Source of the DNA: Actinomycetota bacterium
Lineage (GTDB): Bacteria; Actinomycetota; Geothermincolia; Geothermincolales; RBG-13-55-18
Assembly (NCBI GenBank): GCA_030019255.1
Contig: JASEFK010000011.1
Span: 31,237-84,715 of the forward strand
DNA: 53,479 nt
Reading direction: 5' to 3'
Shown here: positions 1-53,479 of the stretch, one piece after another
Layout: each line of letters starts with the position of its first letter
Position numbering within the stretch: the stretch's first letter is position 1
Position numbers and translations under genes: made by a program
The notes under the pieces: generated by a model
Databases searched by the model: none
Told to the model about the DNA's origin: nothing
The model's input: only the letters and a program-made list of their open reading frames with translations

Positions 1-214
1 TGCGCAGGCGGGCCAGCTCCTTCTTGCTCAGGGGAACCTCCGCCGGGGCGGCGGCCTCCACCTCGACCTCCGCCTCGACCTCCGCCTCGACCTCCGCCTT
101 GGCCCGCTTGGCCCGCCTGGCCAGCTTCTTCTCCATCTTCAGGCGCTTGGCCTCCTCCTTGCGCAGGCGGGCCAGCTCCTTCTTGCTCAGGGGAACCTCC
201 GCCGGGGCGGCGGC
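1..214. repeat. 55-nt direct repeat inside the zinc-finger protein gene
   Basis: Bases 1-55 are repeated exactly at 160-214, a period of 159 nt, which equals 53 codons, so the repeat preserves the reading frame. Between the copies, at about 59-95, is a run of three near-identical 12-nt units encoding alternating Ala/Val-Glu residues. This is an internal protein repeat and not a CRISPR array. Confidence 0.75.
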
Positions 215-490
215 GACCTCCGCGGCCTCCACCTCGGCTGGAGGTACCTCGACGGCGGTAGCCGCTTTGACGCGCTTGGAGAACATCCTGGCTTTTTCCT
301 TCTTCCTTTCCTTGGCCAGGCGTACCGGGGTACTGCTAAGGGCGACGCTGAGCTCCTCGACCCGGGAGCGATAGCAGTTCAGGCAGAGCAGTACCTGGTT
401 GGTCTCCGAGGCGCAGAGCGGGCAAATGGGCGTGTCGCACTGCGCACAAGAGGTTATCGCCTCGCTTCCGGCGTGGAAAGGACATTCCAT
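1..490 (-). CDS. Zinc-finger protein with Lys/Ala/Glu-rich repeat tail (C-terminus outside window)
   Basis: The reading frame begins with ATG at 490 on the minus strand, preceded by a GGAGGT ribosome site 7 nt upstream, and stays open to the window edge. The first 40 or so residues hold a B-box-like cysteine/histidine cluster: CPFH, CAQC, CPLC, then CLNC. After that comes a charged low-complexity tail in which a segment reading APAEVPLSKKELARLR appears twice, 53 residues apart. I see no catalytic motif. A role in protein or RNA binding is only a guess. The tail is rich in Ala, Glu, Lys and Val, and the length of the full protein is unknown. Confidence 0.6.
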   Translation of the reverse strand, partial: MECPFHAGSEAITSCAQCDTPICPLCASETNQVLLCLNCYRSRVEELSVALSSTPVRLAKERKKEKARMFSKRVKAATAVEVPPAEVEAAEVAAAPAEVPLSKKELARLRKEEAKRLKMEKKLARRAKRAKAEVEAEVEAEVEVEAAAPAEVPLSKKELARLR

Positions 491-679
491 GGCCGCCACC
501 TCCAGGGCTTAACGTCCCACCTTATAAAATAATTCTATCACCCAGCGGGATGACCTTTCGCGCCGCAGCCCGGGCGCGTTCCCCGCAACACCGAAGACGG
601 TAATTTGCGGCACCGCTAACTCCGCCGCATAACTTATCGGCAGTGCACGGCTCGTTTTTAAGCCGCTGTGGACGGCTGG

Positions 680-685
680 TATAAT
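680..685 (+). promoter_or_regulatory. Predicted -10 element for the fhaA-pknB gene block
   Basis: A perfect TATAAT lies 44 nt upstream of the ATG at 730. No good -35 hexamer is seen at the usual distance. It is the only clear promoter-like signal in the 240-nt gap between the divergent genes at 490 and 730. Confidence 0.4.
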
Positions 686-729
686 GCACTTGGCCGCGGG
701 GAAATTGGGCGACGGTCGGTGATTGGTCC

Positions 730-1194
730 ATGGAAAACGGGAAGAAAAGGGTCTTCACGAGGATGTGCCTTATTGCCTGGGGCATCCCGGTAGTGCTCCT
801 GGCCTTCATGGCGTTCATGGAATTTTCCCCATGGAAGGCGGAAGGCGCCCACGTGAATCGGCTCACCCTCAACCTGGCGGCGGCGGGGCTGGCGGCGGCG
901 GGGCTGGCCGCCTGGGCCTTTTTCACCCTCTACCTTTACCGCCGGCTGTGGAAAGTTTTTCCATATGTTGGACGGGGCGAGAAGGCCTGGACCTACGCCG
1001 AGGGGGTGTTCGGGCTGCAGGGAGTGGGGGCGAGCATGTCCTCGGTGCTGGGGATATTTCTCTACCTCTTCGGGGGTGGGTTCTGGCGCGCCGTCATCCT
1101 CGCCTCCCTGTCGCTGCTCCTGGCCGCGGTGGAAACGGCGAGATTTCCCCTGCGCGCCGCGGAGGTGGAGGATCTCCTGAAGGGCGTGGAGTGA
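730..1194 (+). CDS. Small integral membrane protein of unknown function
   Basis: The 154-residue product has about four hydrophobic stretches: roughly residues 10-31, 45-70, 98-115 and 118-135. It has no motif I recognise. The gene opens the FHA/PP2C/FtsW/PBP/kinase block, and its stop codon overlaps the next start by one base (TGATG), so it is probably cotranslated with fhaA. The Ala/Gly-rich second helix contains a short repeat (LAAAGLAAAGLAA). A role in cell-envelope regulation is inferred from the neighbours only. Confidence 0.7.
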   Translation: MENGKKRVFTRMCLIAWGIPVVLLAFMAFMEFSPWKAEGAHVNRLTLNLAAAGLAAAGLAAWAFFTLYLYRRLWKVFPYVGRGEKAWTYAEGVFGLQGVGASMSSVLGIFLYLFGGGFWRAVILASLSLLLAAVETARFPLRAAEVEDLLKGVE

Positions 1195-1913
1195 TGGGTC
1201 TTCTGAGGCGCTTCGAGAAAAGCCTGGAAAGGGCCTTCGAGGAGCCTTTTACCAGGATCTTCAAGGGAAGGGTGCATCCCCTGGAGATAGCGCGCCGCGT
1301 TCTCCGGGAGATGGACGAGGAAAGGGTGCTCGGGGTGAACGAAACCCTGGCTCCCAACCGTTTCCTGGTCCGCCTGGGCCCCGTGGATTACGATCACCTG
1401 GAAGGGGTACTGGAGACCCTGGGCAAGGAGATGGAGAGCCTGGTCATCGACTATGCCAACCGCAGGGACTATCATTTCGCCACCAGGCCCCGCCTGAGCT
1501 TCGCGCGGGACGAGGCCCTGGGGATGGGCGAACTTCGGGTGGAGGCCTCCTTCGAGGAGGGAGCGGCTCCGGAGGAACGGAGGGCGGCGCCGGGATTTAC
1601 GGCTGCGCCCCGCCCCGAGAAGGGTACGGGCGTGCTGAGGATACTTTCCGGCGGGCACGCCGGTTCCACCATCCGGCTGGAAAGGCCGCGCCTGCGCATC
1701 GGCAGGGCGGAGGAGAACGACCTCGTCCTGTCGGATCCACGGGTTTCGCGATTCCACGCGGAGATCAAGAGGGGTCCGCAGGGATACGTGCTGCGGGACC
1801 TGGGAAGCACCAACGGCACTCTGGTCGGCGAACGGCGGATAAAAGAGAGGCTGCTCGAGGACGGGGACGTCATATCCATGGGCGGGGTAAGGATGGAGTT
1901 CAGCCTGGAATAG
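1194..1913 (+). CDS. fhaA: FhaA-like protein: DUF3662 domain plus C-terminal FHA domain
   Basis: This is a 239-residue protein. The N-terminal 120 residues match the FhaA N-terminal (DUF3662) domain, beginning MGLLRRFEKSLERAFEEPFT. The C-terminal 90 residues are an FHA phosphothreonine-binding domain with the signature positions IGR, SDPRVSRFHAEI and LGSTNGT. In actinobacteria FhaA binds phosphorylated partners such as the PknB kinase and the MviN flippase and tunes peptidoglycan synthesis. The start is the ATG at 1194, which overlaps the upstream stop. The linker between the two domains is shorter than in mycobacterial FhaA. The position at the head of the pknB block supports the call. Confidence 0.88.
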   Translation: MGLLRRFEKSLERAFEEPFTRIFKGRVHPLEIARRVLREMDEERVLGVNETLAPNRFLVRLGPVDYDHLEGVLETLGKEMESLVIDYANRRDYHFATRPRLSFARDEALGMGELRVEASFEEGAAPEERRAAPGFTAAPRPEKGTGVLRILSGGHAGSTIRLERPRLRIGRAEENDLVLSDPRVSRFHAEIKRGPQGYVLRDLGSTNGTLVGERRIKERLLEDGDVISMGGVRMEFSLE

Positions 1914-2032
1914 AACCGCCATGAGGGGCTGGGTTCGCTGATCGCCGGCGGCGGCGAGGACGTGACGGCCCGCGCTCCGGAAGTGGGGCGGAAGACCGCC
2001 CCGGCAGGAAAGAAGGTATTTTCGGGAAGGGG

Positions 2033-2485
2033 ATGGCCTTGCCGGAAATAGTCTACATCTCGCTGAGGTATCTTTTCCTGGCCCTGCTCTACCTCTTCCT
2101 CGTCCTGGTGATCAGGGTCATCTACCGGGAACTCAACCCCGTGGCCCCGAGGCTCCCGGCGCGGGAACGCTCCCTGCCCCGCAGGAAAGGGCGCCGCGCC
2201 GCCTTGGTCCTCCTGGGCGGGGAAGGTCGGCGGGGACGCAGGGAATGGGAAATAAAGGAAGAACTGGTGATAGGGCGATCCCCGGAGTGCGCCGTCTGCC
2301 TGGAGGACGAGTTCGCTTCCAACCTTCACGCCAGGATCTACGCCTTGCAGGACCGCTACTACGTGGAGGACCTGGGAAGCACAAACGGAACCTACGTGAA
2401 CGGAAGGCGCATCAATTATCCCATCGAGCTGCGCGTCGGCGACCGGATAAAGGTGGGTCGCACCCTGATGGAGTTCAGGGCCTGA
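2033..2485 (+). CDS. fhaB: FhaB/FipA-like membrane-anchored FHA protein
   Basis: The 150-residue protein has one N-terminal membrane helix (about residues 7-27), a basic linker, and an FHA domain covering the last 80 residues. The FHA hallmarks are IGRSPECAV, SNLHARI and LGSTNGTYVNG. FhaB (FipA) is a cytoplasm-facing phosphopeptide reader that links Ser/Thr kinases to the divisome through FtsZ and FtsQ in mycobacteria. It directly follows fhaA and precedes the PP2C phosphatase gene, the standard actinobacterial order. The 119-nt gap after fhaA holds no other gene. Confidence 0.87.
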   Translation: MALPEIVYISLRYLFLALLYLFLVLVIRVIYRELNPVAPRLPARERSLPRRKGRRAALVLLGGEGRRGRREWEIKEELVIGRSPECAVCLEDEFASNLHARIYALQDRYYVEDLGSTNGTYVNGRRINYPIELRVGDRIKVGRTLMEFRA

Positions 2486-2571
2486 TTCTCGTCCGGCGGG
2501 CGCGCCCGCGGAATGGTGAAGGAGGCCGGCCGGGCCTGCTGATTTCGGACCGGGAAACGAGGGAGGGCGCC

Positions 2572-3372
2572 ATGCGTTACGCCGCCCTTAGCGATGTGGG
2601 AAGAGTGCGGGACAGGAACGAGGATTTTTTCCACGCCGACGGGCGCCTGTTCGTCGTGGCCGACGGCATGGGAGGCCATCGGGCGGGGGAAGTGGCCAGC
2701 CTCGCGGCGGTGGAGGAATTCCTGCGCTGCGAAAGGGAGAACCGCGGCGCGGATCCCCTGCGGCGGCTGCGTTGCTGCCTGCAGGCCGCCAACCGCGTCG
2801 TCCTGAAGATGGCCGAGGGTGACCCGGAGCTCAGGGGGATGGGCACCACCTTTACCGTGCTGCTGCTGGAAAACGGCGCCTACCTGGGGCACGTGGGCGA
2901 CAGCCGCGCTTACCTCCTCAGGGAGGGAGGCCTCAATCCCCTCACCCGCGACCATTCCCTGGTAGAGAAGATGGTCAGGGAGGGCTTTCTCACCCCGCGC
3001 GAGGCCAGGCGGCATCCCAGGCGCAACGTGATATTGCGGGCCCTGGGATTGTCGGTGAACCTGGCCGCGGACCTGGTCAGGGTGGACGTGCGGCCCGGTG
3101 ATCGCATCCTTTTATGCACGGACGGCCTGACCTCCCAGTTGGAGGACGACGAGTTGGCCCGCCTGCTCCAGGAAGAGGACCCGGAGGAGTGCGCCCGGAG
3201 GCTTATCGAGGAGGCCAACGCAAGGGGCGGTGAGGATAACGTGACCGTGGTCCTCGTGGACCTGGAGGAGGGCGACGGGTCTCTCTTCACCCCGGAGGAC
3301 GCGGGGCCGCAGCGGGGGAAGGAGAGCCCGGCGGCGCGGTGGCGGCGGCGCCTCTTCGGGAGGGGAGGTTGA
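2572..3372 (+). CDS. pstP: PP2C-type Ser/Thr protein phosphatase (PstP-like)
   Basis: The 266-residue PPM phosphatase has the metal-binding motifs in order: RDRNEDF, VADGMGGH, GDSRAYL, CTDGL and GGEDNVTVVLV. It would remove phosphate from PknB and its substrates using two Mn/Mg ions. The chosen start is the ATG at 2572, behind GGGAGGG. The protein stops shortly after the catalytic domain with an Arg-rich tail, so it lacks the membrane helix and extracellular tail of mycobacterial PstP and should be soluble. It sits between the FHA genes and ftsW/rodA as in other actinobacteria. Confidence 0.92.
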   Translation: MRYAALSDVGRVRDRNEDFFHADGRLFVVADGMGGHRAGEVASLAAVEEFLRCERENRGADPLRRLRCCLQAANRVVLKMAEGDPELRGMGTTFTVLLLENGAYLGHVGDSRAYLLREGGLNPLTRDHSLVEKMVREGFLTPREARRHPRRNVILRALGLSVNLAADLVRVDVRPGDRILLCTDGLTSQLEDDELARLLQEEDPEECARRLIEEANARGGEDNVTVVLVDLEEGDGSLFTPEDAGPQRGKESPAARWRRRLFGRGG

Positions 3373-3452
3373 ACCATATGCCGGCGGCACATGACGGCGA
3401 GGTGAGGCCGAAAGGCAAGGGCTCCGAGCGGAGCAGCGAGGAAGGGTGAGAG

Positions 3453-4736
3453 ATGGGTTTGAGTCCGAGGTGGAAGGAAGCGCTTCTCCTGGCCGTTATC
3501 CTGCCCCTTCCCTTCCTGGGGTGGGTTTCCCTGGACCTGACCCGCGACGGTGCTCCGGTCCCCGGTCACCTGGTCTATCCCCTCGTCTGTACGGCGGTCT
3601 TCCTCCTGGCCCACCTGGTTTTGCGCTTCCTCCGCCCCCAGGCCGACCCGCTGCTCCTCCCGCTGGTCGCCGCCCTGACTTGCGTGGGCCTGATCATGCT
3701 CCTGCGCCTCAACCCGCACATGGCCCGCCTGCAGCTCATCTGGCTGGGGGTGGGAGCGGCCCTCATGCTCCTTATGGTGGCCCTGCTGCGCGATTACCGG
3801 TCCTTGAAGAATTACCGCTACACCCTGGCCGTCCTGGGACTGGCGCTGCTCCTGTCCACGATCTTCTTCGGTCGCGAGGTCAACGGGGCCAGGCTGTGGT
3901 TGATCCTGGGGCCCCTGCGCTTCCAGCCCTCGGAGCTGGCCAAGATCCTCCTGGCCGTGTTTTTCGCCGCTTACCTGGCGGAGAGGAAGGAGCTCATCGC
4001 CGGGGCGGGCCGGGTGGTGGCCGGGGTGCACCTGCCCCGCCCACGGGACCTGGGACCGCTCCTGACCATGTGGGCCCTCTCCCTCCTTCTGCTCATCTTC
4101 CAGCGCGACCTGGGGTCCTCCCTCCTCTTCTTCGGCATCTTCCTGGCGGTCATCTACGTAGCCACCGGGAGGGCGGCCTTCGTGGTTGCCGGCCTGCTTC
4201 TCTTCCTGGCCGGGGCCACCCTCACCTTTTTCCTCTTCGGGCACGTGCGGACCCGGGTGGAGACCTGGATGGATCCCCTGAACCCGGAGACCATAGGCGA
4301 CGAGAGCTACCAGATAGCCCAGTCCCTCTTCGCCTTCGCCGAGGGAGGCCTTTCGGGGGCCGGGCTGGCCCGGGGAAGTCCAGGGCTCATACCCTTCGCG
4401 GAGACCGATTTCATCTACGCCGCGATCGGGGAGGAGCTGGGGCTGCTGGGGGCGGCGGCCCTGGCCCTGCTCTACCTGGTGCTCTGTGGGCGGGGGCTTC
4501 ACCTGGCCCTGCGCTGCGCGGACGATTTCGGCAAGCTCCTGGCGGTTGGACTGACCGCCGTCCTGGGGTTGCAGTCCTTCATCATCATGGCCGGCGTCAC
4601 CAGGCTCATGCCCCTCACCGGAATAACCCTGCCCTTCGTGAGTTACGGGGGGAGCTCCCTGGTGAGCAACTTCCTGCTCCTTGGGCTGCTGCTATGCGTT
4701 TCCGAGGGAGGTGGGGAGCTTGCAGAAGGGGATTAG
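3453..4736 (+). CDS. FtsW/RodA/SpoVE family peptidoglycan polymerase
   Basis: The 427-residue multi-pass membrane protein carries SEDS family hallmarks: FFGREVNGARLWLILG, FQPSELAKI, RDLGSSLLFF, QIAQSLFAFAEGGLSGAGL, ETDFIYAAIGEELG and the closing GITLPFVSYGGSSL. SEDS proteins polymerise lipid II into glycan strands and work with a class B PBP. The partner PBP gene follows with a 17-nt overlap, which implies coupled synthesis. Whether it serves elongation (RodA) or division (FtsW) cannot be told from sequence; the gene order is that of mycobacterial rodA-pbpA. Confidence 0.92.
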   Translation: MGLSPRWKEALLLAVILPLPFLGWVSLDLTRDGAPVPGHLVYPLVCTAVFLLAHLVLRFLRPQADPLLLPLVAALTCVGLIMLLRLNPHMARLQLIWLGVGAALMLLMVALLRDYRSLKNYRYTLAVLGLALLLSTIFFGREVNGARLWLILGPLRFQPSELAKILLAVFFAAYLAERKELIAGAGRVVAGVHLPRPRDLGPLLTMWALSLLLLIFQRDLGSSLLFFGIFLAVIYVATGRAAFVVAGLLLFLAGATLTFFLFGHVRTRVETWMDPLNPETIGDESYQIAQSLFAFAEGGLSGAGLARGSPGLIPFAETDFIYAAIGEELGLLGAAALALLYLVLCGRGLHLALRCADDFGKLLAVGLTAVLGLQSFIIMAGVTRLMPLTGITLPFVSYGGSSLVSNFLLLGLLLCVSEGGGELAEGD

Positions 4737-6153
4737 GCGCCTGGGGGTCTTCTTCATCGCCCTTACCCTGGTCCTGGTGGTGAATTTGAGCTACCTCCAG
4801 GTCTGGGGGCAGAAGGACCTTATGGAAAATCCTGCCAATACGAGGCGCCTGGTGGAGGAATACGGGATAGCCCGGGGGAGGATAATCACCTCCGACGGCC
4901 TGGTCCTGGCGGAGAGCGAGCCCGCCCAGGGGCCCTTCGCCTACCGCCGCCGGTATCACCAGGGCTCCCTCTTCTCGCATATTCTGGGCTACGACAGTCC
5001 CCAGTTCGGGAGGTCCGGCCTGGAGGAAGCGTACAACGAGCAGCTGCTGGGAAGAAAACCGCCCCGCTCCTGGGTAGAGGAGATGACCTCGGACGTGCGG
5101 GAGGGGAACGACGTTTACCTGACCCTGGACGCGGGGGTCCAGTCCGCGGCGGCCAAGGCCCTGGGTTCACGCAAGGGAGCGGTGGTGGCGATGAACCCCA
5201 AGACGGGCGCCGTCCTGGCCATGTACTCCTGGCCTACCTACGAACCCCAGGCCCTGGTCACCCAGGAGGGGGACGCCGACGGGACGCCGCTCGCGGAGAA
5301 GGCCATGCAAAACTACAGCCGGGATACCAACAGCCCCCTCCTCAACCGGGCGGCGGCCGGCCTTTACACCCCGGGGTCGGTCTTTAAGGTGGTTACCGCC
5401 TCGGCCGGGCTGGAGGCGGGATTTTCCGCCTCAACGGCCTTCGACTGCCCGGGAGTATGGGAGGTGGGCGGCTCACGGGTCACCAATTATGGGAGTCCGC
5501 CGCGCAGCTTCGGGAGCATCGACATGGAGACGGCACTGACCTACTCCGTGAACACCTACTTCGCCCAGCTGGCGGTAAAGATGGGAGCCTCCACCCTGGT
5601 AAAATACGCGGAGGCCTTCGGTTTGAACTCCGTGCCTCCCCTTGACCTTCCCGGCGTGTCTGCCTCGCGCATACCACCCTCCGGCCGAATGGACGCCGTG
5701 CAGTTGGCCTGGTCGGGGGCGGGCCAGGGAGAGATTCTCCTCACCCCGCTTCAGCTCTGCCTGGTGGGTTGCGCGGTGGCTAACGGCGGGAAAATCATGA
5801 CCCCCCACCTGCTCAAGGAAGTCCGGAAGGGGGAGGCCATCCTCGAGCGCTACGACGCCTCGGTTTGGAGGACCCCCATCTCCGCCGATACGGCGGCGGA
5901 GGTACTGGGGATGATGATCTCGGTGGTGGAGAAGGGGACCGGGACGTTGGCGGCCATCTCGGGAGTTACCGTGGCTGGGAAGACGGGCACCGCGGAGGTG
6001 GAGGGCAAGCTCCCCCATGCCTGGTTCCTGGGAATTGCTCCGGCGGAGAATCCCAGCGTGGTGGTGGCGGTGGTGGTGGAGAACAGCGGCGGCGCGGGCG
6101 GTTCGGTGGCCGCTCCCATCGCCCGGGAGGTCATCAGGGCCGCCTTGAAGTAG
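4720..6153 (+). CDS. pbpA: Class B penicillin-binding protein (PbpA-like transpeptidase)
   Basis: The likely start is the TTG at 4720, 5 nt after GGGAGGTGGGG and inside the end of the SEDS gene, giving 477 residues. There is a short N-terminal anchor (residues 8-25), a dimerisation region, and a transpeptidase domain with all three active-site motifs: S220-V-F-K223, S276-V-N278 and K421-T-G-T. It would cross-link peptidoglycan outside the membrane and form a pair with the preceding SEDS polymerase. An upstream in-frame ATG at 4681 would add 13 residues but has no ribosome site. No PASTA repeats are present here; they are all in the two kinase-like genes downstream. Confidence 0.92.
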   Translation: MQKGIRRLGVFFIALTLVLVVNLSYLQVWGQKDLMENPANTRRLVEEYGIARGRIITSDGLVLAESEPAQGPFAYRRRYHQGSLFSHILGYDSPQFGRSGLEEAYNEQLLGRKPPRSWVEEMTSDVREGNDVYLTLDAGVQSAAAKALGSRKGAVVAMNPKTGAVLAMYSWPTYEPQALVTQEGDADGTPLAEKAMQNYSRDTNSPLLNRAAAGLYTPGSVFKVVTASAGLEAGFSASTAFDCPGVWEVGGSRVTNYGSPPRSFGSIDMETALTYSVNTYFAQLAVKMGASTLVKYAEAFGLNSVPPLDLPGVSASRIPPSGRMDAVQLAWSGAGQGEILLTPLQLCLVGCAVANGGKIMTPHLLKEVRKGEAILERYDASVWRTPISADTAAEVLGMMISVVEKGTGTLAAISGVTVAGKTGTAEVEGKLPHAWFLGIAPAENPSVVVAVVVENSGGAGGSVAAPIAREVIRAALK

Positions 6154-6336
6154 GGAGGGACGTGCAATCCGCAATACATGGTCGACAAAATGGGCGGCGA
6201 TAGGGCCGATATGCCGGAAGCCGTTTCCTGGATTACAATACCCGTGGGGTGCCCCCGGAACGCTAATGAGAAGGGACCATACCGGCTCCACCGGGGAGAA
6301 TGACGAATGCCTCCGGGACATGGAGGGCAAGGGCTC

Positions 6337-7695
6337 ATGAGCGAGAAATACCCGGATTGGAGGGGCAGGGTGCTCCGGAAGCGCTACCGCCTGGACGAGA
6401 GGATCGCTCTGGGAAGGACCGTGGAGGTCTTCCGAGGTTACGATCTCCTCGAGGAAAGGGAGGTGGCGGTGAAGCTTCCCCTCCCCCACCTTCTTTCCGA
6501 CCGCGAGTTCTGCGACCAATTCCGCGCCGCCGCTCACCGGGCAACCCGGCTCCGGCATCCCGGCCTGGTGAGGGTACTGGACTACGGCCTGGAGGAGGAC
6601 CGCCCCTTCGTGGTCGAGGAGCTGGTGGAAGTCCGTACCCTTCACGAGATACTGGAGACGGGGAAGAGGATGAAGCCCCTCGGGGCCCTGTATTTCGCCC
6701 TGGAGATCTCCAGGACCCTGGCCTACCTGGAGAAACAGGGGGTGGCACACGGTTCGCTGGACGAGAGGCACATCTTCATCTTCCCCGGCCGCAAGGCCAA
6801 GATCTCCGATCCCGGTTTCCCGGTGGTCATGGGGGCGGGCGAAAGCCCCTTCCCCGTTTTCCTGAACATAAAGCGGGATATACGGGACCTGGGATATCTC
6901 ATCTACCGCTCCGTGACCAGCAGGAGCAAACAGGAGGCGCTGGAGGACGCCCGGAAGGGAAAGTTGAGATGGGACCGGGAGATTCCCCCGCGCCTCCAAA
7001 GGTTCGTGGAAGTGTGTCTCAAGAGCGCGGAGGGCAAGGGTTTTGCCACCGCCGAAGATGCCCTCAGGGACGTCGTCTCCTCCCTGAGGGAGGAGCTCCC
7101 CATGGCTCCCCTGCCCCCGGAGGAACCAGAGGAGGAAAGGGCGGAGGAGGAAACCGCCGCCCCGACCACGCCCCTTCCCATCCCGCTGCCCCGGCTGCGC
7201 CGCTGGCAGGTATGGGTGGGCGGCGGCCTGCTGACGGTGGCCGCGGCACTCCTGGTTCTCTGGCTTCTCTCTCTCTTCATCGGGGGCACCAAGGTGGAGG
7301 TCCCCAACCTGGTCAACGCGAGCGTGGAGGATGCAGCCAGGATGGCCGCGGAAAGGGACCTCGGGCTCCTGGTGGTGGGAAAGGACTATGACGCTCGGGT
7401 CAAGGCGGATTACGTCATCTCCCAGGATCCCAAGCCGGGCGAAATGGTCAAAAAAAAGACGGTGATCAAGGTCCTCCAGAGCCTGGGTCCTCTGACCGTT
7501 CCCAACCTGGTGGGCTTGTCCCTGGAGGACGCGCGCGCGGTGCTGGAGAGCCGCGGCTTTCGGGTGGGGGAGATCGCCTACAAGGAAGTCGCCGGGTACA
7601 GCGAGAACCGCGTAGTGGAAACCGATCCCCCCTATGGTTCCAAGCTTTCCAGCGGCGACGCGGTGAACCTGGTGGTCAATCGCAAGGCGCAGTGA
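6337..7695 (+). CDS. Membrane PASTA pseudokinase (PknA position)
   Basis: The 452-residue protein is a kinase-like domain (about 1-265), an acidic linker, one membrane helix (about 288-312) and two PASTA repeats (KVEVPNLVNAS and LTVPNLVGLSL). The kinase core is degraded. The glycine loop reads IALGRTVEVF. The VAVK lysine (K46) remains, but the alpha-C glutamate is lost (FRAAAHRA). HRD has become HGS (138-140) and DFG has become DPG (158-160). So it probably cannot transfer phosphate and may instead bind muropeptides outside and regulate PknB inside. The start is the ATG at 6337 behind GGAGGG. It lies between pbpA and pknB, where pknA is usual. Confidence 0.85.
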   Translation: MSEKYPDWRGRVLRKRYRLDERIALGRTVEVFRGYDLLEEREVAVKLPLPHLLSDREFCDQFRAAAHRATRLRHPGLVRVLDYGLEEDRPFVVEELVEVRTLHEILETGKRMKPLGALYFALEISRTLAYLEKQGVAHGSLDERHIFIFPGRKAKISDPGFPVVMGAGESPFPVFLNIKRDIRDLGYLIYRSVTSRSKQEALEDARKGKLRWDREIPPRLQRFVEVCLKSAEGKGFATAEDALRDVVSSLREELPMAPLPPEEPEEERAEEETAAPTTPLPIPLPRLRRWQVWVGGGLLTVAAALLVLWLLSLFIGGTKVEVPNLVNASVEDAARMAAERDLGLLVVGKDYDARVKADYVISQDPKPGEMVKKKTVIKVLQSLGPLTVPNLVGLSLEDARAVLESRGFRVGEIAYKEVAGYSENRVVETDPPYGSKLSSGDAVNLVVNRKAQ

Positions 7696-7943
7696 GGGAG
7701 GGAACTGCAGGTGCACTACGCCGTCAAAATATTTAGCCACGGATGACGTAGGCGTGGCGTTCTCCTGGCGAAGCCGGAGAGCGCGAAAGCCCCGAATTCT
7801 CCCGCCATGGAGGGATTTGGGGCGGGGCGATGGAAATTATCTCTTAGAAACGTGCACCGCATCGAAGGCTTGTGAAAGGGCACGGCGGTTCGGGAGCGGC
7901 GGGATTCGGAAATCCGCGGAAACTTCGACAGCCGGGAGGTCCT

Positions 7944-9734
7944 ATGCTGGGAAGGATATTCAACCAACGCTACCGCCTGAAGGAGAAGCTGGGGAGCGGG
8001 GGGATGGCCGACGTTTATCTCGCCGACGACCTGCTCCTCGAGAGGGAGGTGGCGGTCAAGGTCCTGCATCCCCAGTACGCCGCGGACCCGGCCTACATCC
8101 AGAGGTTCCGGCACGAGGCCCAGGCGGCTGCTAACCTCAACCATCCCAACATCGTGAACATCTACGATTGGGGAAACGAGGGTGATCTCTACTACATCGT
8201 CATGGAGTACGTGGAGGGCCGTGACCTCAAGGAGGTACTGCGCAACGAGGGGCGCATTCTGCCGGAGCGGGCGGCGGAGATAACCGCCGAGGTATGCGCC
8301 GCCCTGCAGTTCGCCCACCGGCACAACCTCGTTCACCGGGACATAAAGCCCCACAACATCTTCCTCACCAGCATCGGCCAGGTAAAGGTTATGGATTTCG
8401 GCATCGCCCGGGAGGGCAACGGCAGCGGCTTCACGCAGACGGGGGTGGTGATGGGTACGCCCCAGTACATCTCCCCCGAACAGGCGCAGGGAGGCCCGGT
8501 TGACGGGCGCTCGGACATCTATTCCCTGGGCGTGGTCCTTTACGAGATGCTCACCGGGCGGGTCCCCTTCGACGACCCCAACCCGGTCACCGTGGCCTAC
8601 CGACAGGTTCGCGAGGACCCCATCCCCCCCTCGGTTATCGACCCCGAGATACCGCCCGCCCTGGAGGCGGTGGTCATGAAGGCCATGGCCAAGAACCCGG
8701 CCAACCGCTACCAGACCGCCCAGGAGATGAAGGCAGACCTGCTGCGCTTCCTCGAGGGTATGCCGGTGACCGCCACCCCGGTCCTCCCCGGGACCCCGGC
8801 ACCTGCCGCCGCCGCGGGCACGGAGCCTCGGAGGGGAGTTCCCTGGGGATGGATAGCGGCGGGCGTGGCGGCCTTCCTGGTCATCCTGGGCGTGGTGCTG
8901 TCCCTGGTGCTGACCGGAAGGGGGGCCAAGGTGGAGGTCCCCAACCTGCAGGGCATGACCGAGGAGCAAGCCCGCCAGACCCTGGAGGGACTGGGGCTCA
9001 AGCTGGGCCAGGTGGAAGATTATTACATCGAGGACCCCTCCGAGAAGGTGGGAGTGGTGGTGGCCCAGGACCCGGAATGGGGCACGCTGCTGCGCAAGGG
9101 AGAGAAGGTGAACGTAACCATCTCCCGGGAGATGAAGATGCCCGGCGTTGTCGGCATGAGCAGGGAGGCCGCCGAGGAGAAGCTGCGCGATGCGGGGGTC
9201 ACGATCATCGAGATCGTCAACAAGCCAGTGGATGACGAGGACAAAGTGGGCAAGGTCGTCTCCCAGGATCCCCCAGCGGGAAGGCTCATCAGCCCCCGCA
9301 CCAACGTGCGCCTGGAGGTGGGGGCGGAGATAAAGAAGGTGGCCGTGCCCAACGTGGTGGGCATGCTCAAGGATGACGCCGAGAGGACCCTGAGGAACGC
9401 CGGTTTCCAGGTAACGGTGACCGAGGAGGCCAGCACCGATGTGGAAAAGGGGAGGGTCATCAGGCAAAGCCCCCTGGCCAACCAGAAGGTGGCCGAGGGG
9501 AGCACGGTGACCATCGTGGTGAGCACCGGGCCGGCTACGGTCACCGTCCCCAACCTGGTGGGAAAGACCAAGGAGGAGGCCGAGAGCACGCTCAACGGCC
9601 TGGGCCTGGTGCCCAATGTCTCCTACGTCATCGACCCGGTGCACATGGGTAAGGTGGTGGACCAGGACCCGGCCGCCGGCACCGAGGTGGAGGAGGGGAG
9701 CACGGTGAAGATCGTGGTGGGGAAGATGCCCTGA
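7944..9734 (+). CDS. pknB: PknB-like transmembrane Ser/Thr kinase with four PASTA repeats
   Basis: The 596-residue receptor kinase starts at the ATG at 7944 after GGGAGG. The kinase domain is intact: GSGGMADVY, K39, E58, HRDIKPHN (131-138), DFG (151-153), activation-loop threonines in TQTGVVMGTPQYISPEQ. One membrane helix follows (about 304-326), then four extracellular PASTA units that should sense muropeptides or lipid II. It is the writer matching the FHA readers and the PP2C eraser upstream. A 248-nt gap separates it from the pseudokinase gene, so it may have its own promoter, although none is obvious. Confidence 0.95.
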   Translation: MLGRIFNQRYRLKEKLGSGGMADVYLADDLLLEREVAVKVLHPQYAADPAYIQRFRHEAQAAANLNHPNIVNIYDWGNEGDLYYIVMEYVEGRDLKEVLRNEGRILPERAAEITAEVCAALQFAHRHNLVHRDIKPHNIFLTSIGQVKVMDFGIAREGNGSGFTQTGVVMGTPQYISPEQAQGGPVDGRSDIYSLGVVLYEMLTGRVPFDDPNPVTVAYRQVREDPIPPSVIDPEIPPALEAVVMKAMAKNPANRYQTAQEMKADLLRFLEGMPVTATPVLPGTPAPAAAAGTEPRRGVPWGWIAAGVAAFLVILGVVLSLVLTGRGAKVEVPNLQGMTEEQARQTLEGLGLKLGQVEDYYIEDPSEKVGVVVAQDPEWGTLLRKGEKVNVTISREMKMPGVVGMSREAAEEKLRDAGVTIIEIVNKPVDDEDKVGKVVSQDPPAGRLISPRTNVRLEVGAEIKKVAVPNVVGMLKDDAERTLRNAGFQVTVTEEASTDVEKGRVIRQSPLANQKVAEGSTVTIVVSTGPATVTVPNLVGKTKEEAESTLNGLGLVPNVSYVIDPVHMGKVVDQDPAAGTEVEEGSTVKIVVGKMP

Positions 9735-9904
9735 GCACGGCCCGAAGCGGGTCCTGGCCCCACCCAACGGGAGGCGATAGATCTTTTCATCGTGCGAATA
9801 CCATTCGCTGCCGGCCCGCATCCACGCTTATCGACCGGAGCTCCGGCACGATAGTCCAACCAAATAATTCCATGTACAGCCTCGCTCTTGGAGAAAGAGG
9901 TTGC

Positions 9905-9913
9905 TGGTATAAT
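9905..9913 (+). promoter_or_regulatory. Extended -10 promoter for a leaderless transcript
   Basis: TGG followed by TATAAT (9908-9913) forms an extended -10. Only seven bases separate it from the ATG at 9921, so the expected transcription start falls on or next to the start codon. There is no ribosome site in that gap. Leaderless mRNAs are common in actinobacteria. Confidence 0.6.
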
Positions 9914-9920
9914 CGACCCC

Positions 9921-11102
9921 ATGGGTGAAGAATACGACGTGCTGGTAGTGGGCGCCGGCCCGGCTGGTTCCACGGCCGCCATGCTCCTTGCCGGGCGCGG
10001 CTTTCGCGTCCTGGTGGTGGACAAGGACCGCTTTCCCCGCGACAAGGTATGCGGCGACGGCATCGCCCCCCGCGCGGTGCACTCCCTGCAGGTCTTGGGG
10101 GTGGAGGAGGAGCTGGAGGGCAGGTTCCAGCGCACCCGCGGCATCCGCTTCTATGCCACCCGGGACGGGGTGACCGAGGTCCGCTACCCCATGGGTAGCC
10201 GCTACCCGGACCACGGCTACGTGGTGCCTCGCCGCGAGCTGGACGCTATCCTCCTGCGCCGGGCGAAGGAGAGGGGCGCGGAGGTACTCGAGGGATGCCG
10301 GGTGACCGGGCTCCTGGCCCCGGACGGCGGGAGAATCCCGGGGGTGCGGGCAGAGATGGACGGCGAGCGGCTGGAGCTTAGGGCCGGGTACATTCTGGGA
10401 GCCGACGGACCTTCCTCTGTGGTGGGAAGGGAGGCGGGCCTCCTCCGGAAGGACCCCCTTTACCTGGGGGTGTCGGTGCGCTGTTACATGCGCGGGGTCC
10501 GGGACCTGGCTGACTTCCTGGAGATCTATCCTGAGGACGCCATATCGCCGGGATGCGGCTGGATTTTCCCGGTCTCCGGGGATAGGGCCAATGTGGGGGT
10601 GGGCTTCATGCTCTATGCTCGTGAGACCAGGGACCTGAACCTGAACCGGCTCTGGAAGGCCTTTCTGCGGAATACCAGGCACGCGGCGCGGAAGCTGGCT
10701 TCCGCCGAGCCTCTGGGAAAGCCGCGCGGGGCGCTCCTGCGGGTGGGCCTGGGGGGCGCCTTTCCCCGCCTGGCCAACGTCCTTTTGGCAGGCGACGCGG
10801 CCTCCATGACCAATCCCATCAGCGGGGAGGGGATCACCTACGCCTTGGAAAGCGGCCGCTGGGCGGCGGAGACCCTGGCCGCGGCCCTGCACCGGGGCGA
10901 CCCGGAGATCCTTGCCCTGTACCCTGGGATACTGCGATGGTATTATGGAAGATATTTCCATTACGGGACCATGGCCATCCGCTACGGGAACCGGCCGGCT
11001 TGCGTCAACCCCCTGCTGGCGGTTACTTCCCGCATCCCACGCCTGGGGGACAAGATGGGGCGCTTCCTCATGAACTGCCGGCGCTCCGACCACCCCCTGT
11101 GA
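9921..11102 (+). CDS. Geranylgeranyl-reductase-family FAD-dependent oxidoreductase
   Basis: The 393-residue flavoprotein has an N-terminal Rossmann FAD motif (VVGAGPAGSTAA), the family motif around FPRDKVCGDGI, and the second FAD motif AGDAASMTNPISGEGI. This family reduces isoprenoid double bonds in geranylgeranyl or menaquinone side chains, or acts as related halogenase/hydroxylase-like enzymes. The exact substrate cannot be assigned. The start at 9921 is favoured over the in-frame ATG at 9888 because a -10 box sits just upstream of it. It stands alone, with gaps on both sides. A saturating role on menaquinone or membrane lipids would suit an actinobacterium. Confidence 0.85.
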   Translation: MGEEYDVLVVGAGPAGSTAAMLLAGRGFRVLVVDKDRFPRDKVCGDGIAPRAVHSLQVLGVEEELEGRFQRTRGIRFYATRDGVTEVRYPMGSRYPDHGYVVPRRELDAILLRRAKERGAEVLEGCRVTGLLAPDGGRIPGVRAEMDGERLELRAGYILGADGPSSVVGREAGLLRKDPLYLGVSVRCYMRGVRDLADFLEIYPEDAISPGCGWIFPVSGDRANVGVGFMLYARETRDLNLNRLWKAFLRNTRHAARKLASAEPLGKPRGALLRVGLGGAFPRLANVLLAGDAASMTNPISGEGITYALESGRWAAETLAAALHRGDPEILALYPGILRWYYGRYFHYGTMAIRYGNRPACVNPLLAVTSRIPRLGDKMGRFLMNCRRSDHPL

Positions 11103-11472
11103 GGACCGCGAAGCGGAGGCGGTTCGCGGAGTCCGATGCGTTCCGGGTCCGTGCCTTCCTCGGTACGCCTTCCCGGAATCGGAAACAGTGCGTGCGGCAT
11201 GACCGCCGCTTTGTGTCGCGTTGCGCCGTGGACACCGATAATGGGGAGAATGGCTTTCATGGTGATATCATGAGGGCGGCGGCCCTGGAGCGAATCGGGA
11301 AAGGAAACCGCCCCCCCGGCGGCCCGCGGGCAGGGAAGGAAGTCGCCGAACGTGAACCTGGATGCCGGCCGGGCCGCAGGGTCCGCGGCCGGGAAGAGGA
11401 GATGGCGGTGGGAGTCGGGCTTGGGCTTGCGGAAAGGCGGAGGAGGATGAAGACCCGGAGGCGGGGTAGGCC
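11103..11472. other. Intergenic interval without a convincing gene
   Basis: These 370 nt are GC-rich. A 70-codon Arg-rich frame starting at 11271 overlaps the next gene but has no family resemblance and looks accidental. I see no clear promoter or terminator. Confidence 0.5.
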
Positions 11473-12942
11473 ATGGGATTGAAGGTAACCTTCGTGTATC
11501 CCGATTTCTTCCAGTACGACGAGGAGCGTTACCTCCCGGAGGGGCGTATCTACCTGGGCATAGGCTACCTTTCCGCCTACCTGAAGCGGGAGGGGCACCG
11601 CACCTCCCTCATCCACCTGGTACGCCCGGTGGGAAGGGAGGAGCTCCTGGAGCGGGTGCGCGCGGAAGCCCCGGACGTCCTGGCCTTCTCCAGCACCACC
11701 CACATGTTCCCCCACGTGCGCCGGTGGGTGGGATGGATAAAGGAGGACATGGATATTTTTGCCATATGTGGGGGGGCCCACCCCACCCTGGACCCGGAGG
11801 GGGCCCTGCGGGAGGCTCCCCTGGACGCCGTGTGCCTGGGGGAGGGCGAGGAGGCGCTGGCCGAGCTGTGCGCGGCCCTGGAGGAGGGGAGGGATCCCAC
11901 AGGTATCCGGTCCCTGTGGATCCGCGTTGACGGGGAGGTGCGCCGGAACCCGGTGCGGCCGCTGGTGGAGGACCTGGACACCCTGCCCTTCCCGGACCGG
12001 GATATCTTCGACCCCGCCGACTTCTGTCCCCAGCAGCACGAGCGGGGGACCCTCATGGCCTCCCGGGGCTGTCCCTATTCCTGCACCTACTGTTCCAACC
12101 ACGCCCAGCGGAGCATCTACCCCAACAAGCGCAGGTACGTCCGCTTCCGGAGCGTGGACAACGTGATGCGGGAGATCAGACAGATCCTGGAAGCGGACGT
12201 GGAGGGGCGCCTGCGATACATACGCTTCGACGACGACATCCTCACCCTGGACCGCGAGTGGTTCCGGGAGCTCACCTCCCGCTACCGGCGGGAGGTGAAC
12301 CTCCCCTTTATCTGCAATTCCCGGGTCAACGTGCTGGACGAGGAGACGGTGAAGTCCTTCGCCGAGGCCGGATGCTCGGTGATCTGCATGGGCATCGAGA
12401 GCGGGAACGAGGAGCTGCGGCGCAGGGTGCTGGGGAGGCACATGTCCGACCGGGACATCGTTAGGGCCTTCCGCCTGTGCCGGGAATACGGCATCAAGAC
12501 CGTGTCCACCAACATGACCGGCCTGCCCGACGAGGACCTACCGGCCCTCCTGGACACGGTGAAGCTGAACGCCCGGGCCCGCCCCAACTGCCTGCAGGTG
12601 TCCACCTACCATCCCTATCCCAACACCCGCCTCTACGAGTACTGCCGGGAGCGGGGCTACCTCACCGGCAGGCACGTGGACACCATCTTCGACGGGCGCA
12701 GCGCCCTGGACGTCCCCGCCTTCCGCGACCCGGCCTACGCCTACGCCAAGGAGAAATTCTACCCCCTGGCGGAGCTCTATTCCCGCCTCTTCGAGGCCGG
12801 GCTGCCCGGGGAGGTGGCCGCGCGCTGGCTGGACCTGCTGTTCACCTCGGGAAGGATTCCCTGGAAGTGGCGGCACCGCCTCATCTCCCGCCTGGTGGAC
12901 TGGGCGGACCGTCACTCCCGCTTCGAGTGGATATATTATTGA
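11473..12942 (+). CDS. B12-binding-domain radical SAM protein
   Basis: The 489-residue protein has an N-terminal cobalamin-binding-like Rossmann domain (about 1-140, with CGGAHPTLDPEGAL and LGEGEEAL) and a central radical SAM domain whose cluster cysteines are C200, C204 and C207 (RGCPYSCTYC). Residues around CMGIESGNEELRR and the later TNMTGLPDED fit the Elp3/MiaB-like barrel. Members of this group do methylations and rearrangements in lipid, hopanoid or natural-product pathways. The substrate is unknown. It is a single gene, with a GGAGG box about 12 nt before the start. Confidence 0.85.
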   Translation: MGLKVTFVYPDFFQYDEERYLPEGRIYLGIGYLSAYLKREGHRTSLIHLVRPVGREELLERVRAEAPDVLAFSSTTHMFPHVRRWVGWIKEDMDIFAICGGAHPTLDPEGALREAPLDAVCLGEGEEALAELCAALEEGRDPTGIRSLWIRVDGEVRRNPVRPLVEDLDTLPFPDRDIFDPADFCPQQHERGTLMASRGCPYSCTYCSNHAQRSIYPNKRRYVRFRSVDNVMREIRQILEADVEGRLRYIRFDDDILTLDREWFRELTSRYRREVNLPFICNSRVNVLDEETVKSFAEAGCSVICMGIESGNEELRRRVLGRHMSDRDIVRAFRLCREYGIKTVSTNMTGLPDEDLPALLDTVKLNARARPNCLQVSTYHPYPNTRLYEYCRERGYLTGRHVDTIFDGRSALDVPAFRDPAYAYAKEKFYPLAELYSRLFEAGLPGEVAARWLDLLFTSGRIPWKWRHRLISRLVDWADRHSRFEWIYY

Positions 12943-13106
12943 CCGCCCAGGGCGTCGGGTTCGGCATCGCCGGTGGAGCCCGGGCCAGGGTTTTGTTCCC
13001 ATGCATATGTCGTTAATCGTTACCCGGCTGGCAACAGTAAGATACTGGTAAGTATGAACAGGTTCCCATTTTCCGCGGGTTTCAAGCCCCCCGGCCGGAA
13101 AAACGA

Positions 13107-13112
13107 TATAAT
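13107..13112 (+). promoter_or_regulatory. Predicted -10 element upstream of the zinc-ribbon family gene
   Basis: A TATAAT lies 84 nt upstream of the ATG at 13196, inside a locally AT-rich patch. No strong -35 is visible. Confidence 0.4.
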
Positions 13113-13195
13113 TGATAATCAATCTATGGCCATAATCCGGTTTGCGAGCCGCTTCGTGGGACGGTGATTCCGGCCAGCGGAGAAGGGGGGTTCCG

Positions 13196-14263
13196 ATGCC
13201 TAAGGTGAGATTGTGCCCGGAGTGCGGGGCTTCCCGGCGCATAGTCCGGGAGCACAGGTGGCTGAGCGACGGCACCATCGTGCAGACCAAGAACCCGGAC
13301 CATCGCATGGTCTTTATCGAGAATGAGAACATCAACGGCATCTTCCGCAACATCGAGGAAATCCTTTCCATGCCCATCGACCGCATCATCGTAGAGGCCA
13401 AGCGCAGGGCTACCTTCGACTTCGTGGACCACATCCTCCCCGGGGTGGTCAAGGCGGTGGTGCAGAGGGTGGGCATGAGGCCGGTGATACGCAACATCAC
13501 CGCCCTGGGAAAGGTGATGGGCTACGGGAACATCGAGCTGGCCAACCTGAGGCGGGTACACGACGAGGGGGATTACGTTACCATCCACACGCAGGGCATC
13601 TATTCCCTCCCCCTCTTCTGCGGTGACCTTGCGGGTTCCTTCAACGCCATCGACCGCCGGGAGGTGGCGGTAAGCCACCGGGAGCTGGGTCCCGAGGAGC
13701 ACGAGATTACCGGTTTCATCTCCGTGCATCCCATGGAGCTCATGGACCGCCTGAAGCCCATTCCCTACACCCACAAGCCGGGGGACATCGAGCTGGAGAG
13801 ATGCCCGAAGTGCGGGGGCCCGAAGGCGCTGGCCAACTACCGGTGGGACACGGAGCGGGGCATGATCCTCCACCGGGAGACCGGGAGGCGCATGGTCATC
13901 CTGGGGCCCTCCACCGTGGACACCATCATCGAGGAGCTCCAGAACGAACTGGGGGAGAGCATCCCCGAGGTGGTCATCGAGGCCCAGAGGCGCTTCGTTA
14001 GGAACGAGTTCTATTCCCTGGACGAGGCCCGCACCTTCGAGGATCTCCGCCGCGCCCTGGCCCTGCGCGGGCTGGGAAACCTGAGGGAGATGGACTGGGG
14101 CGCCGACCGGCTTCGCTTCCGCTTGGAAAACCCCTGCCTCTTCCTCCCCATGGTGGGACTGGTGCTGGGGGTCTTCGAGCTGGCCACCGGCAAGGAAGGC
14201 CGCGCGGAATGGGAGCTCCGCCCCGACGGCGACCTGGTGGTGGAGGTTAACTCCGTTTCCTGA
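13196..14263 (+). CDS. Zinc-ribbon protein of an unnamed family (paralogue of the gene at 18790-19929)
   Basis: The 355-residue protein starts at the ATG at 13196 behind AGAAGGGGGG. It has two CPxCG ribbons, CPECG near the N-terminus and CPKCG at about residue 203. Each is followed by a similar beta-rich stretch ending in a G-x-x-R-M-V-x-x-G/E pattern and an 'IEEL' helix, so the protein looks internally duplicated. Between them is a domain with YGNIELANLR and FCGDLAGSFNAI, loosely reminiscent of V4R ligand-binding domains. The same architecture recurs at 18790-19929. I do not know the function. Sensor or adaptor roles are possible. Confidence 0.7.
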   Translation: MPKVRLCPECGASRRIVREHRWLSDGTIVQTKNPDHRMVFIENENINGIFRNIEEILSMPIDRIIVEAKRRATFDFVDHILPGVVKAVVQRVGMRPVIRNITALGKVMGYGNIELANLRRVHDEGDYVTIHTQGIYSLPLFCGDLAGSFNAIDRREVAVSHRELGPEEHEITGFISVHPMELMDRLKPIPYTHKPGDIELERCPKCGGPKALANYRWDTERGMILHRETGRRMVILGPSTVDTIIEELQNELGESIPEVVIEAQRRFVRNEFYSLDEARTFEDLRRALALRGLGNLREMDWGADRLRFRLENPCLFLPMVGLVLGVFELATGKEGRAEWELRPDGDLVVEVNSVS

Positions 14264-14340
14264 TCCTTCCCGGTGCCACGGGTTTCCCGATCATTTAGGG
14301 GGGATTATTGCTTTCCTCCAGGGCGCGATACCCGCGGCAC

Positions 14341-14625
14341 TCACTCCCGGCAGGCGCAGGGGATGGAGCCGCAGCGCGGGCAGCCGGAGACGTACTTGCC
14401 CGCGGCGTCCTCCAGGTCCACGCCGCAGAGGTTGGCCAGGCTGGCCAGCCAGGCCAGTACGTCCGCGAACTCCTCGTCCAGGTCCTCGCGGTCACCGCTG
14501 CGCAGGGCCCGGGAAAGCTCGCCCACCTCCTCCACCAGCCAGGCGAAGGTGCCCGGGAGGCCCCGCCGCCGGTCTTTCTCGAGGAACGTCCTCCCGATGA
14601 TCTCCTGGAAATCCCTTATCTCCAT
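14341..14625 (-). CDS. MazG-like nucleotide pyrophosphohydrolase with C-terminal Cys cluster
   Basis: This is a 94-residue single-domain MazG-type protein. The metal-binding glutamates sit in LVEEVGELSRAL and in DLDEEFADVLAWL. Such enzymes hydrolyse (d)NTPs or related nucleotides to the monophosphate and pyrophosphate. The tail carries CPRCGSIPCAC, a probable small zinc site that is not usual for MazG. It is read from the minus strand and converges with the zinc-ribbon family gene. The upstream 290 nt before the tRNA region holds no other gene. Confidence 0.8.
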   Translation of the reverse strand: MEIRDFQEIIGRTFLEKDRRRGLPGTFAWLVEEVGELSRALRSGDREDLDEEFADVLAWLASLANLCGVDLEDAAGKYVSGCPRCGSIPCACRE

Positions 14626-14872
14626 CCCTGCTCCCTTCCGCTCGAAGGTCCCGGAAATGCGCTCCGCTCCACATCCCGAGGATCGGCACGTTCCTGCCTC
14701 TTCCTTTTGCGGGGATCCACCGGCTCCCCTTCCATAGGCCCGCTCCCACTGCGGGAACGGCCTTTAACGGCCAATGATCGATCTCTTCCACCTCCCACCT
14801 TCCGCTCTCGGATTAAGGGATCCACAACGTCGCTCCTGTCTCCCTCCAACCCCCAATCCTACTTCCATCTGC

Positions 14873-14878
14873 TATAAT
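14873..14878 (+). promoter_or_regulatory. Predicted -10 element for tRNA-Leu
   Basis: TATAAT lies 40 nt before the mature tRNA 5' end, in an AT-rich stretch. No consensus -35 is seen. Confidence 0.45.
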
Positions 14879-14918
14879 ATCTTCTGTAATCTTCTGTGCC
14901 CGGGAAAAACGGGCATGC

Positions 14919-15005
14919 GGGCGAGTGGCGGAATTGGTAGACGCGCTGGGTTCAGGGTCCAGTGCTCGTAGGGGCATGCGGGTTCGAGTCCCGCCTCGCC
15001 CACCA
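14919..15005 (+). tRNA. tRNA-Leu (anticodon CAG)
   Basis: The acceptor stem GGGCGAG (14919-14925) pairs with CTCGCCC (14995-15001), followed by discriminator A and an encoded CCA. The D arm contains GGCGGAATTGGTAGACGC, typical of tRNA-Leu. The anticodon loop TTCAGGG gives CAG, reading CUG. The long variable arm and the T loop (GGTTCGAGTCC) complete a class II tRNA of 87 nt. Confidence 0.96.
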
Positions 15006-15012
15006 GGCAAAA

Positions 15013-15035
15013 GAGGGCGGCCGCGAGCCGCCCTC
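15013..15035 (+). terminator. Strong hairpin just after tRNA-Leu
   Basis: GAGGGCGGC (15013-15021) and GCCGCCCTC (15027-15035) make a perfect 9-bp stem with a 5-nt loop, 8 nt after the tRNA. It lacks a good T run, so it is either a weak terminator or a 3'-processing structure. Confidence 0.5.
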
Positions 15036-15190
15036 GAATAGTTATGCCCTGGCGACGGGCAGGGCAGGCATGTCTCTTCGCACGGGGAGAAGGGCGGGTG
15101 TTCCAACCTTCGACCTGAGCTTGATACCGTCAGTTGCCCTTTGTATAGTGGCAGTGACCACTGGAATTTCATGGAGCGGGAAGCAGGTCC

Positions 15191-16225
15191 TTGTACGCGC
15201 AGACCAGGACACCGAGGTTCAGCAGGCGGCGCAGGAAGAGCCCGGCGCCGGCCATCGTCATCGCCGTTGCCCTGCTCATTTTAGGTTGCTGGCTTTTCAA
15301 CCTCACCTGCGGAAGGGGGAAGAAGGAAGACGCCTCCTCCCTGAGCGAGTACGCCAACCGGGTGAAGGCCCTAGTGGAGGCCTCCAACGGCATCGGCGGA
15401 TCCTTCGCCTCCCTGCGGGCCTCCCTGGCGGACCTCATAGCCGACACCGAGAACCTGGGGGCAAGGCTGGAGGAGCTGGAGGGCCAGGCCCTGGACCTCC
15501 TCGGCCAGGTGAAGGCGGTGGTTCCTCCCCGGAGCCTGGAGAGCGCCCACCAGGCCCTGGTCATCTGCTTCGAACAGCGTTACCGGGCCCTCAAGAATTA
15601 CCGCCCCGACATCATCAACGCCGTATCCGCCATGGAGGTAGACGTCTACGCGGAGAGCATAAGCCAGGATCTGCGGGAGCTCGTCTATTCCGACGGGAAC
15701 TACCTTTTCTTCCGCCGCGCCCTGGAGGACTTCCTGGCGGCCAACAACCTCCAGAACCTGAGCCTTCCCGATTCCATGTGGCTTGAGGACTGGGAAAGTG
15801 CCTCCGTTAACAGGGTGCGTTCTTTCCTGCAAGCCTTGAAGGGGACCGAGGTGCACGGAGTGGCGCTGGGAAAAATAACCTTTGACCCCGCGGGAATGGT
15901 GGTGCGGGAGGGCAAGGACGACGTGCACCGGCTTCCGGCTGTGGACGAGATCAGTGTGACCGTGGTGGTGGAGAATCAGGGCAACCGCCCCGAGAGCGGA
16001 GTTACCGTGACCCTGAGCCTCTACTCCAAGGTGAACACTACTCCCGTCCGCCAGAAGAAGACCATCGAGGAGCTCGGGCCCGGGGAGAAGGCGCAACTGG
16101 TGTTCAGCGGGCTGCGGCCCACCAAGAGGGGTGTGCGCAACATCTTGGAGATCAAGGTCGATCCGGTCCCCAAGGAGACCTTTCTCGACAACAACCAGAA
16201 GTTGATATACTTCACCTTAGGATGA
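15191..16225 (+). CDS. Membrane-anchored extracellular protein with C-terminal CARDB-like domain
   Basis: The predicted start is a TTG at 15191, giving 344 residues. A basic N-terminus is followed by one membrane helix (about 20-40) and a helical, coiled-coil-like region (about 45-120). The last 100 residues resemble an Ig-like CARDB/DUF11 domain (ISVTVVVENQGN, then ELGPGEKAQLVFSGL). It is probably exposed outside the membrane. Its stop overlaps the start of the histidine kinase gene (ATGA), so the three genes 15191-18559 look like one operon. A role in supplying or modulating the kinase signal is inferred from that. An upstream alternative start cannot be excluded. Confidence 0.72.
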   Translation: MYAQTRTPRFSRRRRKSPAPAIVIAVALLILGCWLFNLTCGRGKKEDASSLSEYANRVKALVEASNGIGGSFASLRASLADLIADTENLGARLEELEGQALDLLGQVKAVVPPRSLESAHQALVICFEQRYRALKNYRPDIINAVSAMEVDVYAESISQDLRELVYSDGNYLFFRRALEDFLAANNLQNLSLPDSMWLEDWESASVNRVRSFLQALKGTEVHGVALGKITFDPAGMVVREGKDDVHRLPAVDEISVTVVVENQGNRPESGVTVTLSLYSKVNTTPVRQKKTIEELGPGEKAQLVFSGLRPTKRGVRNILEIKVDPVPKETFLDNNQKLIYFTLG

Positions 16226-17856
16226 AAGAATGGAGAATCCTGCGCGGCGAAGACCTTGCGGCCCCCCGCCACTCTCCGGCTGTGGACCTCCTCCGCGAGC
16301 ACCTGGATTCCATAAGCGAAGAGATCGTGGGCAGGGTCAGGAAGGAGGTCCCCGCCTTCGCGGACCTCCCGGAATCTTTCCTCCCCATGCTCCGGGAAGT
16401 GGGGCGCAAGGCCTGCATCACCCTCTTCAGGGGTATGGACGGTTCCCTTCCCCCGGACTGGAGCATGGAGGTGGGGGAGCTTCGCGGTTTCGAGCTGGTG
16501 GACGTGCTGCGTGCCTTCCAGGTGGGCAGCGAGGTGGTCTGGAGCTGGGCCAAGCGACTATGGGAGGCGGAGGGGTTCCCGGACCGCGAGCTGGTGGGGG
16601 TGGCGGAGACTATCTGGAACGCCTATTTCCGGGCTGCCAACTCCGTGGCCGACGAGTATCTGCGCCACCGCCAGGCCCTGGTGAGGGAGTTCAACCGTTT
16701 CCTCAACCGCCTCCGGGCGGGGCAGGACGTCGATTACCTCGTGGAGCAGATCGTGGAGGGGGCCTGCGAGGTGCTCGGCTTCCGCCGCGCCGTGTTCTTC
16801 CGCTACGAGCACGAGATGCTCGTTCCCGTGGCCGCCCGGGACCGGCGTGACCCCTCCTGGGGAGAAGGGATGTTGCGGGAGAAGAAGGCCTACCCCATCA
16901 ATCCCCTCTCAGACAGCCCCGAGGCGCAGGCCTTCTTCGCCGGGACGGTGAGGGAGGGCCGCGAGGGCGACCAGGCGAGGACGGCTTTCCTGGATCCCCT
17001 GCCGGGTTCGCGCTATTTCCTGGTCCCCGTGAACCCGCACGGCTCGTCGAAGGGGCTCCTTTACGTGGAAGCGGAGGCCGGGTTTCCGATAACCGACAGG
17101 GACCTGGAGATGCTGAACTCCTTCGCGGACACGGTGGGCCTGTCCCTGGAGAACGCCCGCCTCTACCAGGAGCTCCTCGCCCGCCGCAAGATGATGGACC
17201 ACCTCCTCTCGAGGGTGAACACCGCCCACGAGGAGGAGAGGGCCCGCATCGCCAGGGAGCTGCACGATTCGGTGGCCCAGTCCTTGCTGAAGATAATCTA
17301 CACCGCGGGTTTTGCCCTGGATTTCCTCAAGGAAGACCCGCGACTGGCGGTGGAGGAGATCGAGGAGGTCCAGCAGAGAGCCAAGGACTGCCTGCGGGAA
17401 CTGCGGGCCATAATGTCCAACCTGAGGCCCACCTCCCTGGACATCCTGGGGCTCCGGGAGACCATCCAGCGCTACGCCGAGCAGTTCGAGGAGGAGTACG
17501 CCATCACCACCACCGTGGACCTGCAGGGGCTGGAATCCCTCTCCCCCTCCGTGGAGCTGGCCGTCTTCCGCATCCTCCAGGAGGAGCTGACCAACGTCCG
17601 CAAGCACTCCAACGCCGACTCGGTGAGGATAAAGACGGAGAGAAGGGGCGACGACCTCTACCTGGTGGTGGAGGACGACGGCATCGGCTTCGACCCCCAG
17701 GCCCTGGCGGCGGAACAGGAAAGCGGCAAGCACCTGGGCCTGGTGGCCATCCGGGAGCGGGCGGAACTCCTGGGCGGGGAGATGACCATCGATTCGGAAC
17801 CAGGCCGGGGCACGCGCATTGTCGTGCGCATACCCATGATGGTGGCGGGAGAGTGA
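16222..17856 (+). CDS. NarL-type sensor histidine kinase with RsbRD-like and GAF domains
   Basis: The 544-residue kinase lacks membrane helices. Residues 20-155 look like an RsbRD-type N-terminal helical domain (ISEEIVGRVRKEVPAF, then VLRAFQVGSEVVW). Residues 160-315 fit a GAF domain. The HisKA_3 dimerisation motif is ERARIARELHDSVAQSLL with phospho-acceptor H348, followed by a HATPase domain with the N box (EELTNVRKHSNAD) and G boxes (DDGIGFD, GRGTRI). It should autophosphorylate in the cytoplasm and pass phosphate to the response regulator encoded 1 nt downstream. The ATGA overlap with the upstream anchored protein implies coupled translation. Confidence 0.92.
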   Translation: MKEWRILRGEDLAAPRHSPAVDLLREHLDSISEEIVGRVRKEVPAFADLPESFLPMLREVGRKACITLFRGMDGSLPPDWSMEVGELRGFELVDVLRAFQVGSEVVWSWAKRLWEAEGFPDRELVGVAETIWNAYFRAANSVADEYLRHRQALVREFNRFLNRLRAGQDVDYLVEQIVEGACEVLGFRRAVFFRYEHEMLVPVAARDRRDPSWGEGMLREKKAYPINPLSDSPEAQAFFAGTVREGREGDQARTAFLDPLPGSRYFLVPVNPHGSSKGLLYVEAEAGFPITDRDLEMLNSFADTVGLSLENARLYQELLARRKMMDHLLSRVNTAHEEERARIARELHDSVAQSLLKIIYTAGFALDFLKEDPRLAVEEIEEVQQRAKDCLRELRAIMSNLRPTSLDILGLRETIQRYAEQFEEEYAITTTVDLQGLESLSPSVELAVFRILQEELTNVRKHSNADSVRIKTERRGDDLYLVVEDDGIGFDPQALAAEQESGKHLGLVAIRERAELLGGEMTIDSEPGRGTRIVVRIPMMVAGE

Positions 17857-17857
17857 G

Positions 17858-18559
17858 ATGGCCGGCAGGGGCGAATCGGTGAACGTCATGCTGGTGGACG
17901 ACCACGAGGTGGTCCTGGAAGGCCTCATCCGCATCCTGGAGAAGCAGGGCGGGATAAAGATAGTCAGCGTGGCCCGCAGCGCGGAGGAGGCCCTGGAAAA
18001 AATAGGCAGGTTCCCACCCGACGTGGTCATCGTGGACATCCAGCTCCCGGGCATGAACGGCATAGAGCTCATCAGGCGCATCAAGTCCCAGTACCCCGAC
18101 ATCGAGGCCATCACCCTCACCGTCTTCGACGACGAGCAGTTCGCCAAGCAGGCCATCAAGGCGGGGGCCATCGGCTACGTTATAAAGGACGCCGCCAAGG
18201 AGGAGCTGGTCAAGGCGGTACGGGCGGCGGCCAAGGGGGAGTCGCTGATCTCCACCTCCGTGGCCCGCAAGCTCATCGAGGAAATCAGCGAGCCCGCCGG
18301 GAAGAAGAAAAAGGAGGAGGAGTACGAGGGGCTCTCCCAGCGTGAGCTGGACGTCATCAAGCTCATGGCCCGCGGTTACAACAACCGGCAGATAGCCGAC
18401 ATCCTCTTCATCAGCGAGCATACGGTCAAGGTGCACATCCGCAACATATTCCGCAAGATCGGGGTGACGGACCGCACCAACGCTGTGCTCTGGGCCATCG
18501 AGAGGGGGCTGGTCCTCAAGGCCAGGGAGACCGTCAGGCCGGACAAACCTCCCGTTTGA
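17858..18559 (+). CDS. NarL/FixJ-family response regulator
   Basis: The 233-residue regulator has an N-terminal receiver domain with the acidic pair D14-D15, phospho-acceptor D60 (VIVDIQLPGMNG) and the conserved lysine in YVIKDA. After an acidic/lysine linker comes a LuxR-type helix-turn-helix (LSQRELDVIKLMARGYNNRQIADIL, shortened here to its key part ELDVIKLMARGYNNRQIA). It is the partner of the kinase immediately upstream. Targets are unknown. The gene converges on the zinc-ribbon family gene at 18790. Confidence 0.95.
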   Translation: MAGRGESVNVMLVDDHEVVLEGLIRILEKQGGIKIVSVARSAEEALEKIGRFPPDVVIVDIQLPGMNGIELIRRIKSQYPDIEAITLTVFDDEQFAKQAIKAGAIGYVIKDAAKEELVKAVRAAAKGESLISTSVARKLIEEISEPAGKKKKEEEYEGLSQRELDVIKLMARGYNNRQIADILFISEHTVKVHIRNIFRKIGVTDRTNAVLWAIERGLVLKARETVRPDKPPV

Positions 18560-18789
18560 GGAACCTGACCCCGGGCACCACCTTGTCAAGGTAGTGGAAT
18601 CCGGACGATCCGCTCGGCGTCGCCGGCCCCTTCCCCTCCTCGATTCATGGGGCGCGTCCATCCCGCGGAACGAACCGTGCAGCCCATTGAGGGTCTATTT
18701 AAAAACCTGCCGCGGCTCCGTGCTGTCACGCGTGGGTAAGCAAACCTCGAAGTTGCCGGGCACAAGGCGGCCAAGGCACGAGGCGGCCG

Positions 18790-19929
18790 TCAGAAGGGCA
18801 GGATGACCCGCAGGGAGGCGGGGAGGTCCGCCGGGACGGCCAGGCTGGAGACGGGCAGGAAGGTCCCCTCGAGCCGGGGTCCTACCAGGTAGTTCCAGGT
18901 GGAATCCCCCCGGTTCCGGTATTCCACCTCCGGGACCTCCCTTTCCAGGGCTTGGAAGACGCCCCCCAGCTTCCAGGACAGGAGCTGCGGGAAGGGCACC
19001 CCCTCGATGAGGGCGTCGATGAGGAACGGCTTGCGGGTCACCCTCCTGGGCTTTCCCCATCCCAGGACGGGAAGGCCCATGAAGAAGTTGCGGTAGGCGG
19101 TCTTGTAGTTGCCCCCGGAGGGCGAGGCGTGGACCGCGGCGGTCCTGGCGGTCACGGCGTCCGCCAGGGAGGAAGGGAGCTCCTCCCGGCGGGACCCGTT
19201 TATCTCCTGCAGGATCTCCCGCCATCCCCGCACCGAGGTTATCACCAGGCGCCGGTGGTCGGCCGGGAGGTATATGGTGCCCAGGTCGGGATCCCACCTC
19301 ATCTCCACGGGGAAGGCGGGCAGCCGGCAACGCTCGCAGACCTCCAGTTCGTAGTCGCGCTTGGGACGCCTGGGATGGGGTTCTCCCCCGGGCGGCCAGC
19401 GACGCCTGCCCACGGTTTTCACCGTGACCTCGTATTCCACCTCCGAGACGGTGGCCAATGAGGCCAGGGCCTCCACCCCGAAGAGGCCCTCCCAGAACCC
19501 CCAAAGGTCCCCGGCCATGAGATGGGGGTGATAGGGGTGCCGCACTTTTACCTTCATCTCCCGCCCCGGCTTCAGCTCGGAGAGGGAGAGGTTGCCGCTC
19601 CCGTAGAAGGCCGCCTCCCGGAAGGCCTCGCGGATCACCCTCCCGGCCAGCGGGCGGCGTCCCAGCAGCCGGCGGCGCACCCCGCCCAACTGAAGGACCA
19701 CCTCCCCGCGGGTGAATGCGCGGCGCTTCTCGCGGAGGGTCTTGAGCAGCTCCTCGCCGCGGAGCTTCACCCCCTCCGCGACGATGAGGGATACATCCTC
19801 GTGTTCCAGGAAGATGAGCCGGTCCGAACGCTTGTCCCGGAAATATATCCCGCCGTCCTCGGTCCAGACCAGTTTCCGGCCGAGTGACAGGGGAAGCCCG
19901 CAAGAGGGACAGCGATCGGTATCGCCCAT
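18790..19929 (-). CDS. Zinc-ribbon protein of the same unnamed family as 13196-14263
   Basis: The start is the ATG at 19929 after GGAGGT, giving 379 residues. The N-terminus has CPSCG and, in the middle, CERCRLPAF, with the same surrounding pattern as the gene at 13196: a GGIYF/GTIY strand, then R-L-I-F/V-I, then an acidic helix. The domain between them carries GSGNLSLSEL and LMAGDLWGFWEGLFGVEAL, matching GNIELANLR and FCGDLAGSFNAI in the paralogue. Sequence identity is low but the order of elements is the same. Function is unknown. It is transcribed alone, convergent with the response regulator. Confidence 0.68.
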   Translation of the reverse strand: MGDTDRCPSCGLPLSLGRKLVWTEDGGIYFRDKRSDRLIFLEHEDVSLIVAEGVKLRGEELLKTLREKRRAFTRGEVVLQLGGVRRRLLGRRPLAGRVIREAFREAAFYGSGNLSLSELKPGREMKVKVRHPYHPHLMAGDLWGFWEGLFGVEALASLATVSEVEYEVTVKTVGRRRWPPGGEPHPRRPKRDYELEVCERCRLPAFPVEMRWDPDLGTIYLPADHRRLVITSVRGWREILQEINGSRREELPSSLADAVTARTAAVHASPSGGNYKTAYRNFFMGLPVLGWGKPRRVTRKPFLIDALIEGVPFPQLLSWKLGGVFQALEREVPEVEYRNRGDSTWNYLVGPRLEGTFLPVSSLAVPADLPASLRVILPF

Positions 19930-20009
19930 CTCCCACCTCCTTGCCAAAAGGTTACTCGAGGAGGATGTGGGGCGCAACCGTGGAGACGGCGGTCAGGGCC
20001 GGGGTAAGC

Positions 20010-20049
20010 TTGAAAAACGGAAAAGGCCCCGCAGGGGGAACGGGGCCTT
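20010..20049 (-). terminator. Intrinsic terminator on the minus strand with no coding gene before it
   Basis: AAGGCCCCG (20023-20031) and CGGGGCCTT (20041-20049) form a perfect 9-bp stem. Read on the minus strand it is followed by TTTT, CCG and TTTTT. It lies upstream of the gene at 18790-19929 on the same strand, so it must end a transcript coming from 20050-20480. Confidence 0.7.
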
Positions 20050-20410
20050 CCGCTGATGCGGACTCCATTGGGGATTCAGGGGATACCTCAGGGATGATCG
20101 GCTGAGCTGCGATTGTGCTGCGATCGTTGCTGCGTACCTTGCTGCGACTGGGCTGCTTCGGTGCTCCGATCTTTGCGTCATGGGCGAGGGTTTCAAGTAG
20201 TCCGTCTGGGCTGCATTCGATGTAATGGGGTAGATGGCTGTCTCGGCTAGTCGGCTTCGGATGGTGCTAGGGGAATGCTACTGCGTTTTTAAGGGGGCTG
20301 CGACTGTAGCATGATCCGCTCGCCCATGACGTTCAAGCTTCTACTCTGGCACTATATCCCCGGGGTCCGCTTGGGGCCTTTTTCAAGGTTCTTTTATCGA
20401 TTAACAACAT
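20050..20410 (-). ncRNA. Candidate structured non-coding RNA
   Basis: No protein-like frame is present. The interval has long-range pairing: CGTCATGGGCGAG (20176-20188) is perfectly complementary to CTCGCCCATGACG (20319-20331). A nested hairpin pairs ATGCTAC (20275-20281) with GTAGCAT (20306-20312). GCTGCG recurs at 20106, 20117, 20129 and 20141 (11-12 nt steps). The minus strand ends in the terminator at 20010-20049, and the 20400-20480 side is AT-rich, as expected for a promoter. A plus-strand terminator at 20364-20383 leaves the strand open to question. I found no tmRNA, RNase P or SRP RNA signature. Confidence 0.35.
20364..20383 (+). terminator. Plus-strand intrinsic terminator-like hairpin
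   Basis: GGTCC (20364-20368) and GGGCC (20374-20378) form a 5-bp stem with one G-T pair and a 5-nt loop, followed by five T residues. It bounds the right side of the structured, gene-free interval. Confidence 0.45.
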
Positions 20411-20745
20411 ACGAAAGACCCGGAAGAAAGACCATTCCACGAAGGTATTAATTTAAAAGGGCCGAAAATAATACCCCAGTATTAGTTAATGGTGGGAACG
20501 GAAGAGGTCGTAAAGGTGAAAATGTGGTCCCGTGGGGACCGCAGGAACCCGCATGCAGGCGGTAGAACGCGGCGGCCATTCTGGTACCATAGAGGGTACG
20601 AACAAGCCAGGGAAGGGAGGTTGATGCGGATCCTCCCGGGAAAGGACCTCGGAGGGTTCCGGCCGGGAGCCCGCCGGACAAGCGGACCGCGTTCTCGAGA
20701 TGACCATGACGGGGGGCGGCGCCCCGGGAAGCGCCGCCGAGCGAG

Positions 20746-21981
20746 GTGAACGAGTTGTTCTACGAGACGGATAACCCTTGGGACCGCAGCCTTCGCGAGG
20801 TCAACCGCTTCATGGAGGCGGTGGCCCGGAATATACCCATCATCCGTTCCCTGCGGGAGGCCTTCACCGGGGAGGGGGACGGCTTCATCAACTGGGAGCA
20901 GGCCAGGGAGATAGCGGCCCTGGTGGCGCAATCGGAAGGCGCCTCCCCGGTCCCCGGCCCCGAGGTCCGGGAGCAGTTCGAGGCCATGCGCGGGCGTAGC
21001 GAGGAGCTGGTCAGGGAGTACACCAGGCTCCGGCCGCGCGAGGAGGTGGGACCGCTCTTCGTCTTCGACCGTCCCCAGTGGATCGAGGCCAACCTCTCCA
21101 GCTTCAAGCTCATCTTCGAGCCCCTGGCGGAGAGCTACGCCAAGACCCTCCGGAACCTGGAGGAGCAGCGGGACAGGGAATACCGCCTGGGGCGCAAGCT
21201 CACCAGGGGGCTGCTCACCGCCCAGCTGGGGATGGTCATGGGCTACCTGGCGCGCAGCGTTCTGGGCCAGTTCGACCTCGGTCTTCCAAGGCTGGAGGAC
21301 AGCGGGAAACTGTACATCGTGTATCCCAACCTCCTCAAGGCGGAGAACAAGATGCGCCTCAACCCCGCCGATTTCCGCTTGTGGATCACCCTCCATGAGG
21401 TGACCCACGGCTTCGAGTTCGCCGCCCATCCCTGGCTGAGGGACTACCTGAGGTCACTCATGGAGCGCTATTTCCGCAGCGTCTCCCTGCGCCTGGAGGA
21501 CATGAGCCTGCGCCTGAGACCCGAGGAGCTGCGGGACGTGCGGCGCCTCAACGAGATCATCAGCCGGGGAGGCTTGATGTCCATAATCCACACCCCGGAG
21601 CAGCGGGAGATCCTCGACCGCATCCAGGCCTTCATGTCCCTGGTGGAGGGGTACAGCAACCTGGTCATGGACATGGTGGGCCGGGAGATCATCCCCACCT
21701 ACAAGCAGATGAGCATCGCCTTCCGTCACCGTCGCGATTCCAAGTCCGGGGCGGAGCGCCTGGTGGAGAGGATGCTGGGGTTCGACCTCAAGCTCCAGCA
21801 GTACCAGGTAGGGGAGCTCTTCTGCCGGGAGGTGGTGGAGAAGAAGGGCCTGGATTTCCTCAACCTGGCCTGGAAGCGGGAGGACAACCTCCCGGGGGCG
21901 GAGGAGATTCGGCATCCCTACCTGTGGATAGAGCGCATCGAGGGCCAAGAGGGCCGCAGGGTCATCTACCGCAGCATCTGA
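20746..21981 (+). CDS. Zinc-dependent metalloprotease of the DUF2342 / F420-associated family
   Basis: The start is a GTG at 20746, giving 411 residues. The central motif LHEVTHGFEF supplies the HExxH zinc site, and the rest is largely helical, including LGQFDLGLP and YIVYPNLL before the motif. This matches the actinobacterial putative hydrolase family often annotated as coenzyme F420 biosynthesis-associated or zinc-dependent metalloprotease. The true substrate is unknown. Downstream it converges with the M28-like gene, only 3 nt away. The 5' flank from 20430 to 20745 holds no other gene. Confidence 0.85.
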   Translation: MNELFYETDNPWDRSLREVNRFMEAVARNIPIIRSLREAFTGEGDGFINWEQAREIAALVAQSEGASPVPGPEVREQFEAMRGRSEELVREYTRLRPREEVGPLFVFDRPQWIEANLSSFKLIFEPLAESYAKTLRNLEEQRDREYRLGRKLTRGLLTAQLGMVMGYLARSVLGQFDLGLPRLEDSGKLYIVYPNLLKAENKMRLNPADFRLWITLHEVTHGFEFAAHPWLRDYLRSLMERYFRSVSLRLEDMSLRLRPEELRDVRRLNEIISRGGLMSIIHTPEQREILDRIQAFMSLVEGYSNLVMDMVGREIIPTYKQMSIAFRHRRDSKSGAERLVERMLGFDLKLQQYQVGELFCREVVEKKGLDFLNLAWKREDNLPGAEEIRHPYLWIERIEGQEGRRVIYRSI

Positions 21982-21984
21982 TCT

Positions 21985-23055
21985 TCATTCCGTGGCCAGG
22001 AGCCAGGCGGCCAGGGCCGCCACGCGGGTCACCTGGAGCAGGCCCTCGCGGTTTATCCTCTCCGGGGTGTCGGTCACGCGGTGGAAATCCGGGTGCTCGG
22101 TACGCTCGAACCACGACCAGTCGCAGGTTACGGCGGGGAAGTGGTACATGAAGAAGGTGCCCGCCGAGGTCCCGGGGTCCGCCCCGCCCAGCTCCAGGGT
22201 CACCCCGAGGGCCTCCGCCGCTTCCTCCAGCGCCCGCACCGTCTCCCGGTTGGGACGGTAGTTAAGGTCCCATACGTCCATGTAGTTGCCGTCCCCAGCC
22301 CCCAGGCCCTCCAGGTTTATTATCCTCACGCGTCCCCGGAAGCCCTTCTCCTCCAGCGTCTCGGCCAGGGCGGAGGCCCCGAAGCCGCCGCACTCCTCTC
22401 CTCCCAGCAGGGCGAAGACCAGAGTCTTTCTGGGAGTTTCTTCCAGGGAAGAGAGGACGGCAGCGGCCTCCAGCACGGCGCTCACCCCGGAGGCGTTGTA
22501 GTCGGCCCCTGGATAGACTTCCCCGCTCTGTGGGTCGCGACCCAGTCCGTCGTAGTTGGCGGTGAGGATGACCATGTCCTCCGTCTCCCCCCGCATCATG
22601 CCCAGGAGGTTGGCCGCCTCCACCAGCTCATCGGGCCGCGCTTCCCGGTCCAGGTAGCAGCGGTCGGCGGGTACCTGGAAGGGCTGGCGGAAATCCGAGA
22701 GACCCAGCAGGTCCACGGGTTCCAGGCCCAGGTCCTGGAGGCGGTCGCGGAGGTATTCCTCGAGGACGGCGCTCTGGGAGGAACCCGTGGCCCGCCCGGC
22801 CAGCTCCTCCCCGGCCAGGAACCGGATGGTCTCCATCATGCGCTCCAGGTTCACCCCGCCCGCGATCTGCTCCGCGAGCCCGTCGCTTATCTCCCCATTC
22901 TGGGGAGAGGGAACGTCCCCGCATCCCGCACCGAGGACAAGGGAGGCAAGGAGCAGGAAAGAGACCACCGCCCTCAGCCGGAGAAGGCGACGGCGTGACC
23001 TCCCGCAGGGGGATTCGCTGCGCGTCCTTCCGAGTCCAGAACCTTCAAGGATCAT
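21985..23055 (-). CDS. M28-like peptidase lipoprotein with altered metal ligands
   Basis: The chosen start is the ATG at 23055, with AAGGG 8 nt upstream, giving 356 residues. The frame is open for 92 more codons, but that part is low-complexity. A signal peptide ends at a lipobox-like LGAGC. The body follows the M28 aminopeptidase pattern: TANYDGLG, GADYNASGVSAVLE, LLGGEECGGFGAS, NLEGLG and EHPDFHRVTDTPE. In typical M28 enzymes the first motif is AHYD and the fourth is NlDM. Here the His ligand is Asn and the Asp is Glu, so zinc binding may be impaired. It would act at the outer face of the membrane. Confidence 0.75.
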   Translation of the reverse strand: MILEGSGLGRTRSESPCGRSRRRLLRLRAVVSFLLLASLVLGAGCGDVPSPQNGEISDGLAEQIAGGVNLERMMETIRFLAGEELAGRATGSSQSAVLEEYLRDRLQDLGLEPVDLLGLSDFRQPFQVPADRCYLDREARPDELVEAANLLGMMRGETEDMVILTANYDGLGRDPQSGEVYPGADYNASGVSAVLEAAAVLSSLEETPRKTLVFALLGGEECGGFGASALAETLEEKGFRGRVRIINLEGLGAGDGNYMDVWDLNYRPNRETVRALEEAAEALGVTLELGGADPGTSAGTFFMYHFPAVTCDWSWFERTEHPDFHRVTDTPERINREGLLQVTRVAALAAWLLATE

Positions 23056-23551
23056 ATCTTGAACCCTTCTTGAACCCTTTCCGCCGTCCCCTTCCCGCCC
23101 CGTGGCCAGGGGAGACCCCTTCCTATTCACTTCCCTGAACCCCTTCTCCGCTCCATGTTCGCCGGTGCCACCCTCCCCATCTTCACGCCCTTGGGTCATT
23201 TCCCGCCGTCCCCTATCCCTCTCCGTGTTCGGCAGTCGGATCTTCCTCCTCTTCGCGCCCTTGAACCCTTTACCGTAATCACCATCCGCCACGCTCCCAG
23301 GCTCGCCGGCCGGTATCGGTGTCGACCCCAAATCTTCCGTGCATCCGCTTTCCCGGAAGGTCCTTAACCTTCCGAAACCATCCCGGATGGTGAGCGTTCG
23401 ATCCTGCTGACCCCACCCTTTTTGCGATTCACAATGGAGGCTTGCGATTCACGATAGTGGCCCCTTCTCCTTCTCCGACCTTCCGGTGATGTACTGTGGG
23501 TCTTCGGCCGGGCACCTGGAAACTGGTCGGGTTTTCCAGGAGGGGCCGTAT
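23056..23551. other. Intergenic stretch with short direct repeats
   Basis: CTTGAACCCTT occurs in tandem at 23058-23068 and 23069-23079 and again at 23270-23280. On the minus strand these read AAGGGTTCAAG and the first copy supplies the ribosome-site-like AAGGG of the M28-like gene. The rest is C-rich with no convincing gene. Confidence 0.4.
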
Positions 23552-24436
23552 TCACCCTTCCTTCTCCTCCTGCTTCCCTTTCTTCTTCCTCTTTTTCCTC
23601 GCCGCGCGGGGCTCTTTCCAGGGGGCGGGCGGGGGCGGGGAGGCTCCGCGGCGCCTCTTCACCCGCAGGGTGGGCCGGGACGCGGTCCCCACCACCGGCT
23701 TGACCTTCTTGGGGTTGGACGCTCTGCTCCGGAAGATAAGCGCCAGCACCACGAGCAGGACAAGGGCCGGGATGCCCAGGGCCAGCAGGAGGATGAGCCA
23801 CCACCGGCTGCCCCCGGAAAGCGGTTGTCCCGAGATCTCAGCGTCCACCTCCCGCGGGCTCACTCCCAGGGCCTGGAAGGCGTCCTCGGGCTCCACCCCC
23901 TCCTCCGGGGCCACGGTGACCCCTATCTTCTCTATCTGCGAGGCATCCCTTATGGTCTTCACCAGCTGGGCCAGGGCCTTCAGGGCACGCTCCCGGTCGC
24001 GGGCCAGCTCCAGCAGCTCCCGGGAGAGATTGACGCTGTACTCGCTGCGGTCCTGCTTGACCGTGGTGTACTGGAGCTTGACCCCCTCGGGGATGTAGGT
24101 GACGTAGCCCTGCGCCTTCTCCTCCTCCTTGGGGCCGTTGAGCAGCTCCATGACGGTGAACTCCACGGCCTGCGGTCCTCCGGCCACATCCCTCGACACG
24201 GGGGCTAGCTCTCCATTCAGGTAGAAATAGACTTGCCCGGTCTGGGAGACCCCCTCCCCGGGGGTTTCGGGGATGGGAGGGGTCTCCCCCTGGGCGCGAG
24301 CTCCCCTCACCCCCAGGGGCAGGGCGAGGAGAAGGCACAGGCAGGCCGTTGCGGTGATTATCAGCACGGCAACCCCGCCGTTCAGGAACGATCTCCCTCT
24401 CACGGGCCCGAGGGATACTTTTTTAATCTTCGTCAT
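23552..24436 (-). CDS. GerMN-domain membrane protein
   Basis: The start is the ATG at 24436, 6 nt after GGAGGT, giving 294 residues. An N-terminal membrane/signal segment (about 18-45) leads to a GerMN domain (QVYFYLNGELAPVSRD, then VMELLNGPKEEEKAQGYVTY, then SVNLSRELLELA). A second membrane helix follows at about 210-235, with a basic, Pro-rich cytoplasmic tail. GerMN domains occur in spore germination and lipoprotein LpqB-type proteins and probably bind ligands at the cell surface. It is read on the same strand as the M28-like lipoprotein gene, some 500 nt away. The lysine-rich tail (RKKRKKKGKQEEKEG) is unusual. Confidence 0.75.
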   Translation of the reverse strand: MTKIKKVSLGPVRGRSFLNGGVAVLIITATACLCLLLALPLGVRGARAQGETPPIPETPGEGVSQTGQVYFYLNGELAPVSRDVAGGPQAVEFTVMELLNGPKEEEKAQGYVTYIPEGVKLQYTTVKQDRSEYSVNLSRELLELARDRERALKALAQLVKTIRDASQIEKIGVTVAPEEGVEPEDAFQALGVSPREVDAEISGQPLSGGSRWWLILLLALGIPALVLLVVLALIFRSRASNPKKVKPVVGTASRPTLRVKRRRGASPPPPAPWKEPRAARKKRKKKGKQEEKEG

Positions 24437-25158
24437 CCTTGACCTCCGGTTCATCCAGGTGATCTTACGACCGGCAGCCACTCCCATTCCAGGATCGATG
24501 ACCGGTCGGCTTCGTAGGACCAGCTCATTCAAATGATCCAGCTACCGGCAATCGTCCCACGCATGCGTGGCTGGACGCACTTCAGCCTTGCCGGCATTTC
24601 TTGTCCACGTCCGGTCACAGGCGAAAGGTTCTTGACCAATTGTATTGAGAACGCGGTTTCCGGGGCAAGCGTGCGTGGAGGGATTCCCCCGCCGTCAATA
24701 GCCCGTAGGAAACCCACTTCATGCGGACCCGGGTCCAGCGTGGTCACGGATCTCCATGGATGCCTAACGAACTCTTATTGACTCTCTCCATCCGTTCATG
24801 AAACCTCGCTTATCAAAAGATCACCGCCGTCGTAAAAGCGTCAGTAGCTGCGCATCATACTGACCCGGGGTTAGAAAATTCCTCGGATCGTCAAGGCGGT
24901 ACGGCGAATACCTGGGACTCCGCACCATCTGAGTACGGAACTCGCAAGCCCGCGCATCGACGTGGCGTGACGGATAATTATCAATCTGCTCCTCTTCATC
25001 CCGGATCGGGAACCGGCATCCCCGTTTTCCGGGAACCAGGAATAAAAAGGCCGGAGATGGATAGAATTAAAGACGTTCATTCGTTGTGGGAGACCTTTCC
25101 TTTTGACAGGCCGGAAGGCAGCCGGCTCCCGAGCGGGGCATGGTAAAAAGGAAGAAGC
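24437..25158. other. Long intergenic interval, no gene seen
   Basis: These 722 nt have frames of at most about 80 codons on either strand, with no family resemblance and no ribosome sites. A TTGACA at 25103-25108 has no matching -10 at the proper distance. The interval may be a decayed region. Confidence 0.5.
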
Positions 25159-25812
25159 ATGAAGAAGACGGTGACCGTGTACGTCGTTCTCCTCCTGATC
25201 CTCTTAATCTTCTCCGTGACACCGTTTGCCGGGTGCGGGGGCAAGGAGGCAGAGAAGGAAAAGGAGACGGCGGCGGAAGAGGAAGCGGTGGTGGATGAGG
25301 CTCCCGCCGAGGAAGAGGGGGAAAGCGCCGGGACGGTTCCGGGAGGCGGGGAAGACGCCGAGACCGGACCTCCCGCGGACTTCCTTTACAAGAGGCAGAA
25401 GATTGGAAACAAGACGCCCCTCGAGTACCTGCAGCTGGTGGACGTGCGCTGGAGCAGCCACGGGGATTACTTTCGCGTGGTGGCCGAGCTCAAGCGCCTG
25501 GACGGCACCGACGCCACGAACGTGCCCTGGTGCTTCGCCGCTTATTCTGACGACCCCACCATAGAATACGGGACGGAGATCTGCCTGTATATCCGGGGGA
25601 TAAGGCCCGAGGATATCCACCTCAGCACCTTAAGGGTCGGCGAGGGACTGCTGACCGGGGACCCCGAATGCTACCAGGTAATGATGTCCACCTACGGTTC
25701 GCTGGATGGCGTGGATCCGGTTAATCTATTCGTCAGTACCAGGACGAAGAGGCCCTTCCGCCTCACCTATGCCACCGCTCCATTGCGCATCATTCTGGAT
25801 ATCTGGAAGTGA
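25159..25812 (+). CDS. Lipoprotein with AMIN-like C-terminal domain
   Basis: The 217-residue protein begins with a signal peptide and a lipobox ending in FAGC. An acidic, Glu/Ala-rich linker runs to about residue 75. The last 130 residues resemble an AMIN-like domain (LVDVRWSSHGDYFRVVAEL, later TYATAPLRIILDIW). Such domains are found in Gram-positive surface lipoproteins and may bind cell-wall polymers. It should be anchored outside the membrane. The start has GGAAG just upstream. The stop codon lies inside a 17-nt direct repeat that is copied again 5 nt later. Confidence 0.75.
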   Translation: MKKTVTVYVVLLLILLIFSVTPFAGCGGKEAEKEKETAAEEEAVVDEAPAEEEGESAGTVPGGGEDAETGPPADFLYKRQKIGNKTPLEYLQLVDVRWSSHGDYFRVVAELKRLDGTDATNVPWCFAAYSDDPTIEYGTEICLYIRGIRPEDIHLSTLRVGEGLLTGDPECYQVMMSTYGSLDGVDPVNLFVSTRTKRPFRLTYATAPLRIILDIWK

Positions 25813-26098
25813 GGCGCATGAGATCAGGAAGTGAGGCGCATGAAACCCGAAAGTTTCCAGACGCGGTAACTTTTTCAGCCCGAAGGGAGGTGAGGGCACC
25901 GGCGGGTATGACCCTGCAGGTCGTCATGAACAAACGACTGCGGGCTCCCACCATCGTCGGGACGAAGGAGGACATGGCGAAGGAACAAGCAGGTCGTCAT
26001 GAAGAAATGACCGCGGGTCCCCAGTCACCAGTCACCATGTGGGTCGATCTTCAAGTGTGATCGACCGCGTAGACTTCAAATATGATCGACGGCGTAGA
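25805..26098. repeat. Cluster of short imperfect direct repeats
   Basis: GGAAGTGAGGCGCATGA occurs at 25805-25821 and 25827-25843. GCAGGTCGTCATGAA recurs about 73 nt apart (near 25917 and 25990). A 25-nt unit starting CTTCAA and ending GCGTAGA occurs at 26049 and again at 26074 with three mismatches. There is no convincing gene between 25813 and 26175. Confidence 0.55.
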
Positions 26099-26175
26099 AA
26101 ATCAAACCATGCTGGAATTACCGGATACCCTATCGGGTGAAGGTTTCCGGGCCGAGCGGGGGAGGTGCGGACCGG

Positions 26176-27474
26176 ATGAGAATCGGTATCCCGCGCGCCC
26201 TGATGTTCTACCGTTACTACCCTTTTCTTAAGATTTTCCTGGAGGGCTGTGGGCACGAGGTGGTTTCCTCTCCTCCCACTGACCTGCGCATTCTGGAGGG
26301 GGGCGTGGAGAGCTGCGTGGACGACGTCTGCGTGGCGGTGAAGGTCTTCTACGGCCACGTGCGCTACCTGGAGGGCGTCGCGGATGCGCTGCTGGTGCCG
26401 CGCCCGGTGAGCGTGGAAAAGGGACCTCATGACACCTTCACCTGCCCCAAGCTCATCGCCGCCCCGGACATGGCCCGCTTCTACCGCAAACGGCCGCCCG
26501 TCCTCCTGGAATGGGTGCTGGACGCCAGGAAGGTCCCCTGGTGGTGGGGTTGCCTGCGCTTGGCAGCTCGGCTAAGGGTCCCGCCGGGGAAGGCACGGAA
26601 GGCCTACCGCGCCGCCTGCCGCGCGCAGCGCCGTTTCGAGTCCCTTCTTTCCCGGGGATGGCTTCCTGACGAGGCGGTGGAGATATGGGAAGATCTGGTA
26701 TATGAACGCCGGGAGGCTAAGGTTCCGCCTGTAAGGAGGATGGGACGGGGTATTGATGCCGGGGAGCCGTCCATGAGGATTCGGCCCGGAGGTGAGGATG
26801 GTGGTCCTATTCCGTTAATCTCGCGTTTCCCGGCCGCGGGCCGTCCGCCAGTGGATGAAGGGATGGGACGCACCCGGCTTCGCCTTGAAAAGGCGATGTG
26901 CCTGCCTCGTTTCTCTGAGAAGCTGGCGCACGTACCTCTTCCCCGCGGGAAGCGAAAGGACATGGCGCACATTTCCTATAATGGCGTAGATTATCATCTT
27001 ACCTCTGTGAGAGATCGGACGGTCGGTGGGAACAGCGGCCGAACGGTTGTGGGAGTGGTGGGACACCCCTACCTCCTGGGAGATCGCCTGGTGAACAAGG
27101 ACCTCATCCGCTGGCTGGAGAAGTCGGGGGCCTTCGTGGTGCCATGCACCATGCTTTCCCCGCAGGAACTCAAGGAGGAATTTTCCCGCCTCCCGGACAT
27201 GTCCTGGAGTTATGAGAGGGAGCTGCTGGCCGCTACGTCTTTTTTCGCCCGCTGTCCGGAAGTGCAAGGCATCGTTTACCTCACCAGCTTCGGGTGCGGT
27301 CCCGACTCCATGGTTATGGAGATGGCCAGGAGGGAGATAATCTCCCGCTTTGGGAAGCCGTTCCTGGAGGTGGTTCTCGATGAACACAGCGCAGATGTCG
27401 CCGTGCGCACGCGGGCGGAGGCCTTCGTGGACATGCTCGACAGGCGGATGCCCGTGAAGGGAGGCAGGGTTTGA
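26176..27474 (+). CDS. Acyl-CoA dehydratase activase-related protein (DUF2229-like), first of a pair
   Basis: The start is the ATG at 26176 behind GGGGGAGGTG, giving 432 residues. The N-terminus (MRIGIPRALMFYRYYPFLKI, then a Cys-containing SCVDDVCVAVKVFYGHV) and the late motif LTSFGCGPDSMVMEM, followed by LDEHSADVAVRTRAEAF, match the DUF2229 part of the 2-hydroxyacyl-CoA dehydratase activase superfamily. The conserved cysteines suggest an iron-sulfur cluster. Residues of about 190-290 are a variable insertion. The partner gene begins one base later. No ATPase activase or dehydratase subunit gene is nearby, so the reaction is unknown. Confidence 0.8.
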   Translation: MRIGIPRALMFYRYYPFLKIFLEGCGHEVVSSPPTDLRILEGGVESCVDDVCVAVKVFYGHVRYLEGVADALLVPRPVSVEKGPHDTFTCPKLIAAPDMARFYRKRPPVLLEWVLDARKVPWWWGCLRLAARLRVPPGKARKAYRAACRAQRRFESLLSRGWLPDEAVEIWEDLVYERREAKVPPVRRMGRGIDAGEPSMRIRPGGEDGGPIPLISRFPAAGRPPVDEGMGRTRLRLEKAMCLPRFSEKLAHVPLPRGKRKDMAHISYNGVDYHLTSVRDRTVGGNSGRTVVGVVGHPYLLGDRLVNKDLIRWLEKSGAFVVPCTMLSPQELKEEFSRLPDMSWSYERELLAATSFFARCPEVQGIVYLTSFGCGPDSMVMEMARREIISRFGKPFLEVVLDEHSADVAVRTRAEAFVDMLDRRMPVKGGRV

Positions 27475-27475
27475 A

Positions 27476-28585
27476 GTGAGCGTCAAGGTGGCCTTTCCCC
27501 ACATGGGTAACGCGTACATACCCCTACGGGCCCTATTGGAGACTTTAGGCGCCGAAGCGGTGGTGCCTGCGAGGCCCAGCGCGCGGACCGTCTCCAGGGG
27601 CGTGCGCCACGCACCGGAGTTCGCCTGCCTTCCCTTCAAGGTTACCCTGGGGGACTGCCTGGATGCCCTGGACAAGGGGGCGGAGGTCCTGGCCATGGTT
27701 AGCGGCATGTGGGCCTGCCGCTTCGGGCATTACGGCCGGGTGCAGCACATGATCCTGAGGGACCTTGGTTATCATTTCCATTCCCTGATCATCAGCCGGG
27801 AAAACGTGGGCGAGGTGATGGAAGCCCTCCGGCGTTTCCTGGGCCCCGGCGCCTTCCGCAAGGTCCCCGCCGCGCTGGCCATGTTCCGGGCCAAGGCGGC
27901 GGCGGTGGAGGAGGTGGAGAGGTGGGCCCGCTGGGCGCGCCCCCGGGAGGAAGAGGAAGGAAGTGTCGACGCTTTATGTTCCCGGACCCTTCAGGAGCTG
28001 GATGGCGTCGACTCCCTGCGAGGAGTCCGGGAACTGCGCCACCTCTTCCGGGAAGAAACCCGCTGCCTCCCGCTTGACCTGGAGAGGGAACCGGATCGCA
28101 TCAGACTGGTGGGTGAGCTCTACGTCCTCCTCGAGCCGGCCCTGAACTACGACCTGGTGAGAAGGCTGGGCAGCGTGCACCGGGTGGAGGTCCAGCCCGT
28201 GCTCTCCACCTACCGCTGGCTCCTGGGCCCCCTGTGGCTGGACCCGCGCATCCAGCTCACGGGGTACCTGGCGCGGCGGCGCGTACGCCCCTACCTCCCC
28301 TACGTGCTGGGCGGGGAGGAACATATGACCTTGAGCGGAATTCTTACCGCTGCTCGGGACGGTTTCCACGGGGTGATCCACGCCTATCCCCTCACCTGCA
28401 TGCCGGAAAACATCTGCCGGACCATAATCCCCGGCCTCCCGGCGGAGAAGCGCCTGCCCTACCTGGGACTGTGCCTGGACGAGCACACCTCGGCGGCGGG
28501 AATGGAGATCCGGCTGGAGGCCTTCCTGGACCTGGTCCGTTCCCGGAGGGCGGTGTCCGGCGACGCCGGCCGAAGCGCAGCCTGA
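27476..28585 (+). CDS. Acyl-CoA dehydratase activase-related protein, second of the pair
   Basis: The start is a GTG at 27476, one base after the previous stop, giving 369 residues. Motifs shared with the first gene include the N-terminal HMGNAYIPLRALLETLG, CLPFKVTLGDCLDAL, AYPLTCMPENICRTII and LCLDEHTSAAGMEIRLEAF. It belongs to the CoA-protein-activase-like, 2-hydroxyglutaryl-CoA dehydratase group with conserved cysteines. In many bacteria the two halves are fused with an ASKHA ATPase; here they are two separate proteins without it. Together they may form a cluster-bearing heterodimer. Confidence 0.8.
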   Translation: MSVKVAFPHMGNAYIPLRALLETLGAEAVVPARPSARTVSRGVRHAPEFACLPFKVTLGDCLDALDKGAEVLAMVSGMWACRFGHYGRVQHMILRDLGYHFHSLIISRENVGEVMEALRRFLGPGAFRKVPAALAMFRAKAAAVEEVERWARWARPREEEEGSVDALCSRTLQELDGVDSLRGVRELRHLFREETRCLPLDLEREPDRIRLVGELYVLLEPALNYDLVRRLGSVHRVEVQPVLSTYRWLLGPLWLDPRIQLTGYLARRRVRPYLPYVLGGEEHMTLSGILTAARDGFHGVIHAYPLTCMPENICRTIIPGLPAEKRLPYLGLCLDEHTSAAGMEIRLEAFLDLVRSRRAVSGDAGRSAA

Positions 28586-28591
28586 ACGGGT

Positions 28592-28696
28592 TCATTCCAC
28601 CAGGGCCAGGAGGGGCGCGGCGTACCACTTCAGGGTGTGCAGGTCGCGCAGTCCCTGCAGCGCTTTCTGCGAGGCCTCGGTAAGCTCCGGATACAT
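28592..28696 (-). pseudogene. Truncated N-terminal stub of a membrane protein
   Basis: A 34-codon frame starts at the ATG at 28696 with an excellent GGGAGGGA ribosome site and ends at TGA 28592. It reads MYPELTEASQKALQGL, then a hydrophobic start LKWYAAPLLALV before the stop. It looks like the beginning of a longer membrane protein cut off next to the end of the gene at 27476-28585. It could also be a genuine micro-protein. Confidence 0.4.
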
Positions 28697-28939
28697 GGCT
28701 CCCTCCCTTCATCCTGAGAAAGTCCTTTCACCGCCGCCATTACCCCGTGATCGGGCCATGGTCTCATCCAGAGCCATTGAATCTTGGTAAGCATTCAACC
28801 CTTGTCGCCGCCACTGCCCTGTGCCCTGTCCATGGTCCTGGAAAAACCCATGTCCGGGAGCTGCCGTTGCGCACATGGACACAGCTGCCCCCACGAGCCT
28901 CGGTCCGTGTCAAGCAAGGCACCGGCTCACATCAACGGG

Positions 28940-29230
28940 TTATTTTGCAGGGACGGCCGCCCCGCCCTGGATGATGCTCAGAAAATTTCCGGAGAAGATC
29001 ATCTCCTTCTCGCCCGCGGAGAGGGGGAGGGCCTCCACCCAGCCCTTTATCCACCCGTAGTCGTAGTCCTCCCCCGGGGCCTGCTCCCCGTAGGGTCCGT
29101 CCGTCCCGTAGAGGCACTTTCCGGGGCCCAGGAAGTCCACCGCCCAGCGCACCAGTCCCGGGCTGAGGTAGGGGCTGGAGAGGTCCACGTAGACTCCATC
29201 CCGGTCCTTTTCATGGCCGCTCCTGCCTGC
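28940..29230 (-). pseudogene. C-terminal remnant of an amidohydrolase
   Basis: The frame open from just after the alpha/beta hydrolase stop reads DRDGVYVDLSSPYLS, then GKCLYGTDGPYG, then EKEMIFSGNFLSII, and ends at 28940. This matches the last 85 residues of the TIM-barrel amidohydrolase (amidohydrolase-2) family. The metal-site Asp is in GTD and the closing motif resembles GNa-x-x-ll. The N-terminal two thirds are missing, so it is a relic. A GTG at about 29188 could start it, but no full enzyme can be made. Confidence 0.6.
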
Positions 29231-29231
29231 C

Positions 29232-30248
29232 TCAGCGGAAGCATTCCTCGAGGAAGGAACCCAGCTCGCGGTTGACCTCCTCTGGGCACTCCAGCATGGT
29301 GTCGTGGCCCCGGTCCTCGTAGACTCGGAGCCTGGAGCCGGGAATCATCATGCTGGTCCGCTCGTTGACCCTGCGAGACGTGAGCCGGTCCAGGCTTCCC
29401 ACCAGGATGAGCACGGGTACCTCGATCCTGGAAAGGCTCTCCGGCTCCACGTGGTAGTCCAGGCAGGCCTTCATGGCCCGGACGAAGTTGGGCAGGGGGG
29501 TGGAGAAGATGAGCTCCCGCTGGAATTCCACCTCCGGCGCAGGAGGCCTCTTCCCGAAGGCCGTGAAGCGCGCGAAGAGGTAGGCCGGGGCCGTCCTGCC
29601 GTAAAGCTCCCATGCCCTCTGCGCCGGGGGTAGATCAACGGCCATGAGGTCCAGGAGGGTGGAAAGGGGAACGGGGTAGAGGCTCTTCACCAGCCCGCCC
29701 AGGATTATCCCCTCCACCACGTCCACCCCGGAGGAATCCACCAGGACCAGGCCCTTCAGGCGGCCGCGGTAGCCGTCCGCGAAGCGCTCGTGCCACTTCA
29801 GGGTGGTGAAGCCGCCCATGCTGTGGCCGCAGACCACGAACTCCGGAGGGTCGAAATGCTCGATCACCGCCTGGAGATCCTCGGCCAACCGCTCCGTGCT
29901 CTGGTCCCGGCTCGCCGGGGTGCCCGATCTCCCGTGCCCCCGCAGGTCCAGGGAGACCACCCGGTACCGGTCCTTGAGATAGGCCCGCTGGTAGCGCCAG
30001 ATGGTGTGGTTGCAGGCCAGCCCGTGGATCAGGAAGACGGTGGGGCCCTCCCCGATGGCTTCCACGTAGAGAGGGGTCCCGTCGGCGGAGCGGATGCCCT
30101 CCACGGGCTCCCCGTCCGGCAGGGCCGTCGGCCGCGCCAGCCCCTCGGAGCGCCGGTGGTCGGCAAACCTCACCGCCGCCGCGGCGGCGTACATCCCCGC
30201 CCCGCCCACAAGCGACCACTTGAGCAGTTTACCGGCTGCCTTTCCCAT
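29232..30248 (-). CDS. Alpha/beta hydrolase
   Basis: The 338-residue hydrolase has an N-terminal hydrophobic anchor (about 9-26) and a complete catalytic triad. The oxyanion motif is LIHGLACNHTIW, the nucleophile is in CGHSMGG, the acid is in LVGSLDRLT and the histidine is in EDRGHDTMLE. The fold and motifs fit lipases, esterases and haloalkane-type hydrolases; the substrate cannot be named. It is likely tethered to the membrane. The start at 30248 is preceded by GGGGGTGA. The amidohydrolase remnant follows directly on the same strand, as if a former operon partner had been lost. Confidence 0.88.
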   Translation of the reverse strand: MGKAAGKLLKWSLVGGAGMYAAAAAVRFADHRRSEGLARPTALPDGEPVEGIRSADGTPLYVEAIGEGPTVFLIHGLACNHTIWRYQRAYLKDRYRVVSLDLRGHGRSGTPASRDQSTERLAEDLQAVIEHFDPPEFVVCGHSMGGFTTLKWHERFADGYRGRLKGLVLVDSSGVDVVEGIILGGLVKSLYPVPLSTLLDLMAVDLPPAQRAWELYGRTAPAYLFARFTAFGKRPPAPEVEFQRELIFSTPLPNFVRAMKACLDYHVEPESLSRIEVPVLILVGSLDRLTSRRVNERTSMMIPGSRLRVYEDRGHDTMLECPEEVNRELGSFLEECFR

Positions 30249-30309
30249 GCGAAGTCACCCCCGTGAGTAGTCCGTTGTCGAGCCTTCCGAAACCCCCGCG
30301 CGATCCACC

Positions 30310-30666
30310 CTATATATTATCCGAAAGCGGGGAGACAAGATTGCCCTGCCTGGAAAACAGCTCATCCATAGTTGAAACGCTTGAAAAAGACGACTCTTCC
30401 ATTTTTACCAACAGGCTGCAAATAAATTGGTGAGTCCCTATTCCGGCAGTTTCTTGAGCGTTTTGGATTACAAATCGACATTTCGTCAGTCCCAGTTTGA
30501 GTCTTTTTAATGAATTCCCCATGGTTTCAAAGGCTTTTTCTCCTTCCGTGTTCTGGGACCTTGCCTGGAGATACCTTTTTCTACCAGGTTCCTTTTCCGG
30601 AAAGGAGACTGCCCATTGTATTTGAGGAAGATTTATTGGCTGGTCTCTGAAGCGAGCGGAGTATTG
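30310..30666 (-). pseudogene. Protein-like open frame, probably a gene remnant
   Basis: The frame is open for 118 codons and ends at 30310. Its first ATG is at 30522 (70 residues), with GAAGGAG too far upstream (about 17 nt). Upstream of that ATG the translation still looks like protein (NLPQIQWAVSFPEKEPG, then RKRYLQARSQNTEGEKAFET), yet no start codon exists. I do not recognise the family. It marks the beginning of the lower-GC island and is divergent from the TcmP gene. Confidence 0.3.
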
Positions 30667-30709
30667 TCACTCCTATCATTTAAATTGTGAATGTACTCGG
30701 GGGATTGGG

Positions 30710-31588
30710 TTGGAAAGGGGGTGGAGCAGGTTGGCCTCTGGAGAAGTAAGGTTTGATGAAATAGGTTATTGGTCGGAAATCAAGCTCGACATCGTGAGAA
30801 AATACGCACGAGCTTATTCTGTTATCCTCACAAGGAAAAAATCGGAAAACAGCAGGTTTTCCCACGCCTATATAGACGGATTTGCAGGTTCAGGCGTCAA
30901 TATATCCAGGAGTACGGGTGAATGGATACCCGGAAGCCCACTAAATGCTTTAAATATAGAACCCAAATTTGATGAGTATTATCTTATAGATTTAGATGGC
31001 GATAAGGTAAGTGCCCTGAAGGCAATGGTTGGAAATCGATCCGACGTACATATATTTCATGGTGATTGCAACGAGATACTGTTAAGAGATGTTTTTCCGA
31101 AAATCAGTTACGAAAGTTGTAAGCGCGCCCTGTGTTTGCTTGATCCCTATGGATTACATCTCCAATGGAAAGTGATAGAGTGCGCTGGAAAAATGGGCAC
31201 GATAGACTTGTTCTTGAATTTCCCGGTAATGGACATAAACCGAAACGCTTTATGGCGAAACCCAGAGGGAGTGCAGGAGTATGCCATTGAACGCATGAAT
31301 GCTTTCTGGGGCGACGAGTCCTGGCGTGATATAGCCTATGAAAAAAGAGCTACACTCTTCGGTTATGACAAGGAAATTAAGAGGAGTAACGAGGAAGTTG
31401 CAGAAGCTTTTCGAAAAAGGTTATGTGAAAAAGCGGGATTCAAGCATGTACCGAAACCAATGCCCATGCGTAATTCAAAAGGCTCCATTGTGTATTATCT
31501 ATATTTTGCAAGTCAAAAGCAGGTGGCAGAGAGAATAATAAAGGATATATTCCGGAAATATGAGAGCAGGAGTGCGCAACATGGGTAG
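30710..31588 (+). CDS. tcmP: Three-Cys-motif partner protein TcmP
   Basis: The 292-residue protein (start TTG at 30710, uncertain) matches the TcmP family: [45 protein letters not shown] and LLDPYG. These resemble a Rossmann methyltransferase-like fold. TcmP genes are paired with three-Cys-motif (DUF5131/Gp37-Gp68) proteins in mobile and defence regions; the biochemical role is not established. The stop overlaps the next start by 8 nt, so the pair is translationally coupled. AT content and use of AAA, AGA, ATA codons are clearly different from the left part of the window, pointing to transfer. Confidence 0.85.
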
Positions 31589-32312
31589 GTCAGCCATAGA
31601 GTGGACGGAATCAACCTGGAATCCAGTTACGGGATGCACGAAAATAAGCCCGGGGTGTAGTCATTGCTACGCCGAGCGCATGTCAAGGCGCTTGAAGGCC
31701 ATGGGCCATCCTAACTATGCGAATGGATTCAAACCAACCATACATGAGAATATGCTTGAAATACCGCTGCGCTGGAAGCATCCACAGATCATCTTTGTCA
31801 ATTCCATGAGCGACCTCTTTCATGAGGAAGTTCCCCTGGAATTCATTTTCAGGATGTTCAATGTTATGACTAAAGCCCCGCAGCACTGCTTTCAAGTCCT
31901 TACAAAACGCTCGGAAAGATTGAGGGAAATTGCCCCGATGCTACCGTGGCCACCCAACGTGTGGATGGGAGTAAGCGTGGAAGACTCCGTACATAAGTAT
32001 CGCATCGATCATTTAAAAGAAACAGGTGCGTGCGTAAAATTCATTTCCTTCGAGCCCCTGTTAGGTCCAATTGGTGACCTTAATCTGGAAGGGATAGATT
32101 GGGTGATTGTGGGAGGCGAATCGGGACCCCGAGCACGGCCCATGGATCCGGAATGGGCGAGGGAGATCCGCGACAAGTGTATAAAGGCGGAAGTGCCTTT
32201 TTTCTTCAAGCAGTGGGGTGGAGTCCGCAGGAAGAAAAACGGTCGCCTTCTGGATGGCATGTTGTGGAATCAGATGCCGAGTTATATCCTTCCCAACGAG
32301 ATAAATAAATGA
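31581..32312 (+). CDS. DUF5131 / phage Gp37-Gp68-like three-Cys-motif protein
   Basis: The start is the ATG at 31581 (AGGAG 8 nt upstream, inside the tcmP end), giving 243 residues. The opening [14 protein letters not shown] and the cysteines C19, C26 and C29 (C-x6-C-x2-C) are the family signature. Later motifs [41 protein letters not shown] and [12 protein letters not shown] complete it. The cysteines and barrel-like strand pattern suggest a radical-SAM-like iron-sulfur enzyme; the reaction is unknown. It is found in phages and defence islands, usually beside TcmP as here. Confidence 0.9.
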
Positions 32313-32434
32313 AGCTCGGGCTAATTATCAATGACAAACAACGCTTTCTTGAAGTATCTTTTCACCAAAGGAGTTGTGTGGGCGTCTGCTACGCAGATGG
32401 CTCACGCTTTTTCATTGTTTGCAATAATGTTTAG
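32309..32434 (+). CDS. Possible small third gene of the TcmP operon
   Basis: A 41-codon frame starts at the ATG at 32309, overlapping the DUF5131 stop as ATGA, and ends with TAG at 32434. It begins [20 protein letters not shown] and contains two cysteines. The overlap is the only support; I recognise no family. A second short frame (32331-32471, 46 codons, hydrophobic) overlaps it in another frame, so at most one is real. Confidence 0.3.
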
Positions 32435-32669
32435 CTATTTGCGTGATGCAAACTGCCATAAACTAAAATAACTTGTTGAATCTACTGTGAAGTTGCCTGC
32501 TAATGATTAGAGCTGCCAAGGGCGGAATCAACTTGGACGGCCCACTGACCCTGGCCAGGGCACAACGCACATGTTTCCCGGCAAGGTCTCTTAGTCAAAA
32601 TGTCACCTCCACCTGGTATAAAAAAACAAAAAGGGTGCTTCCGTAAACTTGATCGGGCAAGGTCGTTGG

Positions 32670-32692
32670 CCCGGAGTTCGACTCCGGGTTTT
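32670..32692 (+). terminator. Perfect hairpin followed by TTTT
   Basis: CCCGGAG (32670-32676), loop TTCGA, CTCCGGG (32682-32688), then TTTT. It fits an intrinsic terminator at the junction between the AT-rich TcmP part and the GC-rich helicase part. The loop mimics a tRNA T loop but no tRNA can be folded around it. Confidence 0.55.
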
Positions 32693-32703
32693 ATGTCCAA
32701 GGG

Positions 32704-32976
32704 GTGGTCGCCGTGCCGAGACCCTTCGATTCCCTGGACGATGCCTTCTGGGCCGGGGAGGTCATCGGGTTCATCGCCGACAACACTCGGAGGTGCCGCC
32801 ATTGCGGGGAGGAGGTGGCCTTCGACGAGGAGGGCTTCGAGGATCACCTCTGCTCGCGCTGTTTCGAGGAGGGGTACCCCGGCGACCCGGAAGACGAGAA
32901 CGACGAGGACAACTACGACCACGGCGGCTGGTTAGTGGATACGGGGCACAAGGCGTACCGGCCAGCGCACGGATGA
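32704..32976 (+). CDS. Small acidic zinc-ribbon protein
   Basis: The frame gives 90 residues from GTG at 32704, or 87 from GTG at 32713, the latter better spaced from AAGGGG. A four-cysteine ribbon (CRHCG and CSRCF) is followed by a very acidic stretch (PEDENDEDNYD). I know no function. It lies 39 nt before the NERD helicase gene on the same strand and could be its small partner. Confidence 0.6.
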   Translation: MVAVPRPFDSLDDAFWAGEVIGFIADNTRRCRHCGEEVAFDEEGFEDHLCSRCFEEGYPGDPEDENDEDNYDHGGWLVDTGHKAYRPAHG

Positions 32977-33015
32977 GGATGGCCGCGGCGGAAAAGGTAG
33001 GCAGGGAGGTACGCG

Positions 33016-34719
33016 TTGGCCAGGATGATTCCCCAGACCAGGGTGGAGGGCGTCCCCCGCGGGGAGCTCCGGTTCTACCAATACCTGCGGGACGGGCTGC
33101 CCGACGAATACACGGTCTTCCACTCCCTGCCCTATCTCTCCGCGGGGGAGAGGGGCATCTTCGAGCACGAGATAGACTTCCTCGTCGTCCACCGCAAGAA
33201 GGGCCTCCTGACCATCGAGGTCAAGGGCGGGGAGGAGGTGATCTACCGCCCCCGGGAGAGGAAGTGGTTCTCCGTCCCCGCCTCCGGCGACCGGCGCCAC
33301 GAGATAAAGGACCCCTTCGACCAGGCGCGGAGCAACATGCACTGGCTGAAGGAGGAGATCCTCAAGCGAGGGGTATTCCCCGGGGCGGACGACCTGCCCT
33401 GCGCCTACGGGTACGCGGTGGCCTTCCCCGACGCCGCGGTGCAGGCGAAGCATTTCCCTCCCCATGCCCTCCCGGAGCTGGTCATCGACCGCGAGGGCCT
33501 GGACGAGGTGGGGGAGAGGGTGGAGGGGATCATGGACCGCATGCGCCGCCCGGGGAGCAGGGCCCTGACCGAGCGGGAGTACAACGACCTCTACAACCGC
33601 TTCCTCCTCCCCGAGTTCCGCCTAACCACCTCCATCGCCCGGAGGCTGGAGGACGAGGAGGCGGAGATACTTCGCCTCACCGAGGAGCAGTGCCGCGTCC
33701 TGGACGTCCTCAGGAACCAGAGGCGGGCCCTCATCCAGGGTTACGCCGGGACGGGCAAGACCCAGCTGGCGGTGGAGAAGGCCCGCCGCCTGGCCGCCGA
33801 GGGCCTCTCCGTGCTCATCCTGTGCTTCAACCGCCCCCTGGCCGCCTACCTCCGGAAGCAGATCCGTCCCGAGGAGGGGAGGATCGACGTCTACAACTAC
33901 CACGACCTGTGCATCCGCCTGGCCGAGAGGGCCGGGCTCCCCTGCCAGGTGCCCGGGGAGGAGGACCGGGAGAGGCGACAGCGCTTCTGGGCCCAGGAGG
34001 TCCCCCGCCTCCTGGGGAGGGCCCTGGACCTCCTGGACCTCCGCTACGACGCGGTGGTCGTGGACGAGGGCCAGGACTTCCGGAGGGAGTGGTCGGAGAG
34101 CGTCCTCAAGCTCCTGCGGGACCGGGAGGAGAGCCACCTCTACATCTTCTTCGACGAGAGGCAGAACCTCTACCACGGGGAAGAGCCGCAGTTCCCGGTC
34201 CGGGGCGATCCCTTCCTGCTCACCGAGAACTGCCGCAACACGCGGAGGATATGCGAGGCGGCCTGCCGCATCGGGGAGATAGACGAGGAGGACTACCGCT
34301 TCGACCGCAACCCGGAGGGGGAGGAGGTGCGCTACCTCCCCTACCGGGAACCCAAGGAACAGCCGGGGATCATCGAGGACGTGGTCTCCCGGCTGCTGAA
34401 GAAGGGCATCCGCCCGGGACAGATAACCATCCTCTCCCCTCACGTGCGGGAGAGGAGCTGCCTCTCCGGCGTGGAGGAGCTCGCTGGGTGCCGCCTGGTG
34501 GACTTCGAGGACCCGGGCCTCTCCTCCAACGACCTGGTCTTCTGCACCCTGAAGCGCTTCAAGGGCCTGGAGTCCGATGTGGTCATCTTCTGCGACATGG
34601 ACGGGAGGTTCCCCGTCCACGACCGCAAGGACCAGTACGTGGCCGTCACCCGGGCCAAGCACCTTTTATACGTGGTCCACGACCGTAGGTGGAACCCGCC
34701 TGCGGGCCAGCGGAGGTAG
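33016..34719 (+). CDS. NERD nuclease-domain / UvrD-like superfamily 1 helicase
   Basis: The start is the TTG at 33016, 6 nt after GGGAGGT, giving 567 residues. Residues 10-120 form a NERD domain with the nuclease-like acidic residues in EIDFLVVH and IEVKGG. From about residue 215 comes an SF1 helicase: GYAGTGKT (Walker A), LCFNRPL, VVVDEGQDF (Walker B), FDERQNLY and later FKGLESDVVI and VAVTRAKHLLYV. Such proteins act on DNA in repair or phage defence. GC content is like the left part of the window, unlike its neighbours on both sides, so the island is a mosaic. Confidence 0.88.
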   Translation: MARMIPQTRVEGVPRGELRFYQYLRDGLPDEYTVFHSLPYLSAGERGIFEHEIDFLVVHRKKGLLTIEVKGGEEVIYRPRERKWFSVPASGDRRHEIKDPFDQARSNMHWLKEEILKRGVFPGADDLPCAYGYAVAFPDAAVQAKHFPPHALPELVIDREGLDEVGERVEGIMDRMRRPGSRALTEREYNDLYNRFLLPEFRLTTSIARRLEDEEAEILRLTEEQCRVLDVLRNQRRALIQGYAGTGKTQLAVEKARRLAAEGLSVLILCFNRPLAAYLRKQIRPEEGRIDVYNYHDLCIRLAERAGLPCQVPGEEDRERRQRFWAQEVPRLLGRALDLLDLRYDAVVVDEGQDFRREWSESVLKLLRDREESHLYIFFDERQNLYHGEEPQFPVRGDPFLLTENCRNTRRICEAACRIGEIDEEDYRFDRNPEGEEVRYLPYREPKEQPGIIEDVVSRLLKKGIRPGQITILSPHVRERSCLSGVEELAGCRLVDFEDPGLSSNDLVFCTLKRFKGLESDVVIFCDMDGRFPVHDRKDQYVAVTRAKHLLYVVHDRRWNPPAGQRR

Positions 34720-34888
34720 ATAGGAAGCGGAGGGGCGATATTGTAATATGAAAAAGTGGGATTAACATATGGGATTCAATGGCGGGCATAAAAGGAGTCA
34801 TGCGGCTTGATTTCCGCTCGATTGAAGCCTGTTTTTTCGCCGCTGGGTCTTGGGATAAGTTGATACGGGTCCAAGGTGGCCATCAAGA

Positions 34889-34927
34889 TGACTAAAAATT
34901 TAGTCAAATGACTAAAAAAATTAGTCA
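34889..34927 (+). promoter_or_regulatory. Two tandem palindromes, likely operator of the adjacent winged-helix regulator
   Basis: TGACTAAAAATTTAGTCA (34889-34906) and a second copy with a 5-nt A spacer (34909-34927) share the half-site TGACTAA/TTAGTCA. The second palindrome covers the start codon of the following HTH gene, as expected for autorepression. Confidence 0.6.
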
Positions 34928-35299
34928 AAAGGAAGATACCACGGCTCATCCCGCAGGGGTCATATTCTCCTCCCCCGCTATGGTGGCCCTCCTCGAGCTC
35001 TTCTTTCTCCATCCCGAACAGGAGTTTTATCAGCGCCAGATAGAAAGCCTCACCGGCAAGCCCCTTTTTTCCATCCAGAGAGAGCTAAACGATTGGAGAG
35101 AGCTGGTTTGATCGAGGCCGAGAAGAGAGGAAGGCGGCTGTATTACCGTGCGAAGAAAGGTGAAGGTGTGCGGCATGATCGTCACCTGGAGATCCTTCCC
35201 TGCGCGGGCATCCGGAGGGACGGAAGATGGGAGATCGTGGCTCTGAGATTGCGGATACCTTCTCCCAGACCATTTGGCCTTCCCCCATCCGCACGCTGA
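34908..35299 (+). pseudogene. Frameshifted winged-helix (MNT-associated ArsR-like) regulator
   Basis: From the ATG at 34908 the frame reads SSPAMVALLELFFLHPEQ, then EFYQRQIESLTGKPLFSIQR and ELNDW, and stops at 35111. The expected continuation ERAGLIEAEKRGRRLYYRAKKG is found in a different frame starting near 35093. Joined, they make a typical winged helix of the kind that precedes minimal nucleotidyltransferase toxin-antitoxin domains. A single frameshift near 35095 separates the halves. The downstream nucleotidyltransferase part is not recognisable. Confidence 0.7.
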
Positions 35300-36041
35300 A
35301 GAGGCGGGGACTTCCAGGAGTGAGGCCCGTGGCCTTATGAGACCATGGGGGCATCAGGGTGGAGGGCTCTCTCCACTCCAGGGCGCCTCCTTCAAGCAAT
35401 GGCAATACCACCTCGTCTGCAACCTTCTCCCCACGGCCCCCAAGGGCAGGAAGCGGGACCTCCACCAGGAGCTCTAAGCTATCCTTTGCGCCCCCATCTC
35501 CAGGTATCCGGGCGTTTCCTCTCCGAGACCTTTGCCAAGTGGGAGGACATACGCCCAGAGGTTTTGGGAAGGCTCAAGAAGGCAAGGACGACGTGCTCTT
35601 ATAATTCCACTTCCCCACACGCCATAGGAGTGGGATTAGGGCCACGGGCCGCTTGGAGAGACTGAACTGGAATATTAGGGAAGGGACCCGGGCGGTTGCA
35701 ATCTTCCTACTCGAAAATCCGCCCCGCGGCTCATCACCGCTCTCTGCGTGAAACATCAGGAGGAAAGGGAGACCGGGAGGCTTCACCTCGACATGAGTCT
35801 GCTGGAGGAGGAAGAGCCTGAGGAGAGGAGGCGGGTGGCCAGGATGGCCTCCTGGCAAAATCTTGAAAATGGAATAAGGAGTCGCCTCGAGGGGAGGAGG
35901 TCTCGCGCCCCGTGCCAAGCCCTGCCTCCTTTTCTCGAGCTGGTATACTGAAAGGGAGAGCAGTCGCTTATCTCCCATCTCCATGAGACGCAAGGCAGCC
36001 CCTTGTCTTGGAGGGCGAGGATTTACATAGGGTTGTGGGCT
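35300..36041. other. Degraded region without an intact gene
   Basis: Short protein-like pieces lie in shifting frames, for example SGRFLSETFAKWEDIRPEVL near 35500-35570 and a Glu-rich piece at 35748-35951. None has a start with a ribosome site or a known family. It looks like decayed genes between the broken regulator and the defence operon. Confidence 0.45.
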
Positions 36042-36070
36042 TTGTCAAAATAGTGGTAATTAATTACAAA
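36042..36070 (+). promoter_or_regulatory. Predicted promoter of the ten-gene defence operon
   Basis: TTGTCA (36042-36047) and TACAAA (36065-36070) are separated by 17 nt in an AT-rich patch. The expected start near 36077 leaves a short leader before the helicase start. Confidence 0.5.
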
Positions 36071-36095
36071 TAAATCAGTCACCTAAGATTCACTT

Positions 36096-39000
36096 TTGGG
36101 GGTTAGATCTTTGGAGGAATTACCAGTTCAGCCCGGTGTAATCCTTGAGGGAGAGATTTTTCCGGAGCCGATCCGAGTGGTGCTGGTGCAGTCCATCGGA
36201 GCCAACCTGAAGGTCGGGGGACAGGGGCTTCGCACTAGGCGGTACCACGAGCGACTTCTGAGCCCGGACCAGGTCCATTCCCTGAAGATCATCCCTGCCG
36301 AGGCGCCCTTTGATGGCGACGCGCTGCGGTTCCGGTTGGGGATCGAAGGGGCCCGCCTGGGTTTGGCCTACGAGTATGACCCATATTTTTCCCTTTCCAT
36401 CGCCCGCGTGGATCCGCTGCCCCATCAGCTTGAAGCAGTGTACCACTACATCTTGCCCCTGCCCCGGATCCGCTTTCTGCTGGCCGACGATGCCGGGGCC
36501 GGAAAGACCATCATGGCGGGTTTGCTCCTCAAAGAGCTGAAACTCCGGGGACTCGTTGCCCGAACCCTAATCGTCGCGCCCGCCAACCTCGCCTTCCAGT
36601 GGCAACGGGAGATGCGAGACCGGTTCCGCGAGCGGTTCGACATCATCCGCGGTGTGGATCTGAGAAATGCCTACGGCGTTAATCCTTGGCAGGATAAGCC
36701 TCAAGTCATCACTTCCATGGATTGGGCAAAGCGCGAAGAGGTTCTGGAAAGCCTTGGCCGCACGGCTTGGGATCTGGTCATCGTGGACGAAGCTCACCGG
36801 ATGAGCGCGAGCGATCCGGAACACAAAACGGAGCGTTACAGACTTGGGGAACTCCTTTCGCAGAAGACGCATCATCTCTTACTCCTCACCGGCACCCCCC
36901 ACAAGGGAGACCCTCTAAACTTCTGCCTCTTCTTACAGCTCTTGGATCGAGACGTATACGGCGACGTTCGCAGCCTTGAGGAAGCCATGAAACGCAATCA
37001 TGCCCCCTTCTATCTCCGGCGCACCAAAGAGGCGCTTGTGACTTTTCCCGATCCCGAGACGGGCAAGGTCCGCAGGTTGTTCACGAACCGAGAGGTACGC
37101 ACGGTCCGATTTGAATTAGATGGCCGAGAGTTCGAGTTTTATGAGGCCTTGACCCGATACGTGCAGGATCAGTCGATTCGCGCAGCCACGGACCCCTCGG
37201 CCCGCGGTCGGGCCCTGGGCTTCACCATGGCGATGTACCAGCGCCGGTTTGCTTCCAGCATTCACGCCGTCCGCCGGAGCCTTGAGCGGCGCCTCCAGAA
37301 GCTGGAGGACCGCCTGCGCCGCCCCCAACCGGAAGCCGTGGCCGACCTGTCTCGGCTGGACGAGATAGACGAGCTGCCGGAAGACGAAGTCGCCCGGCTG
37401 GAGGAGGAAGTCGAGCAGGCCTCCCTGCCGTCGGAGCGCCAAGCAATCCAGCGGGAAATCGAAGAACTCAGGGTTTTGGTGCAGAAGGCCCGAGCCTTGG
37501 AAGAGCGGGAGATGTCCTCCAAACTCGCCAAGCTCCGCGAGGTGCTCGCGGACCAGAACATCTTCGGCGACCCCAAGACGAAACTGCTGATCTTCACAGA
37601 GTTCAAGGAGACCCTGGATTACCTGGTGGCGACGCTGCAGGGGTGGGGGCTGCGGGTCACCCAGATCCACGGCGGCATGAAGATCGGCGACCGGGACACG
37701 CCGGGAACCCGGCTCTACGCCGAACGGGAGTTCCGCGAAGAGGCCCAGGTCTTGGTGGCCACCGAGGCCGCGGGCGAAGGCATCAACCTCCAGTTCTGCT
37801 GGCTTATGGTCAATTTTGACATCCCGTGGAACCCCATGCGGCTGGAGCAACGCATGGGCCGCATCCACCGCTATGGGCAAGAGCGGGACTGTCTCATCTT
37901 CAACTTCGTCGCGGCCAACACGCGAGAAGGCCAGGTCCTGGAACGCCTCCTGGAACGCCTGCGGGAGATCCGCCGCGAGCTCGGCAGCGACCAGGTCTTT
38001 GACGTGGTCGGAGAGATCGTTCCGGCCAACTACCTGGAGCGGCTGTTCAGGGAACTCTACGCCGGACGCATGACCCAGCAGGCAGTGCTGGATCGAGTCA
38101 TCCGAGACTTCGACCGGGAGCGTTTTGCCAGGATCTGCCAGTCGACCTTGGAGGGGCTGGCCAAGAAGGATTTGAATCTTTCGGCTATCTTGGGCCGCAC
38201 GGCCGAGGCAAAGGAACGGCGGCTGGTCCCAGAAGTGGTAGAGGAGTTCTTCCTCCAGGCAGCCCCGGTAGCCGGAATCCCAACCCCGAGGGGGCGTAAC
38301 GGAGTCTATGCGGTAGGCCGCATCCCAAGGCACCTTCAGTGGGTTGGGGAACGTCTGGAGCCCCGCTTCGGCCCGCTGGGGCGGGAGTATCGGCGGATAA
38401 CCTTCGACAAACGGCGTCTTGCCGAAGATCCCACGCTGGAATGGGTCACCCCCGGCCATCCGCTATTTGAGGCCGTCCGCGAGGAGGTCTGGGAGAAAGT
38501 CCAGGCAGACCTTCGTCGGGGTGCAGTATTCTACGACCTGAATCGCGCTGCGCCCTCCCGCCTTGAGGTCTACTCGGCCTCCATCGCCGACGGGCACGGA
38601 AACACGCTGCACCGGCAGCTCTTCGTGGTAGAAGTCGCCGATTCGGGCGAAATGCGGCTGCGCCAGCCTACCGTCTTTTTGGACCTGATCCCCGCGGAGG
38701 CCAAAATCACCGCAAACCCGCCAATAACCCCTGACCGCGGAGAAGTAGAGCGATTCTTGCAGGAGAGGGGGCTGCAGCCCTTCCTGCAGAAGGTCCAGCA
38801 GGAACGCCAGAAAGAGCTGGATACCATCGCCCGGCATGTGGAAGTGAGCCTTCTCACCCTCATTGACCGCCAGCAACGGCAAGTAATGGAACTCCTCCAG
38901 CGGAAAGAGCAAGGGGAGGACGTAGCTTTAGCGCTCGGCGAGGCCGAGCGGAGACTGGACGAGCTGAACGCGCGGCTGGAACGGCGGCGACAGGAAATCC

Positions 39001-39464
39001 AACGAGAGCGGCAATTGGCCATTGCCGATCTCACCCACATCGGCTCGGCTCTGGTTCTCCCCCATCCGGAGCGGGAGAATTTCGCGCCGATGGTCCGCAA
39101 CGAAGAAGTTGAGCGCATCGCCATGGAGGAAGCCATGCGCTACGAGCGGGAAAGGGGTTGGATTCCAGAGGACGTTTCCGGCGAAGATCGCGGCTTTGAC
39201 ATTTTATCGCGGCACCCCGAAAGCGGCAGCGTTCGTTTCATTGAAGTCAAGGGGCGGGCGGGAGTAGGACCTGTGGTGTTGACGCGCAATGAGTACAAAA
39301 CGGCCGAGCGGCTGCGAAGCGACTACTGGCTTTATGTGGTCTTTGATTGTGCGACCACGCCGCGACTTCTGCCGATTCAGGACCCGGTTCGCTTAGGCTG
39401 GGAACCGATCGTGCGGATTGAGTATTATCAGCTTCTGCCCGAGCAGTTGGAAGGAGGGGCCTAG
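36096..39464 (+). CDS. SNF2-family helicase with C-terminal DUF3883-like domain (HmaA/DrmD-like)
   Basis: The start is a TTG at 36096; a second TTG at 36111 behind GGGGG is also possible. About 1122 residues. It is an SF2/SNF2 motor: LADDAGAGKT (Walker A, 129-138), VDEAH (230-234), LTGTPH, then a C-terminal helicase half with LIFTEFKETLDYL, ATEAAGEGINLQFC and QRMGRIHRYGQ. A long coiled coil follows. The last 100 residues (FDILSRHPES, then RFIEVKGRAG) resemble DUF3883, a nuclease-like fold. It resembles the helicase of DISARM and helicase-methylase-ATPase anti-phage systems. The Cmr1-like gene begins 2 nt later. Confidence 0.88.
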   Translation: MGVRSLEELPVQPGVILEGEIFPEPIRVVLVQSIGANLKVGGQGLRTRRYHERLLSPDQVHSLKIIPAEAPFDGDALRFRLGIEGARLGLAYEYDPYFSLSIARVDPLPHQLEAVYHYILPLPRIRFLLADDAGAGKTIMAGLLLKELKLRGLVARTLIVAPANLAFQWQREMRDRFRERFDIIRGVDLRNAYGVNPWQDKPQVITSMDWAKREEVLESLGRTAWDLVIVDEAHRMSASDPEHKTERYRLGELLSQKTHHLLLLTGTPHKGDPLNFCLFLQLLDRDVYGDVRSLEEAMKRNHAPFYLRRTKEALVTFPDPETGKVRRLFTNREVRTVRFELDGREFEFYEALTRYVQDQSIRAATDPSARGRALGFTMAMYQRRFASSIHAVRRSLERRLQKLEDRLRRPQPEAVADLSRLDEIDELPEDEVARLEEEVEQASLPSERQAIQREIEELRVLVQKARALEEREMSSKLAKLREVLADQNIFGDPKTKLLIFTEFKETLDYLVATLQGWGLRVTQIHGGMKIGDRDTPGTRLYAEREFREEAQVLVATEAAGEGINLQFCWLMVNFDIPWNPMRLEQRMGRIHRYGQERDCLIFNFVAANTREGQVLERLLERLREIRRELGSDQVFDVVGEIVPANYLERLFRELYAGRMTQQAVLDRVIRDFDRERFARICQSTLEGLAKKDLNLSAILGRTAEAKERRLVPEVVEEFFLQAAPVAGIPTPRGRNGVYAVGRIPRHLQWVGERLEPRFGPLGREYRRITFDKRRLAEDPTLEWVTPGHPLFEAVREEVWEKVQADLRRGAVFYDLNRAAPSRLEVYSASIADGHGNTLHRQLFVVEVADSGEMRLRQPTVFLDLIPAEAKITANPPITPDRGEVERFLQERGLQPFLQKVQQERQKELDTIARHVEVSLLTLIDRQQRQVMELLQRKEQGEDVALALGEAERRLDELNARLERRRQEIQRERQLAIADLTHIGSALVLPHPERENFAPMVRNEEVERIAMEEAMRYERERGWIPEDVSGEDRGFDILSRHPESGSVRFIEVKGRAGVGPVVLTRNEYKTAERLRSDYWLYVVFDCATTPRLLPIQDPVRLGWEPIVRIEYYQLLPEQLEGGA

Positions 39465-39465
39465 G

Positions 39466-40455
39466 ATGGGGAACAACATGGAACCTAAAGAATGGCGTCT
39501 TACTGCATTGACCGACATATGGACGGGCGATGCGCAAGGGAAGCCAGGTCGCTTGATTCCAACCGGGCTGAGAGGTTCCATCCGCTGGTGGTTCGAAGTG
39601 CTGGTGCGGGGGTTAGGCGGCAAGGTATGCGATCCCACGGTGGATGGCGTGCGCTGTCCGGATAAGAATGTTAAAAATCCTTACGATCCCGGTCACCATT
39701 GCGTGGTGTGCGAACTTTTTGGCTGCACCGGGTGGGCGCGCAAATTTCGGCTGATGGTTCTGGACCAAGAAGGCCCGGTCATCCAAAAACAGATTAAAGC
39801 CGGCCGTACATTTACCCTTCATTTCATCCCCTTGCGGTCCATCTCCGACGAGGAGTGGTGCCTCCTGGACGCCACCCTCCGCCTGATCGCCAACTACGGC
39901 GCCCTCGGAGGCCGCACCGTGTTCAAGCCCACCGATGAGCTCAATCGGCAGGGTGAAGACTATCATAGAGATTTTGGATTGATCCGGATTAAACCAGTTA
40001 TTTCGGGGGTTCGTGCGTATACGGGGGATGAGCTCAGCCGGTATGTTGACTACTCACATTGGCGCCGTGTAGATCACGATGACTTTGCTTGGGCTTCGCT
40101 TGACAACTTCTGGTGCGTGAAGGGACGGTACCTGGCGAGACAGGATCCTGATAACAGCACGTTCAACCAGATTATTGGCAGAGAACAAGCAAAGGGTCGA
40201 TCTCAGCGACTTGCGCAAGAGACACCTGTAAACCGCTGGCTTGCCGGTCGTCAGCAGGAAAGCAAGAAGGTTTTCAGTTTCAAACATCCCGAAGAAGGTC
40301 GGCGCACGTTCGGTTTTGTAAAACCAGGTTTAGTGGAATTTGATGAGATGAAGCGCCGCCTCGGACAGGTGTGGTCGCCTTTTAATCCAGATGCGGAATT
40401 TATCACAAAGGATCAAATCCTGAGTGAACTCTTTTCGCAGGGGGGAAACGTATGA
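39466..40455 (+). CDS. cmr1: Cmr1-like RAMP protein of a type III CRISPR effector
   Basis: The start is the ATG at 39466 (AAGGAGGGG upstream), giving 329 residues. The N-terminus has the Cmr1 signature: TDIWTGDAQGKPGRLIPTG, GSIRWWFEVLVRGLGG (38-52), CDPT and CELFGCTGWARKF. Cmr1 sits near the 3' end of the crRNA in Cmr complexes and contributes to target RNA recognition. It begins 2 nt after the helicase stop and ends in an ATGA overlap with the next RAMP gene, so it is coupled to both. Codon use (more GAA, AAA) matches the operon and differs from the left part of the window. Confidence 0.87.
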   Translation: MGNNMEPKEWRLTALTDIWTGDAQGKPGRLIPTGLRGSIRWWFEVLVRGLGGKVCDPTVDGVRCPDKNVKNPYDPGHHCVVCELFGCTGWARKFRLMVLDQEGPVIQKQIKAGRTFTLHFIPLRSISDEEWCLLDATLRLIANYGALGGRTVFKPTDELNRQGEDYHRDFGLIRIKPVISGVRAYTGDELSRYVDYSHWRRVDHDDFAWASLDNFWCVKGRYLARQDPDNSTFNQIIGREQAKGRSQRLAQETPVNRWLAGRQQESKKVFSFKHPEEGRRTFGFVKPGLVEFDEMKRRLGQVWSPFNPDAEFITKDQILSELFSQGGNV

Positions 40456-41462
40456 CTTGGGATTACTATGCTTGGTTAACCTGTCGTGGCCATGGCGAGG
40501 AAACACCAACTGCGTGGGCATTAAGCAGCGGCTTCGTGGACCATCTTTCCAAGTGTTTCCTGGAAGCAGAGATTGAACGTTTGGAAGCTGAAGAGGCAAA
40601 TAACAGAGAAAGACGCAGACAAGCCGAGGATAAGAAAACCATTCTCCGCAAGATGTACATGCAGAAAGCGTCGTGTAGATTTCCTATCAAATTGTATCCA
40701 CAATTCCACCAGATTGACTTTGCGCCTCTCTCTTCTTGGGCATGGCTGGGCCTTCAGGTAGACTTCGAACTCCTCACCCCATGGTACTCCAAAGACGACC
40801 GCGTGTTTCACGTGATGGACAACCCGGTGCGCAAAGATCGGGTGTTCGGTGTGCCCTTTATGGCGGGTTCATCCTGGAAAGGCATGCTCCGCTGGGCCTG
40901 TCGGGTGCAAGCGGGTTTGCGGGAGCACCTGGAGCAACACAACGGAAAACTGGATGATTGGCGGGACCCGGATTGGATCCTGCACCTCTTCGGCAACGAA
41001 AAGGACGAAGAGGAGAATTTCCACCAGGGCGCGCTGGTTTTCTATCCTACGTGGTTTGACAAGATCGGCTTTGAGGTTATCAACCCCCACAGCCGGGAGC
41101 GCCGCGCCGGCACCCAGCCCGTCTACTACGAGGTGGTGCCCCCCGGCGCAAAGGGCACGCTTTATCTCCTCTATGCTCCCTGGCCCGGCATGAAACCTGG
41201 TGCCGATCCCAAAGACGTTCCGCCAAGATTGCTGGAGGCCATCGAGGCCCTGCTCACCACCTACGGCATTTCGGCCAAGCGCACCGTGGGCTGGGGCACG
41301 GCGAAGATTCTTAAGTGGCGGGTGTATCGGAAAGGCAAGGAGCCTCAGGAGGCCACTCGAGAAGAGTGGGAAAGGGAAGCGTCTGAAAAAGGACGCGGAT
41401 TTTGGCGCTTCTTCTGGGAGCGAAAGGTTTTACCTCTGCTTAAGGAGGGATGTGCCCCATGA
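40452..41462 (+). CDS. Cmr6-like RAMP protein
   Basis: The 336-residue protein overlaps the Cmr1-like stop by ATGA. After a charged helical N-terminus (about 30-70), the RAMP core reads VDFELLTPWYSKDD and FGVPFMAGSSWKGMLRWA (132-149); the latter is the usual glycine/serine RNA-binding loop and helix. Near the C-terminus TYGISAKRTVGWGTAKIL is the G-rich loop. This fits the Cmr6 position of Csx11-associated modules. I assign the subtype by neighbourhood; sequence alone only proves RAMP. It overlaps the cas10-like start (ATGA). Confidence 0.78.
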   Translation: MTWDYYAWLTCRGHGEETPTAWALSSGFVDHLSKCFLEAEIERLEAEEANNRERRRQAEDKKTILRKMYMQKASCRFPIKLYPQFHQIDFAPLSSWAWLGLQVDFELLTPWYSKDDRVFHVMDNPVRKDRVFGVPFMAGSSWKGMLRWACRVQAGLREHLEQHNGKLDDWRDPDWILHLFGNEKDEEENFHQGALVFYPTWFDKIGFEVINPHSRERRAGTQPVYYEVVPPGAKGTLYLLYAPWPGMKPGADPKDVPPRLLEAIEALLTTYGISAKRTVGWGTAKILKWRVYRKGKEPQEATREEWEREASEKGRGFWRFFWERKVLPLLKEGCAP

Positions 41463-44400
41463 GCAGCACATTCACCCCAGCCGAAACCCTGAGCCTGCAT
41501 CGTCCTCTGCTTCTGGCCATGGAAGCCATCGGCTGGTTCCACATGGCCGGCAAGGCGCGGGCTGAGTTCCTACGCCACCACGGCGGCGAAGACAACGGCT
41601 ACGACGAGCGCTGCTGGCACACGTTGGAAACGCCACCTTTTCCCTGGGATGACCTGCTGGGGTGGGTAAAGCAGCGCTTTAGCGGCGGCAATCTCAAAGA
41701 CGCCTGGCCAGAGTCCTTTGTTTTGTTTACCGAAAAGCACGGAGGCCGCGGGGCGCAGGACCGCGGCCTACTGGGCCTGCTGCAGGCTGGCCACGCAATG
41801 GCCTCGGGGATAGAAAAGCAATCCTATCCTGACCACACCATTCGTTACTTAAACCAGACCATCCCCCACATGTGGCTCTCCTCCCCCTGGGGCCACCCCA
41901 AGCGAAACCTTTTGGCCGATTCGCCGGAAATTCTGACACCTCACGGGTGGCGTCAGCTTGTGGCGGAGATTCGCCGCGTACTGGAGGAACTGAAAGATCT
42001 TGGCACGAAGCACGTGCAAGATGTGGCCTTGTGGCACCGCTGGCGGGAGCAGGCCATCGGTCCAGATTCCTTTATCCGCCGTGCCTTTCTCGCCACCCTC
42101 GCTGAGACGCGCCTGCCCAACAACGATGTGACCCTCTGGGACCAGTCCTATGTGGCTGCCGCGCTGTTCAAGAGCGCAGTGGCAGGGGCGTTGCTGGATA
42201 GTAGTTTTCCATGGAGGACAGACGGAAGCATCAAGCAGAAAACCCGTTGGCGCCTGCTGACCGTGGCCATCGGCACCGAGCACTACGAGGCGCGGGCGGT
42301 GAAAATCGGTGACTGGACGGGCGCGCAGGGCGCGATCGAGGGGTTCTTCCGCCGCGTGGCCCAGCTGGTAGAGGTGGATCTGGCCGTGGGATCGCTGCTC
42401 TACCGGGACGACTCCGTAGCTGTGTTTTCGTTCCCCGGCGAGCGGTTTGACGAGGAAGAGCAGGAACGTCAAAAACCAAATAGACAGAACTTCAAATTTG
42501 ATGACAAAAACTTCGCTTCATGGCTTGATGACTGGAAAAACTGGCTACAAAACCAGGTCGAAGCGATCGCCCACGATCTGAACCTGGAAACCCCGCCCTT
42601 TGTGCGCTTGAGCGGACCCACCCGGTCGCTGGTGCCCCTGGTGAAAGAACGCAGGGAAGCCTTGCGCAGGACTGCCGTTCCCGTGCATAAGGCCTGGAAT
42701 GTGAACTGGACGGTCCCTGCTGAGTCCAAGGGCCATGTCTGCCCCGTGTGTCGGGTGCGCCTGAACGGCGACCCTACCAACAAGGGCACACCTTGCCAAG
42801 TATGTTGGGAACGCCGCCACCACCGCCGCGACGATTGGCTTCAAGGTCACCTGGGCAATGACACCATTTGGTTTGAGGAGGTAGCCGACGCCAACGGCCG
42901 CCTGGCACTACTCACTTTCCAGCTGGACGTTGAACCATGGCTGAACGGCGAGCGGGTGGACAGCCTCAGGGCACAGGCTATTCCAGAGTGGCGACGATTC
43001 AACCCGGTTTTATTCGGTCAACTCAAGCCGATCGATCTACAAAGGCCCTTCGAATGGCTGCGAAGCTATATTACCGATAAGCTACATTCTTACGATAAAA
43101 ATGACCCAGTACTCAAAAGCCTGCACGAAGGTTATCAGCATGAGAACAAGTGGGAGGATTTTTACAAAAAGATCGTTGAAGATCGCGCCGATGCCCCTGA
43201 GTGGGACATCCAGAACGACGACCAGCGCGCTGCCTGGCTAGCCCATCAGCTCTTTCGCAAACTCCCCTCTCCCGGCCGGGTCTACCGTTTCTGGCGAGAG
43301 GCGGAGGAGTTTTTCACCGACCTGTTGCGGGAGTTCCGCCAGATCGCGGCCCGCAGCGACAACCCATGGCGGGTGCGCCGTCTTCTGCTCATCCCTGAGG
43401 ACAAAAGTGGATGGCAAGACCTCACCCTTTACGACGGTCGCTGGCAGGGGAGGCAGATCAGCCTGGTCTATGTGGAAAGTCTGGGCGGGGTTGTGACGGC
43501 CTCGAACCTCTCTCGCTTACTTCGGCCGGAGCAACCGAAAGAGACGTTGAAGGAAGAGGGGGAGGCCATTCTCCTCGAGGAGGAAGACCGCTTTGGGCAC
43601 AGGGTTGAGATGAAAGTAAAAGACGTCCGTGAGCTTGATGCGCCATACGCTCACTTGAGCATCTATGCGCCGGTGATCCCCTTGGCGCTCTCACCCCTGC
43701 GCTTCCGCGTCATCGTGTCTTTGGAGGTGGCATCCGAGTGCGTGGACCTGGCCATCCAGTGGTGGCAGAAACGCTTCGCCGGCGTGTGGGACCGCCTGCC
43801 CTTGCGGGTAGGGGTGATTGCTTTTCCACGCCTGGTGCCCTATCAGGCCGTGGTAGAGGCCGTGCGGAACGTGGAAGACGAACTGGCTGCCTCTGAGAAG
43901 ACCTGGCAGGTGCAGGAAAAGAAGACCTGGTGGGTGCAGGAAGTGGAACGGCGGGACGGAGTGGTTGCCCTCCGCCTGCGCCGGCCGGACGGTCGGGAGA
44001 CCCTTCGGATCATTCCGGTGAGGATGCCCGATGGCCGGGAGGATGTGTTCTATCCGTATGTTGCGGTTGAGGACCGCTCCCTGCGCTTTCCTCGCGATTT
44101 CCGCCACCCCGAAGGCCAGGTTTACCGCCACGTGGCCGACCTGCGCTTCGGGGATGGCCTTCGGGTGACGCCGGCGCGGGTGGCCACGCTCTTTCTGGAA
44201 AGCACCGACCAGCGGTTTGAAAGGCTGGATGTGCATTATTTGGAAGACTGGACGTGGATGCGGGAGGTTTGGGTGCTTCTGCAACGGGTGGCGCCTAGCC
44301 AAACGGCGGTGCAGCGCTTGCGGGGCGAACTGGCCCGGCTGGAGCGGGATTGGCAATCGACAGACGGCCGTCTGGCTGCTCCACCGGATGTGTGGCGGGA

Positions 44401-44536
44401 TACCCTCCGGGCTATGCTTGCCCATCATTTAGAAGTGCAGGGAGCGGCGTTGGATGCCCTAACCGAAGCCGCCGTTGATGTCCTGCTTCAGTGGGCTTTG
44501 GATTGGCATATCACCGCACTGAAAGAAAGCGTGTAA
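41459..44536 (+). CDS. csx11: Csx11/Cas10-like large subunit, catalytic motifs degenerate
   Basis: The start is the ATG at 41459 (AAGGAGG 9 nt upstream), preferred over the ATG at 41450 that touches the ribosome site; 1025 residues. The order is HD-like helical domain, first palm, zinc ribbon (C428, C431, C446, C449), second palm-like domain and helical C-terminus. The HD motif reads H28-M29 in GWFHMAGK, and the usual D-H-S is D228-Q229-S230. At the palm hairpin the sequence is LLYRDDSVAVFSFPG (315-318 YRDD) where a GGDD would be expected; no GGDD exists elsewhere. So DNase and cyclic-oligoadenylate activities are probably lost. This pattern fits subtype III-C Csx11. Confidence 0.8.
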   Translation: MSSTFTPAETLSLHRPLLLAMEAIGWFHMAGKARAEFLRHHGGEDNGYDERCWHTLETPPFPWDDLLGWVKQRFSGGNLKDAWPESFVLFTEKHGGRGAQDRGLLGLLQAGHAMASGIEKQSYPDHTIRYLNQTIPHMWLSSPWGHPKRNLLADSPEILTPHGWRQLVAEIRRVLEELKDLGTKHVQDVALWHRWREQAIGPDSFIRRAFLATLAETRLPNNDVTLWDQSYVAAALFKSAVAGALLDSSFPWRTDGSIKQKTRWRLLTVAIGTEHYEARAVKIGDWTGAQGAIEGFFRRVAQLVEVDLAVGSLLYRDDSVAVFSFPGERFDEEEQERQKPNRQNFKFDDKNFASWLDDWKNWLQNQVEAIAHDLNLETPPFVRLSGPTRSLVPLVKERREALRRTAVPVHKAWNVNWTVPAESKGHVCPVCRVRLNGDPTNKGTPCQVCWERRHHRRDDWLQGHLGNDTIWFEEVADANGRLALLTFQLDVEPWLNGERVDSLRAQAIPEWRRFNPVLFGQLKPIDLQRPFEWLRSYITDKLHSYDKNDPVLKSLHEGYQHENKWEDFYKKIVEDRADAPEWDIQNDDQRAAWLAHQLFRKLPSPGRVYRFWREAEEFFTDLLREFRQIAARSDNPWRVRRLLLIPEDKSGWQDLTLYDGRWQGRQISLVYVESLGGVVTASNLSRLLRPEQPKETLKEEGEAILLEEEDRFGHRVEMKVKDVRELDAPYAHLSIYAPVIPLALSPLRFRVIVSLEVASECVDLAIQWWQKRFAGVWDRLPLRVGVIAFPRLVPYQAVVEAVRNVEDELAASEKTWQVQEKKTWWVQEVERRDGVVALRLRRPDGRETLRIIPVRMPDGREDVFYPYVAVEDRSLRFPRDFRHPEGQVYRHVADLRFGDGLRVTPARVATLFLESTDQRFERLDVHYLEDWTWMREVWVLLQRVAPSQTAVQRLRGELARLERDWQSTDGRLAAPPDVWRDTLRAMLAHHLEVQGAALDALTEAAVDVLLQWALDWHITALKESV

Positions 44537-44549
44537 GGAGGGATGAGCG

Positions 44550-45578
44550 ATGGCAAGTTACAAAAAGTTTCTCCAGGTTGGCTTGGCACTGGACCCCATC
44601 CACGCGGGGACCGGCGGCGCCCGCATCGTCCGGGTGGACCTGACCATCGTCCGCGACCCGGTCACCCAGTTGCCCAAGATTCCAGGCTCCAGCTTGGCGG
44701 GGGTGTACCGGACCTACGTGGCGATGGCGGAAACTGAGGCGAACCCGAACCGCCAGGTGAATGGAAAAGCATGGCCCTATTATCCCCATTGTGCTGGCCT
44801 GGGACAGGCCCGAGATAATTACCTCGGCCACTGTGGCCAACCCGATTGCCCCGTCTGCACCGTCTTCGGCTTCGCCCGGGGCAAAGATCAAGCCGGGGGC
44901 TTCGCCGGACTGGCTGCCTTTACGGATGCCCACGTGCTCCTCTTTCCCGTGCCCACCCGCCAGGGGCCCCATTGGGTAACCTGTCCTATGGTGCTCCAAT
45001 GGGTTGGGCTAGAGGTCAAAGATGTGGAAAAAGACGCGGTTTACCGGCAAGACGCCTCTGGCAACCCGCTCAACCTCGGCTGGCTGCTGCTGCCGGTGTG
45101 TCAGTGCGCTGAAATGTCTAATATAAAGGAACGCCTTCAGGGCTTGAAGGTGCCCGATTACATCCTCAACCACCTCGCCCTGGTGCCGGACCGCTTGTTT
45201 GCCCACATCGTCAACAGCAACCTGGAGGTGCGCACCTCCGTCTCCATCGACCCGACAACCGGCGCAGCCGAGGAAAGGGCGCTTTTCTCCTACGAAGCGC
45301 TGCCGCGCACAACGGTGCTGGCTTGGGAAATCATCGCCAAAAACCCTGCTCACTTCAATATCAGCGGGCAGCAAATCACGGCGGTGTCCGATCCTCAGAG
45401 TGTCCATGGGGTCGCCGCCCAGGCCCATCTCTACCTGGAACACCTGGGTATTGGCGGAATGGGCACGCGGGGGATGGGGCGTTTGAGGGTGGTCTACTCT
45501 GAGCAGTCACCAAGTAACCGCCAACCCGGTTCAGGACAGACGACATCGTCCATCAGCCAAGGGGGAGGGCAGTCATGA
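44550..45578 (+). CDS. cmr4: Cmr4-like RAMP backbone protein with candidate RNase aspartate
   Basis: The 342-residue protein follows csx11 by 13 nt with GGAGGGATG upstream. The N-terminus has the Cmr4/Csm3 pattern: LALDPIHAGTG, VDLTIVRDP and LPKIPGSSLAGVYRTY. D30 in the VDLTI segment aligns with the aspartate of Cmr4 that cuts target RNA every six nucleotides. A cysteine set (CAGLGQ, CGQPDCPVCTVFG) follows at about 80-110 and the glycine loop GIGGMGTRGMGRL ends it. It should form the repeating filament of the complex. The stop overlaps the small-subunit start (ATGA). Confidence 0.87.
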   Translation: MASYKKFLQVGLALDPIHAGTGGARIVRVDLTIVRDPVTQLPKIPGSSLAGVYRTYVAMAETEANPNRQVNGKAWPYYPHCAGLGQARDNYLGHCGQPDCPVCTVFGFARGKDQAGGFAGLAAFTDAHVLLFPVPTRQGPHWVTCPMVLQWVGLEVKDVEKDAVYRQDASGNPLNLGWLLLPVCQCAEMSNIKERLQGLKVPDYILNHLALVPDRLFAHIVNSNLEVRTSVSIDPTTGAAEERALFSYEALPRTTVLAWEIIAKNPAHFNISGQQITAVSDPQSVHGVAAQAHLYLEHLGIGGMGTRGMGRLRVVYSEQSPSNRQPGSGQTTSSISQGGGQS

Positions 45579-45955
45579 ATGGAACCCAAATGACCAACCT
45601 GGACATCCAATGCGCTGAATTGGGACATCAGTTGGCACAAATCAACGGCATGGAGGAGAAAGTGCTTAACGCAGCCCTTACAGTCCTTGAGGAGCAGGGG
45701 CCATACGCGATGTTCCTTTACGTGAAAGCACAGCACGAAAAGATAGCCAGGCAATTTAGTGAACAATGTGTCGGATTTTTAAAAAGGATATTCGGCAGTA
45801 AAGCAGGCGATGCCGGGGATGTGCTCGATGTAGTGAAAAAGTTGGCTCAGGACCTTCGGGACCTCGACGACCTCCTCTTCGCCCGCGACCTCCTCCGCAC
45901 CGCCCTGTCCTACGCCCGCTACCACCTCAAAGCTAAGGAGGGTGGTTCATCATGA
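45575..45955 (+). CDS. cmr5: Cmr5/Csm2-like small subunit
   Basis: The 126-residue, almost entirely helical protein lies between the Cmr4-like and Cmr3-like genes, overlapping both by ATGA. Sequence pieces such as ALTVLEEQGPYAMFLYVKA and LDDLLFARDLLRTALSYARY agree with the Cmr5 small-subunit helices, which line the target-binding face of type III complexes. The assignment rests on size, helix content and position more than on a signature. Confidence 0.75.
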   Translation: MNGTQMTNLDIQCAELGHQLAQINGMEEKVLNAALTVLEEQGPYAMFLYVKAQHEKIARQFSEQCVGFLKRIFGSKAGDAGDVLDVVKKLAQDLRDLDDLLFARDLLRTALSYARYHLKAKEGGSS

Positions 45956-46797
45956 GCTGGACGATGTACCGCTGGGTTTGGCAACTGAAATCGCCCCTGC
46001 ACATCGGGTGGCTACCGGCCGGCGCCCTCAACCGAACCCGCCTGTATGTTCCCGCCCGCGCCCTGTGGGGCGCGCTTACGGCGGAACTTGCCCGCCGCCA
46101 AAACCCCGATTCCCCAGATTACAAGTCCACAGGGCAGAGGCTCCTCGAGCATGCGCGCTTCAGTTACCTCTTCCTCGCCGAGCCGGTGGCCGGTGAGTGG
46201 AAGGCATGGCTTCCCCGCTATCAGGAAGGTAAGGGGTTGGTTTGGATAAGGGAAGATGGCAAAACCGAAGACGATTGTCCTTTTCGGATGCGCCTCTTGA
46301 GCGCCCGGCCCGGCACCGCCATCGCGCCCGAGTCCGATACGGCGGCAGAAGGCACCCTGCGGGAGTTTGAGGTGATCCACCCTTACTGGCGCGACAAAGG
46401 GGATCCGCACAAACCGGTGGCCATGGTGGGCTACCTGTTCTGCAAGGATGCCGCACTGGAGGAGGAACTCAAGGCTATTCAGGAAATCTTCCTCGGGGGC
46501 GATACCCGCTACGGGTTGGGGCATGTGATTCAAGTAAATTGCTTTCGCACCACGTCTTTTTTTAAGGGCGCACCGGTGGATCTCAGCGCGTCGGAGCCGG
46601 TGGTTCAGATCGAGTTTTCGCTGGCCCACACGAGGATGGATGGTCTTTCTGAAGTCACCGGCGCCATGGAATGCATCGCCGGCTGGGACATGGTGACGGG
46701 TGGGCTCAAAGAGGCCAAATTGACCTGGGCCCCGGGTTCTCGCTGGCCCGAGGAACGGAACTGCACCATTGGGGAGGATGGCCTATGGCAGACCTAA
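45952..46797 (+). CDS. Cmr3/Csx10-like (Cas5-group) RAMP protein
   Basis: The 281-residue protein begins in an ATGA overlap. Its N-terminus reads WQLKSPLHIGWLPAG and RTRLYVPARALWGALTAEL, the start of a Cas5-group RAMP. The glycine loop GGDTRYGLGHV lies at 182-192. Cas5-group proteins (Cmr3, Csm4, Csx10) hold the 5' tag of the crRNA and contact Cas10. Among these I cannot choose; the partner Csx11 suggests Cmr3-like. Its C-terminus overlaps the DUF1156 methylase start by 13 nt, the key physical link between the CRISPR module and the methylase. Confidence 0.78.
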   Translation: MSWTMYRWVWQLKSPLHIGWLPAGALNRTRLYVPARALWGALTAELARRQNPDSPDYKSTGQRLLEHARFSYLFLAEPVAGEWKAWLPRYQEGKGLVWIREDGKTEDDCPFRMRLLSARPGTAIAPESDTAAEGTLREFEVIHPYWRDKGDPHKPVAMVGYLFCKDAALEEELKAIQEIFLGGDTRYGLGHVIQVNCFRTTSFFKGAPVDLSASEPVVQIEFSLAHTRMDGLSEVTGAMECIAGWDMVTGGLKEAKLTWAPGSRWPEERNCTIGEDGLWQT

Positions 46798-49712
46798 CCC
46801 GTGTAGTGCGCCGCCTTATAGAAACTAATGAGATGCCCATCCGGGTGATCTCCGAGCACGCCCGCAAGGACCAGAACGTGAAGAAGGGGCATTTGCACAC
46901 CCTCCATGTGTGGTGGGCCACGCGGCCCCTGGCCGCCTGCAGGGCGGTGCTAATGGCCACGCTCCTGCCCGATCCCGCGGACGAGCGCTGCCCGGAAGCG
47001 TTCCGCCGGGACGCCCGGGAAGCCTTGAGGCCGTTCACCGGTCGGGATCTTTCCGACCCAGTGGCGCTGCGGCAAGCACTCTTGGATTTCATCGGCCATT
47101 TCGCCGCCTGGGAGAACTCCACCAACCGGACCTTTGTGGAGACCACCCGCCGGTTGGTCCGCGCGGCCCATCCGGAGGGCCCGCCCCTAGTGGTGGACCC
47201 GTTCGCCGGCATCGGCTCCATCCCCTTCGAGGCCCTGCGCATCGGGGCCGACGCCTTTGCGGGCGATCTCAACCCCGTGGCGGTGCTGCTCAACAAAGTG
47301 GCCCTGGAGTATCTTCCTACTTACGGCCAGCGGCTGGCCGAAGCCGTCCGCAAGTGGGGCCAGTGGGTGCGGGAGCGGGCGACCGAAGAACTGGGCGAGT
47401 TCTACCCCAGGGAGCCCGACGGCTCGATCCCTCTGGCCTATCTCTGGGCGCGGACGATCCGCTGCGAAGGCCCGGGCTGCGGCGCCGAGGTGCCCCTGGT
47501 GGGGCTTCTGTGGCTCTCCCGCAGGGAGAAGCAGCGGGTGGCCCTGCGCTATCGGGGGGATAAAGAGCGAAAGCAGGTCGTCTTTGAAATCTTTGAGCCC
47601 AAGGCGGAAAGCGAAGTGCAGAGGCCTATCGTGAAGCGCTTTTCCGCCACCTGCCCGGTGTGCGGCTACACTACGCCTTATAAGCAGGTGCGCGAGCAAA
47701 TCCGCGCCCAGCGCGGCGGCACATACGATGCCCGTCTCATTGCCGTCATCACCCTGCGCCCGGACGGCTCCCGCGGCTTTCGGTTGGCTACCGAGCGCGA
47801 CCGGGAGGTCGCCCAGAAAGCCGCCAAGGAACTGGCCCGCCGCCAAGCCCAGCACCCGGGACCGTTCCCCCTCGTGCCGGATGAGCCTTTGCCCCCCGAG
47901 GGAGCGCTCGGTTTTCGCGTCAACCTTTACGGCATGAAGACCTGGGGCGACCTCTTCACCCCGCGGCAGGCGCTGGCGCTTTCCACCTTCGTCCGTCTGG
48001 TGCGGGAGGCGCACGGCAAGGTCTTGCAGGAGAGCGGCGACCCCGACTTCGCCCGCGCCGTGGCGACCTGTTTGGCGGTGGTGGTGAGTAACGTTAGTCA
48101 CTATTGCGCTAGTCTTTCTTACTACCATCCATTCTATGGTATGCGTTCATCGTTCGGCGGGAACGGATTCCCCATGAAAGCTGATTTTGCAGAAGGTAAT
48201 TTACTGACGCCCAAACTGGTGGGCGGATTTGAATATGCCATGGAGCAGGTGGCCCAGGTGCTGGAGCGGGAAGTCTCTCAAGGCTTTCGGCCCGGCACCG
48301 TCCGGCAGGGATCGGCCACCGCCATCCCCCTTCCTGACCAGTCGGTGCCCTACGTGGTTACCGATCCGCCCTACTACGATGCGGTGCCCTATGCGTCTCT
48401 TTCGGATTTCTGCTACGTATGGCTCAAACGGATGGTAGGAGACCTTCATCCAGACCTCTTCCGCCTGCCGCTCACGCCCAAAGCCGAAGAGTGCATCCTG
48501 GATCCCGGCCCGCCACCCCCGGGCGAGCCGGAGAAGACCAAGGAGTTCTTTGAAACAACCATGGAGCGGGCCCTGGCCGAATGCCGCCGGGTGCTTCAGC
48601 CCGACGGCGTGGCGGTGGTGCTCTTTGCCCACAAGGGCACGGCCGGCTGGGAGGCCCTGCTGAACGCCCTGGTCCGGGCAGGCTGGACGGTCACCGCCTC
48701 CTGGCCCATTGAAACTGAGCGGGGTGCCCGGATGCGGGCCAAGAACTCCGCCGTGCTGGCCTCCTCGGTTTTTTTGGTCTGCCGCCCCCGGCCCGAGAAC
48801 GCCGGCGTAGGCGAATGGCGGCAGGTGCTCATGGAACTTAACCGGCGCGTCGCGGAGTGGCTTCCCCGCCTGGAACAAGAGGGGATTCACGGGGCGGACG
48901 CCATCTTCTCCTGTATTGGGCCGGCCCTGGAGGTCTACAGCCGCTACGAGCGGGTGGAGACGGCGGGCGGACAGGTGATCCCGCTGGGGGATGTGCGCGA
49001 CGGCAAGGGCCAAGTCGCCCAGCGGGGGTATCTCTCCTATGTGTGGGAAGCGGTGGCCCGGGAGGCGCTCAAGGTCATCTTTGCCGAAGCCGACCCCACG
49101 GGATTTGAAGAGGATGCGCGCCTGACCGCCGTGTGGCTCTGGACCCTCCGCGCCAAGGCCAACGGCGCCGTCTCTGAAGAAGCGGAGGAAGAGATGCCGG
49201 AGGAAGAGGAAGCCGAGGAGGCGGTTCAAAAGAAGCCCTCCGGCTACGCCCTGCCCTACGACGACGCCCGGCTCATCATCCAGGCGTTGGGCGCCCACGA
49301 GGATCGGCTCAAGCGCCCGGGCGGCATCCTGGAGGTGAAGGGCGACGCGGCTCGCCTCCTTCCGGTGGCCGAGCGGCGGCGCTTCCTCCTCGGGGACCGT
49401 CCCGCCCTCCCCGCTTCCGGCCGTTCGCGGAGGGGACAGCGACGCCTCTTTGAGGAGATGGTACCAGAGCCCGAAGAAGGCGTGACGGTAGAGCCGGGCC
49501 AGTCCACGTTGGACCGTCTCCATCAGGCGATGCTTCTCTTCGCCGAGGGGCGCAGCGAGGCCCTGCGCCGGTTCCTGGTGGACGAGGGTGTCGGCCGCGA
49601 CGGGCGGTTCTGGCGGCTGGCGGACGCGCTGTCAAAGCTATATCCTTCCGCCTCCCAGGAGAAGCGCTGGGTGGATGGAGTGCTGGCCCGGAAGAAGGTG
49701 CTGGGATTATGA
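46785..49712 (+). CDS. DUF1156 DNA methyltransferase with zinc ribbon (HmaB-like)
   Basis: The start is the ATG at 46785, 7 nt after GGGGAGG, giving 975 residues. The N-terminus (IETNEMPIRVISEHARKDQN, then HLHTLHVWWATRPLAACRA) is the DUF1156 signature. The SAM site is DPFAGIGSIPFEA (from 138). Zinc-like cysteines occur in CEGPGCGAE and CPVCGY. The catalytic motif is D527-P-P-Y in VVTDPPYYDAVPYASL, as in N6-adenine or N4-cytosine methylases. Proteins of this kind (COG1743) occur with DUF499 ATPases and SNF2 helicases in anti-phage loci, where methylation may mark self DNA. It overlaps the RAMP gene before it and the small gene after it. Confidence 0.92.
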   Translation: MADLTRVVRRLIETNEMPIRVISEHARKDQNVKKGHLHTLHVWWATRPLAACRAVLMATLLPDPADERCPEAFRRDAREALRPFTGRDLSDPVALRQALLDFIGHFAAWENSTNRTFVETTRRLVRAAHPEGPPLVVDPFAGIGSIPFEALRIGADAFAGDLNPVAVLLNKVALEYLPTYGQRLAEAVRKWGQWVRERATEELGEFYPREPDGSIPLAYLWARTIRCEGPGCGAEVPLVGLLWLSRREKQRVALRYRGDKERKQVVFEIFEPKAESEVQRPIVKRFSATCPVCGYTTPYKQVREQIRAQRGGTYDARLIAVITLRPDGSRGFRLATERDREVAQKAAKELARRQAQHPGPFPLVPDEPLPPEGALGFRVNLYGMKTWGDLFTPRQALALSTFVRLVREAHGKVLQESGDPDFARAVATCLAVVVSNVSHYCASLSYYHPFYGMRSSFGGNGFPMKADFAEGNLLTPKLVGGFEYAMEQVAQVLEREVSQGFRPGTVRQGSATAIPLPDQSVPYVVTDPPYYDAVPYASLSDFCYVWLKRMVGDLHPDLFRLPLTPKAEECILDPGPPPPGEPEKTKEFFETTMERALAECRRVLQPDGVAVVLFAHKGTAGWEALLNALVRAGWTVTASWPIETERGARMRAKNSAVLASSVFLVCRPRPENAGVGEWRQVLMELNRRVAEWLPRLEQEGIHGADAIFSCIGPALEVYSRYERVETAGGQVIPLGDVRDGKGQVAQRGYLSYVWEAVAREALKVIFAEADPTGFEEDARLTAVWLWTLRAKANGAVSEEAEEEMPEEEEAEEAVQKKPSGYALPYDDARLIIQALGAHEDRLKRPGGILEVKGDAARLLPVAERRRFLLGDRPALPASGRSRRGQRRLFEEMVPEPEEGVTVEPGQSTLDRLHQAMLLFAEGRSEALRRFLVDEGVGRDGRFWRLADALSKLYPSASQEKRWVDGVLARKKVLGL

Positions 49713-50299
49713 ACAGGGCTATCGGGCCTGCGGAATGGTACCAGGCGTTCCGCCGCGAAATGCGGAATGTCCGTTGGGCAGACCCTCTGCGGGACTCCGC
49801 CCTGAAGGGCCGCTTAGGCGCCTGGACGGAGCACCTGACGGGCGTGGTGGTTGCAACCTGCCAGAACCTGGGCTGGGCGGCGGTCGCCCGGGGGTATCTG
49901 GCCGAAGTGCTGCCCGTGCCCAAGCAAGAGTACTTGGCCGTTGACGTGATGGCTTTTCCCCGTGCGGACCGTCCCGGCTGGAGAAGGCCCATTGCAGCTT
50001 TTGAACTGGAGAACCGACTGGACCCGGAAGCCATCTCTTATTCGGTGTGGAAAGTGAGCGTGGTCCGGTGCTTCTTTGGCGGGGTGTTCTGCTACCGCCA
50101 GCAGTCAGAAGGGATCAAGGACCTGCTTGTTGGCCTCACGCAAGGGGTGATGGCCGAGATGCATCCCCCTGCAGAACGGCATGAGGCTAAGATCCTTCTG
50201 GTTGTCGGGACCCGGAGCAAAGCCGAAGATTTCCCCGATGGGTTTTTCAAACCCTATCTTTGGGACAGCGCGCTTGGGCAGTTCCGACCTTTGTGGTAA
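49709..50299 (+). CDS. Conserved-looking small protein, possible PD-(D/E)xK-like nuclease fold
   Basis: The 196-residue protein starts at the ATG at 49709, overlapping the methylase stop (ATGA). After a helical N-terminus come a strand with D79 (YLAVDVMAF) and a strand with E99-L-E101-N (PIAAFELEN), then a helix with W-K (SYSVWKVSVVRC). That spacing resembles the D...ExK core of restriction-type nucleases, with the lysine possibly moved into the helix. I recognise no named family. Its place between methylase and ATPase suggests it is a functional part of the system. The ATPase gene begins 23 nt later. Confidence 0.6.
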   Translation: MNRAIGPAEWYQAFRREMRNVRWADPLRDSALKGRLGAWTEHLTGVVVATCQNLGWAAVARGYLAEVLPVPKQEYLAVDVMAFPRADRPGWRRPIAAFELENRLDPEAISYSVWKVSVVRCFFGGVFCYRQQSEGIKDLLVGLTQGVMAEMHPPAERHEAKILLVVGTRSKAEDFPDGFFKPYLWDSALGQFRPLW

Positions 50300-50322
50300 G
50301 CCAACGTCAGGAGGGGGAAGCC

Positions 50323-53136
50323 ATGGCTGGATTGAAACCTTGGCATCAGGTTGCGGTTCCCAGGGAAGACTTGAGAAAGGGCGTGCCTCTGGATGCGGCG
50401 GAGTTTGCCATTCATCTTGACCAAGTTATCGACGGGCGCGCCCCGCTGGATTACCGGGAGCCGGAGCGCTTCTTCGCCCGGACCTATCTTACCGCCGCCT
50501 ATTCAAAGATGACGGTAGAGGTGATGCGGCGCCTGGCAGGCGAGAGGGTGGGCACCTCTCCCGGCGTCAACCTCACCACCCAGTTCGGCGGCGGCAAGAC
50601 CCACTTTCTCACCCTTCTTTACCACCTCTTCAACGTAGGGGATAGGGCCAAGGACTGGCCCGGCGTCAAGGAACTGCTCGACCAGGCCGGCCTTGACGCT
50701 GTGCCCAGCGCCGACGTGGCGGTGTTCATCGGCAACCGGTTTGACTTCGTCGTCGGCGTCGGAGCCGAAGGCGAGCCCAAGCGGAAGACCCCCTGGGGGG
50801 ACCTGGCATGGCAATTGGCAAAGAGCCGCGGCGACCCCTCCCTTTTTTCGATGGTTGAACGGCACGACCGGGAAGGGGTGGTGCCGGGCGGCGAGATCCT
50901 CCAGCGGTGGTTTGCCGGGAAGCCCACGCTTATTCTGATGGACGAAGTGCTGAATTTTATCCGTCGCACCCGTGAGGCTGGCGGCCCCTATGCGAAGCTA
51001 GGGTCACAGATGTACAGCTTCCTGGATGTTTTGACCAGGGAGGTGGCGGGCACTTCTAAGGATGTCCTTGTGGTTTCTCTTCCTATGTCGGAGTACGAGA
51101 TGACCCAGGAGGACGAGGCGGATTACCAGCGGCTGGACAAACTGCTGGATCGGCTCAACAAGGCGGTGCTTTTGTCCGAGAAGATAGAGATCGCCGAGAT
51201 CGTGCGGCGGCGCCTGTTCGAGGAGATCGGGGATCCGAAGGAGGTTCGTCGCACGGCGAAGGCCTACGCCGATTGGGTCAAATCCCACCGGCAGCAGCTT
51301 CCCGAGTGGTTCCCAGCGGATCAGGCCGAAAAACTCTTCGAGGCGACGTATCCCTTCCATCCCACGGTGATTTCGGTGTTCGAGCGCAAATGGCAGTCGC
51401 TCCCGAAGTTCCAGCGGACCCGCGGGATACTGCGCCTTCTGGCGCTTTGGGTCTCCCAGGTCTACCAGCAAGCTTTTCGAGAAGGGAGTCGAGAGGCACT
51501 AATTACGCTGGGCTCAGCGCCCCTTTCCGACAGCCTTTTCCGGGCTGCAGTCTTTGAGCAGTTGGGCGAGCCGCGATTAGAGGCCGCCATCCTCTCCGAC
51601 ATCGCCGGGGAGGAAGCCCATGCCGTGCGGATGGACGCCGAGGCGCCGGCAACCATCAAGAGGGCTCGGCTTCACCAAAAAACAGCCACGGCCGTGTTTT
51701 TTGAATCCTCCGGCGGCCAGGTGCGCAATGAGGCCAGTCTGCCGGAAATCCGCCTGGCCGCAGGCGAGCCCGGGCTGGACATCGGGAACGTCGAAACCGC
51801 GCTGGAGGATCTTGTTCGCCGCTGTTACTACCTGGACGCCAAGGGGACGGCCTACTGGATCAGCCACCGGCCGACCCTCAACAAGATCCTGGCTGACCGC
51901 CGGGCGGCGCTTTCCGGACCAGAGGCCGACGAAGCCATCCGGGAGAAGGTCAGGCAGTCTATCCGCGAGGTGTTCAAAGCGGGTCCTGCTGTGCCGGATC
52001 GCCGGTACTTCCCCGAAACATCAGGGGATATTCCTGACACGCCTTCCTTGACCCTGGTTGTTCTCGCTCCGCAGCACGGCTGGGAAAACGCGTACCGCGA
52101 AGCCACCCAGCGCCTCATCACGGGCATGATCCAAGAGTGCGGAGGACGCGGACGGACGTTCAAAAGCGGACTCCTCTTTGCCGTCGCCGAAGGCGGCGCG
52201 GCCCTTGCGGACGAGGCCAAAACCTTGCTCGCCCTGGAAAGCCTTGAAGACCCCGCCGAGCAGGAGCGGCTCAAGTTGGAACCTTCGCAGGTCCAAGAAC
52301 TCAGGGATAAGAAGCGGCGCGCTGAACGGAGCCTGAAGGAACTGGTCTGGCGCGTCTACCGGCGAATTTTGCTTCTGGCAGAAGACGGTGGCATCCGGGA
52401 AGTGGACCTGGGCCTTCTCCACTCCAGTGCGGCCGAATCCTTGGTAGGGTTGATCGTCGCGCGCCTCAAGCAAGAGGGGCTTCTGGAGGAGAGCGTCAGC
52501 CCGGATTTCCTCGTCCGGAACTGGCCGCCTGCTCTGACCGAATGGACCACGAAGGCCGTGCGGGACACGTTCTTCGCGTCTCCCCAGTTCCCCCGGCTCT
52601 TGGATCCCGAGATCCTGCGGGACACCATAGCGGAGGGCGTGAAAGCGGGGAAGTTCGGCTACGCCGGCAAGGCATCTGGGGGTTACCAGGGCGCGCCGAT
52701 TATTGACGACCCCAGCTTCGGGCCGGCAAACGTAGAGATTTCGGACCAGGTCGTTCTCCTGCCGCGCGACAAGGCTGCGGCGCTTAAGGGGGCGCCGCCC
52801 CCTCCGCCTGGGGAGCCGGAGCGCAGTGCCCAGGTGGCCGAGGAGCCTGTGGTTAAGGCAGAGCCGGCGGGCGCGCCGGAGCCAGTATCGGTCGTACCGC
52901 CGATGCCGAGCAAGCGGCGCCTGTCATGGGAGGGGGAGCTCCCTCCTCAAAAATGGACGAACTTTTACATGAAGGTGCTGACCCGCTTCGCCACGGATCC
53001 CAGCCTTCGTCTCCGCATACGCTTTGAGGTGGCCCCCGAGACGGGGATTACGCAGACGCAGCTGGAAGAAATCAGAACGGCTCTGCAGGAGCTCGGCCTC
53101 GGCGTTGAGGGACTGGAGGTTGAGGGCCAGGAATGA
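50323..53136 (+). CDS. DUF499 AAA-type ATPase (HmaC-like)
   Basis: The start is the ATG at 50323 behind AGGAGGGGG, giving 937 residues. The N-terminus (MAGLKPWHQVAVPREDLRKG) and the NTPase site NLTTQFGGGKTHFLTLLY (Walker A, about 83-94) with TLILMDEVLNFI (Walker B) are DUF499/COG1483 features. The middle is helical; the C-terminus has a Pro/Ala/Glu linker and a final alpha/beta domain (MKVLTRFA, then LRIRFEVAP). DUF499 ATPases accompany DUF1156 methylases in helicase-methylase-ATPase defence loci and may move or remodel DNA. It is the last gene of the operon. Confidence 0.92.
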   Translation: MAGLKPWHQVAVPREDLRKGVPLDAAEFAIHLDQVIDGRAPLDYREPERFFARTYLTAAYSKMTVEVMRRLAGERVGTSPGVNLTTQFGGGKTHFLTLLYHLFNVGDRAKDWPGVKELLDQAGLDAVPSADVAVFIGNRFDFVVGVGAEGEPKRKTPWGDLAWQLAKSRGDPSLFSMVERHDREGVVPGGEILQRWFAGKPTLILMDEVLNFIRRTREAGGPYAKLGSQMYSFLDVLTREVAGTSKDVLVVSLPMSEYEMTQEDEADYQRLDKLLDRLNKAVLLSEKIEIAEIVRRRLFEEIGDPKEVRRTAKAYADWVKSHRQQLPEWFPADQAEKLFEATYPFHPTVISVFERKWQSLPKFQRTRGILRLLALWVSQVYQQAFREGSREALITLGSAPLSDSLFRAAVFEQLGEPRLEAAILSDIAGEEAHAVRMDAEAPATIKRARLHQKTATAVFFESSGGQVRNEASLPEIRLAAGEPGLDIGNVETALEDLVRRCYYLDAKGTAYWISHRPTLNKILADRRAALSGPEADEAIREKVRQSIREVFKAGPAVPDRRYFPETSGDIPDTPSLTLVVLAPQHGWENAYREATQRLITGMIQECGGRGRTFKSGLLFAVAEGGAALADEAKTLLALESLEDPAEQERLKLEPSQVQELRDKKRRAERSLKELVWRVYRRILLLAEDGGIREVDLGLLHSSAAESLVGLIVARLKQEGLLEESVSPDFLVRNWPPALTEWTTKAVRDTFFASPQFPRLLDPEILRDTIAEGVKAGKFGYAGKASGGYQGAPIIDDPSFGPANVEISDQVVLLPRDKAAALKGAPPPPPGEPERSAQVAEEPVVKAEPAGAPEPVSVVPPMPSKRRLSWEGELPPQKWTNFYMKVLTRFATDPSLRLRIRFEVAPETGITQTQLEEIRTALQELGLGVEGLEVEGQE

Positions 53137-53215
53137 CTGCGTCCACAACTTTGCTCGCAAACTTAATACCCTCGCGCACTTCGACTTTAACGCCCTGCCT
53201 CGCAGGAGGCGTGGG

Positions 53216-53479
53216 ACCCACCCGACGCCGCCACCATCATACCCGTGGCTACTCGCTTGCGGGAGCGCTTCGTGGTGGGAGATGTCTGCATCGTCGCCGA
53301 CCGGGGCATGGTGGGGAAAAAGAACGCCAAGGAGCTCGAGAAGCTGGGTTTTATCTACATCCTGGGGGCGTGTATGCGCCTGGAGAAAAGGACCCTCTCC
53401 GAGGTCCTCTCCCGAGCGGGACGCTTCCGGGAGGTGGCCGAAAACCTCCGGGTCAAGGAGGTGAGACACGGGGGAAAGA
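53216..53479 (+). mobile_element. IS1634-like transposase fragment, cut by window end
   Basis: From about 53216 a frame reads DPPDAATIIPVATRLRERF, then VADRGMVGKKNAKELEKLG and FIYILGACMRLEK, running off the end. This is the central part of an IS1634/IS4-type DDE transposase, with the VADRGM aspartate. There is no N-terminal half: the sequence from 53137 to 53215, directly after the ATPase stop, does not encode it. It is a truncated element beside the defence operon. Confidence 0.75.

Follow-up and report, generated by a model that had tools for sequence, protein, structure and literature searches.

A probable stand-alone non-coding RNA with a GCAGC array, conserved in the order Candidatus Geothermincolales

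The window, the whole stretch of 53,479 nucleotides analysed here, belongs to a genome (G000) of the Actinomycetota, and carries between two genes a locus that the initial annotation delimited at 20010-20410 and described as a likely new structured RNA. Neither strand of the locus has a frame of conserved length, in agreement with the absence of a coding frame noticed at that time. The gene order is the same in the 15 loci of the family: a gene for a zincin-like metallopeptidase on the opposite strand, the RNA, and gene A on the same strand as the RNA, followed, where the flank reaches beyond gene A, by genes for a response regulator and a histidine kinase. Gene A (18790-19977 in the window, minus strand) showed no Pfam match. 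The zincin gene and gene A are retained in G015, the genome with the most diverged copy. In the sister family, at both loci, other genes on the same strand lie downstream of the RNA, which by inspection encode an alpha/beta-hydrolase-like protein and a small membrane protein, and the zincin gene is found on contigs other than that of the RNA. Given this different neighbourhood the RNA appears to stand alone; gene A is not an obligate partner, and a role of the RNA as a cis-acting leader is disfavoured by the different downstream genes. The features of the locus, together with two other RNAs discussed below, are collected in Table 1.

Table 1. Features of the RNA locus (window positions) and of two other RNAs
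Feature	Position	Strand	Basis or remark
Distal operator palindrome TAATACTGGGGTATTA (minus sense), 16 bp	20469..20484	.	Pattern TAMTACYNNRGTRKTA here and at orthologues
Proximal box AATTAATACC-N4-TGGAATGG, conserved and probably the second half of the operator	20430..20453	-	Conservation 0.80 at 20449-20430; 18 upstream regions compared
-10-like TATGTT, putative RNA start near 20399	20406..20411	-	14 of 18 regions show TATNNT, judged by eye; weak
Non-coding RNA, about 385 nt	20015..20399	-	Conserved block; both ends putative
P1, 5' strand GCGGAC, pairs with 20058-20063	20365..20370	-	Six pairs constant in 17 of 17 copies
S1 stem, 5' arm	20319..20332	-	Outermost of 14 pairs formed in only 5 of 18 copies
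Core GCATTCCCC..CTACCCC, inside the S1 loop	20227..20278	-	20269-20230 (40 nt) identical in 15 of 15 family members
S1 stem, 3' arm	20175..20188	-	Pairs with 20319-20332
Fast-evolving array, GCAGC at 11-12 nt steps, between S1 and P1	20090..20174	-	Periodicity in 15 family members
P1, 3' strand GTCCGC	20058..20063	-	Same six-pair comparison
Intrinsic terminator GGAAGGCCCCG..CGGGGCCTTTTCC with T-rich tail	20015..20051	-	Hairpin 20051-20021
Second RNA	L102 1501-1690 = G000:C2:250461-250650; also L095-L112		GGAAGG repeats
6S RNA	G000:C1:155950-156128; L091-L094		RF00013 match

The limits of the locus were examined by column conservation among the 15 members of the same family. Outside the block the values are 0.20-0.52; they rise at 20489 and fall to 0.41 at 20009, so that conservation extends from 20489 to about 20015, that is, from a 16-bp palindrome to the U-tract past the minus-strand terminator, and reaches further than the interval originally delimited. 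Inside the block conservation is uneven, with 0.57 at 20469-20450, 0.49-0.63 at 20429-20390 and 0.63 at 20169-20150.

Relatives of the RNA are present in all 18 genomes examined from the order Candidatus Geothermincolales when BLAST and covariance model results are combined. A central query (20090-20345) gave BLAST matches in 17 of them, and the whole interval in 18 of 59 relatives, where G016 and G017 are matched in the core alone and G015 only at the 3' end of the RNA. A covariance model comprising S1 and its loop was built from 17 copies with G015 held out, and it recovered the diverged G015 copy with 25.1 bits and an E-value, to be taken as rough, of 0.00066 in 125,662 bases. Across the phylum this model matched 17 of 396 genomes, every one within the order, and none of the 378 sampled genomes outside it; weak members outside the order may go unnoticed, since G015 itself is missed with the stricter filters that apply to more than 40 genomes. 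A scan for a 33-base core over 84,980 species, one genome per species, found 14 loci, all of them in Actinomycetota or actinobacteria records or in the genera Candidatus Solincola (four loci) and Candidatus Geothermincola (two), which NCBI taxonomy places in the class Candidatus Geothermincolia, order Candidatus Geothermincolales. Around the zincin loci of 12 genomes from other families of the class (flanks of up to 1500 nt) the covariance model found no match, and lone motif matches were seen at two of these loci. A phage or plasmid origin was also considered and discarded: no viral contig carried the 33-base core pattern, and phages and plasmids gave no match. One genome has an additional core-like stretch (L019 1499-1568, G002:C72), 91% alike over 34 nt, whose model match is limited to positions 74-151 and scores 24.6 bits, close to the G015 copy; perhaps it is a paralogue, a remnant or part of a foreign contig.

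No known family accounts for the locus. With Rfam 15 only a tRNA exceeded the gathering threshold in the whole window and no family matched at the RNA, in line with the view that SRP RNA hallmarks are missing and with the proposed check against known families. In a relaxed scan the best results were Esr41 at 20465-20540 (22.3 bits, threshold 102, E 0.1) and, at the terminator, F6 (18.9 bits, threshold 46), and the best for copy L018 had an E-value of 0.21; the three were taken as chance. The hallmarks of tmRNA and RNase P RNA had likewise been reported as missing, and both RNAs lie elsewhere in the genome, as an RF00023 match over threshold at G000:C2:282515-282865 and an RF00010 match of 305 bits at G000:C20:261-643; both identities were rejected for the locus. 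The 23S rRNA match of this genome (G000:C7:82648-86408) spans 3761 nt against a model of 2925 positions, and includes an open reading frame on the minus strand (L118 2188-2703) with LAGFADGEGSF near its start, presumably a LAGLIDADG homing endonuclease and perhaps part of an intron. A 6S RNA identity does not fit either, given that RF00013 has no match at the locus and exceeds its cut-off elsewhere in 15 of the 18 genomes (68-82 bits in the four that were re-scanned). Most genomes of this actinobacterial order therefore have a 6S RNA, although PMC9130861 describes 6S RNAs as widespread except in Actinobacteria. Actinobacterial Ms1 was found through synteny with genes for a HAD hydrolase and an oxidoreductase (PMC9130861); here the flanks are the zincin-like metallopeptidase, gene A, the response regulator and the kinase, and Ms1 synteny is absent. 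Among the literature matches listed, no title or abstract opening concerned this RNA, and no small-RNA study of the lineage was found in titles or abstract openings.

The architecture of the RNA is delimited by two stems and a terminator. Stem S1 had been noticed as a 13-bp pairing, which proved exact between CGTCATGGGCGAG at 20176-20188 and its reverse complement at 20319-20331. Among 1000 dinucleotide shuffles of the 411 bases, none held a perfect inverted repeat of at least 13 bp, and four held one of at least 12 bp. Over the 18 copies 93.2% of the S1 cells are paired, and the suggestion to look for covariation among homologues was borne out, given that both sides have changed in four of the 14 pairs, each double change resting on a single sequence (shuffles have a mean of 0.2 and none of 500 reaches four; slid versions of the stem give 0-1). 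These counts come from a model-fitted alignment, which leans towards the structure and was used because MAFFT misplaces S1 in G015. The S1 loop measures 130-141 nt in 17 copies and 115 nt in G015. The six pairs of P1, the stem that would join both ends of the RNA, never vary, and for this reason P1 provides no covariation evidence. The hairpin of 7 bp (ATGCTAC/GTAGCAT) proposed to nest inside S1 occurs in one of 17 aligned copies, the window's own, and was abandoned. The strong terminator on the minus strand is indeed present, and an equivalent hairpin exists in the 18 copies with -21.2 to -27.5 kcal/mol, formed by other stem sequences in L016, L017 and L018; it had been considered an orphan, and would instead end the minus-strand RNA. 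Over both strands three terminator-like sites were found and 1.1 were expected. The terminator reported to face right is retained as a hairpin in 17 of the 18 copies, but is weak (-7.3 to -10.9 kcal/mol in the 15 family members, -7.3 in L018, -7.0 in L017 and -1.1 in G015), and in a minus-strand reading it corresponds to the 5' strand of P1 with its neighbours.

Several features indicate that the minus strand is likely the transcribed one. The sixth S1 pair is G-U in 14 of the 18 copies, A-U in three and G-C in one, and those 14 copies, read as plus strand, would have C-A. The strong terminator is in all the copies, the operator described below is upstream at a nearly fixed distance, and the conserved block beyond the RNA lies on its upstream side. 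Folding energy taken alone favours the plus strand (z of -3.84 against -2.68 for the minus strand, consensus energy of -75.7 against -57.2); this reading was rejected since it does worse on the S1 pair, on the terminator and on where the conserved upstream block lies.

Between the stems, most of the RNA is, as far as folding predicts, conserved or repetitive sequence with little pairing and not a compact fold. In both copies of the sister family the core, inside the S1 loop, retains 88-89% identity across 54-57 nt; in G015 it is mostly lost. The array that follows S1 evolves fast; the GCTGCG repeats at 11-12 nt steps pointed out before (CGCAGC on the minus strand) were recovered as an AGC-AGC periodicity in the 15 family members, in which there are 42 distances of 11-12 nt, 21 of 23 nt and 19 of 35 nt, where random placement would give 9.1, 4.1 and 3.3. 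The 11-12 nt phase stays while the bases of the spacers drift. The whole RNA carries four to eight GCAGC motifs in each of the 18 copies, compared with dinucleotide shuffle means of 0.5-1.8; every copy reaches the highest value among 200 shuffles, seven of them without exceeding it, and GCTGC is absent from all of them in the RNA sense. AGC is present 12-20 times per RNA, versus shuffle means of 5.2-8.9, and falls below the maximum of 300 shuffles in four of 18 copies, so its enrichment is less clear-cut than that of GCAGC; in both counts L017 was entered at 282 nt, not 262, and the counts are not independent because the copies are related.

Upstream of the RNA, in the minus sense, the order is the palindrome TAATACTGGGGTATTA, the box AATTAATACC..TGGAATGG, the -10-like TATGTT, the RNA, and the terminator with its T-rich tail. 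A consensus promoter scan of the locus found no promoter, and the stretch of the -10-like box is poorly conserved (0.49-0.63 in the 15 same-family members); transcription of the minus-strand RNA and its start are putative. The palindrome precedes GCGGAC by 94-106 nt wherever this could be measured, which was in 16 of 18 copies, four of them with looser patterns. A scan of the 18 genomes for the pattern TAMTACYNNRGTRKTA gave 30 places, spread over 16 of them: 14 upstream of the GCAGC-array RNA, 14 in the promoter region of a second RNA (in 12 genomes, two of which have two sites) and two elsewhere (L058 1753-1768, G004:C44; and G005:C48:10836-10851). A reversed control pattern had matches in two genomes, and a stricter pattern gave 20 places, distributed as 13, six and one in the same order. 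Given that 28 of the 30 places are at the two RNA genes, a regulator dedicated to these RNAs is suggested. In the window, the LuxR-type response regulator (17858-18559, plus strand) is a candidate for this role; it lies beyond gene A beside a GAF/HisKA_3 histidine kinase (16222-17856, plus strand).

Taken together, order-wide conservation, the covariation of S1, promoter-like and terminator boundaries and the lack of an Rfam family sustain the idea of a new RNA, and we consider it very likely that the minus-strand locus is a real non-coding RNA gene; of the details of that idea, the nested hairpin did not stand and the right-facing terminator is weak.

The second intergenic RNA, of about 125 nt, is matched in the 18 genomes at an E-value of 0.01 or lower, weakly in G004, G005 and G009, and comes after recO in G000, by inspection. 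It shows GGAAGG motifs at steps of mostly 12-14 nt and a closing stem TGACCCCAAG/CTTGGGGTCA, and an Rfam scan gave no match. TTGACN, 17-18 bases and a -10-like hexamer precede it in 15 of 17 upstream regions; in the other two no promoter was found (G005) or another sequence is present (G004). At most of these promoters the operator lies within the spacer between the -35 and -10 elements, which suggests repression there, whereas its position upstream of the -10 element at the GCAGC-array RNA suggests activation; the two RNAs may thus be under opposite control.

In general outline CsrB/CsrC and RsmX/Y/Z are similar to this RNA: stand-alone intergenic genes, a short motif repeated in tandem in unpaired segments, a terminator and a regulated promoter, and two repeat-array RNAs with a common operator recall the CsrB/CsrC pair. 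CsrB and RsmZ titrate CsrA/RsmE. The motif differs, being GCAGC at 11-12 nt here and GGA in the CsrB/Rsm RNAs; the 18 copies together have 104 GGA, where mononucleotide shuffles lead to an expectation of 96.2. CsrA was found in seven of the 18 genomes of the order, and in five of the 12 most complete, in comparison with relatives of the RNA in all 18. CsrA as the partner is disfavoured by this distribution and by the lack of a GGA excess, and the RNA, which would work like a sponge or scaffold, does not belong to the Csr/Rsm family. CsrA is encoded in the genome of the window itself (G000:C17:21078-21233, L122), and the distribution of this protein perhaps follows that of flagella, which is a guess. 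OLE, GOLLD and ROOL are large stand-alone RNAs with their own terminator and long conserved stretches, and had no known function when they were found; by comparison, the RNA described here is shorter, has little compact structure and matches no Rfam family.

An unpaired motif in steady phase, drifting spacers, a nearly invariant core and closing stems seem most simply interpreted as a platform to which a repeated protein partner binds. We tentatively propose that the minus strand from 20399 to 20015 encodes a stand-alone RNA kept throughout Candidatus Geothermincolales and controlled by a transcription factor that would recognise the upstream TAMTACYNNRGTRKTA. The RNA would be held by the end-to-end stem P1 and the internal S1 of 13-14 bp, would end in the strong terminator, and in its long, largely unpaired stretches might display 12-20 AGC sites (four to eight of them GCAGC) and the nearly invariant core. 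Several protomers of one protein may dock on the unpaired sites, and making the RNA would titrate or scaffold that protein, as CsrB/RsmZ do with CsrA/RsmE, with a different motif and a different partner. As a whole, a multi-site platform or sponge under the control of a transcription factor is the reading that we prefer, as a possibility of which we are far from sure, with binding and titration argued from motif phase and analogy. An extension of it, in which one transcription factor activates the GCAGC-array RNA and represses the GGAAGG-array RNA, and the two RNAs titrate two RNA-binding factors, or two states of one, as a CsrA-independent actinobacterial Csr-like switch, strikes us as rather speculative.

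The strongest rival is that of a trans-acting antisense RNA, in which the invariant C-rich core (CAUUCCCC, CAUCUACCCC) would pair with several mRNAs and the arrays and stems would serve only to present it. The complements of both segments resemble a ribosome-binding site beside AUG, the sequence itself has C-rich segments with CAU, and conservation is extreme where little pairing is predicted. Nonetheless, the core is mostly gone in G015, and the window's core reaches no complementarity score beyond those of 30 or 100 shuffles with a stretch of G000 rRNA, E. coli rRNA, tmRNA, RNase P RNA, 6S RNA or the second RNA. For the pair of repeat-array RNAs, duplex energy showed no excess either in 15 genomes (z of -1.2 to 2.2, by unrestricted folding with 60 shuffles each, which a short seed could escape; G005, G009 and G015 excluded), and we judge the antisense reading unlikely. 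An RNA that acts as the 5' leader of gene A, as a riboswitch or an attenuator whose terminator decides read-through, would explain the same-strand position of gene A downstream in the 15 family loci and in G015, and same-strand genes, though other ones, follow in the sister family too. Like terminator attenuators and riboswitches, the locus has a conserved RNA, a terminator and a same-strand gene downstream, and in the window AAAAGGCCCC near the 5' end of the RNA can pair with GGGGCCTTTT of the terminator. Unlike them, no constant gene or pathway follows across families, as seen in the sister family, in which the zincin gene is also on other contigs; moreover, within the family the core lies anywhere between 278 and 696 nt from gene A, the alternative pairing was not seen by inspection in L016, L017 and L018, and conservation ends past the T-rich tail, which make a leader improbable.

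A 6S/Ms1-like RNA that binds RNA polymerase would have the same layout of closing stem, large internal loop, stem and large apical loop, and the size is close to that of Ms1. Ms1 is present in phylum-mates (PMC9130861). However, 6S RNA is encoded elsewhere in most of the genomes, the neighbours are other than those used to find Ms1, and the loops are long and repetitive, so that we hold little expectation for this reading. The least probable explanation, and a remote one, is an element on the plus strand, which would be an RNA or encode a short peptide (MAVSASRLRMVLGEC...). Starting at an ATG in the core, 15 codons stay open in 17 of 17 copies, three of the six changes between families are at first and three at third codon positions with none at the second, the plus strand folds better, and the weak right-facing hairpin is retained. 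Against it, the frame as a whole can be as short as 15 or as long as 87 codons, third positions show no more change than the others among the 15 family members, L019 has CTG in place of ATG, the upstream side of such a transcript carries no conserved block, and S1 would contain a C-A pair in the copies indicated above.

The platform or sponge reading, if the arrays do hold a protein, implies an RNA-binding protein with a footprint of 11-12 nt and a preference for AGC or GCAGC, in an order with CsrA in only seven of 18 genomes and a phylum in which Hfq is not known to be common. The shared operator at the two RNA genes provides a testable circuit, and the findings bring a new RNA class, plus a second one, for an uncultured bacterial lineage.
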